This document shows positions 1 to 64,000 of a DNA stretch of 64,000 bases, in pieces. The stretch is taken from positions 1-64,000 of the forward strand of contig JASJBF010000010.1 in the NCBI GenBank assembly GCA_030066685.1, in the 5' to 3' direction. A program made the position numbers and the translations under genes. Numbering within the stretch: position 1 is the stretch's first letter; every line of letters begins with the position of its first letter. The notes beneath the pieces are model-generated. The model saw nothing but the letters and a program-made list of their open reading frames with translations. It was not told where the DNA came from and searched no databases. This DNA comes from Kiloniellales bacterium (GTDB lineage Bacteria > Pseudomonadota > Alphaproteobacteria > Kiloniellales > JAKSBE01).

Positions 1-109
1 CCGGCCTCGAAACTCGTCCTTGAGTCCGCGAGAAGACGCCCAATATCTGGGTGGGCGGCATTCAGGGTGTGACCACGGGATCAATTCCTCGGCCCTACAG
101 GAGGCGCTG

Positions 110-226
110 GTGGCAAGCACCCAAACGGATCTCTTCGACCTTGCGGAGGTCGGACTGGACATCTGCCTGGTCGGCGCAACCATCAATCTCTTGGTTGCCG
201 TCGTCGGGCTCGTGATGGAGCTCTAG
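110..226 (+). CDS. Small hydrophobic peptide, 38 aa, unknown function
   Basis: A GTG start at 110 is preceded by a perfect AGGAGG ribosome site at 99-104 with 5-base spacing. An upstream in-frame ATG at 20 has no such site, so GTG is preferred. The product starts with a short acidic/polar stretch (ASTQTDLFDLAEVG) and ends in a roughly 20-residue hydrophobic segment (ICLVGATINLLVAVVGLVM), which suggests a single-pass membrane peptide. A rho-independent terminator follows 30 bases after the stop, so this looks like a complete short transcription unit. I recognise no family. The coding call rests on the strong ribosome site, the hydrophobic pattern and the terminator. Confidence 0.5.
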   Translation: MASTQTDLFDLAEVGLDICLVGATINLLVAVVGLVMEL

Positions 227-257
227 GCTCCCGACCTTTCTGCATTCCAAGGCCAGG

Positions 258-284
258 AGCCCGGCGTTTCGCCGGGCTTCTTGT
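258..284 (+). terminator. Rho-independent terminator after the small peptide gene
   Basis: A perfect 8-bp GC stem (GCCCGGCG at 259-266, CGCCGGGC at 270-277) with a TTT loop is followed by the T-rich run TTCTTGT. It is placed to end transcription of the peptide gene at 110-226. Confidence 0.8.
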
Positions 285-493
285 CATGTGTGGGCGCAAG
301 GGTGATCCCACGCCGGCGAGGTGCCGGTCCCCGGAGCGGGGCGCGAAGGCCGGCACCCTTCACGCCTTGGTCACGAAGGCGTCAGGCGTGACGGCGGTCA
401 CATTGGATCGCCGCGGCGGCACCCATCTCCGCTTCACCGCAGAGGGAAAGCCCGCCGCGCCGGACGCGCGGCATGCGACAGAAAGGACGGACC

Positions 494-727
494 ATGACCA
501 CGCCTCGCCATCGCACCGCCCGCACCGCCGTCTTGAGCGGCGCCGCCCTGGCCCTCGGGCTCTTCGCTTCGGCCGGCATCGCCGGCGCCGGCACGGAGAC
601 CCAGGCCTCGAGCCCTGCCGCCACCGAGGGCCAGTCCGCAGCCGTCCGGCAGTCTGCCGAGAAGCCGGTCTCCCGGATCCGGCGAAACCGGCAGATGGGC
701 TTCGGGCGCCGCGGCGGCGACAGGTAG
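494..727 (+). CDS. Small secreted basic protein, 77 aa, unknown function
   Basis: The ATG at 494 has an AGGACGG ribosome site 4-10 bases upstream and is preferred over the in-frame ATG at 473. Residues 1-33 form a classic Sec signal peptide: an Arg-rich start, a hydrophobic core (AVLSGAALALGLFASAGIAG) and a likely cleavage after Ala-Gly-Ala-Gly. The mature part is only about 44 residues, Ala/Ser/Gln-rich first and then strongly basic, ending RIRRNRQMGFGRRGGDR. No domain is recognised. It stands alone between a terminator at 258-284 and an inverted repeat at 787-818. A small periplasmic or envelope-associated cationic peptide is an inference from composition only. Confidence 0.5.
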   Translation: MTTPRHRTARTAVLSGAALALGLFASAGIAGAGTETQASSPAATEGQSAAVRQSAEKPVSRIRRNRQMGFGRRGGDR

Positions 728-786
728 ACGACGCCGGGCACGCCACCCGCTGCCCCGCCACAGACAAGCGATCCGCCACGCCGAAC

Positions 787-818
787 CAGGGTCCATCGCA
801 TAGCCGCGATGGACCCTG
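787..818 (+). terminator. Perfect 13-bp inverted repeat, possible terminator
   Basis: CAGGGTCCATCGC (787-799) pairs perfectly with GCGATGGACCCTG (806-818) around a 6-base loop. It lies between two convergent genes (494-727 plus and 861-1781 minus). There is no clean T run on either side, so intrinsic termination is possible but not certain. Confidence 0.4.
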
Positions 819-860
819 TCGTCCGAGAGTTCTTCGAAAGGCCGCGGCGACGGCCGCCGG

Positions 861-1781
861 TCACTCGAGCCCGGCCAGGGCCTCCAGCGCCAGGGTCCGC
901 CGGGCGCTTGAGTCGGACAGGGCGGCGAAGTCGTCGATGAAGGCCAAGGCCTCGGCGTCGCCCCAGGGCGCCGGCCCACCGCCGTCGACGGCGTGGTAGC
1001 GCTGCAGGGCCTGCCAGACCGCGCGGCCGGACTCGCGGGTGAAGCCGACGCCCTCGGCCTCGCCTTCGGGACCGAACTCCTCGTCCTGATGCCAGACGAA
1101 GCCGCAGACCTCTGGCTCGCGGCGGTGGGTGCGAATGCCCTGCGACATGCAGGCCTCGTGAGAGTAGGAGTCCGCGAGGGCGTGCAGGTAGATGCCCAGC
1201 GCCTCGAGGTTGCCGGCCGCGACGGTCTCCGCCGGGGCGTCGTCGACCGCCGCGGTCGGGGGCGCGAGGCCCCGGGCGCGCAGGCGGCCGCCGTCGACGG
1301 CCCAGCGCTCCAAGGCCTGGACCTCGGGGAAGTTGCCGCAGGGGTCGTCGCCGGCCCCGAAGAAGCTGCAGGTGTCGCGGCCGCCGGGATGCTCCTCGCC
1401 GGCGCCGTCGGCCGGGCCGCGCCGGGGATAGTGGAAGAAGCCCACCTCCACGTCGTCGCGGCGCGCGGTGCCGGTCAGCTCGACGAAGGGGCTGTCGGCG
1501 CTGTCGCCCTGGTAGGCCCCGCTGTCCACGGCCTGGTCGAAGACCGCGATCAGCTCGGCCTCGCCGGCCGAGAAGCCGGCGCCCCGGGCCAGGGTCCGGG
1601 TCAGCTCGTAGTGGACGGTGCTGTGCGAGGCCGCGCCCTCGCTGGAATCCTCGGCGTAGCCGAAGGCGAGGCCGGCGCCGCCGAGCAGCAACAGCAGCGC
1701 GGCCAGGGGCAGGATGGCGAGGACGCAGTCGCAGGTCTGCTTCTCCTCGAGGGCGCGCAGCATCCTGTCTGGACGTTTCAT
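861..1781 (-). CDS. Membrane-anchored protein resembling zinc phospholipase C / P1 nuclease fold
   Basis: Start chosen at ATG 1781 (MKRPDRML); an in-frame ATG at 1829 would add 16 residues without hydrophobic character. About residues 20-43 form one hydrophobic segment (LAILPLAALLLLLGG core), a membrane anchor or uncleaved signal. The rest is periplasmic by inference and rich in histidines arranged as in zinc-dependent phospholipase C-like helical proteins: HYELTRTLARGAGFS near the start, FFHYP in the middle, and LGIYLHALADSYSHE later (the H-x3-D-x3-H spacing typical of these metal sites). Four cysteines could form disulfides. The substrate is unknown. It is divergent from the DUF6445 gene at 1973, sharing a promoter gap of about 190 bases. 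The fold assignment is moderate; the enzyme activity is inferred. Confidence 0.6.
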   Translation of the reverse strand: MKRPDRMLRALEEKQTCDCVLAILPLAALLLLLGGAGLAFGYAEDSSEGAASHSTVHYELTRTLARGAGFSAGEAELIAVFDQAVDSGAYQGDSADSPFVELTGTARRDDVEVGFFHYPRRGPADGAGEEHPGGRDTCSFFGAGDDPCGNFPEVQALERWAVDGGRLRARGLAPPTAAVDDAPAETVAAGNLEALGIYLHALADSYSHEACMSQGIRTHRREPEVCGFVWHQDEEFGPEGEAEGVGFTRESGRAVWQALQRYHAVDGGGPAPWGDAEALAFIDDFAALSDSSARRTLALEALAGLE

Positions 1782-1972
1782 GAGATCGTCTCCCGGTCGT
1801 GAGGGTCGTGCCGCCTCACCCTTCCACACGGGAAAGCGGCAAACCCTTCGCCGGAATTTTGCCCGCGGAGGTCTCGCGCGGGCGGGACGGAGGCGCTATG
1901 GTCCGCGCCGAACGCAACGAGAGTCCCGGATCCGGCCGCGGCAGGCCGGCGCGGGAGCGAGCCGGACGAGCC

Positions 1973-2584
1973 ATGCATAAATCGTTGATCGTCGTCGACG
2001 ACTTCTACGTGGACCCGCAGGCGGTGCGGCGCCGGGCCCTGGCCTGCGACTACCCGGAGGTGACGGGCCCGCGCACCTTCCCCGGGCGCAACGGATCCGA
2101 GCCCTTCCTGCCGCCGGACCTGGACCGCATGATCTCGATCCTGCTCGGAGAGCAGGTGGTGAGCTGCGCGCGGCCGCGCTCCTTCCACGGCAGCTTCCGC
2201 ATCACGCTGGCCGGCGAGGAGAGCCGCTACCACGTCCACGTCGACCCCTCCTACCTCTGTTGGGTCGGGGTCCTCTACTTGAACCCGCCCGAGCAGTGCC
2301 GTGGCGGCACCGCCTTCTACCGCCACAAGGCGCTCGGGCTGGACCGGACCCCTCCGCAGGAGGAGCTCGAGGCCCGCGGCTATCCCGACCTCGCCACCCT
2401 GCTGAAACAGGACGGCCCGGACCCGGAGAAGTGGGAGCACCTGATGACGCTGCCCATGCGCTTCAACCGTCTGATCCTCTACCGGCCCTGGATGTGGCAC
2501 AGCGCCGCCCCCGGCTTCGGCGACAGCGACGAGACCGGCCGCCTGATCCAGGTCTTCTCCTTCGAGAGCGGCGCGGCGGCTTAA
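1973..2584 (+). CDS. DUF6445-like putative 2-oxoglutarate/Fe(II) oxygenase, 203 aa
   Basis: Start at ATG 1973 (MHKSLIVVDDFY), the common opening of this family; upstream in-frame codons are low-complexity. A likely jelly-roll metal triad is visible: H89-x-D91 in YHVHVDPSYLCW, H176 in RPWMWHSAAPGFG, and a candidate 2-oxoglutarate-binding Arg190 (TGRLIQVFSF). GGTAFYRH before the second half is typical of prolyl-hydroxylase-like proteins. In other bacteria DUF6445 genes often sit near tryptophan-halogenase-like genes and TonB receptors (family knowledge); none is present here. Its stop overlaps the convergent GNAT gene by 4 bases. The hydroxylation substrate is unknown. Confidence 0.75.
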   Translation: MHKSLIVVDDFYVDPQAVRRRALACDYPEVTGPRTFPGRNGSEPFLPPDLDRMISILLGEQVVSCARPRSFHGSFRITLAGEESRYHVHVDPSYLCWVGVLYLNPPEQCRGGTAFYRHKALGLDRTPPQEELEARGYPDLATLLKQDGPDPEKWEHLMTLPMRFNRLILYRPWMWHSAAPGFGDSDETGRLIQVFSFESGAAA

Positions 2585-3045
2585 GAGCCCGGCAGCTTCA
2601 GCTTGAAGCCGCGGTGGCTGGCGGTGAAGCCGAGGGATTCGTAGAAGCGGTGGGTGTCGGCGCGGGTGGCGTCGGCGGTCAGCTGGAGCAGGCCGCAACC
2701 CTCGGCGCGGGCGAGGGCGACGGCGTGTTCCAGAAGTCGCCGGCCGAGGCCGCCACCGCGCAGATCGCCGGCGACCCGCACGCCCTCGACCTGGGCTCGG
2801 CGGGTGCCCTTGAGCGAGATCCCCGGCAGCACGACGAATTGCAGGCAGCCAACGATGCGTCCCTCAGCCTCGGCGACGATCAGGCGGTTGCCGACCTGCG
2901 CCTGCATCTCGCGAAAGGCCGCGAGGTAGGCCGGGTCAAGGGGCAGCGCGGCGCTCTCCCGTTCGCGGCCGAGCACGTCGTCGGCGAGGAGCGCCACGAC
3001 CGCCGGCAGATCGGCTTCGCGCGCCTCGCGGAAAGTCAGCTCCAT
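2581..3045 (-). CDS. GNAT-family N-acetyltransferase, 154 aa
   Basis: Starts at ATG 3045 (MELTFREAREADLPAV); longer in-frame starts only add low-complexity sequence. It is a complete single GNAT domain: strand 1 with the R-x-A-x-x-x-D-L-P opening, a central V-G-C-L-Q-F strand, the acetyl-CoA pyrophosphate loop RGGGLGRRLLEHA (about residues 99-111), and the C-terminal Y-x-x-L-G-F motif (HRFYESLGF). The acceptor is not predictable. Seventeen bases separate it from the small membrane gene upstream, so it may be the tail of the minus-strand run that begins with hisB. Confidence 0.85.
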   Translation of the reverse strand: MELTFREAREADLPAVVALLADDVLGRERESAALPLDPAYLAAFREMQAQVGNRLIVAEAEGRIVGCLQFVVLPGISLKGTRRAQVEGVRVAGDLRGGGLGRRLLEHAVALARAEGCGLLQLTADATRADTHRFYESLGFTASHRGFKLKLPGS

Positions 3046-3062
3046 GAGTCTCCCGCCGCCGC

Positions 3063-3287
3063 TCAGCCCCGGGCCTCGCCGTGCTCGTTCGGCCAGTGGC
3101 CGAAGGCGAACCACCAGAGCACCAGCAGCCCGACCAGGGGGACCGGCAGGGTGAGGAACCACCAGCCGCTCCAGCCGGCGCGCCTGAAGCTCCAGTAGGC
3201 CGGGACGGAAAACAGCACGGCGGCCAAGACATAGGACAGCGCCAGGAAGACAAAGGCGCCGAATGCGAAGGCGGCGTCGCCGCTCAC
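3063..3287 (-). CDS. Small two-helix membrane protein, 74 aa
   Basis: Two predicted transmembrane helices (about residues 8-30, AFGAFVFLALSYVLAAVLFSV, and 42-62, WWFLTLPVPLVGLLVLWWFAF) are separated by a short basic loop (SFRRAGWSG). The C-terminus is hydrophilic. The start overlaps the previous gene by 4 bases (ATGA), so the two are translationally coupled. It resembles its partner at 3284-3502 in size and in the x-R-x-G-W/F-S-W loop, suggesting a duplicated or heteromeric pair. No function is recognised. Confidence 0.7.
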   Translation of the reverse strand: MSGDAAFAFGAFVFLALSYVLAAVLFSVPAYWSFRRAGWSGWWFLTLPVPLVGLLVLWWFAFGHWPNEHGEARG

Positions 3288-3502
3288 GGCCGAGCCTCCC
3301 GCCAGGTCCAGCGGCGCGCCAGCAGGATGACCCAGGCCAGGAAGAAGCCGAGCCAGGGCAGCAGGCAGAGCAGGCCCCAGGCCCAGGAGAAGCCGGCGCG
3401 GTGGAAGATCCGCGCCATCGGGATCGCGGTCAGGATAGAGAGGCCCCAGATCAGCGCCATCTCAAGGCCCGAAGGCTCGCCGGAAGACGTCATGAACTCC
3501 AT
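3284..3502 (-). CDS. Small two-helix membrane protein, 72 aa
   Basis: Two hydrophobic helices (LEMALIWGLSILTAIPMA and WAWGLLCLLPWLGFFLAWVILLA) flank the loop RIFHRAGFSWAW, and the tail RRWTWREARP is basic. The stop overlaps the start of the next gene by 4 bases. The loop resembles that of the downstream partner (SFRRAGWSGWW), which supports common origin. It follows the HIT gene by about 75 bases. Unknown function. Confidence 0.7.
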   Translation of the reverse strand: MEFMTSSGEPSGLEMALIWGLSILTAIPMARIFHRAGFSWAWGLLCLLPWLGFFLAWVILLARRWTWREARP

Positions 3503-3577
3503 GGCGATCCCTTTCCTTTCCGACTGCGCCGCGAGCGGCGCGGAGCGCTCGGCCGACCGGGCCGGATCGGCCCCGCC

Positions 3578-3946
3578 CTACTTGTCGACCGGCTTGATCA
3601 TGCGGCCGAGGTCCTTGCCGCCGAAGAGGTGCAGGTGGAAGTGCGGCACCTCCTGGTGAGCGTCGGCCCCGTGGTTGGCCAGGATCCGGTAGCCGGGCCC
3701 GTCGAGGCCGGCCTCGCCAGCGATCTTCCCGGTCGCGCGCACGAAGGCGGCGATCTCTTCGGGACCGGCGTTTTGCGAGAAGTCCGCGAAGGAGACGTAG
3801 GCGCCCTTGGGCACGACCAGGATATGGGTCGGTGTCTGCGGGTTGATGTCGCGGAAGGCCAGGACGTGGTCGTCCTCGTAGACCTTGTCGCAGGGGATCT
3901 CGCCTCGGATGATCTTGGCGAAGATGTTGCTCTCGTCGTAGCTCAT
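3578..3946 (-). CDS. HIT-family nucleotide-binding hydrolase (HINT-like)
   Basis: A 122-residue histidine-triad protein. The active-site triad H102-x-H104-x-H106 lies in VPHFHLHLFGG, and N-terminal Hint features are present (NIFAKIIRGEIP, FRDINPQTPTHILVVPK). Family members hydrolyse nucleoside phosphoramidates or aminoacyl-adenylates; a physiological substrate cannot be read from the sequence. It lies 29 bases after hisE, a placement common in alphaproteobacteria, so it is probably co-transcribed with the histidine operon. Confidence 0.95.
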   Translation of the reverse strand: MSYDESNIFAKIIRGEIPCDKVYEDDHVLAFRDINPQTPTHILVVPKGAYVSFADFSQNAGPEEIAAFVRATGKIAGEAGLDGPGYRILANHGADAHQEVPHFHLHLFGGKDLGRMIKPVDK

Positions 3947-3975
3947 CGCTGCCCCCTCCTGTCCAACGGCGCGGC

Positions 3976-4350
3976 TCAGCCCCGGGCCTCGGCCCGGGCC
4001 CGGGCCTTGGCCGCCTTGAGCTCCAGCCCGGACTTGCCTTCCCGGTCGGCCAAGGCATCCCAGACCTCGTCCGGCGTCACGCCGGCCAGGGCCCAGAGCA
4101 CGGTCAGGTGATAAAGCAGATCGGCGCTTTCCTGCGCAAGCTTGCCATTGCGGCCGAGAACCGCCTCAATCAGCGCCTCGACCGCCTCCTCGCCGACCTT
4201 CTGGGCCACCTTCGGCAGGCCACGCTGCATCAGCTTAGCGGTGTAGGAGCTTTTTGGATCGGCGTTCTTGCGGCTTTCGACCACGGCGAAGAGCCGGTCG
4301 AGGATCCGTCCGTCCAGCTCGGGCGCGTCCTTCTTGTTGTTGTTGCCCAT
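3976..4350 (-). CDS. hisE: Phosphoribosyl-ATP pyrophosphatase (HisE)
   Basis: 124 residues of the all-alpha MazG-like fold. The metal-binding acidic residues are seen in KVGEEAVEAL (E54, E55, E58) and in ESADLLYH (E74, D77). It hydrolyses phosphoribosyl-ATP to phosphoribosyl-AMP, the second step of histidine synthesis. It stands alone rather than fused to HisI, as is usual in alphaproteobacteria. It follows hisF by 30 bases in the operon. Confidence 0.96.
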   Translation of the reverse strand: MGNNNKKDAPELDGRILDRLFAVVESRKNADPKSSYTAKLMQRGLPKVAQKVGEEAVEALIEAVLGRNGKLAQESADLLYHLTVLWALAGVTPDEVWDALADREGKSGLELKAAKARARAEARG

Positions 4351-4380
4351 GGTCTGATCCTTCTTCTGCTGTCTGGGGCC

Positions 4381-5166
4381 CTAGGCGTCGGGCTCGACCG
4401 GCCGCACGGCGACGCCGGCGGCGGCGAGATGCGCCTTGGCCTCGGCGATGGAATGGCTGCCGAAGTGGAAGATCGAGGCGGCCAGGACCGCGGTCGCGTG
4501 GCCGTCGCGCACCCCCTCGACCAGGTGGTCGAGTGTGCCGACCCCGCCCGAGGCGATGACCGGCACCGGCACCGCGTCGGCGACGGCCCGGGTCAGCTCG
4601 ATGTCGTAGCCGGCCTTGGTGCCGTCCCGGTCCATCGAGGTCAGCAGGATCTCGCCGGCGCCGGCCGCGACCATGCGCCTGGCCCAGGCCACGGCGTCGA
4701 GTCCGGTCTCATTGCGCCCGCCGTGGGTGAAGACCTCGAAGCCGGACGCGATGGCGGGGGTGTCGACCCGCTTGGCATCGATGGCGACGACGATGCACTG
4801 ATTGCCGAACTTGCGGGCCGCGGCCGCGACGAAGTCCGGGTCGGCGACCGCGGCGGTGTTGATCGAGACCTTGTCGGCGCCGGCCAGGAGCAGCGCGCGG
4901 ATGTCCTCCAGCGTGCGCACCCCGCCGCCGACGGTCAGCGGCATGAAGCAGACCTCGGCGGTGTGGCGGACCACGTCGAGGATGATGTCGCGCTTCTCGT
5001 GGCTGGCGGTGATGTCGAGGAAGCAGAGCTCGTCGGCGCCGGCGGCGTCGTAGACCCGGGCCTGCTCGACCGGGTCGCCGGCGTCGCGCAGGTCGACGAA
5101 GTTGACGCCCTTGACCACGCGGCCGTCCTTGACGTCCAGGCAGGGGATGATCCGGGCCTTCAGCAT
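4381..5166 (-). CDS. hisF: Imidazole glycerol phosphate synthase, cyclase subunit (HisF)
   Basis: A 261-residue TIM barrel with the catalytic D11 in [17 protein letters not shown] and the second catalytic Asp in [10 protein letters not shown] near residue 130. The phosphate-binding Gly motifs (TVGGGVR, IASGGVG) are intact. With HisH it converts PRFAR and glutamine-derived ammonia to IGP and AICAR. Its start overlaps the end of hisA by 7 bases. Confidence 0.98.
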
Positions 5167-5900
5167 GCTGCGACCGCCTCCCCGACCAGGGCCAGGGCCT
5201 CGGCGGCGTCGAGCCGACCGTCGTAGAGCGCGCGCCCGCAGACCGCGCCCTCGATGCCGGGCTCGCCCGCGGCCAGGAGCCGGCGCAGGTCCTCGATCCC
5301 GGCCAGGCCGCCCGAGGCGATCACCGGGATCGAGACCGCCCGGGCCAGGGCGACCGTCGCCTCGACGTTGAGGCCGGCCAGCATGCCGTCGCGGTCGATG
5401 TCGGTGTAAACAATCGCGGACACGCCCGCGTCCTCGAACTTCTTCGCCAGGTCAAGGGCTTCGAGCTCACTGGCCTGGGCCCAGCCCTCGACGGCGACCT
5501 TGCCGGCCCGGGCGTCCAGGCCGACCGCGACCTGCCCTGAGAAGGCCCTGCAGGCCTGCCGCACCAGGTCGGGATCCTTGACCGCCGCGGTGCCCAGGAT
5601 CACCCGCCGGAGGCCGGCGGCCAGCCAGCCCTCGATGGCCGCGAGGTCGCGGATGCCGCCGCCGAGCTGCACCGGCACCTCGACCGCGGCCAGGATCGCT
5701 TCGACCACGGCCCGGTTCTCCGCGCGGCCGGCGAAGGCGCCGTCCAGGTCGACCACGTGCAGCCAGGAGAAGCCGGCGACGACGAAGGCCTCGGCCTGGG
5801 CCACCGGATCCTCGTTGAAGACCGTGGCGCTCGCCATATCGCCGCGGCGCAGGCGCACCGCCTGGCCTTGCTTCAGGTCGATGGCCGGGAAGAGGATCAT
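5160..5900 (-). CDS. hisA: ProFAR isomerase (HisA)
   Basis: A 246-residue (beta/alpha)8 barrel. The catalytic D8 lies in [14 protein letters not shown], and the second acid is in [11 protein letters not shown] at about residue 130. LGGGIRD and IASGGL are phosphate-binding loops. It performs the Amadori rearrangement of ProFAR to PRFAR. It overlaps hisF at its 3' end and the GNAT gene at its 5' end (4 bases, ATGA), so translation is probably coupled. Confidence 0.98.
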
Positions 5901-6448
5901 CGCTCCTCGAGCAGGTTCTTGTGGAAGTAGTGGCCGGTCACCCAGCGGCCCTCGACCTTGGCGTAGTAGGGGTGGCTGCCCCAGCGCTGGTAGCCGAGCT
6001 GCTCGTAGACCTGGATCGCCCGGGTCTGGGTCTCGCGCACGTCGAGGTTCATGATCTCGAAGCCGAGCTCGCGGGCCCGGTCCTCGACCGCCTCGACCAG
6101 GCGCCGGGCCAGCCCGTATCCACGCGCCCAGGGCGCCAGGAAGAAGGTGGTCAGGCTGCCCATGTGGGCGCCCGCCTCGTTGTTGCGGCCGGGGCGCAGG
6201 AGCTGGCTCGAGCCAGCGATGACGCCGTCGAGCCGGGCCACGAAGAGCTCGCGCTCGGGGATCAGCAGGACGCCCCTCCAGTAGGTCTCCATGATCTCGC
6301 GCGGCGGCGGCTTGAGCCAGCCGAAGCCGCCGCCGTCGACGATGGCGGCGTCGGCCGCGTCGCAGAGATCGTGCAGGTCCGGGCCGGCCAGGGATTCGAG
6401 CCGCTCGACCGCGGTGGTCGGCTCGTGCCGGCTACCGACTTCAGTCAT
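5897..6448 (-). CDS. GNAT-family N-acetyltransferase inside the his operon
   Basis: Start placed at ATG 6448, which forms an ATGA overlap with the hisH stop; an in-frame ATG at 6457 is less likely. The 183-residue product has the GNAT core: the acetyl-CoA loop [15 protein letters not shown] (about residues 119-133) and a C-terminal Y-E-Q-L-G-Y motif. It overlaps hisH and hisA by 4 bases each, so it is an integral operon member. The role is unknown; a link to histidine metabolism is only contextual. Confidence 0.9.
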
Positions 6449-7092
6449 GGAGACCACCTCAGGAAGTTGGCGAGGAGGCGCAGGCCCACGGCCTGGCTCT
6501 TCTCGGGATGAAACTGGGTACCGATCATGTTGTCCCGCGCCACGGCGGCGACAATGGGGCCGCCGTAATCGACCGACGCCACCTCGCAGGCCGGGTCGGC
6601 GCCGTGGAAGGCGTAGCTGTGCACGAAGTAGACGTGCGGCGCCGGCCCGAAGCCGTCAAGCACCGGATGCGCCGGGTCCTCCGCTTGGAGCTCGTTCCAG
6701 CCCATGTGCGGGATCTTGAGCGCCGAGTCGTCGGGCGCGATGGCGGTCACCTCGCCCGGGATCCAGCCCAGGCCGGGGTGCGTGCCGTGCTCCAGCCCGC
6801 GGGTGGCGAGCAGCTGCATGCCGACGCAGATGCCCAGGAAGGGCCGGCCCCGCTCGCGCACCGCCCATTCCAGCGCCTCGACCATGCCCGGCAGGGCGTA
6901 GAGGCCGCGGCGGCAGTCGCCGAAGGCGCCGACCCCGGGCAGGACGACCCGGTCGGCATCGCGGACCCGCGCCGGATCGGCGGTCACGGCGACCTCGTGG
7001 GCCGCCCCGCTCTCCCGGGCCGCGCGCTCCAGGGCCTTGGCCGCCGAGCGCAGGTTTCCGGAGCCGTAGTCGATGATCGTCAGCTGCTTCAA
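6445..7092 (-). CDS. hisH: Imidazole glycerol phosphate synthase, glutaminase subunit (HisH)
   Basis: A 215-residue class I glutamine amidotransferase. The nucleophile C89 sits in [11 protein letters not shown], and the His-Glu pair H195/E197 in QFHPEKSQ. The PGVGAF oxyanion strand (about residues 52-57) is present. It supplies ammonia to HisF. It is separated from hisB by 36 bases. Confidence 0.98.
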
Positions 7093-7128
7093 GGTCGTAT
7101 CGCCGCCGCGCGTTCCCGGGTGAGATCC

Positions 7129-7716
7129 TCAGAGGGAGCCCTTGGTCGAGGGCACGGCCTCGGCCTGCCGCGGATCGCTCTCGATCGCCTGGCGCAGGGC
7201 CCGGGCCAGGCCCTTGAAGCAGGACTCGACGATGTGGTGGCTGTTCTCGCCGTAGAGGTTCTCGACGTGGAGGGTCAGGCCGCCGTGCTGGGCGAAGGCC
7301 TGGAACCACTCCTTGAAGAGCTCGGTGTCCATGGTCCCCAGCTTGTCCCTCGGGATCGCCACCTTCCAGATCAGATAGGGCCGGTTCGAGGCGTCCAGCG
7401 CGACCCGGGTCAGGGTCTCGTCCATGGGGATCAGGGCCTCGCCGTAGCGCCGGATGCCCTTGCGCTCGCCCAGGGCCCGGGACAGCGCCTGGCCGAGCAC
7501 GATGCCGCTGTCCTCGGTGGTGTGGTGATAGTCGATGTGCAGGTCGCCCTCGGCCTTGAGCTCGATGTCGATTAGGCTGTGCCGCGAGAGCTGCTCCAGC
7601 ATGTGGTCCAGGAAGCCGATCCCGGTCGCCACGTCGTAGCGGCCGCTGCCGTCGAGGTTCAGGCTGGCGGCGATCCGAGTCTCTTTGGTCTTGCGCTCGA
7701 CGCTCGCCTTGCGCAT
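7129..7716 (-). CDS. hisB: Imidazoleglycerol-phosphate dehydratase (HisB)
   Basis: Start at ATG 7716, with GGAGG in the ribosome site 9 bases upstream; the frame stays open further upstream but without homology. 195 residues, the monofunctional size. Both Mn-binding motifs are present: [10 protein letters not shown] (H64, H65, E68) and [12 protein letters not shown] near the C-terminus. It leads the run hisB-hisH-GNAT-hisA-hisF-hisE-HIT. hisG, hisD, hisC and hisI are not in this window. It is divergent from hslV across a 142-base promoter gap. Confidence 0.97.
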
Positions 7717-7858
7717 GGGCCCTTGCCTCCGGAGATCGGGAAAGAACGGCGCCCTTGTAGCAGCATCGGCCCTCCGGGGCCAGCCTTGCGGCGTACATCG
7801 GGGTTTACCCTGGCCCCAAAGCTTGACCCGGCGGGCGTCTTCGCCCATGTGACAGTCC

Positions 7859-8413
7859 ATGTCGAAGGACGCACAGCAGTGGCACGGGACCACCATCCTC
7901 TCGGTGCGCAAGGGCGACCGTGTAGTCATCGCCGGCGACGGCCAGGTCTCGCTGGGGCAGACCGTAATCAAGGGCTCGGCGCGCAAGGTGCGGCGCCTGG
8001 GCAAGGGCGAGGTCATCGCCGGCTTCGCCGGGGCCACGGCCGACGCGCTGACCCTCTTCGAGCGCCTGGAGGCCAAGCTGGAACAGCATCCGGGCCAGCT
8101 GACCCGGGCCTGCGTCGAGCTGGCCAAGGACTGGCGGATGGACCGCTACCTGCGCCGGCTGGAGGCCATGATGGCGGTGGTCGACGCCAAGGCCTCGCTG
8201 GTCCTGACCGGCACCGGCGACGTGCTGGAGCCCGACGACAACCTGATCGGCATCGGCTCGGGCGGTAACTACGCGCTGGCGGCAGCGCGCGCCCTGATCG
8301 ACCGCGACGACCTCGACGCCGAGGCCATCGCGCGCAAGGCCATGGACATCGCTGCTGGGATCTGCGTGTACACCAATGACAACGTCATCCTCGAAAGCCT
8401 ATCTGCCTCGTGA
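7859..8413 (+). CDS. hslV: ATP-dependent protease peptidase subunit HslV (ClpQ)
   Basis: 184 residues. The propeptide ends at G10 and the catalytic Thr is T11 ([21 protein letters not shown]), as in other HslV proteins. The Gly-rich [14 protein letters not shown] motif and the C-terminal [11 protein letters not shown] are intact. HslV forms a double-hexamer threonine protease with HslU that degrades misfolded and regulatory proteins in the cytoplasm. Its last 38 bases overlap the start of hslU. A weak heat-shock-type promoter candidate (CTTGAC at 7822, CCCAT at 7844) lies just upstream. Confidence 0.98.
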
Positions 8414-9752
8414 CGCCGGCGGGCGCCGCGAGCAGCCCGAGGCCGGCGCCTTCTCGCCGCGCGAGATCGTCTCGGAACTGGACCGCTTCATCGTCGGCCA
8501 GGACGCCGCCAAACGTGCGGTCGCCATCGCCCTGCGCAACCGCTGGCGGCGCCAGCAGCTGCCCGAGGGCCTGCGCGAGGAGGTCCTGCCCAAGAACATC
8601 CTGATGATCGGGCCGACCGGCGTCGGCAAGACCGAGATCGCCCGCCGCCTGGCGCGCCTGGCCCAGGCGCCCTTCCTCAAGGTCGAGGCGACCAAGTTCA
8701 CCGAGGTCGGCTACGTCGGACGGGACGTCGAGCAGATCATCCGCGATCTGGTCGAGATCGCCATCACCATGACCCGCGAGCGCCTGCGCAAAGAGGTCCT
8801 GGCCAAGGCCGAACTGGCCGCCGAGGAGCGCCTGCTGGACACCCTGGTCGGCGAGAACGCCGCGCCCGAGACCCGAACCAAGTTCCGCCAGATGCTGCGC
8901 GGCGGCGAGCTGGACGAGCGCGAGATCGAGATCCAGGTCAACGACAGCGGTGGCATGCAGCTGCCGACCATGGACATCCCCGGCATGCCGGGCGCCCAGA
9001 TGGGCATGATCAACCTCAACGAGATCTTCGGGAAGGCCTTCGGCGGCCGCACCAAGCCCCGGCGCCTGACCGTCGAGCAGGCCATGCAGGTCGTGATCGA
9101 GGAGGAGAGCGACAAGCTGTTGGACCAGGAGGCCGTGGTCGCCGAGGCCATCGCCGCAGTCGAGCAGAACGGCATCGTCTTCCTCGACGAGGTCGACAAG
9201 ATCACCGCCCGCTCGGACCGCGTGGGCGCCGACGTCAGCCGCGAGGGCGTGCAGCGCGACCTGCTGCCGCTGATCGAGGGCACCATCGTCGCGACCAAGC
9301 ACGGCACGGTGAAGACCGACCACGTGCTCTTCATCGCCTCGGGCGCCTTCCACCTGGCCAAGCCCTCGGACCTGCTGCCCGAGTTGCAGGGCCGCCTGCC
9401 GATCCGGGTCGAGCTCAACGCTCTGACCCGCGACGACTTCAAGCGCATCCTGACCGAGCCGGAAGCCAGCCTGATCAAGCAGTACCGAGCCCTGATGGAG
9501 ACCGAGGAGGTGACCCTCGACTTCACCGAAGAGGCGATCGACGCCCTCGCCGACCTGGCCGCCGAGATCAACGCCACGGTCGAGAACATCGGCGCCCGGC
9601 GTCTGCAGACGGTGATGGAGAAGCTGCTGGAGGAGATCTCCTTCACCGCCACCGACCGCGGCGGCGAAACCATCGTCATCGACGCCAAGATGGTTCAGGA
9701 GCGGGTCGCCGAGCTCGCCAAGGACGCCGACCTCTCCAAGTTCATCCTTTAG
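8376..9752 (+). CDS. hslU: HslU ATPase / unfoldase (ClpY)
   Basis: A 458-residue AAA+ protein: Walker [10 protein letters not shown] at residues 79-87, Walker B in [11 protein letters not shown], a sensor/arginine region near [15 protein letters not shown], and the C-terminal LSKFIL tail that docks into HslV. An insertion (I) domain lies between. The family N-terminus normally begins at [10 protein letters not shown]; here about 25 extra residues precede it because the only usable start (ATG 8376) is inside hslV. No in-frame ATG, GTG or TTG occurs between 8376 and that conserved motif. Confidence 0.97.
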
Positions 9753-9853
9753 AGCACGATGACATGAGGTCGATTGGACCTCTTGTCTGAAGCGTGCCGT
9801 GAACCGGCGAAAGAGGGCGTGACGATTTGAGGTCCAATCGACTTCAAATCATC
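9751..9853. repeat. Intergenic palindromic repeat after hslU
   Basis: GAGGTCGATTGGACCTC (9766-9782) recurs inverted with one mismatch at 9829-9845, inside a second palindrome GATTTGAGG...TCAAATC (9824-9850). The unit starts within the hslU stop codon with AGAGCA, as does the one at 51323. It lies between convergent hslU and the XRE gene, so it could also terminate both transcripts. Confidence 0.6.
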
Positions 9854-9874
9854 CCGCGCCGGAATGCAGGGACA

Positions 9875-10240
9875 TCACGGCGCTCGGTCGTTCCGGTTCA
9901 ACTGGGCCAGCCAGGCCGCCACCCAGTCCTCGGGCAGAGTCGCGATCTCCGCCGCCAGGCGATTGGCGAACTCGGTTTTCTGCGGGCTGAGGCCGGCGGT
10001 GTCGACCACGGCGCGGGGATGCGAGAGATCGGCCAGCCGCTGCAGCGCTTCCGCGTCGTCCCAGATGATCCCGAGGAACTGGCAGACCTGGTGCACGAAG
10101 CGGCGGTTCGGCTTGCCCCGGTGGCCGTGCTCAAGGGCCGAGAGGTAGGCCGAGGAGACGCCGAGGCCGGCCGCCATGTCCTGGAGGCTGATGCCGCGTT
10201 CGGCCCGCAGGGCCCTGATCCTTTCCCCGAAGGGAGTCAC
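9875..10240 (-). CDS. XRE-family helix-turn-helix regulator, 121 aa
   Basis: Start at GTG 10240 (TPFGERIRALRAERGIS), the normal opening of a Cro/CI-type domain. The helix-turn-helix lies at about residues 18-40 (SLQDMAAGLGVSSAYLSALE). The rest is a helical tail (LPEDWVAAWLAQLNRN). It is followed by no partner gene and lies 10 bases after the GFA gene. A homologous regulator next to the smr gene is common in alphaproteobacteria. Targets are unknown. Confidence 0.88.
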   Translation of the reverse strand: MTPFGERIRALRAERGISLQDMAAGLGVSSAYLSALEHGHRGKPNRRFVHQVCQFLGIIWDDAEALQRLADLSHPRAVVDTAGLSPQKTEFANRLAAEIATLPEDWVAAWLAQLNRNDRAP

Positions 10241-10250
10241 GGAACCGGCC

Positions 10251-10730
10251 TCAGCGGCCGCCAAGGCCGTGGCGCCGATGCCAGTCGGCCAGGGATTCGT
10301 TTGGATACTCCGCGAAGTAGCAGTCCTCCTCCTTCTGCGGCAGATGAACCCAGGCCGGCTTGGAGGCCAGCATGATGTGCACCCGCTCGGGCGGTGACGG
10401 CAGGGGCGTGTCGATGGCCGAGGCGAAGGGATGCACCAGGTCCGGCCAGCGCGGATCGAAGACCCAGAGCGCCGAACCGCAGCGCGTGCAGAAATGCCGC
10501 CGCGCCTGGCTTGGCTCGCTGTGGGACTGGGTCCTGGCTCGGTAGACGCCGAGGTCCTCTTCGCCCGTGACCTCCAGACTCGCCGCATCGCCGCCCAGGT
10601 TGATGGCATAGCCGCCGCCGCCCGCGGTCTTGCGGCAAATCGAGCAGTAGCAGCGCAAGTAGGGGATCGGCGAGCCGGCGTTCAGCGCGAAGCGCACGGC
10701 ACCGCAGTGACAGGAGCCTTCCAGGCGCAT
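10251..10730 (-). CDS. GFA-family zinc protein (glutathione-dependent formaldehyde-activating-like)
   Basis: 159 residues with the complete zinc-cysteine pattern of the CENP-V/GFA fold: C7-x-C9 (GSCHCGAVRF), C27-x-C29-x2-C32 (LRCYCSICRKT) and C81-x2-C84 (FCTRCGSALW). Most such proteins are not true Gfa enzymes, so the substrate is open. It is co-directional with the XRE gene, 10 bases apart. The promoter is probably in 10731-10808, which contains a short AT-rich stretch. Confidence 0.9.
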   Translation of the reverse strand: MRLEGSCHCGAVRFALNAGSPIPYLRCYCSICRKTAGGGGYAINLGGDAASLEVTGEEDLGVYRARTQSHSEPSQARRHFCTRCGSALWVFDPRWPDLVHPFASAIDTPLPSPPERVHIMLASKPAWVHLPQKEEDCYFAEYPNESLADWHRRHGLGGR

Positions 10731-10808
10731 GGTTCGTCCTCCTGCGAAGTGTTTAACTTGATTCGAGTTTAGCAGCTGCGGGGCCCGCTGTCGCGCCCGA
10801 GATTGCGC

Positions 10809-11429
10809 TCAGCGCTCCCGCCGCCGCTTCAGCAGAACGTAGAAGGCTCCGGCACCACCGTGAGCCGGCTGGGCCTGGGCGAAGGCGAGGACCCGCGCGC
10901 GGTTCGGCGCCTCGTTGAGCCAGCGCGGCAGGTTGGCGCGGATCACGCCGGGTTCCGCACCGTCCGGACCGCGCCCCAGGCGGCCCTTGCCGGTGATCAC
11001 CAGGATGCAGCGCCGGCCGGCGGCCTGGGACCGGCTCAGGAAGGCGCCCAGCCGGCGATGGGCGGCGGCCTGGGTGTCGCCGTGGAGGTCGATGGTCGCC
11101 TCGATGGGCAGCTTGCCGCGGCGCAGCCGCTCCAGGTTGCGCCGGTCGAGGCCGGAGGCCCGGCCGGCTTCAAGGTCGGGCGCCGCCGACCTGCGCTCGG
11201 CCCCGACGGACGCCGGCCGGGTCGGCGCGGCAGCCTTCCGCGGCGCCGGCGCCTCGGAGGCCCGGGGCTCCGGGGATGGTGGCTCGGACCGCGCCGCACC
11301 CCGCCCGGCCCGCTTCTCCAGGGGCTTGGCGTCCTCGGTGACCTTGCGCCAGAGCGCACGATCGGCCTCCGAGATCTCCGATCCGTCTCCGCGACCCGGG
11401 CCGCGGGCGCCGTTCTTCTTGCCAGCCAT
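10809..11429 (-). CDS. Smr/MutS2-domain protein
   Basis: 206 residues. The N-terminal half is charged and probably disordered (Pro/Ala/Arg-rich linker, about residues 35-95). The C-terminal Smr domain shows the TIDLHGDTQAAAHRRL motif (D-L-H-G), the VITGKGRLG motif and the C-terminal GGAGAFYVLLKR. Smr domains are small endonuclease or RNA-binding folds. In alphaproteobacteria this gene typically follows mltA; here lutABC and a hypothetical gene intervene. It starts 9 bases after the lutC stop, so it may be read with lutABC. Confidence 0.9.
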   Translation of the reverse strand: MAGKKNGARGPGRGDGSEISEADRALWRKVTEDAKPLEKRAGRGAARSEPPSPEPRASEAPAPRKAAAPTRPASVGAERRSAAPDLEAGRASGLDRRNLERLRRGKLPIEATIDLHGDTQAAAHRRLGAFLSRSQAAGRRCILVITGKGRLGRGPDGAEPGVIRANLPRWLNEAPNRARVLAFAQAQPAHGGAGAFYVLLKRRRER

Positions 11430-11438
11430 GGAAGGAAT

Positions 11439-12128
11439 CTAGGTTTGGGCCTCGTCCTCGACCAGGATCACGTGCAGGCGCCGCGGGCCGTGGGCGCCCA
11501 TCTGGATGGTCTGCTCGATGTCGCCGGTGCGCGACGGCCCGGTGATGAAGTTGACCGTACGCGGCAGCCGGCCCTCGCCGTTGGCCGCACGCAGGCGGTC
11601 CCAGGCGTCCTCGTAGGGCCCGACCACCTGCGAGGCCTTGAGCACCACGATGTGGTTCTCGGGCAGGAAGTTGAGGGTGGTCGGCGCGGTCGGGCCGGAG
11701 GCGAGCATGAGGGTCCCGGTTTCGGCCACGCCGGCCAGGGCCGCGGTCACGGAGGTCGCATCCTCGAGCCGCGCCCGGCCGCTCTCGACCTTCAGCAGGG
11801 GCTGCTCGCTCCAGGCCAGCCCTTCCAGCGCCGGGTCCGGCGAGATCCGGACCTCGGACGGCAGGTTCTGGCCCTTCAGGTAGTCGGCCACGGCCCTGGG
11901 CACCTCGCCCTCGCCGGCGACCCGCGCGACGCTGGTCGCCACCACCTCTGCCTGCTCGACGAAGAGCGCGACGACTTCCCGGCGCGGCAGGTCGCTGCGC
12001 GCCGGCACCGGGCCGCGGGCCTTGGCGTCGATGCGGGCGCTCACCGCCTCCCGTCGGCCGGCGTTCTCGGCGGCGGCCTTGAGGGAGCGGCGCAGCCGCC
12101 CGAGGATCTCGGCCCGGGTATCGGTCAC
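11439..12128 (-). CDS. lutC: LutC/YkgG-type LUD-domain protein
   Basis: A 229-residue LUD-domain protein: EILGRLRRSLKAA at the N-terminus, then GTLMLASGPTAPTTLNFLPE and NFITGPSRTGDIEQTI, which are LutC signatures. With LutA and LutB it forms the non-flavin, iron-sulfur L-lactate-to-pyruvate oxidation complex. Its ATG overlaps the lutB stop by 4 bases. Confidence 0.93.
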   Translation of the reverse strand: MTDTRAEILGRLRRSLKAAAENAGRREAVSARIDAKARGPVPARSDLPRREVVALFVEQAEVVATSVARVAGEGEVPRAVADYLKGQNLPSEVRISPDPALEGLAWSEQPLLKVESGRARLEDATSVTAALAGVAETGTLMLASGPTAPTTLNFLPENHIVVLKASQVVGPYEDAWDRLRAANGEGRLPRTVNFITGPSRTGDIEQTIQMGAHGPRRLHVILVEDEAQT

Positions 12129-13570
12129 GCGGTCCCGGCCGGGCCGCCCTGCCCGTCCCTCTGCCTCTGGGCCCAGAGCTGCTGGAAGGTGGGACCCTGA
12201 GGCGCCGGCAGATCTCGGTGCGCGGTCCAGCCGCCGGCCAGGGGCAGCGACCGGAAGCGGCCGCGGCGCCGGCCCAGCGCGCCCAGCGCCCGCGTCTTGA
12301 GCCCGGCGAAGAAGTGATAGAGCCCCGGCCGCCGGGCGAAGAAGGCCCAGACGCCGAGGCCGGCGCGGACCGGCAGCGGCGAGAGGTGCCGCTCGAACTC
12401 CCGCTCGCGCCAGTGGCGCATCATCTTCGGCAGCGGGATCCGCATCGGGCAGACCTGCTCGCAGCGGCCGCAGAAGGAGGAGGCGTTGGGCAGGTGCCCG
12501 GCCTCCTCGACCCCGATCAGGCTGGGGGTCAGAACCGCGCCGATCGGCCCGGGATAGACCCAGCCGTAGGCGTGGCCGCCGATCGCGTGATAGACCGGGC
12601 AGTGATTCATGCAGGCGCCGCAGCGGATGCAGCGCAGAGCGTCCTGGTACTCGGTCCCGAGCATGGCCGAGCGGCCGTTGTCCAGCAGGACGACGTGGTA
12701 TTCCTCAGGACCGTCGAGGTCGTCGGCCCGGCGCGGCCCGGTCGAGAAGGTGGTGTAGGAGGAGAACTCCTGCCCGGTCGCCGAGCGCGCCAGGACCCGC
12801 AGGATGACCGAGACGTCCTCCAGGGTCGGCACGACCTTTTCAAGGCTGGCGATGACGATGTGTACCTTGGGCAGGATCTGGGTCAGATCGCCGTTGCCCT
12901 CGTTGGTCACGATGACGGAGGCGCCGTTCTCGGCGATCAGGAAATTGGCGCCGGTGATGCCGGCGTCGGCCTGGACATAGCGCTCGCGCAGGATGCCGCG
13001 CGCCTCGGCAACCAGGGCGGCCGGTTCCTCGAGGTTGCGCTCCGCCGGCAGGTGGTCGTGGTGATCGCGGAAGTCGGCCTCGATCTGGTCCTTGGTCAGG
13101 TGCACCGCCGGCGCGATGATGTGGCTGGGAGGCTCTCGGCGCAGCTGGATGATGTATTCGCCGAGGTCGGTCTCGATCGGCTCGATGCCGTTCTTCTCGA
13201 GGTGATCGTTGAGGGCAATCTCCTCGGCGATCATCGACTTGCCCTTGGTCACCGTCTTGGCGTCGACCTTGCGGCAGATCTCCAGGATCTTGTCTCGGGC
13301 CTCGGCCGCGGTGCCGCACCAGTGCACCTGGCCGCCCTGCTCGGTCACCCGCGCCTCGTAGGCTTCCAGGTAAAGGTCCAGGTGCTCAAGGGTGTGGTTC
13401 TTGATGTCGCGCGCCGCGTCCCGCAGTTCTTCGAACTCCGGCAACTTGGCCGCCGCCTTGGCGCGCTTTTCGATGAAGCCGGCCTTGATGTGGCCCAGCG
13501 CCTTCTTGAGCTGGACGTTCTGGACCGCGGTGCGGGCGTTCTCGGGAAAGGCGTGCGACGTCGATTGCAT
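12125..13570 (-). CDS. lutB: LutB/YkgF-type iron-sulfur lactate oxidase subunit
   Basis: 481 residues. The N-terminal LUD domain (about residues 60-290) contains ITGANFLIAENGASVIVTNE and GPRRADDLDGPEE. Two [4Fe-4S] ferredoxin motifs follow: CIRCGACMNHCPVYHAIGG, and CGRCEQVCPMRIPLPKM. The C-terminal tail is basic. It is the electron-transfer core of LutABC. It starts 6 bases after lutA ends, giving a tight lutA-lutB-lutC order. Confidence 0.95.
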   Translation of the reverse strand: MQSTSHAFPENARTAVQNVQLKKALGHIKAGFIEKRAKAAAKLPEFEELRDAARDIKNHTLEHLDLYLEAYEARVTEQGGQVHWCGTAAEARDKILEICRKVDAKTVTKGKSMIAEEIALNDHLEKNGIEPIETDLGEYIIQLRREPPSHIIAPAVHLTKDQIEADFRDHHDHLPAERNLEEPAALVAEARGILRERYVQADAGITGANFLIAENGASVIVTNEGNGDLTQILPKVHIVIASLEKVVPTLEDVSVILRVLARSATGQEFSSYTTFSTGPRRADDLDGPEEYHVVLLDNGRSAMLGTEYQDALRCIRCGACMNHCPVYHAIGGHAYGWVYPGPIGAVLTPSLIGVEEAGHLPNASSFCGRCEQVCPMRIPLPKMMRHWREREFERHLSPLPVRAGLGVWAFFARRPGLYHFFAGLKTRALGALGRRRGRFRSLPLAGGWTAHRDLPAPQGPTFQQLWAQRQRDGQGGPAGTA

Positions 13571-13576
13571 TCGGCT

Positions 13577-14359
13577 CTAGCCCTCCTGTCCTTCGCCGAT
13601 CGCCGGCGTTCCGGTGTCGCCGGCCAGGACCTCGGCGACGTGGCGCGCCTGCACCCTGCTGCCGCGCCGCTTCAGCTTGCCGGCCATGTTCATCAGGCAG
13701 CCCAGATCACCGGCCAGCAGCAGCTCGGCCCCGGTGCTCTCGATGCGGTCCGCCTTCGCGCTGACCATCTCGTTGGAGATCTCGGGATACTTGACGCAGA
13801 AGGTGCCGCCGAAGCCGCAGCAGGCCTCCGGCTCCGGGAGCTCGGCCAGCTCCAGCCCCTCGACCGAGGCGAGCAGACGCCGTGGCTGCGCCCGGATCTT
13901 GAGCTCGCGCAGGCCAGAGCAGGAATCGTGATAGGTCGCCCGTGCCGGGTAGCTGGCGGCGACCGCGTCGACCTTCAGGACGTCGGTCAGAAAGGACACG
14001 AGCTCGTGGGTTCGCGCCGACAACGCCTCCGCGCGCCCGCGCCACGTCGGGTCGTCCTGGAGCAAAGCCGGGTAGTGTTCCTTGATCATGGCTGCGCAGG
14101 AGCCTGAGGGCGCGACCACATGATCGAAGCCCTCGAACGAGCCAATGGTCTGGCGGGCGATCGAGGCGGCGTCGCGGCGGTCTCCGGAGTTGTAGGCCGG
14201 CTGGCCGCAGCAGGTCTGGGCCCGCGGCACCTCGACCCGGCAGCCGGCGTCCTCAAGGAGCTTGACCGCCGCGAAGCCGACCGAGGGCCGGAAGAGATCG
14301 ACCAGGCAAGTCACGAAGAGACCGACCCTGGGCCCGCGCGCGGTGCTGTCCTGGCTCAT
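13577..14359 (-). CDS. lutA: LutA/YkgE-type (Fe-S)-binding protein
   Basis: 260 residues with two CCG-domain repeats: QTCCGQPAYNSG in the first half and EACCGFGGTFCVKYPEIS in the second, plus CxxD-type motifs (FVTCLVDLFRP, PSGSCAAMI, YHDSCSGLRELK). These ligate Fe-S centres of the heterodisulfide-reductase type. It is the first gene of the lut operon. No lactate permease or LutR regulator is adjacent. Confidence 0.95.
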   Translation of the reverse strand: MSQDSTARGPRVGLFVTCLVDLFRPSVGFAAVKLLEDAGCRVEVPRAQTCCGQPAYNSGDRRDAASIARQTIGSFEGFDHVVAPSGSCAAMIKEHYPALLQDDPTWRGRAEALSARTHELVSFLTDVLKVDAVAASYPARATYHDSCSGLRELKIRAQPRRLLASVEGLELAELPEPEACCGFGGTFCVKYPEISNEMVSAKADRIESTGAELLLAGDLGCLMNMAGKLKRRGSRVQARHVAEVLAGDTGTPAIGEGQEG

Positions 14360-14461
14360 CTCTCCCCGCCTTCTTCTTGTCGTCGGGCCTCATGAGGCCG
14401 CCGCAAGGATGCGCGGCGACGGCCGCAAAAGCAAGCGAGGGCCGCGGAACCGCAGGGATTT

Positions 14462-14480
14462 CAGCGGCCAACGGCCGCTG
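14462..14480. repeat. Short perfect inverted repeat between lutA and a hypothetical gene
   Basis: CAGCGGCC (14462-14469), loop AAC, then GGCCGCTG (14473-14480). It could attenuate or end the minus-strand transcript of 14489-14824 before lutA. No T run follows. Confidence 0.4.
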
Positions 14481-14488
14481 TTGCGACG

Positions 14489-14824
14489 TCATCTGCGCAT
14501 CACGTGATCGGCGAGCGCCCGCGCCTCGCGGTCGGAAAGCGATACGGCGTCGCGCAGAAAAGAGATCAGCCCGTCGAGGGCATCGGCCTCTGCCGCGCCC
14601 GGCTGGTCGAGGGCGCGCAATGCCTGCGCGCAGCCATGGCGCGTTTCGAGCAAGTGGTTGTAATGCTGATCGCAGGCCGGGATCGGCGCCGGATAGCTGC
14701 GGATCTCCCGGACGGTCTCGGCATAGCGCGCCTCGAGCCGCTGCCGAAGCCCGGCGATCTCCGGCGCGGAGGCTTGCTGCTTCGCCGGGCGGTCTCCGCG
14801 CGATGCGGGCTGGAGATCGGTCAT
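14489..14824 (-). CDS. Hypothetical helical protein, 111 aa
   Basis: Predicted mostly alpha-helical and soluble: EIAGLRQRLEARYAETVREIRSYPAPIPACD, then helices containing HYNHLLETRHGCAQALRAL and a C-terminal LSDREARALADHVMRR. No signal peptide or known motif. The composition looks coding rather than random (balanced charge, helical periodicity). It is flanked by lutA and mltA on the same strand, with gaps of about 130 and 55 bases. I recognise no family. Confidence 0.65.
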   Translation of the reverse strand: MTDLQPASRGDRPAKQQASAPEIAGLRQRLEARYAETVREIRSYPAPIPACDQHYNHLLETRHGCAQALRALDQPGAAEADALDGLISFLRDAVSLSDREARALADHVMRR

Positions 14825-14879
14825 CGGCGCCTCCCGCTGCTGCCTCGACGACTCAGCCTACAACAGATCGCGGCGCGAT

Positions 14880-16115
14880 TCAGCTGGCCGCAGCGCGGCG
14901 GTCGGCCACCGACTTCGGCAGGAGGAGGAAGTAGCGGCCCTTCTGCTTCATGCGGCCGGCCTCGGCCAGGGCCGGCTCGCCCGAGCCCCAGAAGAAGTCG
15001 CCGCGCACGACGCCTTTGATCGCGCTGCCGGTGTCCTGGGCCACCAAGAGGCGCTGCAGGGGCCGGTCGCTGGCCGGCCAGGTGGTGTCGAGAAAGACCG
15101 GCGCGCCGAGGGGCAGGTGTGAAGGGTCGACCGCCAGGCTGCGGCCGGCTGTCAGGGGAACGCCCTGGGCCCCGATCGGCCCCTCGCCTTCGATCTCGCG
15201 GAAGAAGATGAAGCGCCCGTTGCGGTGCATCAGCGTCTCGGCCTTATCCGGGTTGTCGCGCAGCCAGGTGCGGATCGACTGCATCGAGACGTCGCCGTCG
15301 AGCAGCTTCTCCCGGATCATGGCGCGCCCGATGGCATAGAAAGGCAGGCCGTTGGAAGCCGCGAAGCCGACCCGCTTGACCCGGCCGTCGGGCAGCCGGA
15401 CGCGGCCGGAGCCCTGCACGTGGAGGAAGAAGACGTCGACCAGGTCGTCGGCCCAGAGCAGCTCCAGCTTCTGCCCGGAGAGTGCGCCGTTCTCGATCTC
15501 GGCGCGGCTGAAGTAGGGAACCAGACGGCTCTTGTCGACGCGTCCGACGATGCGTTCGCCCTCCAGGTCCGCGCGGAAATCCCCCAGGTTCACCGAGATC
15601 AGGTCGGCGGGCCGGGTGTAGACAGGGAAGCGGTAGCGGCCGTTCGGCCTGGTGTCGCCGCGGAGCTCGGCTTCGTAGTAGCCGGTGAAGAGCCCCTCGG
15701 TCTCGCCCTGGTCGCTGACCAGGAAGGGTGTGAACCAGGATTCGAAGAAGAGCCGTGCCGAGATGTCGTCGGTCACCGCCAGGCGTTCCAGGTCCTCGCA
15801 GATCGGCCGCCAGTCGGCGACCCGGCCGCCCAGGGCCGCGGGGCCGATGGCCTTTTCGTCGGGGCTGGAAAGCACCCGCCGGCAGGAGCGGCGCAGCGCC
15901 GGCAGGGCCTCGGCGACGGCGTCCACCTCCCAACCGGGCAGCGCCTCGAAGCCGACCGGCTCCAGAAGGGCCGCGGGCTTCGACGGCTCCGAAGGCGCGG
16001 GGGCCTCGGGCGGGGGCGCCTTTTCGCAAGCGGCGATCAGAAGCAGAGGCAGCGCGCCGGCCAGGATGAGGTGTCTCGAAGGGGAAAGCCGCTGCGGCCG
16101 TTGCCGTCTGGCCAA
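14880..16115 (-). CDS. mltA: MltA-type membrane-bound lytic murein transglycosylase
   Basis: Start proposed at TTG 16115: it gives a 411-residue lipoprotein with an ideal signal (RLSPSRHLILAGALPLLLIAAC, lipobox Cys at residue 30) and GGGAG 8 bases upstream. The in-frame ATG at 16175 would place a 50-residue leader over the end of the Tim44 gene. MltA signatures are present: FTGYYEAELRG, the double-psi barrel HVQGSGRVRLPDG with VGFAASNGLPF, and the 3D domain DTGSAIKGVVRGDFFWG with the catalytic Asp. It cleaves peptidoglycan glycan strands from the inner face of the outer membrane. It lies 26 bases after the Tim44-like gene. Confidence 0.95.
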   Translation of the reverse strand: MARRQRPQRLSPSRHLILAGALPLLLIAACEKAPPPEAPAPSEPSKPAALLEPVGFEALPGWEVDAVAEALPALRRSCRRVLSSPDEKAIGPAALGGRVADWRPICEDLERLAVTDDISARLFFESWFTPFLVSDQGETEGLFTGYYEAELRGDTRPNGRYRFPVYTRPADLISVNLGDFRADLEGERIVGRVDKSRLVPYFSRAEIENGALSGQKLELLWADDLVDVFFLHVQGSGRVRLPDGRVKRVGFAASNGLPFYAIGRAMIREKLLDGDVSMQSIRTWLRDNPDKAETLMHRNGRFIFFREIEGEGPIGAQGVPLTAGRSLAVDPSHLPLGAPVFLDTTWPASDRPLQRLLVAQDTGSAIKGVVRGDFFWGSGEPALAEAGRMKQKGRYFLLLPKSVADRRAAAS

Positions 16116-16141
16116 GAGCTCTGCTCCCGCGCCGGGGTCGA

Positions 16142-16840
16142 TCAGTCCGGACTGCGCGTCGCGACCAGGGTCCAATTGGGGTCGCGGCTGCGGGTGTTGC
16201 GCGCGAAAGTCCAGAGGTCGGTGATCTGGGTGACGTCGCTGGGATCACCCTCGACGATGCGGCCCTCGGAGTCCTTCACGACGTTGATCTGCTCTGAGAC
16301 GAAGCGCAGGGTGACGAACGCCGTCCGGTCCTGCAGCTCCGCATCCTCGATCTTGGCCTCCTTGATGCCGACCAGGGTCGTCTCCAGCGTCTGTTGAGCG
16401 GACTCGCGCTCGCGGATCGCCCCGGTGAAGTCGTCGAAGACGCTGTTGGACAGCAGCGGTCGCAGAGTCTTGCTGTCGCCATCGGCGAAGGCGGCAACGA
16501 TCATCTCGAAGGCCGCCCGGGCACCTTCCACGAAGCTCGACTCGTCGAAGCCATGATCGGCCAGCTTGATTTGCGTCAAGCCGCCCGCCAGGGGATCCTC
16601 GGCGGCGCCATTCGCGGCCGCCGGCGCCTCGCCTTCGCGCCTGCCGCTTCGGCGGTCCGGCAGGTTGACGACCTTGTCGTTCCCCGAATCCTCGGGCGAG
16701 CGCTGCTGGAACGGATCGAAATCCCGCGGCTGCTCATGCCCGGTCCGGCGCCCGAGGACTCGTCGCAGCTGGAGGACCAGGAAGGCTGCCAAGGCGGCAA
16801 ACAGGATGATTTCGAAAAACTGCAAATCGTTATCCATCAA
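16142..16840 (-). CDS. Tim44/TimA-like domain protein
   Basis: 232 residues. An N-terminal membrane helix (about residues 7-25, FFEIILFAALAAFLVLQL) is followed by a charged linker and a C-terminal Tim44-like domain (FVEGARAAFEMIVAAFADGD, TLRPLLSNSVFDDF, AFVTLRFVSEQINVVKD). Alphaproteobacterial homologues of mitochondrial Tim44 are inner-membrane proteins of unclear role. The family conserves the position beside mltA and fxsA. It is divergent from fxsA across 214 bases that must hold both promoters. Confidence 0.93.
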   Translation of the reverse strand: MMDNDLQFFEIILFAALAAFLVLQLRRVLGRRTGHEQPRDFDPFQQRSPEDSGNDKVVNLPDRRSGRREGEAPAAANGAAEDPLAGGLTQIKLADHGFDESSFVEGARAAFEMIVAAFADGDSKTLRPLLSNSVFDDFTGAIRERESAQQTLETTLVGIKEAKIEDAELQDRTAFVTLRFVSEQINVVKDSEGRIVEGDPSDVTQITDLWTFARNTRSRDPNWTLVATRSPD

Positions 16841-17054
16841 GTATGAGTTTCGGGCCGGGCCGAAACAGCGCCCCTAGTCTCGGGACAGGGGTCCCTCCGA
16901 TAGTGGCATCTGCGGGGATCTCCACATACATATAATACCGTCGCCGTAAAAAGCGACTCGATCCGGCCCGTATCCGGGCTGATCCTCATGGCGAGTGGTG
17001 CTTCCACTACACCATCGAGAAGGTAAATAAGCCGTTGCCGGTGAAAGGGCAAGG

Positions 17055-17528
17055 ATGGGTCTGATCCTCTTTCTTTTGTTTCTTCTGGTCCCGCTGATCG
17101 AAATCGGTGTCTTTATCGAGGTCGGCGGCCTGATCGGGCTATTGCCGACGCTCGGCCTGATCCTGCTAACCGCCGTCCTGGGGACCTGGCAGCTCCGGGC
17201 GCAGGGCCTGTCCACCCTGGCCCGGGCCCGGCAGCAGATGGAGCAGGGCCAGCTGCCGGCCCAGGAGCTCTACGACGGCTTCTGCCTGATCATCGCCGGC
17301 GCGCTCCTGCTGACGCCCGGCTTCGTGACCGACGCCGTCGGCTTCGCGCTCTTCGTCCCGGCCTTCCGCCGGCTGCTGCGCCGGGTCATCGCCGAACGGA
17401 TCAGGCTACGGACCGAAGTGCGGATGCGTCGGCAGGACGAGCGGGGATCCACCACCATCATCGAGGGCGAATTCCGCGAGGTCCCCGACGATCACGATCC
17501 CCTGCCGGGCCGCGGCGGAAAGCTCTAG
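17055..17528 (+). CDS. fxsA: FxsA-family membrane protein
   Basis: 157 residues. The FxsA core (about residues 1-100) contains an N-terminal hydrophobic helix (LILFLLFLLVPLIEIGVFIE), the G-G-L-I-G hinge, a second helix LGLILLTAVLGTWQLRAQG, and the signature ALLLTPGFVTDAVGFALFVP. The cytoplasmic tail is basic and then acidic. FxsA is named for suppressing F-exclusion of phage T7 when overexpressed; the normal role is unknown. A palindrome follows the stop. Confidence 0.95.
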   Translation: MGLILFLLFLLVPLIEIGVFIEVGGLIGLLPTLGLILLTAVLGTWQLRAQGLSTLARARQQMEQGQLPAQELYDGFCLIIAGALLLTPGFVTDAVGFALFVPAFRRLLRRVIAERIRLRTEVRMRRQDERGSTTIIEGEFREVPDDHDPLPGRGGKL

Positions 17529-17543
17529 ATGAAAGCGGTATTC

Positions 17544-17572
17544 GGATTTGAAGCCGCTTCAGCTTCAAATCC
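17544..17572. repeat. Palindrome after fxsA
   Basis: GGATTTGAAGC (17544-17554) pairs with GCTTCAAATCC (17562-17572), an 11-bp perfect stem around 7 bases. It begins 15 bases after the fxsA stop. It shares GATTTGA/TCAAATC with the palindrome after hslU (9824-9850), so it is probably a member of the same dispersed family. Confidence 0.6.
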
Positions 17573-17669
17573 TCCGGCCTAAGGGCCCGCCGGCCCGGTT
17601 GTTTCGCCCGGGCATCCATGTTAGCCAGACCGGCCCTCAAGGTCCGGGCCTTTCAATCTGGAGAGTTAC

Positions 17670-18245
17670 ATGACCGGGGACGATCAGGGCGGAGCGGCGC
17701 CAGACGCCCAGACCGCCACGCAACCTGGCGACAGCATCGAAGAGGCCAGCTTCAGCATCCGGGTTCAGTACCTGAAGGACTTTTCCTTCGAGAATCCCAG
17801 CGCGCCGGCGATCTACGCCAAACTGAGCCATCAGCCCGACATTTCGGTCAGCGTGGACGTCAATGCGCGGCCTCTCGAAGGCCGCATCTACGAGACCGTG
17901 CTCTCGGCCAACGTGGACGCGAAGTTTGACGACACGCAGGGATTCCTGATCGAACTGCAGTACTGCGCCCTGGTTCAGGTCTCGGATCAGGTCGGCCCCG
18001 AACATCTGGAGCCTTTGCTTCTGGTCGAGGTGCCGCGATTCCTCTTCCCCTTCGCCCGGAACCTGATCTCTTCGGCGACCCGGGACGGCGGCTTTCCGCC
18101 CCTGCTGGTCGCGCCGATCGATTTCAGCAAGCTCTATCTGCGCCACAAGGCCCAGCAAGGCCAGGCGGCCGCCCAGCCGGAAGGCCCGCAGCCGGAAAGC
18201 CAGCAATCGGAAGGTCAGCAGCCGCAAGCCCAGACCGCCGAGTGA
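17670..18245 (+). CDS. secB: Protein-export chaperone SecB
   Basis: 191 residues. The SecB core covers about residues 20-160 (FSIRVQYLKDFSFENP, the family opening; LLVEVPRFLFPFARNLISSATRDGGFPPLLVAPIDFSKLY, split here only for reference, is diagnostic). It keeps preproteins unfolded and delivers them to SecA. A Gln/Pro/Glu-rich tail of about 30 residues with a short repeat (QPEGPQPESQQSEGQQPQAQ) extends beyond the usual end. A GGAGAG site precedes the ATG at 17670. It is convergent with dnaQ, 12 bases away. Confidence 0.97.
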   Translation: MTGDDQGGAAPDAQTATQPGDSIEEASFSIRVQYLKDFSFENPSAPAIYAKLSHQPDISVSVDVNARPLEGRIYETVLSANVDAKFDDTQGFLIELQYCALVQVSDQVGPEHLEPLLLVEVPRFLFPFARNLISSATRDGGFPPLLVAPIDFSKLYLRHKAQQGQAAAQPEGPQPESQQSEGQQPQAQTAE

Positions 18246-18257
18246 GAGGCCGGCGCC

Positions 18258-18932
18258 TCAGCCCAGCCAGACCGGATCCTTCAGTCGCGCCAGCATGGCT
18301 TTGTGGGCGCGCAGCTCGTCTTCGCTCGGCGCATGGGGCCGCGGCGGGCGGACGATATCGGCCGCGGGCGCCGGACTCCCGCTCTGCCCGCCGCGGCGCT
18401 CGTTGAGCTCCAGACCCGGCTGCCGGCCACCGATCAGCTCGAGATAGACCTCGGCCAGCAACTGTGTGTCCAAGAGGGCGCCATGCAGGGTGCGCTGCGA
18501 GTTGTCGATCTCGAAGCGCCGGCAGAGCGCATCCAGGCTGACCTGGCTCCCGGGGAACTTGCGCCGGGCGATCGACACCGTATCGACGGTCCGGCTGCGC
18601 TCGATGGCCGGGCGGCCGAGCAGCGCCAGCTCCGCGTTCAGGAACTTCATGTCGAACTCGGCGTTGTGGATCACCAGCGTTGCGTCACCGATGAAGGCCA
18701 GGAACTCGTCCGCCATCTCGGCGAAAGGTGGAAACCCGGAGAGAAAATCGCGGCTGAGGCCGTGGATTTGGAAGGCCTCCTCCGGCATGTCGCGCTGCGG
18801 GTCGATGTAGCGCTGGAACTGCGCGCCGGTCTCGACGTGGTTGACCAGCTCCAGGCAGGCGATCTCAACGATGCGATGCCCGGCGCCAGGGTCCAGGCCC
18901 GTGGTCTCGGTATCCAAAACGATCTCACGCAT
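18258..18932 (-). CDS. dnaQ: DNA polymerase III epsilon subunit (DnaQ)
   Basis: 224 residues. DEDDh exonuclease motifs are complete: Exo I D7-x-E9 (VLDTETTGLDP), Exo II HNAEFDMKFLN, and Exo III HGALLDTQLLAEVYLEL with the catalytic His. The C-terminal region (about 180-224) would bind the alpha subunit. It proofreads during chromosome replication. Its ATG overlaps the coaE stop by 8 bases in the unit maf-aroE-coaE-dnaQ. Confidence 0.96.
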   Translation of the reverse strand: MREIVLDTETTGLDPGAGHRIVEIACLELVNHVETGAQFQRYIDPQRDMPEEAFQIHGLSRDFLSGFPPFAEMADEFLAFIGDATLVIHNAEFDMKFLNAELALLGRPAIERSRTVDTVSIARRKFPGSQVSLDALCRRFEIDNSQRTLHGALLDTQLLAEVYLELIGGRQPGLELNERRGGQSGSPAPAADIVRPPRPHAPSEDELRAHKAMLARLKDPVWLG

Positions 18933-19569
18933 GCCCCGGCCTCCGGTTTGGATGGCGTATCGGCGGCCAGCAGCGGCCCCTGCGCCCCGCCATCTTCCTA
19001 ACCGCCCGGCGCAGGGCGCGCAAGGACAGGCCCTTGCCCAGCCCGGTCGGGATCACGAAGTCGGCGCGGCGGCGCTTCTCGGCGTCCGGCAGCTGCCGCG
19101 CCCGGATCTCGTCCAGGCGCTGCCGGGACATGCCGGGACGGCGCAGGACCCTTTGGGCCTGGATGAAAGCCGGCGCCGAGACCACCAGGACCGCATCGCA
19201 GCGGGCTTCTGCGCCGGTCTCGAAGAGCAGCGGGATGTCCAGCACCACTATGGTTGCGCGGCGGCGCGCCTGGCGGCGCAGGAAGGCCGCCTCCGCCTGC
19301 CGGACCTTGGGGTGCAGGATCGCCTCCAGGCGGCGCAGCGCCGACGGATCGCCGAAGACCCGCGCACCCAGGGCCTTGCGGTCGACCCGGCCCGCGGTGA
19401 CCGTCTTGGGAAAGGCTCGGCGCACCGCTTTGATGGTCTCGGGATCCTTGGAGAGCAGGCGGTGCACTTCGGCGTCGGCATCGTGGACCGGCAAGCCAAG
19501 GCGGCGCAGCGCCTTGGCCGCGGTCGACTTGCCCATGGCGATCGATCCGGTCAGGCCCAGGATCACCAC
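18925..19569 (-). CDS. coaE: Dephospho-CoA kinase
   Basis: 214 residues. P-loop GLTGSIAMGKSTA at residues 5-17, the HDADAEVHRL motif that binds the acceptor, and VLDIPLLFETG typical of CoaE. It phosphorylates dephospho-CoA, the last step of coenzyme A synthesis. Gap to aroE is 5 bases; it overlaps dnaQ by 8. Confidence 0.97.
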   Translation of the reverse strand: MVILGLTGSIAMGKSTAAKALRRLGLPVHDADAEVHRLLSKDPETIKAVRRAFPKTVTAGRVDRKALGARVFGDPSALRRLEAILHPKVRQAEAAFLRRQARRRATIVVLDIPLLFETGAEARCDAVLVVSAPAFIQAQRVLRRPGMSRQRLDEIRARQLPDAEKRRRADFVIPTGLGKGLSLRALRRAVRKMAGRRGRCWPPIRHPNRRPGHA

Positions 19570-19574
19570 GGTCC

Positions 19575-20423
19575 TCAGGCTCCGAGCAGGAAGGCGCGCA
19601 ACTCCGCGGTAACCTTCGGCGCCCGGCCGAACCAGGCCTCGAAGCCGGGCCGGGCCTGATGCAGCAACATGCCGAGGCCGTCGGCCACCGGGTTACCGCG
19701 GGCCCGAGCGGCCGCCAGCAACGGAGTCTCCAGCGGCGTGTAGACGATGTCGGTGACCAGGGACGCTCCGGGCAGCGACTCCAGCGCCAGGTCCAGGGGC
19801 GGCTGCCCTGCCATGCCGAGCGCCGTGGTGTTGACCAGCAGGCCCGCTCCTTCCAGGGCCTTCTTCCGCTCGGCCCAGGGCCAGACCCTGACCGGCGCCA
19901 GGCCCGGCGCCGCGAGCGCTTCGGCGAGCTCGTCGGCGCGGGCTTCGGTCCGGTTGCCAAGCCGAATTTCGGGCACCCCGAGGTCCTGCAGGGCGGCGAT
20001 CACAGCGCGCGCCGCGCCGCCGGCGCCGAGGACCACCGCCGGGCCCGCCCCGGGCCGCCACTGCGGCGCCGTCTCGCGCAGGTTCTCGGCGAAACCGAAG
20101 GCATCGCTGTTGTCGCCCCGCAGGCGGCCGGCGTCGATCAGCACCGTGTTGACCGCGCCGATCCGCCGCGCCTGCGGCGTCACCTCCTCGCAGAGCGCAA
20201 GCAGGGACTCCTTGTGCGGCAAGGTCGCGTTGAAGCCCCGGAAGCCGAGATCGGCTAGGGCCCGCACCACCCGCTCCAGGGCCGCCGGCGGCGCGCCCAA
20301 GGGCAGGTAGGCGCCGTCGATGCCGTGGTGCTGCAGCCAGTAGCCGTGGAGCCTCGGTGAAAGGGAATGGCTGACCGGCCAGCCGAGCACGCCGGCAAGA
20401 CGCGCCTTGCCGCTGAGGATCAT
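19575..20423 (-). CDS. aroE: Shikimate dehydrogenase
   Basis: 282 residues. Substrate-binding SHSLSPRLHGYWL near the N-terminus, the catalytic Lys in NATLPHKESLL, GDNSDAFGF, the NADP Rossmann motif GAGGAARAVIAAL, and NRTEARADELA. It reduces 3-dehydroshikimate in aromatic amino-acid synthesis. It overlaps maf by 4 bases. Confidence 0.97.
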   Translation of the reverse strand: MILSGKARLAGVLGWPVSHSLSPRLHGYWLQHHGIDGAYLPLGAPPAALERVVRALADLGFRGFNATLPHKESLLALCEEVTPQARRIGAVNTVLIDAGRLRGDNSDAFGFAENLRETAPQWRPGAGPAVVLGAGGAARAVIAALQDLGVPEIRLGNRTEARADELAEALAAPGLAPVRVWPWAERKKALEGAGLLVNTTALGMAGQPPLDLALESLPGASLVTDIVYTPLETPLLAAARARGNPVADGLGMLLHQARPGFEAWFGRAPKVTAELRAFLLGA

Positions 20424-21022
20424 TCCGGGATCACCCCGTGGTTGCGCAGCATGTCGAGCAATGGCAGCAGCGGCAGGCCGAGGATGCCGAAGAAGTCGCC
20501 GGAGATGGACTGAAAGAGCTGGATGCCCCGGCCTTCGAGCTGGTAGGCGCCGACCGAGCGCAGGGCCGCTTCGCCGACTTCGGAAAGGTAGCCTTGGATC
20601 GCCGCCTCACCGAGCGGCCGCATGGTCAGCTCAGCGCGGTCCCGGTGGTGCCAGATCCGGGCACCGTCGCGCAGCAGGCAGAGCACGGTCAGCAGATGGT
20701 GCGTCCGGCCGGACAGGCGGCGCAGGTGCTCGGCCGCACCCGCCAGGTCGGCAGGCTTGTCGAACCAGGCGCCGTCGCAGACCAGCATCTGATCGGCGCC
20801 GAGCACCAGCGCGCCCGGAAAGCGGGGTGCGACCCGCTGCGCCTTGAGCGCCGCGAGGGCCTCGGCGACCTCGAAGGCATCGGCGCCCTCGGCCTTCATC
20901 GCCAGCTTGACCTCGTCCTCGTCGACCGCCGCCGGCGCCGCCTCGAAGGGCACGCCCGCCGCCTCCAGCAGGCGCTGGCGCGAAGCGCTGCCCGAGGCCA
21001 GGACCAGCTTGGTCGACGTCAT
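20420..21022 (-). CDS. maf: Maf-family nucleotide pyrophosphatase
   Basis: 200 residues. Family motifs LASGSASRQRLLEAAG at the N-terminus, VLGADQMLVCDG (catalytic Asp), and LSGRTHHLLT are present; the C-terminal GLPLLPLLDMLRNHGV is typical. It hydrolyses non-canonical nucleoside triphosphates. It is 22 bases downstream of ppsR in a tight minus-strand operon. Confidence 0.95.
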   Translation of the reverse strand: MTSTKLVLASGSASRQRLLEAAGVPFEAAPAAVDEDEVKLAMKAEGADAFEVAEALAALKAQRVAPRFPGALVLGADQMLVCDGAWFDKPADLAGAAEHLRRLSGRTHHLLTVLCLLRDGARIWHHRDRAELTMRPLGEAAIQGYLSEVGEAALRSVGAYQLEGRGIQLFQSISGDFFGILGLPLLPLLDMLRNHGVIPE

Positions 21023-21044
21023 CGCCAGGGCTTCCGAGCGGTAT

Positions 21045-21866
21045 TCATGTCTGCTCCTGATGTTCGCCGAGGTGGGTCAGAATCGAGGCGGCGGTCTCCT
21101 CGATCGAGCGCTTGGTGACGTCGATCACCGGCCAGCCGTGCTTGGCGCAGAGTCGCCGGGCGAAGGCGACCTCCGCGCGCACGATATCCGGGTCGACGTA
21201 GTCGGTGGCCTGGTGCCCATGACCCGAGATGAGCCGCAGGCGGTTGCGGCGGACCTGGACCAACCGCGCCGGGTCCTTGGTCAGGCCGATGATCAGCGGC
21301 TGCTCCGCGGCCAGGAGCTCCTCGGGCATGGGGCAGTTCGGGACCACGGGAATGTTGGCCGCCTTGATTCCCCGATTGGCGAGATAGAGACAGGTCGGGG
21401 TCTTCGAGGTCCGCGAGACGCCGACCAGAACCACGTCGGCCTCGTTGAGCCCCATGACCCCTTGGCCGTCATCATGGCTGAGGGCGAAGTTCATGGCGTC
21501 GATGCGGCTGAAGTACTCTGCGTCGAGCATGTGCTGCAGGCCGGGACGGCCCGTCATCTCGACCCCGAAAGTCGCAGCCAGGACATGGATCACCGGATCG
21601 AGCACCGGAATGCAGGGCACGCCGATCCGCCGACAGGCCTCGAGCAGGCTGGAGCGCAGCGTGTCGTTGACCAGCGTGAAGAGGACCGGGCCGGGATTGG
21701 CCTCGATCGCAGCCGCGACCTTCTGCATCTGGCCCGGTGTGCGGATCAGGCTCCAGACGTGCTCCAGCGGCTCTACGCCCTCGAACTGCACCAGGCAGGC
21801 CCGGGCGACGGAATGGATGGTCTCGCCGGTCGCATCTGAGACCAGATGAAGGTGATGGGTGGTCAT
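21045..21866 (-). CDS. ppsR: Bifunctional kinase/pyrophosphorylase regulating PEP synthase or PPDK (PpsR/PSRP)
   Basis: Start at ATG 21866 (TTHHLHLVSDATGETIHSV, the conserved opening), 273 residues; an in-frame ATG at 21887 adds 7. The P-loop GVSRTSKTPTCLYLANRG is intact. The family phosphorylates and dephosphorylates pyruvate phosphate dikinase or PEP synthase using ADP. In alphaproteobacteria it is the gene flanking oriC opposite hemE. It leads ppsR-maf-aroE-coaE-dnaQ. Confidence 0.94.
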   Translation of the reverse strand: MTTHHLHLVSDATGETIHSVARACLVQFEGVEPLEHVWSLIRTPGQMQKVAAAIEANPGPVLFTLVNDTLRSSLLEACRRIGVPCIPVLDPVIHVLAATFGVEMTGRPGLQHMLDAEYFSRIDAMNFALSHDDGQGVMGLNEADVVLVGVSRTSKTPTCLYLANRGIKAANIPVVPNCPMPEELLAAEQPLIIGLTKDPARLVQVRRNRLRLISGHGHQATDYVDPDIVRAEVAFARRLCAKHGWPVIDVTKRSIEETAASILTHLGEHQEQT

Positions 21867-22109
21867 CCCTCTGCCTCGGTTATTCATCTCGAAGGATCAA
21901 AGGTGGGGATATCAGCGCCATCCCGGGGTGGCCACTCGATTCCATGCAGGCTCGCCGACCTTTCGTCCAGCGCCTGCGTCTCGACCCACCAATCCGTCCT
22001 GCCTTGGGGAAAACCGCAGATTGGGTAAGGCATGCCGACACGGCCGTCCCGAAGTTCCCCGCAATTCCCCTGGGCCGGAACCTATGGGACTCCGGGCAAG
22101 GAGAGGCTG

Positions 22110-22118
22110 TTTTCCACA
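22110..22118 (+). promoter_or_regulatory. DnaA-box-like 9-mer in oriC gap
   Basis: TTTTCCACA differs by one base from the consensus TTATCCACA. It lies in the middle of the ppsR-hemE gap. Confidence 0.5.
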
Positions 22119-22177
22119 AGCTGATCCGATATGCCAACGCGAAGAAGCGTGACCCGGCGGCTGGCTTGGGGTACCTG

Positions 22178-22186
22178 CGTGGATAA
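22178..22186 (-). promoter_or_regulatory. DnaA-box-like 9-mer in oriC gap, inverted
   Basis: CGTGGATAA on the plus strand reads TTATCCACG on the minus strand, one mismatch to the consensus. It is 14 bases from a second partial box (TGTCCACA at 22201-22208) and about 45 bases from the AT-rich element. Confidence 0.55.
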
Positions 22187-22282
22187 CACACAATCCCCGC
22201 TGTCCACAGACCCAACAACCACTTCCCTGATTCCTTAAGATTCTTATTTTGAAGTGTAACCACCAGCCGGAGAGCGCGAACC

Positions 22283-23338
22283 GTGGACGAAGTCCCTGCC
22301 CGAGCCGACGACAAGCCTTTGCTCGAAACCCTTGCGGGCCGGACCTCGGAGCGCCTGCCGATCTGGCTGATGCGCCAGGCCGGGCGCTACCTGCCGGAGT
22401 ATCGGGAAGTGCGGGCCAAGGCCAAGAACTTCATCGACTTCTGCTTCCGCCCCGACCTGGCGGCGGAGGCCACCCTGCAACCCCTGCGGCGCTTCGACCT
22501 GGACGCGGCCATCGTGTTCTCCGACATCCTGGTCGTGCCTTTGGCGCTGGGACAGAAGGTCTGGTTCGAAGAGGGAAAGGGTCCGCGCCTCGAGGCGATC
22601 CGGGAGCCGGTGGACCTCTCGGTGCTCTCTGCGGACGATCTCGAAGCCCGGCTTGCCGCCGTCTACGAGACCCTTGAGGTCGTCGCGGCCGAGCTGCCAG
22701 CCGGCAGGGCGCTGATCGGCTTCGCCGGCGCGCCCTGGACTCTCGCCAGCTACATGATCGAGGGCCAGACCAGCCGCGATTTCGCCCAACTGAAGCGCTT
22801 CGCCTACGGCCGGCCGGAGGCCTTCGGGCATCTGCTGGACCTGCTGGTCGAGGCGGTCGCGCGGCATCTTGTCGCTCAGGTCCGTGCCGGGGCGGAGGTG
22901 GTGCAGATCTTCGATTCCTGGGCCGGCGTGCTGCCGGAGCCGGAGCTCAAGGCCTGGAGCCTGGCGCCCATGGCTGAAATAGCCCGCCGGTTCAGGGCGG
23001 ACTGCCCTGACGTGCCGGTCATCGCCTTTCCCCGCGGCGCCGGTCTCTCCTATGCCGCCTTCGCCGAGAGCGGCGGCTTCGATGCGCTCGGCCTGGACAC
23101 AACCGTGCCGCTGGGCTGGGCGGCGGAGCGGCTGCAACCCAAGGCCGTGGTCCAGGGCAACCTGGATCCCGTAAAGCTCTTGGTTGGCGGGGGCGCGCTG
23201 GCCCGGGGAGTCGATTCGGTCCTGGAGACCCTGGGGCCGCAGCGGCTGGTCTTCAATCTGGGGCACGGTGTGCTTCCGGAGACGCCGCCCGAGCACGTTG
23301 CGGAGCTGGTCGCCCGGGTTCGCGGCGGGCCAGCCTGA
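22283..23338 (+). CDS. hemE: Uroporphyrinogen decarboxylase
   Basis: 351 residues from a GTG start with GGAGAG 11 bases upstream. Diagnostic motifs are the N-terminal MRQAGRYLPEYREVR, the substrate Asp in VFSDILVVPLALG, GFAGAPWTLASYMIEG, and QGNLDP/FNLGHGVLPETPPE at the C-terminus. It decarboxylates uroporphyrinogen III to coproporphyrinogen III. It is the classic right-hand neighbour of the alphaproteobacterial origin and starts the hemE-hemH-hemJ run. Confidence 0.98.
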   Translation: MDEVPARADDKPLLETLAGRTSERLPIWLMRQAGRYLPEYREVRAKAKNFIDFCFRPDLAAEATLQPLRRFDLDAAIVFSDILVVPLALGQKVWFEEGKGPRLEAIREPVDLSVLSADDLEARLAAVYETLEVVAAELPAGRALIGFAGAPWTLASYMIEGQTSRDFAQLKRFAYGRPEAFGHLLDLLVEAVARHLVAQVRAGAEVVQIFDSWAGVLPEPELKAWSLAPMAEIARRFRADCPDVPVIAFPRGAGLSYAAFAESGGFDALGLDTTVPLGWAAERLQPKAVVQGNLDPVKLLVGGGALARGVDSVLETLGPQRLVFNLGHGVLPETPPEHVAELVARVRGGPA

Positions 23339-23371
23339 GGCCGCGGCGCGCGCCTTCGGAGAGATCGGAAG

Positions 23372-24436
23372 ATGGCCAAGACCGCGGTGGTGCTGTTCAA
23401 CCTGGGCGGACCCGATGGGCCCGAGGCGGTTCGACCCTTTCTGTTCAACCTCTTCAACGATCCGGCGATCATCGGCCTGCCCCAGCCCCTGCGTTGGCTG
23501 CTGGCGCAGCTGATCTCGCGCCGCCGGGCACCGATCGCCCGGGAGATCTACCAGCATCTCGGCGGCGGCTCGCCGCTGCTGCCGAACACCGAGGCCCAGG
23601 CGACCGCTCTCGAAGAGGCGCTTGGCGCGGACGCCGGCGGAGACGAGGCGAAGGTCTTCATCGCGATGCGTTACTGGCATCCGATGAGCGATGCGACGGC
23701 ACAGGCGGTGCGCGACTTCGGCCCGGATCGGATCGTCCTGCTGCCGCTTTATCCGCAGTTCTCGACCACCACGACCGGATCCTCGACCAAGGACTGGTTT
23801 CGCGCTGCCCGTGCCGCCGGGTTGCGGGCGCCGACCCGCGTCCTCTGCTGCTATCCGCAGGATCCCGGCTTCGTCGCCGAGGCGGCAGCGCTTTTGACCA
23901 AGGCGCTGGATCAGGCTGCCGAATCGGGCGGCCGTTTCCGGGTCCTGTTCTCGGCCCATGGCCTGCCGAAGAAGATCGTCGCCGGGGGCGATCCCTACCA
24001 ATGGCAGGTCGAACAGTCGAGCGCCGCTGTGGTGGCAGCGCTCGGCGCGCGCGCCCAGGGCATGGACTGGCTGGTCTGCTATCAGAGCCGGGTCGGTCCG
24101 CTGGAGTGGATCGGGCCGGCGACCGAGGACGAGATCCGCCGTGCCGGTGCCGAGGGCCTCGGCGTTGTCCTGGTGCCGATTGCCTTCGTCTCGGAGCATT
24201 CCGAGACCCTGGTCGAGCTCGATATCGAGTACCGGGAACTGGCCGAGGAGGCGGCGGTGCCGCTTTATCTCAGGGTCCCCACGGTCGGCGCCGGCGCGCC
24301 CTTCGTTGCCGGTCTGGCCGGCCTTGTCCGGCGGTCGCTGGACGGCAAGGATGGGGCCACGGCGCCGGCCGAGGGGCGGCCGCTCTGCCCGGCCGAGTTC
24401 GGGCGCTGCGCCTGCCGCGAGGCGGCGGAGGCTTGA
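23372..24436 (+). CDS. hemH: Ferrochelatase
   Basis: 354 residues. Motifs: FNLGGPDGPEAVRPFL at the N-terminus, RYWHPM, LLPLYPQFSTTTTGS, the metal-site His in FSAHGLPKKIV, and PIAFVSEHSETLVELD. It inserts ferrous iron into protoporphyrin IX. The C-terminus carries a Cys cluster (C339, C346, C348 in LCPAEFGRCACRE) that could help ligate a [2Fe-2S] cluster, as known in some alphaproteobacterial ferrochelatases. Membrane-associated by family. Confidence 0.97.
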   Translation: MAKTAVVLFNLGGPDGPEAVRPFLFNLFNDPAIIGLPQPLRWLLAQLISRRRAPIAREIYQHLGGGSPLLPNTEAQATALEEALGADAGGDEAKVFIAMRYWHPMSDATAQAVRDFGPDRIVLLPLYPQFSTTTTGSSTKDWFRAARAAGLRAPTRVLCCYPQDPGFVAEAAALLTKALDQAAESGGRFRVLFSAHGLPKKIVAGGDPYQWQVEQSSAAVVAALGARAQGMDWLVCYQSRVGPLEWIGPATEDEIRRAGAEGLGVVLVPIAFVSEHSETLVELDIEYRELAEEAAVPLYLRVPTVGAGAPFVAGLAGLVRRSLDGKDGATAPAEGRPLCPAEFGRCACREAAEA

Positions 24437-24476
24437 TCCGGGATGCTTCTGGTGAGGGGCGAGGAGCGAGGCAGGG

Positions 24477-24920
24477 ATGGAAGGATTTCTCGGCGGGGCC
24501 TATTCCTGGGTCAAGGCGCTGCACGTCATCAGCGTGATCGCCTGGATGGCGGGCATGCTCTACCTGCCGCGGCTCTACGTCTATCATTGCGCGGCCGAGC
24601 CGGGCTCGGTCCAGTCGGAGACCTTCAAGGTGATGGAGCGCCGCCTGCTGCGCGCGATCCTAAACCCGGCCATGGTCGCGTCCTGGCTCTTCGGACTGAT
24701 GCTGGTGGCGCACCTCGGGGCCTGGGACCAGGGCTGGATGCTCGCCAAGTTCGCCTGCCTGTTCGCCATGCAGGTGGTCCATGCGGGCTACGCCCGCTGG
24801 CGCCGGCAGTTCGAGACGGACGACAACCGTCATTCGGACAAATTCTATCGAATGATGAACGAAATACCGACTGTTCTTCTGGTCGTTATCGTTATTCTCG
24901 TCATTGTTCAGCCGTTCTGA
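24477..24920 (+). CDS. hemJ: Protoporphyrinogen oxidase HemJ
   Basis: 147 residues with four hydrophobic helices. The N-terminal helix has the conserved His in VKALHVISVIAWMAGMLYLPRLYVYH, and AKFACLFAMQVVHAGYARWRR carries the downstream His/Arg. HemJ oxidises protoporphyrinogen IX in bacteria lacking HemG/HemY. Its position after hemH completes three terminal haem steps in one locus (product of HemJ is the substrate of HemH). It starts 40 bases after hemH. Confidence 0.95.
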   Translation: MEGFLGGAYSWVKALHVISVIAWMAGMLYLPRLYVYHCAAEPGSVQSETFKVMERRLLRAILNPAMVASWLFGLMLVAHLGAWDQGWMLAKFACLFAMQVVHAGYARWRRQFETDDNRHSDKFYRMMNEIPTVLLVVIVILVIVQPF

Positions 24921-25149
24921 CGGATCACGCTATGGTCACTTGACTTCCGAGGGACCCATCGTTATCTGAAAGACATAACGGTCCATCTGGCCGAAAAAAC
25001 GGCCAATCCCAGAGACAAAGCTCCGCGTTTCCTGTTCGGCTGCCACGGCTGTGGGTTCCCGTCCCGGAATGGCGGATCGGCCCCGAAGCGGATCTTGCCG
25101 TGACGGGTGACGGACTATCAGGCGCCCCCTTGCGACAGCGGTCATCATT
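24921..25149 (+). promoter_or_regulatory. Structured leader upstream of rho
   Basis: A 229-base gap before rho. Two hairpins are visible: CGTTAT (24960-24965) with ATAACG (24975-24980), and TGGCCG-AAAAAA-CGGCCA (24988-25005). Long leaders before rho are known to carry autoregulation by Rho-dependent attenuation; whether this one does is inference. Confidence 0.45.
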
Positions 25150-26406
<1,257 letters not shown>

Positions 26407-26424
26407 CGCGCGGGGCGGGAGTCC

Positions 26425-26841
26425 CTAAAGCCGGTCGGCGAGCGCGTAGAGCTCGCGGTTCTCCCGGTTGATCCGGTCGCTCAGGGCGTCCAGGATTTCC
26501 TCGCTGGCCCTGATGAAGCTTTCGGGTTCATCCTCTATGGCTTCGATCGAACGCCAGGTCTCCATGTAGCTCTCGAAGGCGGCGGAGAGCCCGCCCATCT
26601 CGTTCTGGAAAGCGGCGGCCATCTCGGCCAGCTTTGGATCGCCCGAGCCGAGCAGCTCCGGATAGAGCTCATTGTCTTCCTTGGCGAGGTGAGCCTTGAG
26701 CTTGCCGGAGAGCGCGATCATCACGCCCATGATGTCGGGGATGTTGTCGAGCACCTTGTCGGGATCGAGAAGGCCGCGAAACTCCGTCACGACTCCAACG
26801 ATGGTCGCATGCTGCTGCCGAAAGCTGTCGGTCTTGCGCAT
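26425..26841 (-). CDS. Hemerythrin-domain (HHE) protein
   Basis: Start at ATG 26841 (MRKTDSFRQQHATIVG), 138 residues; an in-frame ATG at 26898 is less likely. It is a four-helix bundle with candidate di-iron ligands: the first His in RQQHATI, then H-x3-E in KLKAHLAKEDNELYPELL. Further helices are rich in Glu (SIEAIEDEPESFIRASEE) and end with INRENRELYALADRL. Possible roles are oxygen or NO sensing or iron handling. It is convergent with rho, 18 bases between stops. Confidence 0.8.
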   Translation of the reverse strand: MRKTDSFRQQHATIVGVVTEFRGLLDPDKVLDNIPDIMGVMIALSGKLKAHLAKEDNELYPELLGSGDPKLAEMAAAFQNEMGGLSAAFESYMETWRSIEAIEDEPESFIRASEEILDALSDRINRENRELYALADRL

Positions 26842-26975
26842 TGCTCTGCGAGAGCCTCGGGGGGTTACTTGCCGCCGTGTTCCGATATCGGCGAGCATAT
26901 GCGCCGACCGGTTGAATACCCCTTAATTGCCGCTCGCCGGCGCCCGCCCGAGAGCGGACTTTTATCCTATAACGG

Positions 26976-27953
26976 TCAGGGCAGGAGGATCGTCGATCCC
27001 GTGGTCTTGCGGCTTTCCAGGTCGCGGTGCGCCTGGGCCGCTTCGGCCAAGGGATAGGTCTGGTGGACCTCTATCTTGACCGCGCCCGAGAGCACGACCT
27101 CGAAGAGCGCCTTGGCACTGGCCTCCAGGTCCTCGCGCTTCGCCGTATAGGTCATCAGGGTCGGCCGGGTCACGAAGAGCGAGCCCTTCTGGCCGAGGAT
27201 GCCAAGGTTGACCGGCGGCACCGGGCCCGAGGCGTTGCCGAAGGTCACCATCAGGCCCAACGGCCGCAGGCAGTCCAGGGAGTCGTCCCAGGTGTCCTTG
27301 CCGATCGAATCGTAGACCACGGGCACGCCTTCGCCGCCGGTGATCTCCTTGACCCGCTCGACGAAGCGCTCCTCGCGGTAGTTGATCGGATGGTCGCAGC
27401 CGTGGGCCCGGGCCAGCTCCGCCTTCTCCGGCGAGCCCACGGTGCCGATCACCTTGGCGCCCAGGTGTTTTAGCCACTGGCAGGCGATCAGACCGATGCC
27501 GCCGGCGGCGGCGTGCAGCAGCACGGTCTCGCCCGCTTTCACCGGATAGGTCCGGCGGATCAGGTACTCCACCGTCATGCCCTGGAGCATCATGGCCGCA
27601 CCGGTCTCGTCGCCGATCGCGTCGGGCAAGACCACGACTCGGTCGGCCGGCATCAGGCGGACCTCGGCATAGGCGCCGACCGGCGGCGCGGCGTAGGCGA
27701 CGCGGTCGCCCTCGCTGAGGCCGCTCACCCCGTCGCCCAGCGCGTCGACCACGCCGGCGGCCTCCATGCCGATGGCGTGGGGCAGGTCGCCCAGGGGATA
27801 GAGGCCGGTCCGATGGTAGACGTCGATGTAGTTGAGCCCGATCGCGGTCTGGCGGATGCGGATCTCGCCGGGGCCGGGATCGCCGACCTCGACGTCGTCG
27901 TAGCGCAGGTTCTCGGGCCCGCCGGGGGCGTGGATGCGGACGGCTTTGCTCAT
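26976..27953 (-). CDS. qor: NADPH:quinone oxidoreductase, zeta-crystallin type
   Basis: 325 residues starting at ATG 27953, which overlaps the preceding dienelactone hydrolase stop by 4 bases (ATGA). MDR-superfamily features: GLNYIDVYHRTGLYP, GMEAAGVVDALGDGV, the NADPH motif HAAAGGIGLIACQWLKHLG, and GSPEKAELARAHGCDHPINY. There are no structural-zinc cysteines, as expected for QOR. It performs one-electron reduction of quinones. Coupling to the hydrolase suggests a shared detoxification or catabolic role, unproven. Confidence 0.93.
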   Translation of the reverse strand: MSKAVRIHAPGGPENLRYDDVEVGDPGPGEIRIRQTAIGLNYIDVYHRTGLYPLGDLPHAIGMEAAGVVDALGDGVSGLSEGDRVAYAAPPVGAYAEVRLMPADRVVVLPDAIGDETGAAMMLQGMTVEYLIRRTYPVKAGETVLLHAAAGGIGLIACQWLKHLGAKVIGTVGSPEKAELARAHGCDHPINYREERFVERVKEITGGEGVPVVYDSIGKDTWDDSLDCLRPLGLMVTFGNASGPVPPVNLGILGQKGSLFVTRPTLMTYTAKREDLEASAKALFEVVLSGAVKIEVHQTYPLAEAAQAHRDLESRKTTGSTILLP

Positions 27954-28645
27954 CGGCTCAGGTGCTCCTTGAAGAAATCCGCTGTCCGGGCGTTGGCCAG
28001 CTGGGCGGCCGCGGCGTCGTAATGGGCGCCGCCCTCGCGGGCGAAGGCGTGGTCCTGCCCCTCGTAGACGTGTAGGGTGACCTGCGGATGGCCGGACAGG
28101 CCGGACTGGATCTTCTGCTGCGCCTCCGGCGGCACGAACTGGTCCTTGGCGGCGACGTGGAGCAGGATCGGCCGAGTGATCTGCGAAGCCTCGCCCAGCA
28201 GCTCGTCCAGGCCGACGCCGTAGTAGCTGACGCTGCAGTCGGCATCGGAGCGGGCGGCCATGAGGTAGGCGAGCTTGCCGCCGAGGCAGTAACCGACCGC
28301 GCCGACCTTGCCGCTGCAGGCCTCGTGGCCGCGGAGCTGGCCCAGGGTGGCAGTCAGGTCCTCGACCCCCTTGGCGACGTCGAAGGCGTTGAACAGCCCG
28401 AAGGCCTGCTCCCATTCCGCCTCGCTCTGATCGGTGATCTGGATACCCGGCTCGATCCGCCAGAAGAGATCCGGGCAGCAGGCGGCATAGCCCTGGGCGG
28501 CGAGTCCGTCGCAGATGTCGCGCATGACCTTGTTGACGCCGAAAATCTCCTGAATGACCAGAAGACCGGGCGCCGGGGTGCTCGCGGGCAGCGCCAGATA
28601 GGCCCCGAAGTCACCGTCCGGGCCCGTGATCGTGATGTCGGGCAT
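27950..28645 (-). CDS. Dienelactone hydrolase family protein
   Basis: Start at ATG 28645 (MPDITITGPDGDFGAYLALP), with GAGGGAGGAGAA in the ribosome site; 231 residues. Alpha/beta hydrolase with the DLH triad: nucleophile C120 in GAVGYCLGGKLAY, Asp in HVAAKDQFVPPE, and His in EGQDHAFAREGGAHYD. The Glu of the LLVIQEIFG motif is present. It hydrolyses dienelactone-like or other ester substrates; the natural substrate is unknown. Confidence 0.93.
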   Translation of the reverse strand: MPDITITGPDGDFGAYLALPASTPAPGLLVIQEIFGVNKVMRDICDGLAAQGYAACCPDLFWRIEPGIQITDQSEAEWEQAFGLFNAFDVAKGVEDLTATLGQLRGHEACSGKVGAVGYCLGGKLAYLMAARSDADCSVSYYGVGLDELLGEASQITRPILLHVAAKDQFVPPEAQQKIQSGLSGHPQVTLHVYEGQDHAFAREGGAHYDAAAAQLANARTADFFKEHLSR

Positions 28646-28850
28646 GGCTGCAGTTCTCCTCCCTCGTGCCACCGGCTTCGCTCTGCCGCCGGCCGGCCGC
28701 AAGCTTATCGCGCAAGCCGCCGGCTTGTCACCCGCGACACTTGGAATGGTCGTTCCGAACTATCGGCCCGGGCCACCGCTTTAAGGGCTGCTTGGTGTTG
28801 TGGCTGTTAGGCTGCGCCGCGGGATGACGGCGGCTCGGAGGCCGGATTAC

Positions 28851-29795
28851 ATGTTCGGAGTCTGGAAGGCGCCGCTGGTCGCAGTGCGGAGTCCCTACGG
28901 GTCGTCGCGGAATCCCCACGACCGGGATCCCTTGGACGACCTGCCGGGCCTGATGGCGACCGGGCCCTTCAGCGAGAAATTGCTTTCCCGGCTGAAGAAG
29001 TCCCAGCCGGCGGCGCTTTATCTGAACGCAGCCAAGGGCTGGCGCTGCGACGACTATGCCTTCCTCGCCGAGCTGCCGGCGCTGAAGCTGCTGTCGATCG
29101 TCGCTGCGCCGCCGAGGGGATCGATCCCGATCGAAGCGGTGACCGGGCTGCAGTCGCTGCATCTGGACCGCGTTCTTCCGGAGCCGGTGGACTTGCCGCC
29201 GCTGCCCGCGCTTCGCTCCTGCAAGCTGGCCTGGAGCGGCGCCGTCGGGAGCCTCTTCGACTGCCGCGATCTGGAGCGGCTGAGGCTGGCCGGCCTGAAG
29301 AGCAAGCGCTTCGACCGGCTATCGCGGCTCGCCGGGCTGAAGGCGCTCTGCCTCCGCAGCTCGAATATCGTCTCCTTGCGGGACCTGGCCGGCCTCGGCC
29401 GCCTGGCGCACCTAGAGCTCAAGGTCTGCCGCAGCCTGGCGAGCCTTGACGGCATCGAAGCGCTGGCCGGGCTGCGGTCGCTAACCCTCAACGAAGGCCA
29501 CAAGGTCCACGACCTGGCTCCGCTGGCCGCGCTCGAGAAGCTGGAGGTCCTGAACCTGACCGACTGCGGCGAGCTCGACTCCCTGGCGCCCTTGGCCGGC
29601 CTGCGCAACCTCAAGGCCCTGGCCTTCGCCGGCGAGAAGACGGCGGTGCGGGACGGCGATCTGCGCCCCCTGCTCGAGCTGCCCAAGCTGTCGATGGTCA
29701 TGTTCGGCGCCCGACGGCACTACTCGCACGAGATCGTCAAGCCTTGGAACTGGGAAAACTTCGATAGGCCGGACCGCCTGCTGGCGCCCAAGTGA
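28851..29795 (+). CDS. Leucine-rich-repeat protein, 314 aa
   Basis: Start at ATG 28851 (MFGVWKAPLVAVRS), preceded by GGAGG with 9-base spacing; in-frame starts at 28800 and 28824 lack this. At least eight LRR units of about 20-22 residues run from residue 60 to 280 (for example LERLRLAGLKSKRF, LKALCLRSSNIVSLRDLAGL, LAHLELKVCRSLASLDGIEAL, LEVLNLTDCGELDSLAPLAGL), similar to the internalin/SDS22 spacing. No signal peptide or membrane helix is evident, so it is probably cytoplasmic. Function unknown; such repeats usually bind proteins. It is convergent with ogt. Confidence 0.85.
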   Translation: MFGVWKAPLVAVRSPYGSSRNPHDRDPLDDLPGLMATGPFSEKLLSRLKKSQPAALYLNAAKGWRCDDYAFLAELPALKLLSIVAAPPRGSIPIEAVTGLQSLHLDRVLPEPVDLPPLPALRSCKLAWSGAVGSLFDCRDLERLRLAGLKSKRFDRLSRLAGLKALCLRSSNIVSLRDLAGLGRLAHLELKVCRSLASLDGIEALAGLRSLTLNEGHKVHDLAPLAALEKLEVLNLTDCGELDSLAPLAGLRNLKALAFAGEKTAVRDGDLRPLLELPKLSMVMFGARRHYSHEIVKPWNWENFDRPDRLLAPK

Positions 29796-29813
29796 AGCCG
29801 GCCCGACTGGGGC

Positions 29814-30283
29814 TCAGAACGGCAACTCCGGCGCCAGCGCGCCTTCCAGGACCAGCAGCCGGCGCTTGGTGGCGAGCCCGCCCCCGCCCGAGTAGCCGCC
29901 CAGCCCCTCGCCGGCGACCACCCGATGGCAGGGGATGATCAGCGGGATCGGGTTGGCGCCGCAGGCGCCGCCGACCGCCCGCGCACTGCCGCCGGTCCGC
30001 GCCGCCATCTCGCCGTAGGTCAGGACCTCGCCGTAGGGGATCCGGATCATCTCCCGCCACACGCTCGACTGGAACGCCGAGCCGGCCGGGGCCAGGGGCA
30101 GGTCGAAGGCCTCGAGACCGCCGTCGAGGTAGGCGGCGAGCTGCCGCCCGGCCTCGGCAAGCAGCGGGCTTGGTGGTGCCTCTTTCGAATCTGCCCCGTC
30201 GCGCCACTTCAGCCGGGTGATCCGACCCTCGGCCTCGACCAGCCGCAGCCGGCCGAGCGGGGTCTCGAAGCTGGCGCTCGGCA

Positions 30284-30284
<1 letters not shown>
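29814..30284 (-). CDS. ogt: Methylated-DNA-protein-cysteine methyltransferase (Ogt)
   Basis: 156 residues. Acceptor C119 lies in NPIPLIIPCHRVV; the helix-turn-helix region GEVLTYGEMAARTGG and the recognition Arg in ARAVGGACG are present. It transfers O6-alkyl groups from guanine to itself, a suicidal repair. Its ATG shares a base with the stop of the preceding DUF255 gene (TGATG), so it is probably translated by reinitiation. Confidence 0.96.
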
Positions 30285-32356
<2,072 letters not shown>

Positions 32357-32509
32357 GGGGGCGGGGCCTTCCTCGCTATCGTCGGCTCGCTGCCGAGCCG
32401 GGCTTTGGGGCGTTGCTTTGCAGCCGGGCGCCCGGCTAGTGTCTCTGGTCCCTATATGAGGATGGGAACGCGGCCGCCTCAACCGCAAAGTCCGTGAGGG
32501 TTTGATCCG

Positions 32510-32788
32510 ATGAAGATCCGTATCGACATCGACTGCACGCCGGAGGAGGCGCGGCGCTTCTTCGGGCTGCCGGACGTCACGCAGTTGCAGGAGTCGGTGA
32601 TGGCGGAGCTGGAAAAACAGAGCCTGGCGCGCCTCAAGTCGATGGACGTCGATGCCCTGATGAAGCAGTGGTTCCCGAGCTCGATCGAAGGCTGGGAGCG
32701 CCTCCAGAAGACGATGTGGCAGCAGATGACCAGCGCCGCCGGCGCCGCCGCGGCGGGCGCCAAGAAGGCGGACAAGGAGAAGTCATGA
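32510..32788 (+). CDS. DUF6489-like protein, 92 aa
   Basis: A small soluble helical protein starting [23 protein letters not shown]. The central region [23 protein letters not shown] is amphipathic, and an Ala/Lys-rich tail follows. It resembles a small alphaproteobacterial family. A weak similarity to polyhydroxyalkanoate granule/phasin-like helices is possible but not claimed. Its stop overlaps the ferredoxin start by 4 bases (ATGA), implying a co-translated pair. Confidence 0.8.
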
Positions 32789-33156
32789 CCGATGGCTCGG
32801 CCGCCGGCGCCGGGGATCCGGCGCCCTACTATCGCGCCCACGTCTTCTGTTGCACCAACGAGCGCCCGGAGGGCCATCCCCGCGGCTGCTGCAAGGACAA
32901 GAACGCCGAGGCGCTGCGCAACTACATGAAGGCGCGGGCCAAGGCCATGGGGCTCGAGGGCGTCCGGGTCAACATCGCCGGCTGCCTGGACCGCTGCGAG
33001 CTGGGGCCGACCATGGTGATCTACCCCGAGGGCGTCTGGTACCACTACCGCAGCAACGAGGACATCGACGAGATCCTCCAGACCCACGTGATCGAGGGCG
33101 GCCGGGTGACCCGGCTCCAGCTCCAGCCGGACGACGAGACGCCACCGGTCCCTTAG
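32785..33156 (+). CDS. Thioredoxin-like [2Fe-2S] ferredoxin
   Basis: 123 residues. Cysteines suited to a [2Fe-2S] thioredoxin-fold ferredoxin: C22/C23 in HVFCCTNERPEGHPRGCC, C35/C36, then C67 and C71 in NIAGCLDRCELGPTMVIYPEGVWY, a strong family signature. It is a soluble electron carrier; the redox partner is unknown. It is coupled to the DUF6489-like gene and lies 70 bases before mnmE. Confidence 0.93.
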   Translation: MTDGSAAGAGDPAPYYRAHVFCCTNERPEGHPRGCCKDKNAEALRNYMKARAKAMGLEGVRVNIAGCLDRCELGPTMVIYPEGVWYHYRSNEDIDEILQTHVIEGGRVTRLQLQPDDETPPVP

Positions 33157-33226
33157 CCGAAAGACCGCCGAGCCGGGGTCGCCCCCGCCCCCGCTTGCCC
33201 ATTGCGGGCGTCCGTAGCGAGGCGAG

Positions 33227-34582
33227 ATGACCGAGCATCGAGACACCATCTTCGCCCTTTCCACGCCGCCGGGGCGGGGCGGTATCGCCGTCTTCCGGAT
33301 CTCCGGCCCGGCCGCCGGCGATGCGCTGACGGCGCTCTCGGGGTCCGGGCGCCTGCCGCCGCGCCGGGCCCGTCTCGTCGCGCTGCGCCGGCCCGACGAC
33401 GGCACGCCGATCGACCGCGGCCTTGTGCTGTGGTTTCCCGGTCCGGCGAGCTTCACCGGCGAAGACCTGGCCGAGCTTCAGCTTCACGGCGGCCGGGCGG
33501 TGGTCGCGGCCACGGCCGGCGCCCTGGCCGCCCTGCCCGGTCTTCGGGTCGCCGAGCCGGGAGAGTTCACCCGCCGGGCCTTCGACAACGGGAAGCTCGA
33601 CCTCGCCGAGGTCGAGGGCTTGGCCGACCTGATCAACGCCGAGACCGAGGCGCAGCGGCGTGTCGCCCTGAACCAGCTCGGCGGCGGCCTGTCCCGCGTG
33701 GTGGAAGGGTGGCGCCGCCGCCTGATTGAGGTTGCCGCCCGGCTGGAGGCCTGGATCGACTTCCCGGAGGACGACCTGCCGGTCGGGCTCGCCGCCGCCG
33801 TGGCGGGCGACCTGGCCGGGCTGCGGGACGAGATGGCGCCCTACCTGGAATCGGACCGGCGGGGCGAGCGGCTGCGCGACGGCCTGACCGTCTCCATCCT
33901 GGGCGCGCCCAACGTCGGCAAGTCGAGCCTGCTCAACGCCATCGCGCGGCGCGACGTGGCCATCGTCTCGGACCGGGCCGGCACGACGCGGGACGTGATC
34001 GAGGTTCACCTGGACCTTGGCGGTTACCCCCTCACACTGGCCGACACGGCCGGGCTGCGTGCCGTAGAAGCGGAGGGCGGGGACGAGATCGAGGTCGAGG
34101 GCGTCGCCCGCGCCCGCCGGCGGGCGGAGACGTCGGACCTGCGCCTGGTGGTCTTCGACGCCACCCAGGACCCGGCGGCGCAGAAAGAGACCCGCGATCT
34201 GATGGCGGCCGACAGTCTGGTGGTCTTCAACAAGATCGACCTGGCGCCGCCGCCGGAACCGATCGCCTTTGAGACAAATGCCGTCTTCGCCGTCTCGGCC
34301 AAGACCGGCGCCGGCCTGGCGGCGCTGCTCGACGCCCTGACGGCGCGGGCCGAGATGCTGCTGGGCTCGGCCGGCGGCGCGCCGCTGCTGACCCGGCTGC
34401 GCCATCGCGAGGCGCTGGCCGATTGTGTCGCGGCCCTGGGCCGGGCGGAAGGGGCGGCTCTGCCCGAGCTGCGCGCCGAGGACCTGCGCCTGGCGTTGCG
34501 GGCCCTGGGGCGGATCACCGGACGGGTCGACGTCGAGGAGCTTCTGGACGTGATCTTCCGCGAGTTTTGCATCGGCAAATAG
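33227..34582 (+). CDS. mnmE: tRNA uridine-5-carboxymethylaminomethyl GTPase MnmE (TrmE)
   Basis: 451 residues. The N-terminal folate-binding domain (about 1-120; RDTIFALSTPPGRGGIAVFRISG, GEFTRRAFDNGKLDLAEVEGLADL) precedes a helical domain with the inserted G domain: G1 GAPNVGKSSLLN from residue 226, then G2 GTTRD, G3 DTAG and G4 NKID. The C-terminal CIGK ends with the catalytic-type Cys448. With MnmG it modifies wobble uridine. A parS site follows 5 bases after the stop. Confidence 0.98.
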   Translation: MTEHRDTIFALSTPPGRGGIAVFRISGPAAGDALTALSGSGRLPPRRARLVALRRPDDGTPIDRGLVLWFPGPASFTGEDLAELQLHGGRAVVAATAGALAALPGLRVAEPGEFTRRAFDNGKLDLAEVEGLADLINAETEAQRRVALNQLGGGLSRVVEGWRRRLIEVAARLEAWIDFPEDDLPVGLAAAVAGDLAGLRDEMAPYLESDRRGERLRDGLTVSILGAPNVGKSSLLNAIARRDVAIVSDRAGTTRDVIEVHLDLGGYPLTLADTAGLRAVEAEGGDEIEVEGVARARRRAETSDLRLVVFDATQDPAAQKETRDLMAADSLVVFNKIDLAPPPEPIAFETNAVFAVSAKTGAGLAALLDALTARAEMLLGSAGGAPLLTRLRHREALADCVAALGRAEGAALPELRAEDLRLALRALGRITGRVDVEELLDVIFREFCIGK

Positions 34583-34587
34583 GCCGG

Positions 34588-34603
34588 TGTTTCACGTGAA
34601 ACA
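34588..34603. promoter_or_regulatory. parS centromere site 1 (perfect)
   Basis: TGTTTCACGTGAAACA, the full 16-bp palindrome recognised by chromosomal ParB. It lies between mnmE and mnmG, about 12.4 kb from the putative origin and about 3.5 kb from parB. Confidence 0.95.
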
Positions 34604-34681
34604 TCCCGGCCGGCGGTGACCGGGGCAGGCTGCCCCGGCGGTCTTTGACAGCCGCAGCGTTCTGTCCTAAGAGGGCGCGCC

Positions 34682-36583
34682 ATGTCCGACAGCTCGACCT
34701 CATCCTATGACGTCATCGTCGTTGGCGGCGGCCATGCCGGCTGCGAAGCCGCGGCCGCCGCCGCGCGCCTCGGCGCCCGCAGCCTGCTGGTGACCCACGA
34801 TCCCGAGACCATCGGAACGATGTCCTGCAACCCGGCGATCGGGGGCCTCGGAAAGGGCCACCTGGTCCGCGAGATCGACGCCCTCGACGGGCTCATGGGC
34901 CAGGCCATCGACCGTGCTGGGATTCAGTTCCGGATGCTCAACTGGAGCAAGGGGCCGGCGGTGCGCGGGCCCCGCGCCCAGGCCGACCGCCGGCTCTACC
35001 GGCAAGCCATGCAGGCACTGCTGCGCGCGCAGCCCGGGCTGGAGATCCTGGGCGCTGCGGTCGAGGACCTTGACCTGGATTCCCGGGGGCGCTGCCGCGG
35101 CGTGGTCACCGGCGACGGCCGGACCCTGAAGGCGGCGGCGGTCGTGCTGACCACCGGGACCTTCTTGCGCGGCCTGATCCATCTCGGGGAAAAGAGCTGG
35201 CCGGCGGGCCGCATCGGCGAGGCGCCGAGCCACGGCCTCTCGGCGACCCTGGATCGCCTCGGCTTCCGGCTCGGCCGCCTCAAGACCGGGACCCCGCCGC
35301 GGCTCGACGGCCGGACCATCGAGTGGACGGGGCTCGAGGTCCAGCCCGGCGACGATCCGCCCGAGCCCTTCTCGACCCTGACCACGGCGATCGAAACGCC
35401 GCAGGTGCCCTGCCACATCACCTACACCTCGGCGGCGGGCCACGACTTGATCCGGTCCAACCTGGAACGCTCGCCGATGTACTCGGGGCAGATCGAGTCG
35501 ACGGGGCCGCGTTACTGTCCCTCGATCGAGGACAAGGTCGTGCGCTTCGCCGAGCGGGAACGGCACCAGATCTTCCTGGAGCCGGAGGGCCTGGACGACC
35601 CCACCGTCTATCCCAATGGCATCTCGACCTGCCTGCCCGAAGCGGTCCAGCGGGAGCTGCTGAAGACCATCCCGGGCCTGGCCGGCGCGGTCATGCTGCA
35701 GCCCGGCTACGCGATCGAGTACGACCACGTCGACCCGCGCGAGCTGAAGCCGAGCCTGGAGGCTTTGCGCCTGCCGGGCCTCTTCCTCGCCGGCCAGGTC
35801 AACGGCACCACGGGCTACGAGGAGGCGGCGGCCCAGGGCTTGATCGCCGGACTCAACGCGGCCCTCGCGGCAAGTGGAGAGGCGGCCGACGGCGGCGTCT
35901 TCTCGCTCGACCGCAGCCAGGCCTACATCGGAGTCATGATCGACGACCTGGTGACCCGCGGGGTGGCCGAGCCCTACCGCATGTTCACCAGCCGGGCCGA
36001 GTACCGCCTTCACCTGCGCGCCGACAACGCGGATCAGCGGCTGACACCGCTGGGGCGGAAGCTCGGCTGCGTCGGTCCCGAGCGCGCCCGGCGCTTCGCG
36101 GAAAAGCGCGACGCCCTGGCCGCCGGGCGCGCGCTGGTCGAGGGCTGCGCCGCGACCCCGGACGCGCTGGCCCGGCAGGGCATTCCGGTCAAGCGCGACG
36201 GCCGCCGCCGCTCCGCCTTCGACCTGCTGGCCCATCCGGAGATCGGCTTGGCGGAGCTGGCCCGGATTTGGCCGGCGCTCGCGGCGCTGCCGGCGGCGAT
36301 CGCAGAGCAGATCGAAATCGAGGCGCGCTACGCCAGCTATCTGGAAAGACAGGAGGCCGACATCCGCGCCTTCCGGCGCGACGAGGCCTTGGCCCTGCCG
36401 GAGCGGCTGGACTACGATCGGGTCGGGGGCCTGTCCAAGGAGGCGCAGCAGGTTCTGGCGGCGGCGCGGCCCGCGACCCTGGGCGCCGCCGCCCGGCTCC
36501 CCGGCATCACGCCCGCCGCGGTGGTGGCGCTCCTGCGCTACGTCAGGAAGTCCGGCCCGGGGTCAGCAGAGGATGCCGCCTGA
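34682..36583 (+). CDS. mnmG: tRNA uridine-5-carboxymethylaminomethyl modification enzyme MnmG (GidA)
   Basis: 633 residues. FAD dinucleotide motif [18 protein letters not shown] at residues 14-31; [73 protein letters not shown]; and the C-terminal helical domain ([15 protein letters not shown]). It works with MnmE. AGAGGG precedes the ATG. Its 3' end may overlap rsmG if the longer rsmG start is used. Confidence 0.98.
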
Positions 36584-36626
36584 CCCCGTGAAGGTGCCGG
36601 GCGGCCCGGGGTGGATCTGGAGCGCC

Positions 36627-37274
36627 ATGGACCCCGAGGACGCCCTGACGCCGCAGGCCTTTCAAGAGCAAAGCGGTGTTTCACGTGAAACACAGGCCCG
36701 GCTAGAGGCCTACGTCGCGCTGCTCCGGAAATGGAACCGCCGGATCAATCTGGTCAGCCGGGCCAGCCTTGAGGACGTCTGGCGCCGCCACGTTCTGGAC
36801 TCCAGCCAGCTTATGGCCTTCCTGCCGTCGGCGCCGAGCGGTCGGCGCCGGGTGCTCCTGGACCTCGGCAGCGGCGCCGGCCTGCCCGGCCTGGTCCTCG
36901 CGATCCTCGGCGCCGGCGAGGTGCATCTGGTCGAGTCGGACGGACGCAAGGCGGCCTTCCTTCGCGAGGCGGTGCGGGTCACCGCGGCTGAGGTCCGGAT
37001 CCACGCCTGCCGGATCGAAGCCGTGACTCCCTTTCCCGTCGACGTCGTAACCGCACGGGCGCTGGCGCCCTTGCCCCGTCTGCTGAACTTGGCGGGACCC
37101 TTCCTGGGGCCGGACAGCCAATGCCTCTTCCTCAAGGGCGCCGGGGTCGCGGCCGAGCTAGAGGCGGCGCGAGCGGCCTGGGATTTTTCGATGGAGTCTC
37201 ACCCCAGTTGCACGTATTGTAGCGGCGCTGTCCTAGTTATTGGGGTCAATGGCCGTGCAACCACAGCATCTTGA
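36627..37274 (+). CDS. rsmG: 16S rRNA m7G527 methyltransferase RsmG (GidB)
   Basis: 215 residues from ATG 36627, with GGAG 4 bases upstream. An in-frame ATG at 36573 overlaps mnmG and would add 18 Pro/Gly-rich residues. The SAM motif LLDLGSGAGLPGLVLAIL (about 77-94) and RRHVLDSSQL are typical. Residues 18-22 are V-S-R-E-T, encoded by the second parS site. The last 26 bases overlap parA. The C-terminus is a standard RsmG end, so the overlap is not a truncation. Confidence 0.95.
   Translation: MDPEDALTPQAFQEQSGVSRETQARLEAYVALLRKWNRRINLVSRASLEDVWRRHVLDSSQLMAFLPSAPSGRRRVLLDLGSGAGLPGLVLAILGAGEVHLVESDGRKAAFLREAVRVTAAEVRIHACRIEAVTPFPVDVVTARALAPLPRLLNLAGPFLGPDSQCLFLKGAGVAAELEAARAAWDFSMESHPSCTYCSGAVLVIGVNGRATTAS
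36677..36692. promoter_or_regulatory. parS centromere site 2 (perfect), inside rsmG
   Basis: A second perfect TGTTTCACGTGAAACA, 2,089 bases from site 1 and about 1.4 kb from parB. It lies in the rsmG reading frame and supplies codons for Val18-Ser-Arg-Glu-Thr22, so the same bases serve ParB binding and protein coding. Confidence 0.95.
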
Positions 37275-38088
37275 CGATTCGTCCGGTGTAAGCCCCGCGC
37301 GCGCGGCCCGGGTCATCGCGGTCGCGAACCAGAAAGGCGGGGTCGGAAAGACGACAACCGCGATCAACCTCGCGACCGCCCTTGCGGCCTGCAAGCAAAA
37401 GGTGCTCCTGGTCGACCTCGACCCCCAGGGCAACGCCAGCACCGGCGTTGGCCTGGAACGCGCCCAGCGGGACAAGAACATCTACCACGTGGTGATCGAA
37501 GGCCGGCCCCTGGCCGAGGCCATCGTCGAGACCAAGGTGCCGGGCATGGCGATCGTGCCGGCTTCGGTCGACCTTTCCGGCGCCGAGGTCGAGATGATCA
37601 ATTTCGATGATCGCGAGAGTCGGCTGCGCCGCGCCCTGGTTTCCGAGCTGCGGAACTACGACTTCATCCTCATCGACTGTCCGCCCGCGCTGGGTTTCCT
37701 GACGATCAACGCCCTGGTCGCCGCCGAGGCCGTCCTCGTGCCTTTGCAGGCGGAGTTCTACGCCCTCGAAGGCCTCAGCCATTTGCTGCGGACCATCGAC
37801 CGGATCCGGCGGCGCTTCAATCCCGAGCTCGAGATTCAGGGCATTGTGCTGACCATGTACGATGGCCGCAACAACCTCTGCAATCTGGTCGCCGCCGACG
37901 CGCGCGCCAACCTGGGCGAGGTAGTCTACAAGACCGTGATCCCGCGCAACGTCCGGGTCTCGGAGGCGCCCTCGCACGGCAAGCCGGTGCTGCTCTACGA
38001 TGTCGGCTGCGCTGGCTCCAGAGCCTACATCAACCTGGCGCGGGAGATCCTGGTGCGCGAGGACCGCCTTTCGGCCCTGGCATCCTGA
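37249..38088 (+). CDS. parA: Chromosome-partitioning ATPase ParA
   Basis: 279 residues from ATG 37249 (a TTG at 37240 is in frame). Deviant Walker A KGGVGKTT at 29-36 (ANQKGGVGKTTTAINLATAL), Walker A' LLVDLDPQGNAST, and Walker B LIDCPPALGFLTINAL. It forms the DNA-associated gradient that moves ParB-parS complexes. The start lies within the end of rsmG and the ribosome site is weak, so translation is probably coupled to rsmG. Confidence 0.98.
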   Translation: MAVQPQHLDDSSGVSPARAARVIAVANQKGGVGKTTTAINLATALAACKQKVLLVDLDPQGNASTGVGLERAQRDKNIYHVVIEGRPLAEAIVETKVPGMAIVPASVDLSGAEVEMINFDDRESRLRRALVSELRNYDFILIDCPPALGFLTINALVAAEAVLVPLQAEFYALEGLSHLLRTIDRIRRRFNPELEIQGIVLTMYDGRNNLCNLVAADARANLGEVVYKTVIPRNVRVSEAPSHGKPVLLYDVGCAGSRAYINLAREILVREDRLSALAS

Positions 38089-38126
38089 TCCCGACGCCGA
38101 GGCTTCGGCGAAGTCCGGGGGTGAAC

Positions 38127-39014
38127 ATGGCAAAGCAAGACAGGCCCAGCAACCTGGGGCGCGGTTTGGCCGCGCTGCTGGGCGACGAGACCGAAGACTA
38201 CACGACGCTCGACCGGGTTCGGACCAGCAAGCAGGTGCCGGTCGAGTTCCTCCATCCCGGCCGCCTGCAGCCGCGGCGCTACTTCAACGAAGAGTCCCTG
38301 GCTGCGCTGGCGGAGTCGATCCGCGAGAACGGTCTGCTGCAGCCCATCCTGGTGCGCCGGGATCCTGAGCAGCCGGACACCTTCGAGATCGTCGCCGGCG
38401 AGCGGCGCTGGCGGGCCGCCCAGATCGCCCAGCTTCACGAGGTGCCGATCGTCATCCGCGAGCTGAGCGATGCCGAGACCTTGCAGCTCGCGCTCATCGA
38501 GAACGTCCAGCGCGAGGACCTTTCCCCGCTCGAGGAGGCGGACGGCTACCGCCAGCTGATGGCAGAGTTCAGCTACACTCAGGATGCGCTCGCCAACGTC
38601 ATCGGCAAGAGCCGCAGCCACATCGCCAACACGCTGCGCCTGCTGAATCTGTCGGAGCCGGTCCGCGAGCTGCTGACAGAGGGCAAGCTGAGCGCCGGCC
38701 ACGCCCGGGCCCTGCTGAACGCAGAGGCGCCGGAAAAGCTCGCCAGGAAGGTGGTGGACAAGGGTCTGTCCGTTCGCGAGACCGAGCGCCTCGCGAATCA
38801 GACCAAGGCGAAGGACTCGGCGCCGAAGAAGGCCGCGAGGGTGGCGGCCGAAAAGGATCCCAACACGGTGGCGCTGGAGCGCGACCTTTCCGCCCTGCTC
38901 GGGCTCAAGGTCTCGGTGACCTTCCACGGCTCTGGCGGCGCGCTGACCATCCACTACAACACCCTGGACCAGCTCGACGACGTGCTGCACCGGCTGCACC
39001 AGTCGCCGGCCTGA
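38127..39014 (+). CDS. parB: Chromosome-partitioning CTPase ParB
   Basis: Start at ATG 38127 (MAKQDRPSNLGRGLAALLGDE); a GTG at 38121 is also in frame. 295 residues. The N-terminal LGRGLAALL motif that contacts ParA, the CTP-binding boxes NGLLQPILVRR and GERRWRAAQIA, ENVQREDLSPLEEADGYRQLM, the HTH DALANVIGKSRSHIANTLRLL, and a C-terminal dimerisation segment are all visible. It binds the two parS sites upstream. Confidence 0.98.
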   Translation: MAKQDRPSNLGRGLAALLGDETEDYTTLDRVRTSKQVPVEFLHPGRLQPRRYFNEESLAALAESIRENGLLQPILVRRDPEQPDTFEIVAGERRWRAAQIAQLHEVPIVIRELSDAETLQLALIENVQREDLSPLEEADGYRQLMAEFSYTQDALANVIGKSRSHIANTLRLLNLSEPVRELLTEGKLSAGHARALLNAEAPEKLARKVVDKGLSVRETERLANQTKAKDSAPKKAARVAAEKDPNTVALERDLSALLGLKVSVTFHGSGGALTIHYNTLDQLDDVLHRLHQSPA

Positions 39015-39052
39015 GCTCCCAGCCCGACCCTTTCCCGTCCACACTCGGTGAC

Positions 39053-39067
39053 GGCTGTCTAACAGCC
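39053..39067. terminator. Short hairpin between convergent parB and holA
   Basis: GGCTGT (39053-39058), CTA, ACAGCC (39062-39067). It lies 38 bases after parB and 28 bases before the holA stop. The stem is only 6 bp and no clear T run follows. Confidence 0.35.
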
Positions 39068-39095
39068 TAAAGCGGTTGTCTCAGGCACCTCGTCT

Positions 39096-40142
39096 TTATG
39101 TTTGGCGCGCCGCGCGCCGGGCCAGGGTCAGGGCCGCCCGCTCGGCCACGACGCTGGCCGGCAGACCGCTCGACTTGCAGAGAATCTCGGCTTCCAGCAG
39201 GTCCTGCTCGGCGCGGATCAGCTGCGGCGCGGGCCAGGTCCGCAGCTGCGCGGCGATCCGGCCGCGGTGTTTCCAGAAGACCGGCGGGCGCAGGCCTTCC
39301 ACCGCGCGCTCTGCGGTGCTGCCCTTGGCCAGGGCGTCAGCGGCGGTCATGAGGCGGTGGAAATGCCGCATCAGGGCTCGAAGCAGGCTGACGGCGTTGA
39401 CGCCTTCGGCGGTGAGCCGCCGCAGGCCGCGGTCGACCGCCGCCAGATCGCCGTCGCCTACAGCCAGAGTCAGCTCGTCGAGCGTTTGCTGGGATCCGTC
39501 GGCGAGACAGGCCGTCACCTCGGCCCAGCCGATCCGGTGCGGCGCGCCCTGCTCGCCGCCGCCGCCCCCGACGTAGAGCGCCAGCTTTTCCAGCTCGCGC
39601 CGGGTCATCTGCCGGTCGGCACCCAGGTGAGCGACCAGATGGTCCAGGGCGTCGGGGGCGATGTCCAGGCCCGCCTCGGCCAGGCTCTTGCGGATCAAGG
39701 CCGGAAGGCTCTGGGCGTCGTCCTGATAGCAGGGCAGCGCTGCGGCCCGGTCGGACTGCTCGAAGAGCCGGCGCAGCCGCGAGCGCGGCGGCAGGTCCCC
39801 GGCCTGAAGCAGCAGCAGCGCGGCGCCTGGCGGGTCGGCGAGCAGAGCCTCGACCGCCGGCGTCAGGGCTTCGGCGGCCGCCTTGACCAAGACCAGGCGG
39901 CGACCGCCGCCGAAGGACAAGGCCGCGCATTCGTCGCGAAGGCGCGCCGGGTCGGAGGCGACCTCGCTGCCGGCCAGCTCACTCTGCGTGAAGGGATCGT
40001 CGGGATCGATGCCCAGTGCCGCGGTCAAGGCTGCGGCGCGCTCCGACACCAGGCCGCCGTCGGGCCCGTAGATCAGGACCGCCTCGATCTCGGGGCCGGG
40101 CGCCTTGAGGAAGCGTTCTACGCTGCGGCTCGAGATTTTCAC
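39096..40142 (-). CDS. holA: DNA polymerase III delta subunit (HolA)
   Basis: 348 residues. N-terminal AAA+-like domain (AVLIYGPDGGLVSERAAAL) without a functional Walker A, then a lid/helical region (LDHLVAHLGADRQMTRRELEKLALY) and the collar domain (LLRALMRHFHRLMTAADAL). It opens the beta clamp during loading. It lies 68 bases downstream of lptE and belongs to the conserved leuS-lptE-holA order. Confidence 0.94.
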   Translation of the reverse strand: MKISSRSVERFLKAPGPEIEAVLIYGPDGGLVSERAAALTAALGIDPDDPFTQSELAGSEVASDPARLRDECAALSFGGGRRLVLVKAAAEALTPAVEALLADPPGAALLLLQAGDLPPRSRLRRLFEQSDRAAALPCYQDDAQSLPALIRKSLAEAGLDIAPDALDHLVAHLGADRQMTRRELEKLALYVGGGGGEQGAPHRIGWAEVTACLADGSQQTLDELTLAVGDGDLAAVDRGLRRLTAEGVNAVSLLRALMRHFHRLMTAADALAKGSTAERAVEGLRPPVFWKHRGRIAAQLRTWPAPQLIRAEQDLLEAEILCKSSGLPASVVAERAALTLARRAARQT

Positions 40143-40210
40143 GCCAAGGTTGATTCCTGAAACAGAAAAGCGTTGTTTAGTGGCAAACCCATGCGCCGTC
40201 CAGGGCGCAG

Positions 40211-40741
40211 CTAGCGGGCGAAGTAGGTGGCGAGACGCAGCCTGATGTCTTCCGAGAGCTCGCGCAGGGCGCGCTCGCGGGCGTCATTTCCCGAGACGTA
40301 GGTCGCGTACTGGGAATCGACGATGTTGTAGCTGTTGATCGAGTTCGACAGGCCTCGGAACACCACCGCGTTATCCTTAAGCTTGGTTAAGGTGAAGCGC
40401 GCGCTGAGGCGCAGGTTGGCTCGGGTCGCAATCTCGTCCTGCTGGATGGCGAGGACTTCGGTCTGTTCGGAGAGGCTGATCTTGAGCACGTACTCGGGCT
40501 GGTTCGGCTGCCCCCGCGGGTTTATCCGGTCGCGCAGAAGGTTGTGCAGCTGCTGACCAGTCCGGCCCCCCACGGCGGCGATTTGAACGGTCTCGAGATC
40601 TTCGAAAGTCGTCGACCCCTCGTCGTCCTCGCCGTAGAGCGGGCGGAAGCCGCAGCCGTTCAGAGCCAGTCCGAAGACCAGGGCCAGACTTCCGAGTATT
40701 GCGGCCCGGCGCAGCCGGCGCTGGCATTCATACGACGACAT
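40211..40741 (-). CDS. lptE: LPS-assembly lipoprotein LptE
   Basis: 176 residues. Signal peptide with lipobox Cys30 ([17 protein letters not shown]); GCGFRPLYG is the LptE hallmark. The mature part is beta-rich ([38 protein letters not shown]). It plugs and assembles LptD at the outer membrane. Its start overlaps the leuS stop by 14 bases. Confidence 0.94.
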
Positions 40742-43316
40742 TGACCACCCGATTCGGCACCACGATGACCTTGCGCGGGCTCCGCGCCTCCAAGACGCGC
40801 TGGACCGCCGGCTCCGCCAGGGCGGCGTCCTCGGCCTGCTGCTTCTCGGCGTCGCGCGGCAGCGAGATGGTGGCCCGCAGCTTGCCGTTGACCTGGACCG
40901 CGACCGTGACCTCCTCGTCGATGGTCAGAGCCGGATCTGCCTCCGGCCAGGCGCTCTCGGCGAGCAGGCCGTCGTGGCCCAGGGTCTGCCAGAGATCCTC
41001 GGCCAGATGCGGGGTCATCGGCCCGACCAGCCGGGTGAAGACTTCGGCCGCCTCGCGCGCCGCCCAGCGGTCGCCGTCGTCCTTCGCCTTGAAGCCGGCC
41101 AGAGCGTTGATCATCTCGTACATCCGCGCCACCGCGCCGTTGAAGTGGAAGCGCTCGATGTCCGCGGTCACCGCCTCGATCGCCTTGTGGGTCCGCCGGC
41201 GCAGCGCCATGGCCTCGGCGCCGAAGGCGCTTGGCAGCGGTGCGCCGGCCGCGACGCCCAGGTCCGCGACCTCGGAGACGATCCGCCAGGCCCGCTGGCA
41301 GAAGCGGCTGGCCCCGTCGATGCCGGCGTCGGTCCATTCCATGTCCCGCTCCGGCGGGCTGTCGGAGAGCATGAACCAGCGCGCGGCATCGGCGCCATGG
41401 GCGTCGATGATCGCCTCCGGATCGACCGTGTTCTTCTTCGACTTGCTCATCTTCTCGACCCGGCCGCGGGTCACCGGCGCGCCCTCCAGGGTCACGAACT
41501 CGCCGTCGTCGCCCGGCTTGACCTGCTCCGGCGACAGCCAGTTTCCGGCCTCGTCCTCATAGGTCTCGTGACAGATCATGCCTTGCGTGAAGAGCCCGGC
41601 GAAGGGCTCCTCGACCGAGAGGTGGCCGCAGGCCTGCAGGGCCCGGGTGAAGAAGCGGGCGTAGAGCAGGTGCAGCACCGCGTGCTCGATGCCGCCGATG
41701 TACTGGTCGACCGGCATCCAGTAGTCGACCGCCGACCGGTCCATGGCGGTCTCCGCCCGCGGGCTGCAGAAGCGTGCGAAGTACCAGGAGGAGTCGACGA
41801 AGGTGTCCATGGTGTCGGTATCGCGTTCCGCCGGCTTGCCGCAGCTCGGACAGTCCACCGTCTTCCAGCTCGGGTGATGGGCCAGGGGATTCCCCGGCTG
41901 GTCGAAACCGACATCCTCTGGCAGGCGCACCGGCAGCTCGGCCTCGGACACCTTGACCACGCCGCAGTCCCGGCAATGCACCACGGGGATCGGGCAGCCC
42001 CAGTAGCGCTGCCGGGACACGCCCCAATCGCGTAGCCGGTACTGCACCTCGCCGCGGCCGTCGCCCGCCTTTTCCAGCTTCGCTATCGCCGCGGGAATGG
42101 CGGCGTCGACCTTCAGGCCGTCCAGGAAGTCGGAGTTGATCATGCTCCCGTCCCAGTCGGTGTAGGCCTCGTCGGCGATCTCGAAGCCGGCTGCCTCGGT
42201 CTGGGGCGGCAGGACCACGGGCACCACCGGCAGGCCGTACTTGCGGGCGAAGTCCAGGTCGCGCTGGTCGTGCCCCGGGCAGCCGAAGATGGCCCCGGTG
42301 CCGTAGTCCATCAGCACGAAGTTGGCCACGTAGACCGGCAGGGTCTCACCCGGCCGAAAGGGGTGCTCGGCCAGGACCGCTGTCTGGTAGCCGCGTTTCT
42401 CGGCGGTCTCGATCGCCTCTTCGCTGGTCCCGATCCGGTCGCAGTCGGCGACGAACTCGGCCAGCTTCGGATCGTCCTTCGCCAGGGCCGCGGTCAGCGG
42501 GTGGTGCGGCGAGAGTGCGCAGAAGGAGGCCCCGAACAGGGTGTCCGGCCGGGTCGTGAAGACCTGCAGGCGCTCCTCGGCCTCGCCGCTCCAGCCAGCC
42601 GGGGCGCCCCGCAGGCGAAAGAAGAGACGGGCGCCTTGGGAGCGGCCGATCCATTTGCGCTGCATGGTGCGGACCTTGTCGGGCCAGCGCTCCAGCTCGT
42701 CCAGCGCGGCCAGCAGCTCGTCGGAGAAGTGGGTGATCTTGAAGAACCACTGTGCCAACTTGCGCCGCTCGACCGGCGCGCCGGAGCGCCAGCCGCAGCC
42801 GTCGATGACCTGCTCGTTGGCCAGCACGGTGTGGTCGACCGGGTCCCAGTTGACCCAGGATTCCTTGCGGTAGACCAGGCCCGCGTCCAGGAAGTCCAGG
42901 AACATCTTCTGCTGGTGGCGGTAGTACTCGGGATGGCAGGTCGCCACCTCCCGCTCCCAGTCGATCGACAGGCCCATGGACTTCAGCTGGGCGCGCATCA
43001 CCGCGATGTTGTCGTAGGTCCAGGCGGCCGGATGCACGCCCTTCTCCATCGCCGCGTTCTCCGCCGGCAGGCCGAAGGCGTCCCAGCCCATGGGGTGCAG
43101 CACGTTGAAGCCACGCGCCCGCTTGTAGCGGGCGATGACGTCGCCAATCGTGTAGTTGCGGACATGGCCCATGTGGATGCGTCCCGAGGGATAGGGATAC
43201 ATCTCCAGCACATAGTATTTCGGCCGGTCAGGGTCTTCGCTCACGCGGGCGCAGGCGGCCCGCTCCCAGGCGTCCTGCCACCTCGCTTCGCTGTCCTTGA
43301 AGTTGTAGCGGCTCAT
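40728..43316 (-). CDS. leuS: Leucyl-tRNA synthetase
   Basis: 862 residues, normal bacterial length. Class I signatures: H48-M-G-H51 in [16 protein letters not shown] and [12 protein letters not shown] in the second half. The CP1 editing domain ([26 protein letters not shown]) and zinc-type Cys pairs (CRDCG, CPSCG) are present, with a C-terminal anticodon/helical domain. It leads leuS-lptE-holA. Confidence 0.99.
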
Positions 43317-43438
43317 CTCTCGTCGCGGTCTGCATTGGTGTCGCCGCCGGCGACCTCAAGAGGGCCGCCGTGCGGGCTCAGGTCAAATGGCCCGGCGGAG
43401 CGCTCCCGTCGAGAATGGAAATTCCGCCCGATGCGGCC

Positions 43439-44065
43439 CTATTGCAGGCTGGCGATTCTAAGCTGCCGTGCCCGGGCCAGGATCGCGTTCTCTAGATCGG
43501 TCACCGTCTGCTGGTCGACCTGGGCGTCGATCCAGGATCCATCGAGCTGCTGATTCTGCCGGAACACAGCGGCGCGCACGCCGTCGGCCCTAAGCTCCCG
43601 CCCGAAGATGTAGACGTTGACCTTGAAGCGCTCGTTCTGGCTCTCCGGCGGCGAGTACCAGTCGGTGATGATCACGCCGCCGAAGGGATCGGCCGAGGCC
43701 AGCGGCATGAAGGAGATGGTGTCGAGCGAGGCCCGCCAGAGGTAGCTGTTGACGTCGATCCCCGTACCGCTTCCGCCGGTTCCGCTATCGTCGCCGAGCA
43801 GGTTGGCCCCACCGTCGCCGAAGACGCTGCCGTACTTCTCCTGGGCGGACACGTAGCTGTTGCCCGTCGCCCTGCGGTTGTCGCGGCCGCTTTCCGGATA
43901 GACGGTATCCGGATCACCCCAGCTGCAGGCGCCGACCGTCGTCAGCAGAAAGGTCCCCGCGAGGATCGAGGCCCACCACCGGGCCGACTTGCTTCTCACC
44001 GTCCTGCTGCCGGTTCCGCCGCCGGCGGAACGAATAAAAGACGTACCTGCTGCTGGCCCAGTCAT
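43439..44065 (-). CDS. DUF3576 lipoprotein
   Basis: 208 residues with a lipobox Cys47 (GTFLLTTVGACSWGD). The ATG at 44065 has AGGCGG 8 bases upstream; a GTG at 43999 would give a shorter, more usual 24-residue signal. The conserved region SYLWRASLDTISFMPLASADPFGGVIITDWYSPP, quoted here in pieces as SYLWRASLDTISFMPL and ADPFGGVIITDWY, identifies DUF3576, an alphaproteobacterial outer-membrane/periplasmic family of unknown role. It sits upstream of leuS on the same strand. Confidence 0.88.
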   Translation of the reverse strand: MTGPAAGTSFIRSAGGGTGSRTVRSKSARWWASILAGTFLLTTVGACSWGDPDTVYPESGRDNRRATGNSYVSAQEKYGSVFGDGGANLLGDDSGTGGSGTGIDVNSYLWRASLDTISFMPLASADPFGGVIITDWYSPPESQNERFKVNVYIFGRELRADGVRAAVFRQNQQLDGSWIDAQVDQQTVTDLENAILARARQLRIASLQ

Positions 44066-44088
44066 GGCAAAACCCGCCTAGATTGCAC

Positions 44089-44108
44089 GGCGCCCCGCTC
44101 GGGGCGCC
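44089..44108. repeat. Perfect GC-rich inverted repeat
   Basis: GGCGCCCC (44089-44096), loop GCTC, GGGGCGCC (44101-44108). It lies between the sulfotransferase stop and the DUF3576 start, so it may end the upstream minus-strand transcript, but no T run follows. Confidence 0.45.
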
Positions 44109-44210
44109 CGATTCAATGTTGCAAGCCAACTTGATACCCCGATCCTCCGGCCAAGGCAATGGCGGGATTCCGTGGCAATCCGGTGGCTGCGGAGGGTCTA
44201 GCGCGCCCGT

Positions 44211-45338
44211 TCAGGCCGTCCAGCCGTGCCGCTCCGCCATGTCGTCTGGGATCAGGGCCCAGGCGCGCTCTTTCTGCGCCGGCGTGAAGACGCCGCGCCA
44301 TTCGTCGATGAGCCCCTTGCGCAGGTGCACCACCTCGGCCTCGCTGTCACGCCGGAAGGCGGCCTTGTCGATATCGTAGAAGTCCAGGACGCTGTCGACA
44401 TAGCCGTCGGGGTCCTGGCGGAACCGCTCGAAGCTGGCGAAACAGACGCGGAGGCCGCTCTCCGGATCGTCGTCGACCGCGGTCCAATCCTTCACGAAAT
44501 CGATCAGATAGGGCAGATAGTGCGCGATCCCCCAGTCGAGCTGTGCCTCCAGAGAAAGCGAGAGAACCTCGGCCTGCGGCACGATCTTGCGCCACAGCGG
44601 CGCCAAGAGGCGCTGGCTGACGTCGTCGCGGACGAAGTGGATCCAAGACAGCAAGGCCTGGCGCGGATCGCGCAGGTGGACGACGATCCGGTCCTGCCCG
44701 TACTCGACCAGGGTCTGGCAGTTGTGGGGGGTGGCCGCGATATGCTCCTTGACGATCAGGCCGCCACGCGCCGCGAAGCGGACCCGACTGGGCAGCAGGC
44801 AGCAATCCGGAAACAGCCCGAGCGAGAGGAAGCACTGTCCCAGCTTCAGGCCCTCGGCCAACCTGTTCCAGATGCTCTCGCTTGCCGACTTGGGGACCGT
44901 GGTGATCAGCATCATCCGCCGTCCCGCGGCGATCGCCGTCTGGCGCCTGTCCTCGAAGGCTTCCTGTGTCGCGCGCACGGGCAGGACCGGGAAGTCCAGG
45001 GCCTGGGCCCGGGCTTCCGCTTCGGACCTCCGGCCCCGGGCGAGCAGGAGGTTGACCAGGGGCGCCACGATCTGCGGATCGTTGCCCTGCTGCCTGATAG
45101 TGTTGATGTAGAGCTCGACCGCCCGGTCGACGAACTCGGCCGCGTCCTGATCGGCGCCCTGCCGATAGAGCGCCGAGGCCATCAGGGTCATCGCCTCCGT
45201 GTGGTTCGGCTGGGACTCCAGGATCAGCCGGTAGAGCTGCTTGGCCTCGCCGAGCACGCCCGCCTGATGCCGGCGTCGGGCCAGATCCATGGCCTCGGGG
45301 ATGCTGAGCGTTGTCCGGGTCTGCTTTGCTGACGACAT
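44211..45338 (-). CDS. TPR-sulfotransferase domain protein, 375 aa
   Basis: The N-terminal third (about residues 12-115) has TPR-like helices (ARRRHQAGVLGEAKQLYRLIL, HTEAMTLMASALYRQGADQDAA). The C-terminal two thirds are a sulfotransferase: 5'-phosphosulfate loop TTVPKSASESIWNRL and 3'-phosphate motif VVHLRDPRQALLSW. It would transfer sulfate from PAPS to a glycan or other acceptor, unknown. It is divergent from the porin gene at 45740, sharing a 401-base gap. Confidence 0.88.
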   Translation of the reverse strand: MSSAKQTRTTLSIPEAMDLARRRHQAGVLGEAKQLYRLILESQPNHTEAMTLMASALYRQGADQDAAEFVDRAVELYINTIRQQGNDPQIVAPLVNLLLARGRRSEAEARAQALDFPVLPVRATQEAFEDRRQTAIAAGRRMMLITTVPKSASESIWNRLAEGLKLGQCFLSLGLFPDCCLLPSRVRFAARGGLIVKEHIAATPHNCQTLVEYGQDRIVVHLRDPRQALLSWIHFVRDDVSQRLLAPLWRKIVPQAEVLSLSLEAQLDWGIAHYLPYLIDFVKDWTAVDDDPESGLRVCFASFERFRQDPDGYVDSVLDFYDIDKAAFRRDSEAEVVHLRKGLIDEWRGVFTPAQKERAWALIPDDMAERHGWTA

Positions 45339-45739
45339 GACGGCTTGCGACCGGCTCTTTGCGGAAAGGCGTTCGGTGCTGATGGCGCCGATTCAAGGCC
45401 GGCCTGACGGCGACTCGACGCGCGCCGGCGGGAGTATGGCCAAAGCGCCTCGGCCCGGCAAGCCGTCGTCGGGCCGGAATTCGGGACCTGCCCGGCGGGT
45501 TCCCGGCTGTTGTAAAAGTGCAACAGCGGTCGAGTTTCGCCGGGACGGCAAGTCCGGATTCCTTGACCCAAAACAGGATGATCGGCTTCATGACCCCGTC
45601 TTCCCGGGGCTATTTGCCCGCCTGGGGGGCGCGTGGCGCAAGGTTATCAAGTCTGGTAAGCGCCGCGTGAGTGCTCAGGGCCAGGTCTCTAAAGCCCGGG
45701 CATCTTTGGCAACTCAACTAAGAGGCGGGAAGTTTAACG
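45339..45739. other. Gene-free gap between sulfotransferase and porin
   Basis: 401 bases with no convincing gene in either strand. It must hold the divergent promoters; no clear -35/-10 pair is picked out. The 100 bases before the porin are less GC-rich than the surroundings, and the porin ribosome site is GAGGCGGGAAG, 9 bases before its ATG. Confidence 0.6.
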
Positions 45740-46906
45740 ATGAACAAAAAACTTCTGCTCGGTACCACGGCCCTGGTTGCTGGTGGTGTCGTCGCGGCCG
45801 ACATGGCCGAAGCGGCGGATCCGCTTCGCCTGGAAGTTCGCGGCTACCGCAACGAGGCCTTCGGTGTCGTTAGCGTCGAGAGCGACGTCGAAAACGAGAA
45901 CTTCGGCAACACCAACCACCGGTCGGACGGTGAAATTCACTTCCGCGGTTCGACGACCCTAGACAACGGCATCGAAGTCGGTGTCCGGGTCGAGCTGGAA
46001 GCCTTCACCAACGGCGACCAGATCGACGAGAACTACGTCTTCCTCGAGGGCGGGTTCGGGCGTCTCCTGCTCGGTTCCGACGACCCGGCGCCGTACATTC
46101 AGGCGGTCGTCGCCCCCGCCGTCGGTGCGCCGATCAACTCGGGCTGGCTGTCCGACTTCATTCCGGAGCCCGCCGGCTTCCAGACCGGCTCCTTCTCGAC
46201 CACGCCCGAGATCTCGGTCGACGACAACATGATCACCTACTTCTCGCCGCGCTTCGCCGGCTTCCAGCTCGGCGTCAGCTACATCCCGCAGGTGGACGGC
46301 GACAATCCTGACACGGCCGACAACGGCGCGCCCTTCAACGCTGGTGAGGGTAGCAACACCACGAACCGTGACTTCCAGCGCGATCACGGCTTCGCGACCG
46401 GCATCAACTACACCAACAGCTTCAACGGCATCGACGTTTCCGCTGCCGGTGGCTTCCAGTACATCGACGGGCCGGACGACAATAATAACTTCGACGCCGA
46501 TGGCGGCGGCTTTGACGGCACGAAAGTCAACGACATCCAGGAAGTCTATGCCTACAACGGTGGCCTGAACATCGGCTTCGGCGGTTTCACCTTCGGCGGA
46601 TCGATCGGCGGCTTCGACATCGACAGCCAGGGTGCCAACCACGGCTTCCACTGGGACGTCGGCCTGTCCTACGAGACCGGCCCTTGGGGCGTCTCCGGCA
46701 CCTTCATCGCCGGCGAGCGTGAAGGCGGCGACACCACAAGTGACGAAGACGAGTCGTTGGGCGCAGCGATCGCGGTCAGCTACGTGCTCGGCCCGGGCGT
46801 GAAGACGTCTTTCACCGGCATGTACGCCGACTACGACGCCGGCGAAGACAACACCGACGACGGCGAGGGCTTCGGCGGTGTCCTGACCCTGCGGGTGGAC
46901 TTCTAA
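45740..46906 (+). CDS. Gram-negative trimeric-type porin, 388 aa
   Basis: Signal peptide of about 25 residues (MNKKLLLGTTALVAGGVVAADMAEA). The mature protein alternates polar/hydrophobic strands in the pattern of a 16-strand barrel: LRLEVRGYRNEAFGVV, IHFRGSTTLDNGIEVGVRVELEA, VFLEGGFGRLLLG, YFSPRFAGFQLGVSYIPQ, LSYETGPWGVSGTF; it ends in the terminal aromatic F (LTLRVDF) needed for Bam recognition. It is rich in Asp/Asn in loops. A strong terminator follows. It is probably abundant in the outer membrane. Confidence 0.94.
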   Translation: MNKKLLLGTTALVAGGVVAADMAEAADPLRLEVRGYRNEAFGVVSVESDVENENFGNTNHRSDGEIHFRGSTTLDNGIEVGVRVELEAFTNGDQIDENYVFLEGGFGRLLLGSDDPAPYIQAVVAPAVGAPINSGWLSDFIPEPAGFQTGSFSTTPEISVDDNMITYFSPRFAGFQLGVSYIPQVDGDNPDTADNGAPFNAGEGSNTTNRDFQRDHGFATGINYTNSFNGIDVSAAGGFQYIDGPDDNNNFDADGGGFDGTKVNDIQEVYAYNGGLNIGFGGFTFGGSIGGFDIDSQGANHGFHWDVGLSYETGPWGVSGTFIAGEREGGDTTSDEDESLGAAIAVSYVLGPGVKTSFTGMYADYDAGEDNTDDGEGFGGVLTLRVDF

Positions 46907-46933
46907 GTCACACTTCGCTCGAAACAGACTCCG

Positions 46934-46967
46934 AAGGGGGATGGCTCCGCCATCCCCCTTTCCTCTT
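46934..46967 (+). terminator. Strong rho-independent terminator after the porin
   Basis: AAGGGGGATGG (46934-46944) pairs perfectly with CCATCCCCCTT (46950-46960) around CTCCG, then TCCTCTT. It lies 27 bases after the porin stop. Confidence 0.9.
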
Positions 46968-47050
46968 GGCCGCGGTCTCGCTAGAAAGCCCGGGTTCGGT
47001 GGTTCTTAAAGCGCCGGATCTTCCCGAGGTTCAGAGAGGCGGACGCGGCC

Positions 47051-47902
47051 GTGGCAGGCATCATCTGGCTGGCATCCTACCAGAAATCCGGAAACACCTG
47101 GGTCCGCGCCTTCCTGGCCAACCTGCTGCGCAACCCTGACCGGCCCCTGCCGATCAACGACTTGCCGAACTTCACGCTCGGCGACGGTTTCCTGATCCAC
47201 TTCGAGAGGCTGAGCGGCAAACCCGCTGCCGAGCTGACGGCAGCCGAGTTCCACGCCCTGAGGCCGCGGCTCCACCAGTGGTTCGCGCAGTCGAGCCAGG
47301 ACGATCGCTTCGTCAAGACCCACAATGCCTGCGTCTCCATCGAAGGCCAGCCGCTGATCACGCCGGCCGCGACGGCCGGAGCGATCTACATCCTGCGCAA
47401 CCCGCTGGACGTGACGGTCTCCTTCGCCCACCACCATCAGATCGGCCTGGATGAGGCGGTCGACCGGATCTGCGACGACCGCAACATCATCCCGGCAAGC
47501 TCGAACCAGCGCGAGCAGTACCTGCTGTCCTGGTCGACCCATGTGAACAGCTGGCTGAAGGCGCCTGGCCTCAAACGCCACGTGCTGCGCTACGAGGACA
47601 TGGTGGCGAGCCCGCGGAAGACCTTCGGCGGCCTGGTCGCGTTTCTCGGCCTGCCGGACGACCCGGCCCGGCTCAAGAAGGCGATCCGCTTCAGTTCCTT
47701 TAAGGAGCTCTCGGGCCAGGAGCGAAAGGAACGCTTCGTCGAGTCCCGGCCCGACGGCAAGTCAGCCTTCTTCCGCAAGGGCAAGGTCGGCGCCTGGCGC
47801 GACGCCCTGAGCGACGCCCAGGTCGCCAAGATCGTCGAGACCCAGGGCGAGACCATGAAGGCCTTCGGCTATCTCGACCGGAAGGGCCGGCCGACAGGCT
47901 AG
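47051..47902 (+). CDS. Sulfotransferase domain protein, 283 aa
   Basis: GTG start at 47051. PAPS 5'-phosphosulfate loop WLASYQKSGNTWVRAFL at the N-terminus and the 3'-phosphate motif YILRNPLDVTVSFAHH near residue 115. The C-terminal GKVGAWRDALSDAQ (K-x-G-x-x-G/A-x-W-R type) completes the Sulfotransfer_1 pattern. Acceptor unknown. It is the second sulfotransferase within 4 kb, with the porin between them, and the two belong to different subfamilies. Confidence 0.93.
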   Translation: MAGIIWLASYQKSGNTWVRAFLANLLRNPDRPLPINDLPNFTLGDGFLIHFERLSGKPAAELTAAEFHALRPRLHQWFAQSSQDDRFVKTHNACVSIEGQPLITPAATAGAIYILRNPLDVTVSFAHHHQIGLDEAVDRICDDRNIIPASSNQREQYLLSWSTHVNSWLKAPGLKRHVLRYEDMVASPRKTFGGLVAFLGLPDDPARLKKAIRFSSFKELSGQERKERFVESRPDGKSAFFRKGKVGAWRDALSDAQVAKIVETQGETMKAFGYLDRKGRPTG

Positions 47903-47932
47903 CCCGGCTTGATTCGGGCCCCACCAGGACCG

Positions 47933-48634
47933 ATGATCGCCGCCATGGACAGCCGAGAGCAAGACAGCATCGAGAGCCGCCTGGCCGTGGTGCGGGCCCG
48001 CATCGGCAAGGCTGCGCGCCAGGCCGGGCGCCGGCCCGAGGCGGTCACCCTGGTCGCGGTCTCCAAGACCCATGGTCCGGAGGCGGTGGCCGCTGCACTG
48101 GCGGCCGGGCAGACGGTCTTCGGCGAGAACCGCGTGCAGGAGGCGCAGGCCAAGTACCCGGACATCCAGGCCCGGCATCCCGAGCTCCGCCTGCACCTGA
48201 TTGGCCCGCTGCAGAGCAACAAGGCCGGCGACGCGGTCCGCCTCTTCGACTGCATCGAGACCCTGGACCGGCCCAAGCTGGCAAGAGCCTTGGCCAAGGA
48301 GATGGCCAAGGCGGGGCGCCGGCCGGACTGCCTGATCCAGGTCAACACCGGCGAGGAGCCGCAGAAGGCCGGGGTCAGACCCGAGGGCGCTGCCGAGCTG
48401 ATCCGGCTGGTTCGCGACGAGCTGGCGCTGCCCCTGAAGGGCTTGATGTGCATCCCGCCGATCGACGAGACGCCCGCACCGCATTTCGCTTTGCTTCGAG
48501 AGCTGGCCAAGGCCGCGGGCCTGCCCTGGCTGTCCATGGGCATGAGCGGCGATTTCGAGACCGCGATCCGTTTCGGCGCCACCCACGTCCGGGTCGGCAC
48601 CGCCGTTTTCGGGGCCCGCGCGCCGCAGGCGTGA
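47933..48634 (+). CDS. PLP homeostasis protein, YggS/PROSC family
   Basis: Start at ATG 47933 with AGGA 3 bases upstream; an ATG at 47945 is also possible. 233 residues. The PLP lysine lies in VTLVAVSKTHG, with FGENRVQEAQAKY, LHLIGPLQSNKA, GLMCIPP and LSMGMSGDFETAIRFGATHVRVGTAVFG, all diagnostic. It binds pyridoxal phosphate without racemase activity and buffers vitamin B6. It is 30 bases after the sulfotransferase, perhaps co-transcribed. Confidence 0.95.
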   Translation: MIAAMDSREQDSIESRLAVVRARIGKAARQAGRRPEAVTLVAVSKTHGPEAVAAALAAGQTVFGENRVQEAQAKYPDIQARHPELRLHLIGPLQSNKAGDAVRLFDCIETLDRPKLARALAKEMAKAGRRPDCLIQVNTGEEPQKAGVRPEGAAELIRLVRDELALPLKGLMCIPPIDETPAPHFALLRELAKAAGLPWLSMGMSGDFETAIRFGATHVRVGTAVFGARAPQA

Positions 48635-48718
48635 GCGCCCTTGCCCGCGCCGCCCCGGAGCGCCGGCCGCGGGCCAGGGCTTATGGCTTACGAGGCGGTC
48701 ACGTCTGATTCAAACCGA

Positions 48719-48745
48719 CGGCTCAGGTCGCTCTGGCCTGAGCCG
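48719..48745. repeat. Inverted repeat downstream of the YggS gene
   Basis: CGGCTCAGG (48719-48727) and CCTGAGCCG (48737-48745) form a 9-bp stem, followed by TTCTC. It may be a weak terminator. GGCTCAG/CTGAGCC also occurs in the palindrome at 51400-51424. Confidence 0.5.
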
Positions 48746-48832
48746 TTCTCGATCCCGAGACAACACCCGCCGGCGGGCTGGAAGCCGCGCGCGCCCTCCG
48801 ATAAAGTGGCGTCGAAGCTCGGGAGAGCCAGG

Positions 48833-49183
48833 ATGTCGGTGACCATCTACCACAATCCCCGCTGCAGCAAGTCACGCCAGACCTTGGCCCTGCTGGAGGA
48901 GCGGGGCGTGGCGCCGCAGGTGGTGCGCTACCTGGAGACCCCGCCCGACGCCGGCACCCTGAAGCGCATCCTCGGCCTGCTGGGGCTCGCCCCGCGCGAC
49001 CTGATGCGCCGCAAGGAGGCGGCCTACACGGAGCTGGGCCTCGCCGATCCGGGGCTCGGCGAGGAGGCCTTGATCCGCGCCCTGGTCGAGAACCCGATCC
49101 TGATCGAGCGGCCCATCGTGGTCGCCGGAGACCGGGCGGCGCTGGGCCGCCCGCCGGAGGCCGTGCTCGACATCCTGCCCTGA
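48833..49183 (+). CDS. ArsC-family arsenate reductase-like protein (glutaredoxin type)
   Basis: 116 residues from ATG 48833; ribosome site GGGAGAGCCAGG. Catalytic Cys lies in TIYHNPRCSKSRQTL (C11), with RYLETPPDAGTLKRIL and the Arg-containing ILIERPIVVAGDRAALGRPPEAV typical of ArsC. It may reduce arsenate with glutathione; no arsB, acr3 or arsR gene is nearby, so a role in arsenic resistance is not established by context. Confidence 0.9.
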   Translation: MSVTIYHNPRCSKSRQTLALLEERGVAPQVVRYLETPPDAGTLKRILGLLGLAPRDLMRRKEAAYTELGLADPGLGEEALIRALVENPILIERPIVVAGDRAALGRPPEAVLDILP

Positions 49184-49207
49184 GGCCCCGGCCCGAGCCC
49201 TCCAGGT

Positions 49208-50332
49208 TCAGAACTGATGGCCGAAGCGCCGGGCCTTGGTGTCCAGGTAGTCCGCGTTGTGCGGGTTGGAGGGGATGACCAGCGGCACCCGCTCGGTCAC
49301 CTCGATGCCCAGGCGGGCCATGGCCTGCTCCTTCTGCGGATTGTTGGTCAGCAGCCGGATCCGATCGATGCCGAGCATCCCGAGCATGCTGGCCGCCGGC
49401 ACGAAGATCCGCTCGTCCGGGTCGAAGCCGAGCTGCTCGTTGGCCTCGAGCGTGTCCGCGCCCCGGTCCTGCAGGCCGTACGCGCGCAGCTTGTTGGCCA
49501 GGCCGATGCCCCGGCCCTCCTGCGCGAGGTAGAGCAACACCCCGCTGCCGGCCTTGGCGATGGTCTGGATCGCGCCGCGCAGCTGGTCGCCGCAGTCGCA
49601 ACGCAGGCTGCCGAGAAGATCGCCGGTCAGGCATTCGGAATGCAGGCGGACCAGCGCCGGCGCCTCGGGCGTGCCGATCACGATGGCCAGGTGCTCGAAG
49701 CCGCCATTGCGCGGCCGGAAGGTGATGATCCGGGCGTTCTCCGCATCGAACAGCGGAACCCGCGCCTCGGACACCCGGTCCAGGGCCTCGGCCGTGGCGA
49801 TCCGGTAGGCGCTGATCGCGTCCGCCGGGACCCGGAGGATCTCGGCCGGCAGGGCGGTCGCCGCCCTGGCATCGAGCTCGCAGAGCGCCGCCGCGGGCAG
49901 CAGGTGGGCGAGCTTGGTCAGCTCGATCGCGGCCTCGGCGAGGCCGCTCGCGGTTTCCGCGACCACCGTTTCACGGCTATGGGAATCCGCTGCGAAGGGC
50001 TCGGGCAGCAAAGGGTCGGCGAGGGCCCGCAAGGCCTTCGCCGAGGCCTCTCCCAGGGACAGGCAGAGCACGCCGCCGTCGCCATCCGAGGCCAGGCCCA
50101 GGGCCAGGGCGCGGCGCCGGGTCAGCGCGAGGCGGGGCTCGGATCCGCCGAGCCGGCGCAGCGCCTCCAGCCCGGCCGGACTCGCCAGCTCGGCCGAAGC
50201 GACCAGGGCGTGGCGGTCCTGCGCCCCCAGGATCAGCAGGGACCGGCCGCGGCGCAGCTCGCCGATCGCACGATCGACCGCGCGCAGCGGGAATTCCGGC
50301 GTAACCGCCTCAGATTTCAGCGTTTTCAGCAT
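49208..50332 (-). CDS. ribA: GTP cyclohydrolase II with degenerate RibB-like N-terminal domain
   Basis: Start at ATG 50332 with AGGACCGGAG upstream; 374 residues. The C-terminal RibA domain (about 180-374) is intact: zinc Cys in HSECLTGDLLGSLRCDCGDQL, the catalytic AQEGRGIGLANKLRAY and LLTNNPQKEQAM. The N-terminal 170 residues align with DHBP synthase (AIGELRRGRSLLILGAQDRHALVASAELASP, quoted in part as LLILGAQDRHALVASAELA), but the acidic catalytic motif D-D-E-D-R-E-N-E-G-D is replaced, so RibB activity is probably lost. Riboflavin pathway. Confidence 0.93.
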   Translation of the reverse strand: MLKTLKSEAVTPEFPLRAVDRAIGELRRGRSLLILGAQDRHALVASAELASPAGLEALRRLGGSEPRLALTRRRALALGLASDGDGGVLCLSLGEASAKALRALADPLLPEPFAADSHSRETVVAETASGLAEAAIELTKLAHLLPAAALCELDARAATALPAEILRVPADAISAYRIATAEALDRVSEARVPLFDAENARIITFRPRNGGFEHLAIVIGTPEAPALVRLHSECLTGDLLGSLRCDCGDQLRGAIQTIAKAGSGVLLYLAQEGRGIGLANKLRAYGLQDRGADTLEANEQLGFDPDERIFVPAASMLGMLGIDRIRLLTNNPQKEQAMARLGIEVTERVPLVIPSNPHNADYLDTKARRFGHQF

Positions 50333-50460
50333 CTCCGGTCCTGCGACTTTACGAAATGTGGCGCCTCGTGTCACCTTCAACGCCGGTCGGGGCCGCTTGG
50401 GCCCGGACTCCCTTCGTGGATGTTCGGCTGTCGAGGCAGGGCGCCGCTTTCGAGGCTCGC

Positions 50461-51324
50461 ATGTCAGATACGGTCTACCTTCACTACGATCAAGCTCAGC
50501 TCGACGCCCAGATCAATCTCCGGGCCCGCTGGCCGGAGCACCCGGCCTACTTCGCCAAATGGGCCGAGGACAGCGCGGCCTTCCGAGCCGGGCGGGCCGC
50601 GCGGCTGGACTTGCGCTATGGACTCACCGCCGGCCAGACCCTCGACCTCTTCCCCGCCGAAGGCGGCCCGGCCCCCCTGATCGCCTTCATCCACGGCGGC
50701 TACTGGCAGGCCTTGGACAAGTCGGACTTCAGCCATCTGGGCGCCGCCTTCCTGGACTGGGGCATCGCCTACGCCTCGCTGAACTACGACCTGGCGCCGG
50801 ATGCCAGGATCGGCGAGATGGTCGTCCAGATCCGCAGCGCCTTCGCCTGGCTCCAGGCCGAGGCGCCAGCCCTCGGCCTCGACCCGCGGCGCATCGTCGC
50901 CCTGGGCCATTCGGCGGGCGGCCACCTGGCGGCCATGGCCCTGGCCACGGACTGGCAGGCCGGCTTCGGCCTCGCGCAGCCGGCGCTGGCGGCCGCCGGC
51001 TCGATCAGCGGGATCTACGACCTCGAGCCGATGCGGCTCTGCTACCAGCAGCCGGTGCTGCAGATCGACCCGGAGACGGTCCGGGACATGAGCCCGTTGC
51101 GAGTCCCGCCGCCGCCGGGCGCGCGTCTGGTCTGCGCCGTTGGCGGCGAGGAGACGGATGAGTTCCTGCGCCAGCAGACGGCCTTCGCGGCCGCGTGGCG
51201 GCGGCAGGGCGCGGACCTCGACGAATTCGTGATCGAAGCGCAAACCCACTTCTCGATCCTCGACCTGCTGCTCACGCCGGAGCATCCGCTGACCGCCCGG
51301 CTCATCGCCCTGACCGGTGCCTAG
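50461..51324 (+). CDS. Alpha/beta hydrolase, arylformamidase/HSL-like
   Basis: Start at ATG 50461 (MSDTVYLHYDQAQLDAQINL); 287 residues. Oxyanion motif FIHGGYWQALDKSDFSHL and the nucleophile S151 in LGHSAGGHLAAMALA; GIAYASLNYDLAPDA and a C-terminal His in AQTHFSILD fit the triad. The HGGYW plus NYDL pattern resembles kynurenine formamidase-like hydrolases. Substrate unknown. It is divergent from ribA across 128 bases. A paired palindromic repeat starts in its stop codon. Confidence 0.92.
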   Translation: MSDTVYLHYDQAQLDAQINLRARWPEHPAYFAKWAEDSAAFRAGRAARLDLRYGLTAGQTLDLFPAEGGPAPLIAFIHGGYWQALDKSDFSHLGAAFLDWGIAYASLNYDLAPDARIGEMVVQIRSAFAWLQAEAPALGLDPRRIVALGHSAGGHLAAMALATDWQAGFGLAQPALAAAGSISGIYDLEPMRLCYQQPVLQIDPETVRDMSPLRVPPPPGARLVCAVGGEETDEFLRQQTAFAAAWRRQGADLDEFVIEAQTHFSILDLLLTPEHPLTARLIALTGA

Positions 51325-51436
51325 AGCATGATCGTGTCACACCGACATGGTGTGACACGTGAATCATGCTCTAACCTGTTAAAATAGATCAAGATTCACG
51401 GCTCAGATTGATTCAATCTGAGCCGATCTTGATCTA
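51323..51436. repeat. Two adjacent long palindromes after the alpha/beta hydrolase
   Basis: Palindrome 1: AGAGCATGATCGTGTCACACC (51323-51343) against GGTGTGACACGTGAATCATGCTCT (51349-51372), shown here in its arms. Palindrome 2: TAGATCAAGAT (51385-51395) with ATCTTGATCTA (51426-51436), enclosing GGCTCAGATTGA / TCAATCTGAGCC (51400-51411 and 51413-51424). The remaining 275 bases up to 51711 hold no gene that I can support; the response-regulator promoter must lie there. Confidence 0.75.
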
Positions 51437-51711
51437 GAGCCGGGTGACAAGGCGCTTGCAGCGGGACGATACGGCGCCGAATCGGCTTCATTCGGCTGGA
51501 CGGGATCGGGGTCAGGTTCCGCCGCCTTGGGCCCGGCGCCTTGAACCGTTCAGCGGCGGATGATATCTGACACGGTAAAGACTTCGCCGTGCGCGCGCGC
51601 CGGCCCGGCCCGGAGAGACTCGGCCTCCGTCGTCGCGGCTCGACCGACGACATCCCAAGCGCCTGTCGGCACGGCAAGAAGCGGGGAAAGGGGCCTTCGG
51701 ACCGGCAAGCC

Positions 51712-52407
51712 ATGAATGCGACTCCAGGCAAGAAGATTCTGCTCGTCGACGACGACGAGGCGCTGCGGCAGTCCCTCGGCGAGCAGCTCCGACTGCACGA
51801 GGAGTTCTCGACCGTCGAGGCCGGCAACGGCGGCGATGCCCTGGAGCTGGCCAAGCAGGAGTACTTCGACGCCATCCTGCTGGACGTCGGCCTGCCCGAC
51901 ATGGACGGCCGGGAGGTCTGCCGCCTGATGCGGCGCAACGGCGTCAAGTCGCCGATCATCATGCTGACCGCCGCCGAATCCGATGCCGACACCATCCTCG
52001 GCCTCGATGCCGGCGCCAACGATTACGTCACCAAGCCCTTCAAGCTCGGCGTCCTGCTCGCCCGGTTGCGGGCCCAGCTGCGCCAGCACGAGCAGAGCGA
52101 AGACGCCGTCTTCACCATCGGCCCCTATACCTTTCGTCCCAGCGCAAAGCTCCTGGTTCACGGCGAAACCAAGAAGAAGATCCGCCTGACCGAAAAAGAG
52201 ACGGCGATCCTGAAGTACCTCTACCGCACCGGGAACAAAGTGGTCGGCCGCGACACCCTGCTGGGCGAGGTCTGGGGCTACAATGCCTCGGTCACCACCC
52301 ACACCCTCGAGACCCATGTCTACCGCCTGCGCCAGAAGATCGAGCGGGATCCCTCAAATGCCGCGATCCTGGTCACCGAGCCGGGCGGCTATCGCCTTGC
52401 GCCCTAG
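51712..52407 (+). CDS. Orphan OmpR/PhoB-type response regulator
   Basis: Start at ATG 51712 (MNATPGKKILLVDDDEALRQ); 231 residues. Receiver domain: acidic D13-D15, phospho-acceptor D58 (AILLDVGLPDMDG), T86 (IIMLTAAES) and K108 (VTKPF). The winged-helix domain (about 130-231) has ETAILKYLYRTGNKVVGRDTLL and THTLETHVYRLRQKIE. No histidine kinase is adjacent, so the partner is elsewhere. It precedes the MBL-methyltransferase-cyclase group by about 130 bases. Confidence 0.95.
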   Translation: MNATPGKKILLVDDDEALRQSLGEQLRLHEEFSTVEAGNGGDALELAKQEYFDAILLDVGLPDMDGREVCRLMRRNGVKSPIIMLTAAESDADTILGLDAGANDYVTKPFKLGVLLARLRAQLRQHEQSEDAVFTIGPYTFRPSAKLLVHGETKKKIRLTEKETAILKYLYRTGNKVVGRDTLLGEVWGYNASVTTHTLETHVYRLRQKIERDPSNAAILVTEPGGYRLAP

Positions 52408-52539
52408 GGGCCTTTGCCGCAAGCCCGAGTCCGCCAGAGTCCGTCATAAGAGCATAGGAGGGTCTTGCGCCATGCTCGGGGCGTGTCATGCTGCCGAGGG
52501 GTCACCTTTAGGGCGGGTGCCGCCGACCGGTAGAATGGA

Positions 52540-53385
52540 GTGAAGAAAGGCAGCCCCTTGGACGATGACTTCCTGCTCCGCTTCTGGGGCGTACGCGGCT
52601 CGATTGCCTGCCCGGGGCCGCATTACGCCCGCTACGGCGGAAACACCTCCTGCATCGAGGTGCGTTGCGGACCGCACCTCCTGATCCTGGATGCGGGCAC
52701 CGGGCTCAGGGAACTGGGCAACAGCCTGAACGGCGACGCCCCGCTGGAAGCCGACATCCTGCTGACCCACACCCATGTCGACCACATCACGGGGATCCCC
52801 TTCTTCGCGCCCTTCTTCGACCAGAGGAATCGCCTGCGTCTCTGGGCCGGCCACCTCCTGCCCCAGCGCATGCTGCACGAGGTGCTGAACAAGTACATGG
52901 CCGATCCCCTCTTCCCTGTGCCGACCTCGATCTTCGGCGCGAACGTCACCTTCCACGACTTCGAGGCCGGCGAGGTGATCGCGCCCCGGCCGGACCTCAG
53001 CCTGAAGACCGCGGCGCTCAATCATCCCAACGGCGCGACCGGCTATCGATTGGACTACAACGGCCGCTCGGTCTGCTACGTGACCGACACCGAGCACGAG
53101 CCGGGCAAGCCGGACCAGAACATCCTCGGGCTGATCCAAGGCGCGCAGCTGCTGATCTACGACTGCAGCTACACCGACGAGGAATTCCCGCGCTACAAGA
53201 CCTGGGGGCATTCGACCTGGCAGGAGGGCGTCCGCCTTTGCGACGCCGCCGGGGTCGAACGCCTGGTCGTGTTCCACCACGATCCTTCCCACGACGACGC
53301 GACCATGGACGGGATCGCCGCGGCGGCCGAGGCGGCCCGGCCGGGCACCATCGTGGCGAAGGAAGGACTGGTCCTGCATCCGTGA
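52540..53385 (+). CDS. Metallo-beta-lactamase-fold hydrolase
   Basis: 281 residues from GTG 52540 (a TTG at 52558 is also possible). The opening RFWGVRGSIACPGPHYARYGGNTSC is typical of a phosphodiesterase-like MBL subfamily. Metal motif T-H77-T-H79-V-D81-H82, later LILDAGTGLRELG, ALNHPNGATGYRL, and VVFHHDPSHDD; all needed ligands are visible. It could cleave a cyclic phosphodiester, but the substrate is not read from sequence. Its TGA overlaps the methyltransferase GTG. Confidence 0.9.
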   Translation: MKKGSPLDDDFLLRFWGVRGSIACPGPHYARYGGNTSCIEVRCGPHLLILDAGTGLRELGNSLNGDAPLEADILLTHTHVDHITGIPFFAPFFDQRNRLRLWAGHLLPQRMLHEVLNKYMADPLFPVPTSIFGANVTFHDFEAGEVIAPRPDLSLKTAALNHPNGATGYRLDYNGRSVCYVTDTEHEPGKPDQNILGLIQGAQLLIYDCSYTDEEFPRYKTWGHSTWQEGVRLCDAAGVERLVVFHHDPSHDDATMDGIAAAAEAARPGTIVAKEGLVLHP

Positions 53386-54251
53386 CCCGGCCGACGCTGC
53401 GTGCGGGATTCCGGCGCCTTCGCTTCGGGCTTCAGACCGTGCTGGGCCTGGCGCCGCGCGGCTTCTTCATTCCCTACCGCTACGCCGGCGATGTCACCCC
53501 GCCCGGCCAGCGCCAGCCCTATCCGGCGGCCGAGGCCCGACTGGCCGCGGCGGCGCCCGGCTTCCGGGAGGTGCTGGGCTGGATCCAGGAGCTCGCCGAT
53601 GACCTCAAGGCAATCGGGACCGGGCCGCAGGACGGCCCGGGACGGCCGGCCCGCTGGACCCAGGACTGGTTTCCGAGGCTCGACGCTGCGGCCGCCTACG
53701 CCCTGACCCGGCGCCTCCGCCCGGCCCGCATCATCGAGGTCGGCGCCGGCCATTCGACCCGCTTCTTCGCGCGGGCCGTCGCCGACGGTGGCCTCGAGAG
53801 CCGGCTTTGCGCCATCGACCCGGCGCCGCGGGCCCGCCTGGAGGGGCTGGCCGTAGAGCACCGCCAGAGCACGTTGCAGGCGGCCGATCCCGGGGTCTTC
53901 GCGGGGCTCGGCCCCGGGGATTTCCTGTCGATCGATTCCAGCCACGTCGCCATGCCGGGCAGCGACGTCGACTTCCTGTTCGGCCGCGTGCTGCCGGACC
54001 TGCCCGCCGGCGCGCTGCTGCATATCCACGACGTCTTCCTGCCCGACGACTACCCGGCCGACTGGGCCTGGCGCGGCTACAACGAGCAACTCTTGGCGGT
54101 GCAGCTGCTGGACGGCGACCGCTGGGAGCTCGTCTTCGCCAGCCACTACGTCGCCACCCGCCTGACGAGCCACCTCGCCGGTCATGTCGTCGGCGAGCTG
54201 CCGCTTTCCGCCGGCGCCCGGGAATCGAGTCTCTGGCTGCGGCGGCGATAA
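53382..54251 (+). CDS. Class I SAM-dependent methyltransferase
   Basis: GTG start at 53382 overlapping the MBL stop (GTGA), 289 residues. SAM motif I is E119-V-G-A-G-H-S-T in ARIIEVGAGHSTRFFARAV; acidic post-I residue in CAIDPAPRARL; motif-II-like GDFLSIDSSHVAMPGSDVD; HIHDVFLPDDYP. This Methyltransf_24-like family acts on small molecules or glycans. Translation is coupled to the MBL hydrolase, suggesting a shared pathway. Confidence 0.88.
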   Translation: MTRPTLRAGFRRLRFGLQTVLGLAPRGFFIPYRYAGDVTPPGQRQPYPAAEARLAAAAPGFREVLGWIQELADDLKAIGTGPQDGPGRPARWTQDWFPRLDAAAAYALTRRLRPARIIEVGAGHSTRFFARAVADGGLESRLCAIDPAPRARLEGLAVEHRQSTLQAADPGVFAGLGPGDFLSIDSSHVAMPGSDVDFLFGRVLPDLPAGALLHIHDVFLPDDYPADWAWRGYNEQLLAVQLLDGDRWELVFASHYVATRLTSHLAGHVVGELPLSAGARESSLWLRRR

Positions 54252-54341
54252 CGCGCGGCTCACGCTAAACTGACGGCCATCCCGGGACCGGATGACCTAA
54301 ATAGGAGCCATAGAGATGAACCGCAGAGCTCCGGGGGCGAC

Positions 54342-55751
54342 ATGCTGAACAAGCTGCTTGGCCGGAATCCCTCGGTCACGGCCCTGCCCGCGCGGGTCCG
54401 CCGGGAAATCGAAATGTCCCAGGACCGCAGCGAGATCCTGATCGGCTGGCTCCAGCTCGGCGTGGTCCTGACCTTCGCCATCCTCTACCTGCTGGCGCCG
54501 GATCCGCGGCGCGGTTCCTTGCGGGACAAGGCGGCGTGCGTCGATCAGGAACTGACCCTTCCGCTGGATCTCAGCATTCCGATCGAGCCCGGCTTCGCGC
54601 TGGAACCCTGGGCCATCGGCATCTACCTGATGCTGACCGTGATTCGGCTGATCTGGGCCAGCCGGGCCCGCCTGCCGGCCTGGTCGCTCTTCATGTCGAT
54701 CGTCTTTGACGTCGCCCTGCTGATGGTCCTGATCTGGAGCTTCCACCTGAAGTACTGCGAGCCGGCGTCCTTCTATCTCAAGGCGCCGACCATGCTCTAC
54801 GTCTTCATCTTCATCGCGCTCAGAGCCCTGCGCTTCGACTTCCGCTGGGTCCTGCTCGCCGGGCTGGTCGCCGCCGCCGGCTGGGGCACCTTGATCGTTT
54901 ACGTGATCAACGTCGATCCCGCGGACACGATGATCACCAAGAACTACGTCGATTACCTGACCTCGAATTCCATCCTCCTGGGTGCCGAGTTCGACAAGAT
55001 CGTCTCGATCCTGGTGGTCACCGCGATCCTGGCCGTGGCGCTGCGGCGCGCCTACGGGCTGCTGGTGAGCGCCGTGGCCGAGCAGACCGCGGCCCAGGAC
55101 CTGTCCCGCTTCTTCTCGCCCGAGGTCGCGGCCCGGATCAAGGGCGCGGACCAGGCGATCACCGCGGGCAGCGGCGAGCTGCGCGAGGCGGCGATCCTCA
55201 ATCTCGACATGCGCGGCTTCACCAAGCTCGCGAACACCCTGCCGCCGGACCGGGTCATGGGTCTGCTGGCACAGTACCAGTCCCTGATGGTGCCGGTCGT
55301 CCAGAAGCACGGCGGCAGCATCGACAAGTTCCTGGGCGACGGCATCATGGCGACCTTCGGCGCCAGCACACCTTCGGAGACCTTTGCAGCCGACGCGCTT
55401 CGAGCCTGCACCGAGGCGCTGGACGTCGCCGCCGCCTGGCGCGGCGATTGCCAGGCCAAGGGCGAAGCCTGCCCCGAGGTCAACGCCGCGGTCGCGACCG
55501 GGCGGATCCTCTTCGGCGCGGTGGGCGACGAGAGCCGCCTGGAGTACACCGTGATCGGCGACGCGGTGAACCTCTCGGCCAAGCTGGAGAAGCACAACAA
55601 GGACCTCGGCGTGCGCGGCCTCTGCGACGCCGAGACCTACAAGGCGGCGCTGGACCAGGGCTTCAGCCCCGGAGGCCCCGCGCCCGAGCGCAGCTCGGCC
55701 GCGGTCGAGGGGGTCGGCCATCCGGTCGAGCTGGTGGTCCTGGCGCGCTGA
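54342..55751 (+). CDS. Membrane class III adenylate/guanylate cyclase
   Basis: 469 residues. Six hydrophobic segments in the first half (for example ILIGWLQLGVVLTFAILYLL, WSLFMSIVFDVALLMVLIW, FRWVLLAGLVAAAGWG), then a cytoplasmic CHD cyclase domain from about residue 280: metal Asps D289 (LNLDMRGFTKLA) and D333 (DKFLGDGIMATFG), and the substrate/transition-state region YTVIGDAVNLSAKLE. The Lys before FLGDG favours ATP. It produces cAMP (probable) in response to an unknown membrane signal. It follows the methyltransferase by 90 bases. Confidence 0.94.
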   Translation: MLNKLLGRNPSVTALPARVRREIEMSQDRSEILIGWLQLGVVLTFAILYLLAPDPRRGSLRDKAACVDQELTLPLDLSIPIEPGFALEPWAIGIYLMLTVIRLIWASRARLPAWSLFMSIVFDVALLMVLIWSFHLKYCEPASFYLKAPTMLYVFIFIALRALRFDFRWVLLAGLVAAAGWGTLIVYVINVDPADTMITKNYVDYLTSNSILLGAEFDKIVSILVVTAILAVALRRAYGLLVSAVAEQTAAQDLSRFFSPEVAARIKGADQAITAGSGELREAAILNLDMRGFTKLANTLPPDRVMGLLAQYQSLMVPVVQKHGGSIDKFLGDGIMATFGASTPSETFAADALRACTEALDVAAAWRGDCQAKGEACPEVNAAVATGRILFGAVGDESRLEYTVIGDAVNLSAKLEKHNKDLGVRGLCDAETYKAALDQGFSPGGPAPERSSAAVEGVGHPVELVVLAR

Positions 55752-55879
55752 CGCCGCGATCTCCGTTGCATGGGGGACTCGACTTGAACAAGCCGGGCCG
55801 GGCCGCTATGTGCAGGCCTTGCTCTGGGTGGACAATCCCGCGGGGCCCGGTTTTCCAACCAGGACCAGGACGAAGCGAC

Positions 55880-56248
55880 ATGACAAAGCGAGTCGAACAA
55901 CGCAGGCTCTGGGCATCGGTCCGACGGGCCATCCGCGGGCGTTGTCCGAGGTGCGGCGGCGCGGGGCTTTTCCGGTCCTATCTCAAGCAGGTCGAGGCCC
56001 GCCCGGCCTGCGGCGAAGCCTGGTCGGAGGTCCGCGCCGACGACGGCCCGGCCTGGCTCACCATCCTGATCGTCGGCCATCTCCTGGCGCCCTTCGTGCT
56101 GCCGATCGCGATGGAGGATCGTCTGCCCGTCTGGTTCCTAGTGCTCGCCCTGGCCCTCTTCGCCACCGGACTCTGCCTCCTGTTCCTGCCGCGCTGCAAG
56201 GGCGCCTTCATCGCCATGATCTGGGCGCTCCGGGCCAACTCCTCCTAG
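55880..56248 (+). CDS. DUF983 membrane protein with a modified zinc-ribbon
   Basis: Start at ATG 55880; 122 residues. An N-terminal CxxC (C22-P-R-C25, GRCPRCGGAGLF) is followed by RPAC at 41-44 where the family normally has CxxC, so one metal ligand (residue 41) is Arg here. Two C-terminal helices (TILIVGHLLAPFVLPIAM and FLVLALALFATGLCLLFL) complete DUF983. Role unknown; it ends 8 bases before the ABC-F gene, perhaps co-transcribed. Confidence 0.87.
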   Translation: MTKRVEQRRLWASVRRAIRGRCPRCGGAGLFRSYLKQVEARPACGEAWSEVRADDGPAWLTILIVGHLLAPFVLPIAMEDRLPVWFLVLALALFATGLCLLFLPRCKGAFIAMIWALRANSS

Positions 56249-56256
56249 GCGGGCCG

Positions 56257-58062
56257 ATGGCGCCGCCGCTGATCCATCTCAAGGCGCTGCGTCTGCGGAT
56301 CGGCGCCACGCAGCTCTTCGAGGATGCCGAGCTGGCGGTGGCGCCGGGCGACCGCATCGGCCTGGTCGGACTGAACGGATCGGGCAAGTCGACGCTGCTG
56401 AAGGTCGCCGCCGGCGCGGTCGAGCCGGACGCCGGGGAGCGCTTCCTGCAGCCGGGCGTCACCTTGCGTTACCTGCCTCAGGAGCCGGACCTTTCCGGTT
56501 TCGCCACCACCCTGGCCTATGCCGAGGCCGGGTTGGGGCCGGACGACGACCCGCACCGGGTGCGCACCCTCCTCAAGGCCCTGGGACTCGGCGGCGAGGA
56601 GGATCCCGCAAGTCTCTCAGGCGGCGAGGCGCGCCGCGCCGCAACGGCGCGCTGCCTCGCGCCGGCGCCCGACGTCCTGCTCCTGGACGAGCCGACCAAC
56701 CACCTCGACCTGCCGGCCATCGAGTGGCTGGAGGCGGAGCTCAAGGGCTTGAGGTCGGCGCTGGTCCTGGTTTCCCATGACCGGCGCTTTCTCGAGGCCC
56801 TGACCCGCGCCACCGTCTGGCTCGATCGGGGCGCCTGCCGGCGGATGGAGCGCGGCTTCGCCGACTTCGAGGCCTGGCGCGACGAGATCCTGGAGCAGGA
56901 AGAGGCCGAGCGGCACAAGCGCGACCGCAAGATCGTCCGCGAGGAGCACTGGCGCCGCTACGGCGTCACCGCCCGGCGCAAGCGCAACGTCCGGCGCCTG
57001 GCCGAGCTCCATGCCCTGAAGCAGGCCCGGCGCGAGGCCAGGGCGGCCCCTGGCAAGGTCAAGCTGGCCGCCGCCCGGGCCGAGACCTCCAGCCGCATGG
57101 TCTTCGAGGCGGAGGGCCTGGCCAAGGCCTACGGCGGCCGGCCGATCGTCGCCGATCTCTCGCTCAAGGTCATGCGCGGCGACCGGGTCGCCCTGATTGG
57201 GCCGAACGGCGCCGGCAAGACGACCCTGATCAAGCTGCTGCTGGGCGAGCTGGCGCCGGACGAAGGCGTGGTGACCCGCGGTGTCAGCCTCGAGGTGGTC
57301 TCCCTGGACCAGAGGCGCGAGACCCTCGACGAGGCCGCGACCCTGGCCGAGGTCCTGACCGAGGGCCGCGGCGACACGGTCTTCGTCGGCGGCCGGCCGC
57401 GCCACGTGGTCTCCTACATGAAGGACTTTCTCTTCCTGCCCGAGCAGGCGCGCCAGCCGGTCGCGCGGCTGTCCGGCGGCGAGCGCGGCCGCCTGCTTCT
57501 GGCCCGCGCCCTGGCCAAGCCCTCGAACGTCCTGGTGCTCGACGAGCCGACCAACGACCTCGACCTGGAGACCCTGGACCTCCTGCAGGAGCTGCTCGCC
57601 GACTACACCGGCACCCTGCTGCTGGTCAGCCACGACCGCGACTTCATCGACCGGGTGGCGACCTCGGTCGTGATGGCGGAGGGCGCGGGCCGCTGGACCG
57701 AGTACGCCGGCGGCTACAGCGACATGCTGGCGCAGCGCGGCAGCGGGGTGGTCGTGCCCGAGGCCGCCAAGACGGCGCGGCCGAAACGGCCGCGTCCCGC
57801 GGCCCCGCCGGCCGTCCCGCCGCGCAAGCGGCGCCTTTCCCCGCGCGAGCAACATGCGCTCAAGACCCTGCCGGCCGAGATCGAGCGCCTCTCGGCCGAG
57901 GCCGCGCGCCTGGAGTCCGCCATGGCCGACCCTTCGGCCTACGAGAAGGACCGTGCGGCCGTCGAGCGCGCGGCCCGCGCCCTCGACAGCACCCAGGCCA
58001 AGCTCCAGGCGGCGGAAGACGAATGGCTGCGCCTGGCGCTGCTGAAGGACGAGCTGAGTTGA
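56257..58062 (+). CDS. uup: ABC-F family ATPase, Uup-like
   Basis: 601 residues from ATG 56257 (MAPPLIHLKALRLRIG). Two ABC domains: Walker A GLNGSGKST with signature SLSGGEARR and Walker B LLLDEPTNHLDLP; second Walker A GPNGAGKTT with RLSGGERGR and VLDEPTNDLDLETLD. A linker and a C-terminal coiled-coil (about 530-601, LPAEIERLSAEAARLE) match Uup. No membrane domains. It probably acts on ribosomes or DNA rather than in transport. Confidence 0.95.
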   Translation: MAPPLIHLKALRLRIGATQLFEDAELAVAPGDRIGLVGLNGSGKSTLLKVAAGAVEPDAGERFLQPGVTLRYLPQEPDLSGFATTLAYAEAGLGPDDDPHRVRTLLKALGLGGEEDPASLSGGEARRAATARCLAPAPDVLLLDEPTNHLDLPAIEWLEAELKGLRSALVLVSHDRRFLEALTRATVWLDRGACRRMERGFADFEAWRDEILEQEEAERHKRDRKIVREEHWRRYGVTARRKRNVRRLAELHALKQARREARAAPGKVKLAAARAETSSRMVFEAEGLAKAYGGRPIVADLSLKVMRGDRVALIGPNGAGKTTLIKLLLGELAPDEGVVTRGVSLEVVSLDQRRETLDEAATLAEVLTEGRGDTVFVGGRPRHVVSYMKDFLFLPEQARQPVARLSGGERGRLLLARALAKPSNVLVLDEPTNDLDLETLDLLQELLADYTGTLLLVSHDRDFIDRVATSVVMAEGAGRWTEYAGGYSDMLAQRGSGVVVPEAAKTARPKRPRPAAPPAVPPRKRRLSPREQHALKTLPAEIERLSAEAARLESAMADPSAYEKDRAAVERAARALDSTQAKLQAAEDEWLRLALLKDELS

Positions 58063-58072
58063 GGGAGTCCGG

Positions 58073-59281
58073 CTACTTGTAGGGATCGGCGGCGTCGCGC
58101 AGGCCGTCGCCGACGAAGTTGAAGGCCAGCACCACGACGATGACCGGAATGACCGGGATCATCAGCCAGGGATAGAGCACGACCACGTTGATGTTCTGCG
58201 CCTCGGACAGCAGGACGCCCCAGCTGGTCACCGGCGGGCGCAGGCCGAGGCCGAGAAAGGACAGCGCCGTCTCGCCCAGGATCATGGCCGGGATCGACAG
58301 GGTGATCGAGGCGATCAGGTGGCTGGTGAAGCTGGGCAGCAGGTGGCGGCCGATAATCCGTGCCGGCGAGGCGCCCATCAGCTGGGCCGCGGTGCAAAAG
58401 TCCTCCTCGCGCAGCGACAGCAGCTTGGAGCGCACCGCCCGGGCGAGGCCGGGCCAGTCCAGCAGCGCCAGGATGATGGTCAGGCCGAAGTAGACCCCGA
58501 TCGGGCTCCAGGTCACCGGCAGGATCGCCGAGAGCGACATCCAAAGGGGGATCTCCGGGAAGCTGCGCACGATCTCGATGCCGCGCTGGGTGATGTTGTC
58601 GACCCAGCCGCCGTAGTAGCCGGCCAGGCCGCCGATGATGATTCCCAGGAGGAAGCTGAGGGTGATGCCGACCAGTCCGATGGTGAGCGAGATCCGGGCA
58701 CCGTAGATGATCCGGCTCAGCACGTCGCGGCCCAGGCGGTCGGTGCCGAGCAGGAAGAGGGTGCCGTCCACGGCCGGGCAGACGAAACGGAAGCGGCCTT
58801 CGAACAGGCCCCAGAACTCGTAGGTCTCGCCCAGGCAGAAGAAGCGCAGCCTGTGGATCTTGTCAGGGTTCTCCGTGAACTCGCGCTTCAGGTTCTCCAT
58901 GTTCAGGCGGTAGTCGAAACCGTAGACAAAGGGGCCGACGAAGCTGCCCTCGTGGAACAGGTGGACCGACTGGGGCGGGGCGTAGATGAACCCGCTATGC
59001 CGGGTATGGAGGTTGTAGGGCGCGAGCAGCTCGCTGATCAGCACCGAGGCGTAGAGCAGCAGGATCAGGATGGCCGAGGCCAGGGCGACCCGGTGGCGCT
59101 TGAACTTCCACCAGACCAGGCGCCACTGCGGCGCCATGAAATAGCGCTCCTGCTCCGCGGTCATCGCCTCCTTGGTGGAGGGGTCGAAGGGCGCGGGATT
59201 GACGTAATGCGGCAGAGATTCGGCCGGGCTCTTGGCGCCGCCGCGCTTGGCGTCTTCGCCGGGCAGGGTGGTGTCGGTCAC
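58073..59281 (-). CDS. ABC transporter permease, OppC/YejE type
   Basis: 402 residues. N-terminal helix (ALASAILILLLYASVLISELL), a large periplasmic loop (about 130 residues), then the permease core with the EAA motif LMGASPARIIGRHLLPSFTSHL and helices ending LAFNFVGDGLRDAADPYK. Family: dipeptide/oligopeptide and microcin-C-like uptake. Its ATG overlaps the OppB stop by 4 bases. Order on the minus strand: ATPase, binding protein, OppB, OppC. Confidence 0.95.
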   Translation of the reverse strand: MTDTTLPGEDAKRGGAKSPAESLPHYVNPAPFDPSTKEAMTAEQERYFMAPQWRLVWWKFKRHRVALASAILILLLYASVLISELLAPYNLHTRHSGFIYAPPQSVHLFHEGSFVGPFVYGFDYRLNMENLKREFTENPDKIHRLRFFCLGETYEFWGLFEGRFRFVCPAVDGTLFLLGTDRLGRDVLSRIIYGARISLTIGLVGITLSFLLGIIIGGLAGYYGGWVDNITQRGIEIVRSFPEIPLWMSLSAILPVTWSPIGVYFGLTIILALLDWPGLARAVRSKLLSLREEDFCTAAQLMGASPARIIGRHLLPSFTSHLIASITLSIPAMILGETALSFLGLGLRPPVTSWGVLLSEAQNINVVVLYPWLMIPVIPVIVVVLAFNFVGDGLRDAADPYK

Positions 59282-60276
59282 TTTTCAGCCCGTCCTTCCA
59301 GCCGGATCCGGGGATCGAGGGCCGCCAGGGCCAGATCGGAGAGGAAGGTGCCGATCACCACCAGGAGCGAGAGGAACATCAGAAAGGAGCCGGCCAGGTA
59401 CATGTCCTGGCTCTGCAGTGCGCGCAGCAGCATCGGCCCCGTGGTCGGCAGGTTCATCACCACGGACACCAGCACCGCGCCCGAAATGATCCGCGGCAGG
59501 ATGTTGCCGATGTCGGCAACGAAGGGGTTGAGCGCGATGCGCAGGGGATACTTGAGCAGCAGCTTGCGCGGCGACAGGCCCTTGGCCCGGCCGGTGATCA
59601 CGTACTGCTTCTGCAGCTCGTCCAGGAGGTTGGCGCGCAGGGTCCGGATGAGCGAGGCGGTCCCGGCGGTGCCGATGACGATGACCGGGACGATCAGGTG
59701 CTCCAGCACCGAGCCGACCTTGGCCAGGGACCAGGGCTGGTCGATGAAGCGCTCGTCCATCAGGCCGCCGATGGAGACCCCGAAGTAGACATTGGCCAGG
59801 TACATCAGGACCAGCGCAAGCAGGAAGTTCGGCGTCGCCAGCCCGAGGAAGCCGAGGAAGGTCAGGGCGTAGTCGCCGGGGCTGTACTGCCGGACCGCCG
59901 AGTAGATCCCGATCGGGAAGGCCATGATCCAGGTGAAGATGATGGTCGTGGTCGACAGCACCATCGACAGCCAGAGCCGGTCGCCGACGACGTCGCTGAC
60001 AGGCAGCTCGAACTCGAAGGAATAGCCGAGGTCGCCCTGGAGCAGGCCGAAGGCCCAGAGCAGATATTGCTCGTGCATCGGCTTGTCCAGGCCGTAGATC
60101 TCCTTCAGGTACTCGATGCGGGCCGGATCGACCTGCTCGCCCTGGGACTTGAGCTCGTTGATGTAGGTCTCGAGGTAGTCGCCGGGCGGCAGCTGGATGA
60201 TGATGAAGATGATGATGCTGATCGCGATCAGCGTCGGGATCATCACCAGGATGCGGCGCGCGGTGTAGGACAGCAT
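59278..60276 (-). CDS. ABC transporter permease, OppB/YejB type
   Basis: Start at ATG 60276 (MLSYTARRILVMIPTLIAIS), 17 bases after the binding-protein stop; an in-frame ATG at 60330 would overlap that gene. 332 residues with six helices and the EAA loop GLSPRKLLLKYPLRIALNPF. It pairs with the OppC-type protein to form the channel. The C-terminal region ends with DLALAALDPRIRLEG, typical of this type. Confidence 0.95.
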   Translation of the reverse strand: MLSYTARRILVMIPTLIAISIIIFIIIQLPPGDYLETYINELKSQGEQVDPARIEYLKEIYGLDKPMHEQYLLWAFGLLQGDLGYSFEFELPVSDVVGDRLWLSMVLSTTTIIFTWIMAFPIGIYSAVRQYSPGDYALTFLGFLGLATPNFLLALVLMYLANVYFGVSIGGLMDERFIDQPWSLAKVGSVLEHLIVPVIVIGTAGTASLIRTLRANLLDELQKQYVITGRAKGLSPRKLLLKYPLRIALNPFVADIGNILPRIISGAVLVSVVMNLPTTGPMLLRALQSQDMYLAGSFLMFLSLLVVIGTFLSDLALAALDPRIRLEGRAEK

Positions 60277-60292
60277 GGTCTGGATGCCTGGC

Positions 60293-62230
60293 CTATTGCG
60301 CCGCGCCGTCCTCGGGTTCGAGCCAAGCATGGTCGAGGTGGTAGGTGCCGAAGAAGGACCCGGGATACCAGCTGTAGACGCCTTCCTTGGGGAGGTTGTG
60401 GAGGCGCTTGTTGACCACCACGGGCTGCGGTATGGCGCTCACCGTGCCCAGGGTGAAGACCTGCTCGGCGTGGATCTCTAGGATCTGCTTCCAGACCTGC
60501 TTGCGTGCCTCCGTGTCGGGCGCCTCGTACCAGGCCGTGTAGAGGTCCATGAGTTCCTTGGCGGCCGGCAGGTCGGGGGGCTCGCCCGAGCGGCCGCGGG
60601 TCTCGTAATACTGGCCCCATTTCGGCCATTGCAGGTGGTCCTGGGTGATCGGCACGAACTCCGCCGGGCTCATGTCCGGCGTCGCGACGCCGTTGTCCAG
60701 CCCCTTGGAGATCGCGATCTGCGTCTCGCCGGCAAAGACCCGGTTGACGAAGACCTCGCGCTGCAAGGGTTTGGTGAAGAGCTTGATGCCGATCTGCGCC
60801 CAGCTGTCGCGGATCAGCTCCAGCACGTCGCTCTCCTCCGTGGCGATGCCCGCCGACTCGACGATCAGCGCCAGCGGACGCCCGTCGGACAGCAGACGCA
60901 CGCCCTTGGCGTCGCGCTCGGTGAGGCCGAGCTCGTCGAGCAGCGCCGAGGCCGCCTCGAGGTCATGGTTGGCCCAGCGCTCCAGATAGCTTTGGTGGAA
61001 CAGCGGGCTCGTGCTCAGCAGGGTGTTGTTTCCCGGCTGGCCCAGGCCGAAGTAGATGGTCTGATTGATCTCGTCGCGGTCGATCGCAAGCGACAGGGCG
61101 CGCCGGAAGCGCACGTCGCGGAAGAGCTCGCGCAGCACCGGATCCTCGACGTTCAGGTTGGGATAGAGCGTGACCCGCGAGCCCACGGCGCTGTTCCAGA
61201 GCCGGACCTCAAAGTTCTGCTTCTTCTCGGCATCCTTCAGGAAGGTGTAGTTGTCGAAGCGCAGGTAGCGGGCCTGGAGGTCGCTGTCGCCGGCTCCGGT
61301 CTTGGCCGGGATCAGGCCCTTGTCGGCGATGCCGACGACCACCTTGTCGATGTAGGGCAGCTGCCGGCCTTCGCGGTCGACCCGATGGAAGAAGGGGTTG
61401 CGCTTGAACACGAAGCGGTCCGACGGCGGAAAGGTGGTGTTGACCCAGGGCTGCAGGCTCGGCAGCTCGGGGTTCTGGTTCTTGTAGAGATGGCCCTGGC
61501 GGATGTGCAGCGCCGCCCAGTTCCGCACCCCGGCTTCGGCGACCTTAGCCTCCAGCTCCTTGGCGTCGGCGTGGTCGGCGTGGAACTGCTTCAGGTAGTG
61601 CGCCGGCGCGTAGATGTAGAGCGGCCTGGCCTTGGCCAGCTCGTCCAGGAAGGTCGGATTGGGCTTCGGCCAGCTGTAGCGGACCACGGTCTTGCTCGGA
61701 TACTCGACCTTGGGCAGCTCGCCGTTGGCGCGCAGGACGACCGGCGGTCCGGCGGGGAAGAGCTTTTCGTTGTTGGCGACCTCTTCCCACCAGTAGCGGA
61801 AGTCGGCCGAGGTGAAGGGGGCGCCGTCGGACCAGCGATGGCCGGGGCGCAGGTGAAGGGTGAAGACCCGGTTGTCATCGACCTCGATCTTCTCGAGAAC
61901 GTCCGGCGCCAGGCTCAGGTCGGGCCGGTAGCCGACCAGGCGGGCGTAGCCGTAGACCACCATCTGCCTGACGTCGCGCGCGCCGCCCATCAGAAGGCGC
62001 AGGGTCCCGCCGTAGCGGCCCGGCGTCATGCCCGGACGGTCGAGCGGATCGACGAAGGGCGTCTCCGGGATGCGCTCGGCCATCGGCGGCAGCTCGCCGG
62101 CCGCGACCCGCTCGGCGAGCAGCGGCGGTTCCTCGGAGGCGCGGGCCGATCCCGGGGCTCCGAGGATCAGCGCGGCGAGCGCGAGGGCCGCCGTCGGCGA
62201 GGCGAGCTTGCGTGGGTCCGGTCTGGTCAT
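60293..62230 (-). CDS. ABC transporter periplasmic binding protein, oligopeptide/nickel type (SBP_5)
   Basis: 645 residues with a Sec signal (PTAALALAALILGAPGSARA). SBP family 5 features: DVLEKIEVDDNRVFTLHLRPGHRWSDG, FRYWWEEVAN, FRRALSLAIDRDEINQTIYFG, and a long C-terminal lobe. The N-terminal ERVAAGELPPMAERIPETP opening is seen in a large alphaproteobacterial subgroup whose ligands are mostly unknown. Its ATG overlaps the ATPase stop by 4 bases. Confidence 0.95.
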   Translation of the reverse strand: MTRPDPRKLASPTAALALAALILGAPGSARASEEPPLLAERVAAGELPPMAERIPETPFVDPLDRPGMTPGRYGGTLRLLMGGARDVRQMVVYGYARLVGYRPDLSLAPDVLEKIEVDDNRVFTLHLRPGHRWSDGAPFTSADFRYWWEEVANNEKLFPAGPPVVLRANGELPKVEYPSKTVVRYSWPKPNPTFLDELAKARPLYIYAPAHYLKQFHADHADAKELEAKVAEAGVRNWAALHIRQGHLYKNQNPELPSLQPWVNTTFPPSDRFVFKRNPFFHRVDREGRQLPYIDKVVVGIADKGLIPAKTGAGDSDLQARYLRFDNYTFLKDAEKKQNFEVRLWNSAVGSRVTLYPNLNVEDPVLRELFRDVRFRRALSLAIDRDEINQTIYFGLGQPGNNTLLSTSPLFHQSYLERWANHDLEAASALLDELGLTERDAKGVRLLSDGRPLALIVESAGIATEESDVLELIRDSWAQIGIKLFTKPLQREVFVNRVFAGETQIAISKGLDNGVATPDMSPAEFVPITQDHLQWPKWGQYYETRGRSGEPPDLPAAKELMDLYTAWYEAPDTEARKQVWKQILEIHAEQVFTLGTVSAIPQPVVVNKRLHNLPKEGVYSWYPGSFFGTYHLDHAWLEPEDGAAQ

Positions 62231-64000
62231 GATGCTGTCATCTCCACGGTTCCGAGCGCCGGGTCGGCACGTACGAAATGCCCATCGCCCAGGTCGATCA
62301 GGTGCGGATGCGTGGATCCGTCGATGGTGTAGGGGGCCGGCCAGTTGGCGGGCTGCGAGGCGCGGCCCTCCATCAGGGCGCTGAGGTCCAGTTGCTGGTC
62401 AGGATCCGGCTCGGGCACCGCCGACAGCAGGGCCCGGGTGTAGGGATGCACCGGCCGCTTGAAAAGGGCCGCGCGCGGCGCGATCTCGACCAGCCGACCG
62501 CGGCACATCACCGCGATGCGGTCGGCGATGTAGTCGACCACGGCCAGGTTGTGGCTGATGAAGAGATAGGTCAGACCCAGCGCCGCCTTGAGGTCCTTCA
62601 GCAGGTTCAGGATCTGGGCCTGGATCGAGACGTCCAGCGCCGAGACCGGCTCGTCGCAGATCAAGACCTCCGGCTTCAGCGCCAGCGCCCGGGCGATGCA
62701 GATGCGTTGGCGCTGACCGCCGGAAAAGCTGTGCGGATAGCGCCGGAGATGCCGGCGGTCGAGGCCGACCACATTCATAAGCTCGGCGACGAAGGCCGCC
62801 TGCGAGGCCGGATCGCCGATCCCGTGGATGGCCAGCGGCTCACCGATGATCTCGGCCACGGTCATCCTGGGATTGAGCGAGCTGAAGGGATCCTGGAAGA
62901 CGTACTGGATCCGCTTGCGGAATTCGGTGAGGGCCGCCCCTTCGAGGCCGAGCATATCGATGTCCCGGCCCCGGTCGTGCCAGGTCACCGCGCCCGAATC
63001 CGGGCTCAGGGCGCGCATGATGATCTTCGACAGGGTCGACTTGCCGCAGCCGCTCTCGCCGACCAGGCCGAGACACTCGCCGCGGCGCAGCTGGAAGGAG
63101 ACGTCGTCGACCGCCAGGATCTCGCTGCGCTCCGCAGACATCCAGCCGTTGCTCTTGCGGGTCTGAAAGCGCTTGGTCAGCGAATCGACGCTTAGAAGCG
63201 GCGCGCCCTCGACGACCGCGTTGGAGTCCGCGCGCCGCAGCTTCATCAGCGCGCTGTCCTCGGCGTGCTCGATCTCGCGGATCGGCACTAGGCGCTCCCC
63301 GACCTCCATGTGGAAGCGCGGCACCGCGCGCAGCAGCGCCTTGAGGTAGGGGTGCTCGGGCCGGCGGAAGATGTCGTCCAGGCTGCCGTGCTCCATGACC
63401 TCGCCGTGGTACATGACCACGACCTCCTCGGCGACGTTGGCGACCACGCCCAGGTCGTGGGTGATCATCAGCACCGCCATCTGCAGCTCCGACTGCAGGT
63501 CGTGCAGCAGCTTCAGGATCTGCGCCTGGATCGTGACGTCGAGCGCTGTGGTCGGCTCGTCGGCGATCAGCAGCGCCGGCCGGCAGATCAGCGCCATGGC
63601 GATCATCGCCCGCTGGCGCAGGCCGCCCGAGAGCTCGAAGGGATAGATGTCGAGAGTCGCCGCCGGGTCGGGAAAGCCGACCAGGCGCAGCATCTCGATC
63701 GCCAGCTCCCGCCCCTCGGGCGGGGTCACGTCGCGGTGCAGGTGCAGGGCCTCGAGGATCTGGCTGCCGACCGTGTGCACCGGCGACAGCGAGGTCATGG
63801 GCTCCTGGAAGATGATCGAGATGCGGCCGCCGCGGACCTGGCGCATTTCCGGCCCGCTGGGATCGAGCGCCGCCAGATCAATCGGCTTCGCGGGCCGGCC
63901 GCTCGCCATCGGGGTTGGGTCGCTGAACAGGATCTGGCCGCCGTCGATATAGGCGGTCCTCGGCAGGATGCCCATGATCGCCTGGCTGACCACCGACTTT
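62227..64000 (-). CDS. Fused double ABC ATPase (OppDF/YejF type), 5' end beyond the window
   Basis: Partial: the reading frame continues past 64000, and the visible start ([13 protein letters not shown]) is the end of a Walker A, so about 35-60 residues are missing. Two nucleotide-binding domains: first with [14 protein letters not shown] and [16 protein letters not shown], second with Walker [27 protein letters not shown] and [15 protein letters not shown]. It powers the adjacent permeases. Fusion of D and F subunits is usual in YejF/GsiA-type systems. Confidence 0.95.

Follow-up and report, generated by a model that had tools for sequence, protein, structure and literature searches.

The ppsR–hemE gap and its neighbors

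The window, a 64,000-nucleotide stretch of the genome of a Kiloniellales bacterium, contains an intergenic gap between ppsR and hemE (Table 1). According to NCBIfam names, the neighboring genes are dnaQ, coaE, aroE, maf, and ppsR on the minus strand and hemE, hemH, hemJ, and rho on the plus strand, bearing out the description, in an earlier note made from the sequence alone, of flanks that read outward on both sides. The ppsR–hemE synteny was kept in nearly all relatives examined, and the gap adjoins hemE and has a conserved divergent neighbor, the arrangement looked for in a hemE-linked alphaproteobacterial oriC. In Rhodospirillales bacterium 47_12_T64, the gap spans about 2.4 kb (L078 631–3001), as against 0.4–0.6 kb.

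Table 1. Features of the ppsR–hemE gap and the nearby par locus (positions are those of the window)
Feature	Position	Strand	Remarks
ppsR–hemE intergenic gap	21888..22282	.	Proposed chromosomal oriC, 395 bp
DnaA box TTTTCCACA	22110..22118	+	1 mismatch; retained in congener
DnaA box TTATCCACG	22178..22186	-	1 mismatch; retained in congener
Held-out alphaproteobacterial origin-core model match	22181..22246	+	E 1.8e-5
Weak DnaA-like box 1 CAATCCCCG	22191..22199	+	4 mismatches
DnaA box 2 CTGTCCACA	22200..22208	+	2 mismatches; abuts box 1, adjoins trinucleotide run
GC-rich 4-bp spacer GACC	22209..22212	+	Layout like PMC8287927
Trinucleotide run CAA-CAA-CCA (opposite strand 3'-GTT-GTT-GGT-5')	22213..22221	+	Proposed deviant DnaA-trios
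DNA unwinding element	22220..22260	.	Least stable 40 bp in window; includes both GATTC sites
Perfect parS TGTTTCACGTGAAACA	34588..34603	.	12–14 kb from gap
Perfect parS TGTTTCACGTGAAACA	36677..36692	.	12–14 kb from gap
parA	37240..38088	+	AAA_31 / ParA-type ATPase
parB	38121..39014	+	ParB_N, HTH_ParB, ParB_C

DnaA boxes, GANTC sites, and duplex stability

Three DnaA-box-like motifs had been described in the gap. Those at 22110 and 22178 are present with one mismatch each; the third is also present, with two mismatches, but starts at 22200 rather than 22201. The boxes were rightly called few and imperfect, as only two in the gap have at most one mismatch. These two in 395 bp compare with 0.10 expected by shuffling, and the five boxes with at most two mismatches give the gap the top density among all 395-bp windows of a 144-kb contig stretch, where the mean is 0.25. 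The ppsR–hemE gaps of relatives, whose genomes are related to one another, contained 162 boxes versus 7.7 expected. Genome-wide, exact TTWTCCACA occurred 22 times versus 15 times for a reversed-pattern control, indicating no genome-wide cluster.

The AT-rich stretch that had been pointed out coincided with the lowest-stability 40 bp of the window, as calculated from nearest-neighbor energies, and the GANTC pair within it was confirmed as GATTC at 22229 and 22239. Features beyond the earlier note are the tandem weak box at 22191–22199, the trinucleotide run at 22213–22221, and the two perfect parS sites. The ATCCCC form of box 1 recurs at the same place across Alphaproteobacteria and resembles the Caulobacter W-box, the sequence of which we take to be TCCCCA. 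W-boxes exist in Caulobacter (PMC4468827).

Two further GANTC sites lie in the gap, at 21938 and 22088. In the gaps of about 127 relatives, GANTC was enriched (520 versus 227 expected). The enrichment was strongest in the 130 bp directly preceding hemE (194 versus 59.5 expected), a hint that CcrM methylates DNA at the unwinding element. GcrA is encoded in the genome, which, together with the enriched sites, makes GcrA/CcrM-type timing of the origin plausible.

In domain IV of DnaA, the RPRQ and GGRDHTT residues read the DnaA box. The DnaA of this bacterium is complete in its domains, and domain IV agrees with solved DnaA structures in this DNA-reading segment (RPRQ, GGRDHTT). A canonical domain IV implies no unusual box preference, so the differing recognition pattern suggested previously is not needed; the departure lies in the trinucleotide element beside the boxes.

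The remaining close pairs of exact boxes in the genome are on contigs C39 and C51. Two perfect TTATCCACA boxes lie about 300 bp apart on contig C39 (25725 and 26023; L125 1726 and 2024), upstream of, and at the start of, an ORF reading like a class II ribonucleotide reductase, and may possibly reflect DnaA control of nucleotide supply. On contig C51, two TTTTCCACA boxes lie 101 bp apart (39241 and 39342), with a third 7.4 kb further and no origin-core match.

Chromosome-scale evidence for the origin

The genome is split into 73 contigs, and GC skew is flat, with no switch at 22 kb, both in the window and in 144 kb of its contig; chromosome-wide skew was therefore read from relatives. G016, from the same order, consists of a single contig; its order placement is based on named relatives (a Kiloniellales MAG with HemE 88% identical). 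In G016, each of the 26 bins of 10 kb between 113.9 and 373.9 kb had negative GC skew; from there up to 553.9 kb, 17 of 18 bins were positive and the remaining one was −0.001. As hemE starts at 373,899, matching the cumulative-skew minimum within 10 kb, this sign change places the minimum at the ortholog of the ppsR–hemE gap. The skew-minimum check proposed in the earlier note, run in this relative, thus came out at hemE. The skew flipped back at 2.37–2.57 Mb, the antipode. In another single-contig genome, G005, a weak skew and the polarity of KOPS (GGGNAGGG), scored with the E. coli consensus, turned at about 2.3 Mb, opposite the gap at 30 kb; around the gap of the Kiloniellales bacterium itself, KOPS sites were too few for a polarity signal. 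The two parS sites, beside parA and parB, are the only parS-like sites in its whole genome.

A conserved origin core

We compared gaps from about 130 alphaproteobacterial genomes; these relatives are non-independent, and redundancy was lowered by identity cut-offs. With box-only anchoring, a common order emerged: box 1 (nnATCCCCg), box 2 (nnnTCACAG or nnnCCACAG), 3–5 bp, a trinucleotide run, and an AT-rich stretch. The core in the window reads CAATCCCCG-CTGTCCACA-GACC-CAA-CAA-CCA-CTT, followed by the unstable stretch. Only one congener had a usable gap; the block 22132–22258 was 92% identical to it, versus 67–72% in the remaining gap upstream of the block.

A core model was then trained on 22 alphaproteobacteria outside the genus, with five odd box-anchored rows excluded. 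In the whole 5.96-Mb genome, it matched only once, at 22181–22246; the next-best score within the window was E 0.7. G016, which is outside the training set, had its match at 373,778–373,837, in its gap. Across the class (115 genomes), 41 of the 48 best matches, at E ≤0.014, share the orientation of hemE and precede it by 17–365 bp. At E ≤1e-3, this was true of 34 of 37, and the remaining three came from G152, G155, and G108, genomes without a hemE match. In G108, the core adjoins two perfect DnaA boxes. The presence of the core in genomes without detectable hemE indicates that it follows origins, not hemE. Being searchable in genomes, the core locates alphaproteobacterial origins that have too few boxes or a flat skew.

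The other two of these loci were observed to be rich in boxes. In G155, a reduced genome with no hemE detected, at least 15 TTATGCACA boxes, mostly with an 11-bp period, lie at about 50,900–51,165 of contig C4 and adjoin a CTA/CAA trinucleotide core; the locus reads as an origin with a uniform non-consensus box. In G152, likewise with no hemE detected, the core CAACAACAACAA follows TTCACAGGCC among several DnaA boxes (C78 near 27,937–27,980; L260 1300–1660).

Taken together, box density, duplex instability, the parS sites, the core model, and the skew of a relative support the origin call of the earlier note: the ppsR–hemE gap almost certainly serves this Kiloniellales bacterium as its single chromosomal replication origin. 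Computation shows its location, its architecture, its uniqueness, and its conservation, and the origin is placed in an order for which the literature searched contains no replication-origin paper.

The trinucleotide run as a candidate DnaA-trio element

In basal unwinding, DnaA binds tandem boxes, extends as a filament on single-stranded DnaA-trios, and opens AT-rich DNA (PMC8287927; PMC10201434). DnaA-trios are 3'-NAN-5' (NTN on the box strand) and number three or more, and the existence of deviant DnaA-trios is merely suspected (PMC8287927). In the window core, the box CTGTCCACA stays inside the limits for that system, two mismatches and 16 bp from the trios, from which it is separated by the 4-bp spacer. 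The core contains no three or more 3'-NAN-5' trios, 22213–22221 being CAA-CAA-CCA, and this misfit to the rule makes the trio role putative.

We analyzed 50 non-redundant alphaproteobacterial gaps, anchored by a box-only matrix and with the five odd rows re-entered. NTN runs of at least three were not enriched (7 versus 8.6 expected), and the published 3'-NAN-5' rule was rejected for these gaps. C-N-A runs of at least three occurred 17 times versus 0.5 expected, and their middle bases on the box strand were A 44, T 28, C 12, and G 0. No C-N-A run of three was found at any of 27 places with equal box score elsewhere (1.27 Mb). In Reyranella-type genomes, this place is taken by textbook CTA (3'-GAT-5') repeats; other runs combine CTA with CAA, e.g., CTACAACTACTAC in G155. 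The trio rule across the 50 gaps is thus C-N-A (3'-GNT-5'), and the conserved three-base repeat suggests that Alphaproteobacteria open DNA with a looser version of the motif known from other bacteria.

On balance, we favor a single unwinding core common to alphaproteobacterial origins, consisting of a weak tandem pair of boxes (ATCCCC, then CCACAG), a short spacer, and 3'-GNT-5' trinucleotides with fixed outer bases and a free middle base, which would be the suspected deviant DnaA-trios. If this is true, DnaA need not read the middle trio base.

Proposed mechanism

DnaA-ATP would bind the scattered gap boxes (22110 and 22178) and the weak tandem pair (22191–22208). From the tandem pair, a DnaA filament would extend onto the bottom strand of the CAA-CAA-CCA run, a step that we regard as fairly likely by analogy, and would open the weakest duplex of the region (22220–22260), where the helicase would be loaded. 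We predict DnaA binding, the spread of the filament over the C-N-A trios, and helicase loading from the basal unwinding system of Bacillus subtilis. The new origins would be segregated by ParB on parS 12–14 kb away.

Alternative explanations

The conserved block lies 25–150 bp upstream of hemE, and the Caulobacter origin overlaps hemE promoters; the gap might thus be merely a divergent hemE/ppsR promoter region, with the block as the hemE promoter and the true origin elsewhere. We consider this very improbable, as tandem DnaA boxes together with a trinucleotide run are not expected of a promoter, the skew minimum falls at hemE in G016, and parS sites cluster near the gap. The core is moreover present in G152, G155, and G108, where hemE was not found, and in G155 and G152 it adjoins a DnaA-box cluster. 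Because the core persists without detectable hemE, it is not a hemE promoter, and a hemE promoter as the sole explanation was ruled out. An origin beside dnaA-dnaN, common outside Alphaproteobacteria, has still less probability, at the very bottom of our scale. The earlier note had named denser boxes near dnaA as evidence against the gap, but the 20 kb around dnaA-dnaN, on contig C40, contained no box with one mismatch or fewer, and the core model had no match near dnaA-dnaN; this location was rejected.

The origin may also be real while the C-N-A run belongs to the unwinding element or is bound by another protein, e.g., one that loads the helicase or has a regulatory role. Lacking the bound-strand middle adenine that defines DnaA-trios (PMC8287927), the CAA form would fit such a role. 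Against it, the place and spacing of the run relative to two tandem boxes are as in the basal unwinding system, Reyranella-type genomes have genuine CTA (3'-GAT-5') repeats there, and CTA and CAA share single runs. We therefore regard this alternative as possible but rather doubtful. On the preferred reading of the run as deviant DnaA-trios, the stated open question of DnaA-trios without a middle adenine becomes directly assayable.

Comparison with known origins

The gap resembles Cori of Caulobacter crescentus in its weak W-box-like boxes, parABS within about 15 kb, and enriched GANTC. Its other flank is ppsR, which we take to be the RP001 family beside Cori. Unlike Cori, it has few near-consensus boxes and neither a full CtrA site nor a strict IHF site. 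Searches of the gap for TTAA-N7-TTAA, the Caulobacter CtrA consensus, gave no full site and one partial match (TTAAGATTCTTATTT at 22235); the strict IHF consensus gave none, and the Cori-type box T[GT]ATCCACA gave nothing complete. The label "Caulobacter-type" in the earlier note therefore holds for the location but not for the CtrA and IHF sites. With hemE-linked alphaproteobacterial origins, which include Cori and the predictions for Rickettsia and Wolbachia (PMC1914354), the gap shares its place beside hemE, DnaA boxes, and an AT-rich stretch, along with the weak boxes, parABS, and GANTC sites just named.

Compared with the basal unwinding system of B. subtilis (PMC8287927), the gap is alike in its tandem boxes, GC-rich spacer of about 4 bp, trinucleotide run, AT-rich stretch, and strand order. 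It differs in its free middle base, the box strand reading C-N-A (3'-GNT-5') where the published trios are 3'-NAN-5', and the CAA-CAA-CCA of the window has no NTN triplet run. By this analogy, alphaproteobacterial gaps look like a case of deviant DnaA-trios to which DnaA would bind. The origin is of a known kind, and the deviant trio is its new part.
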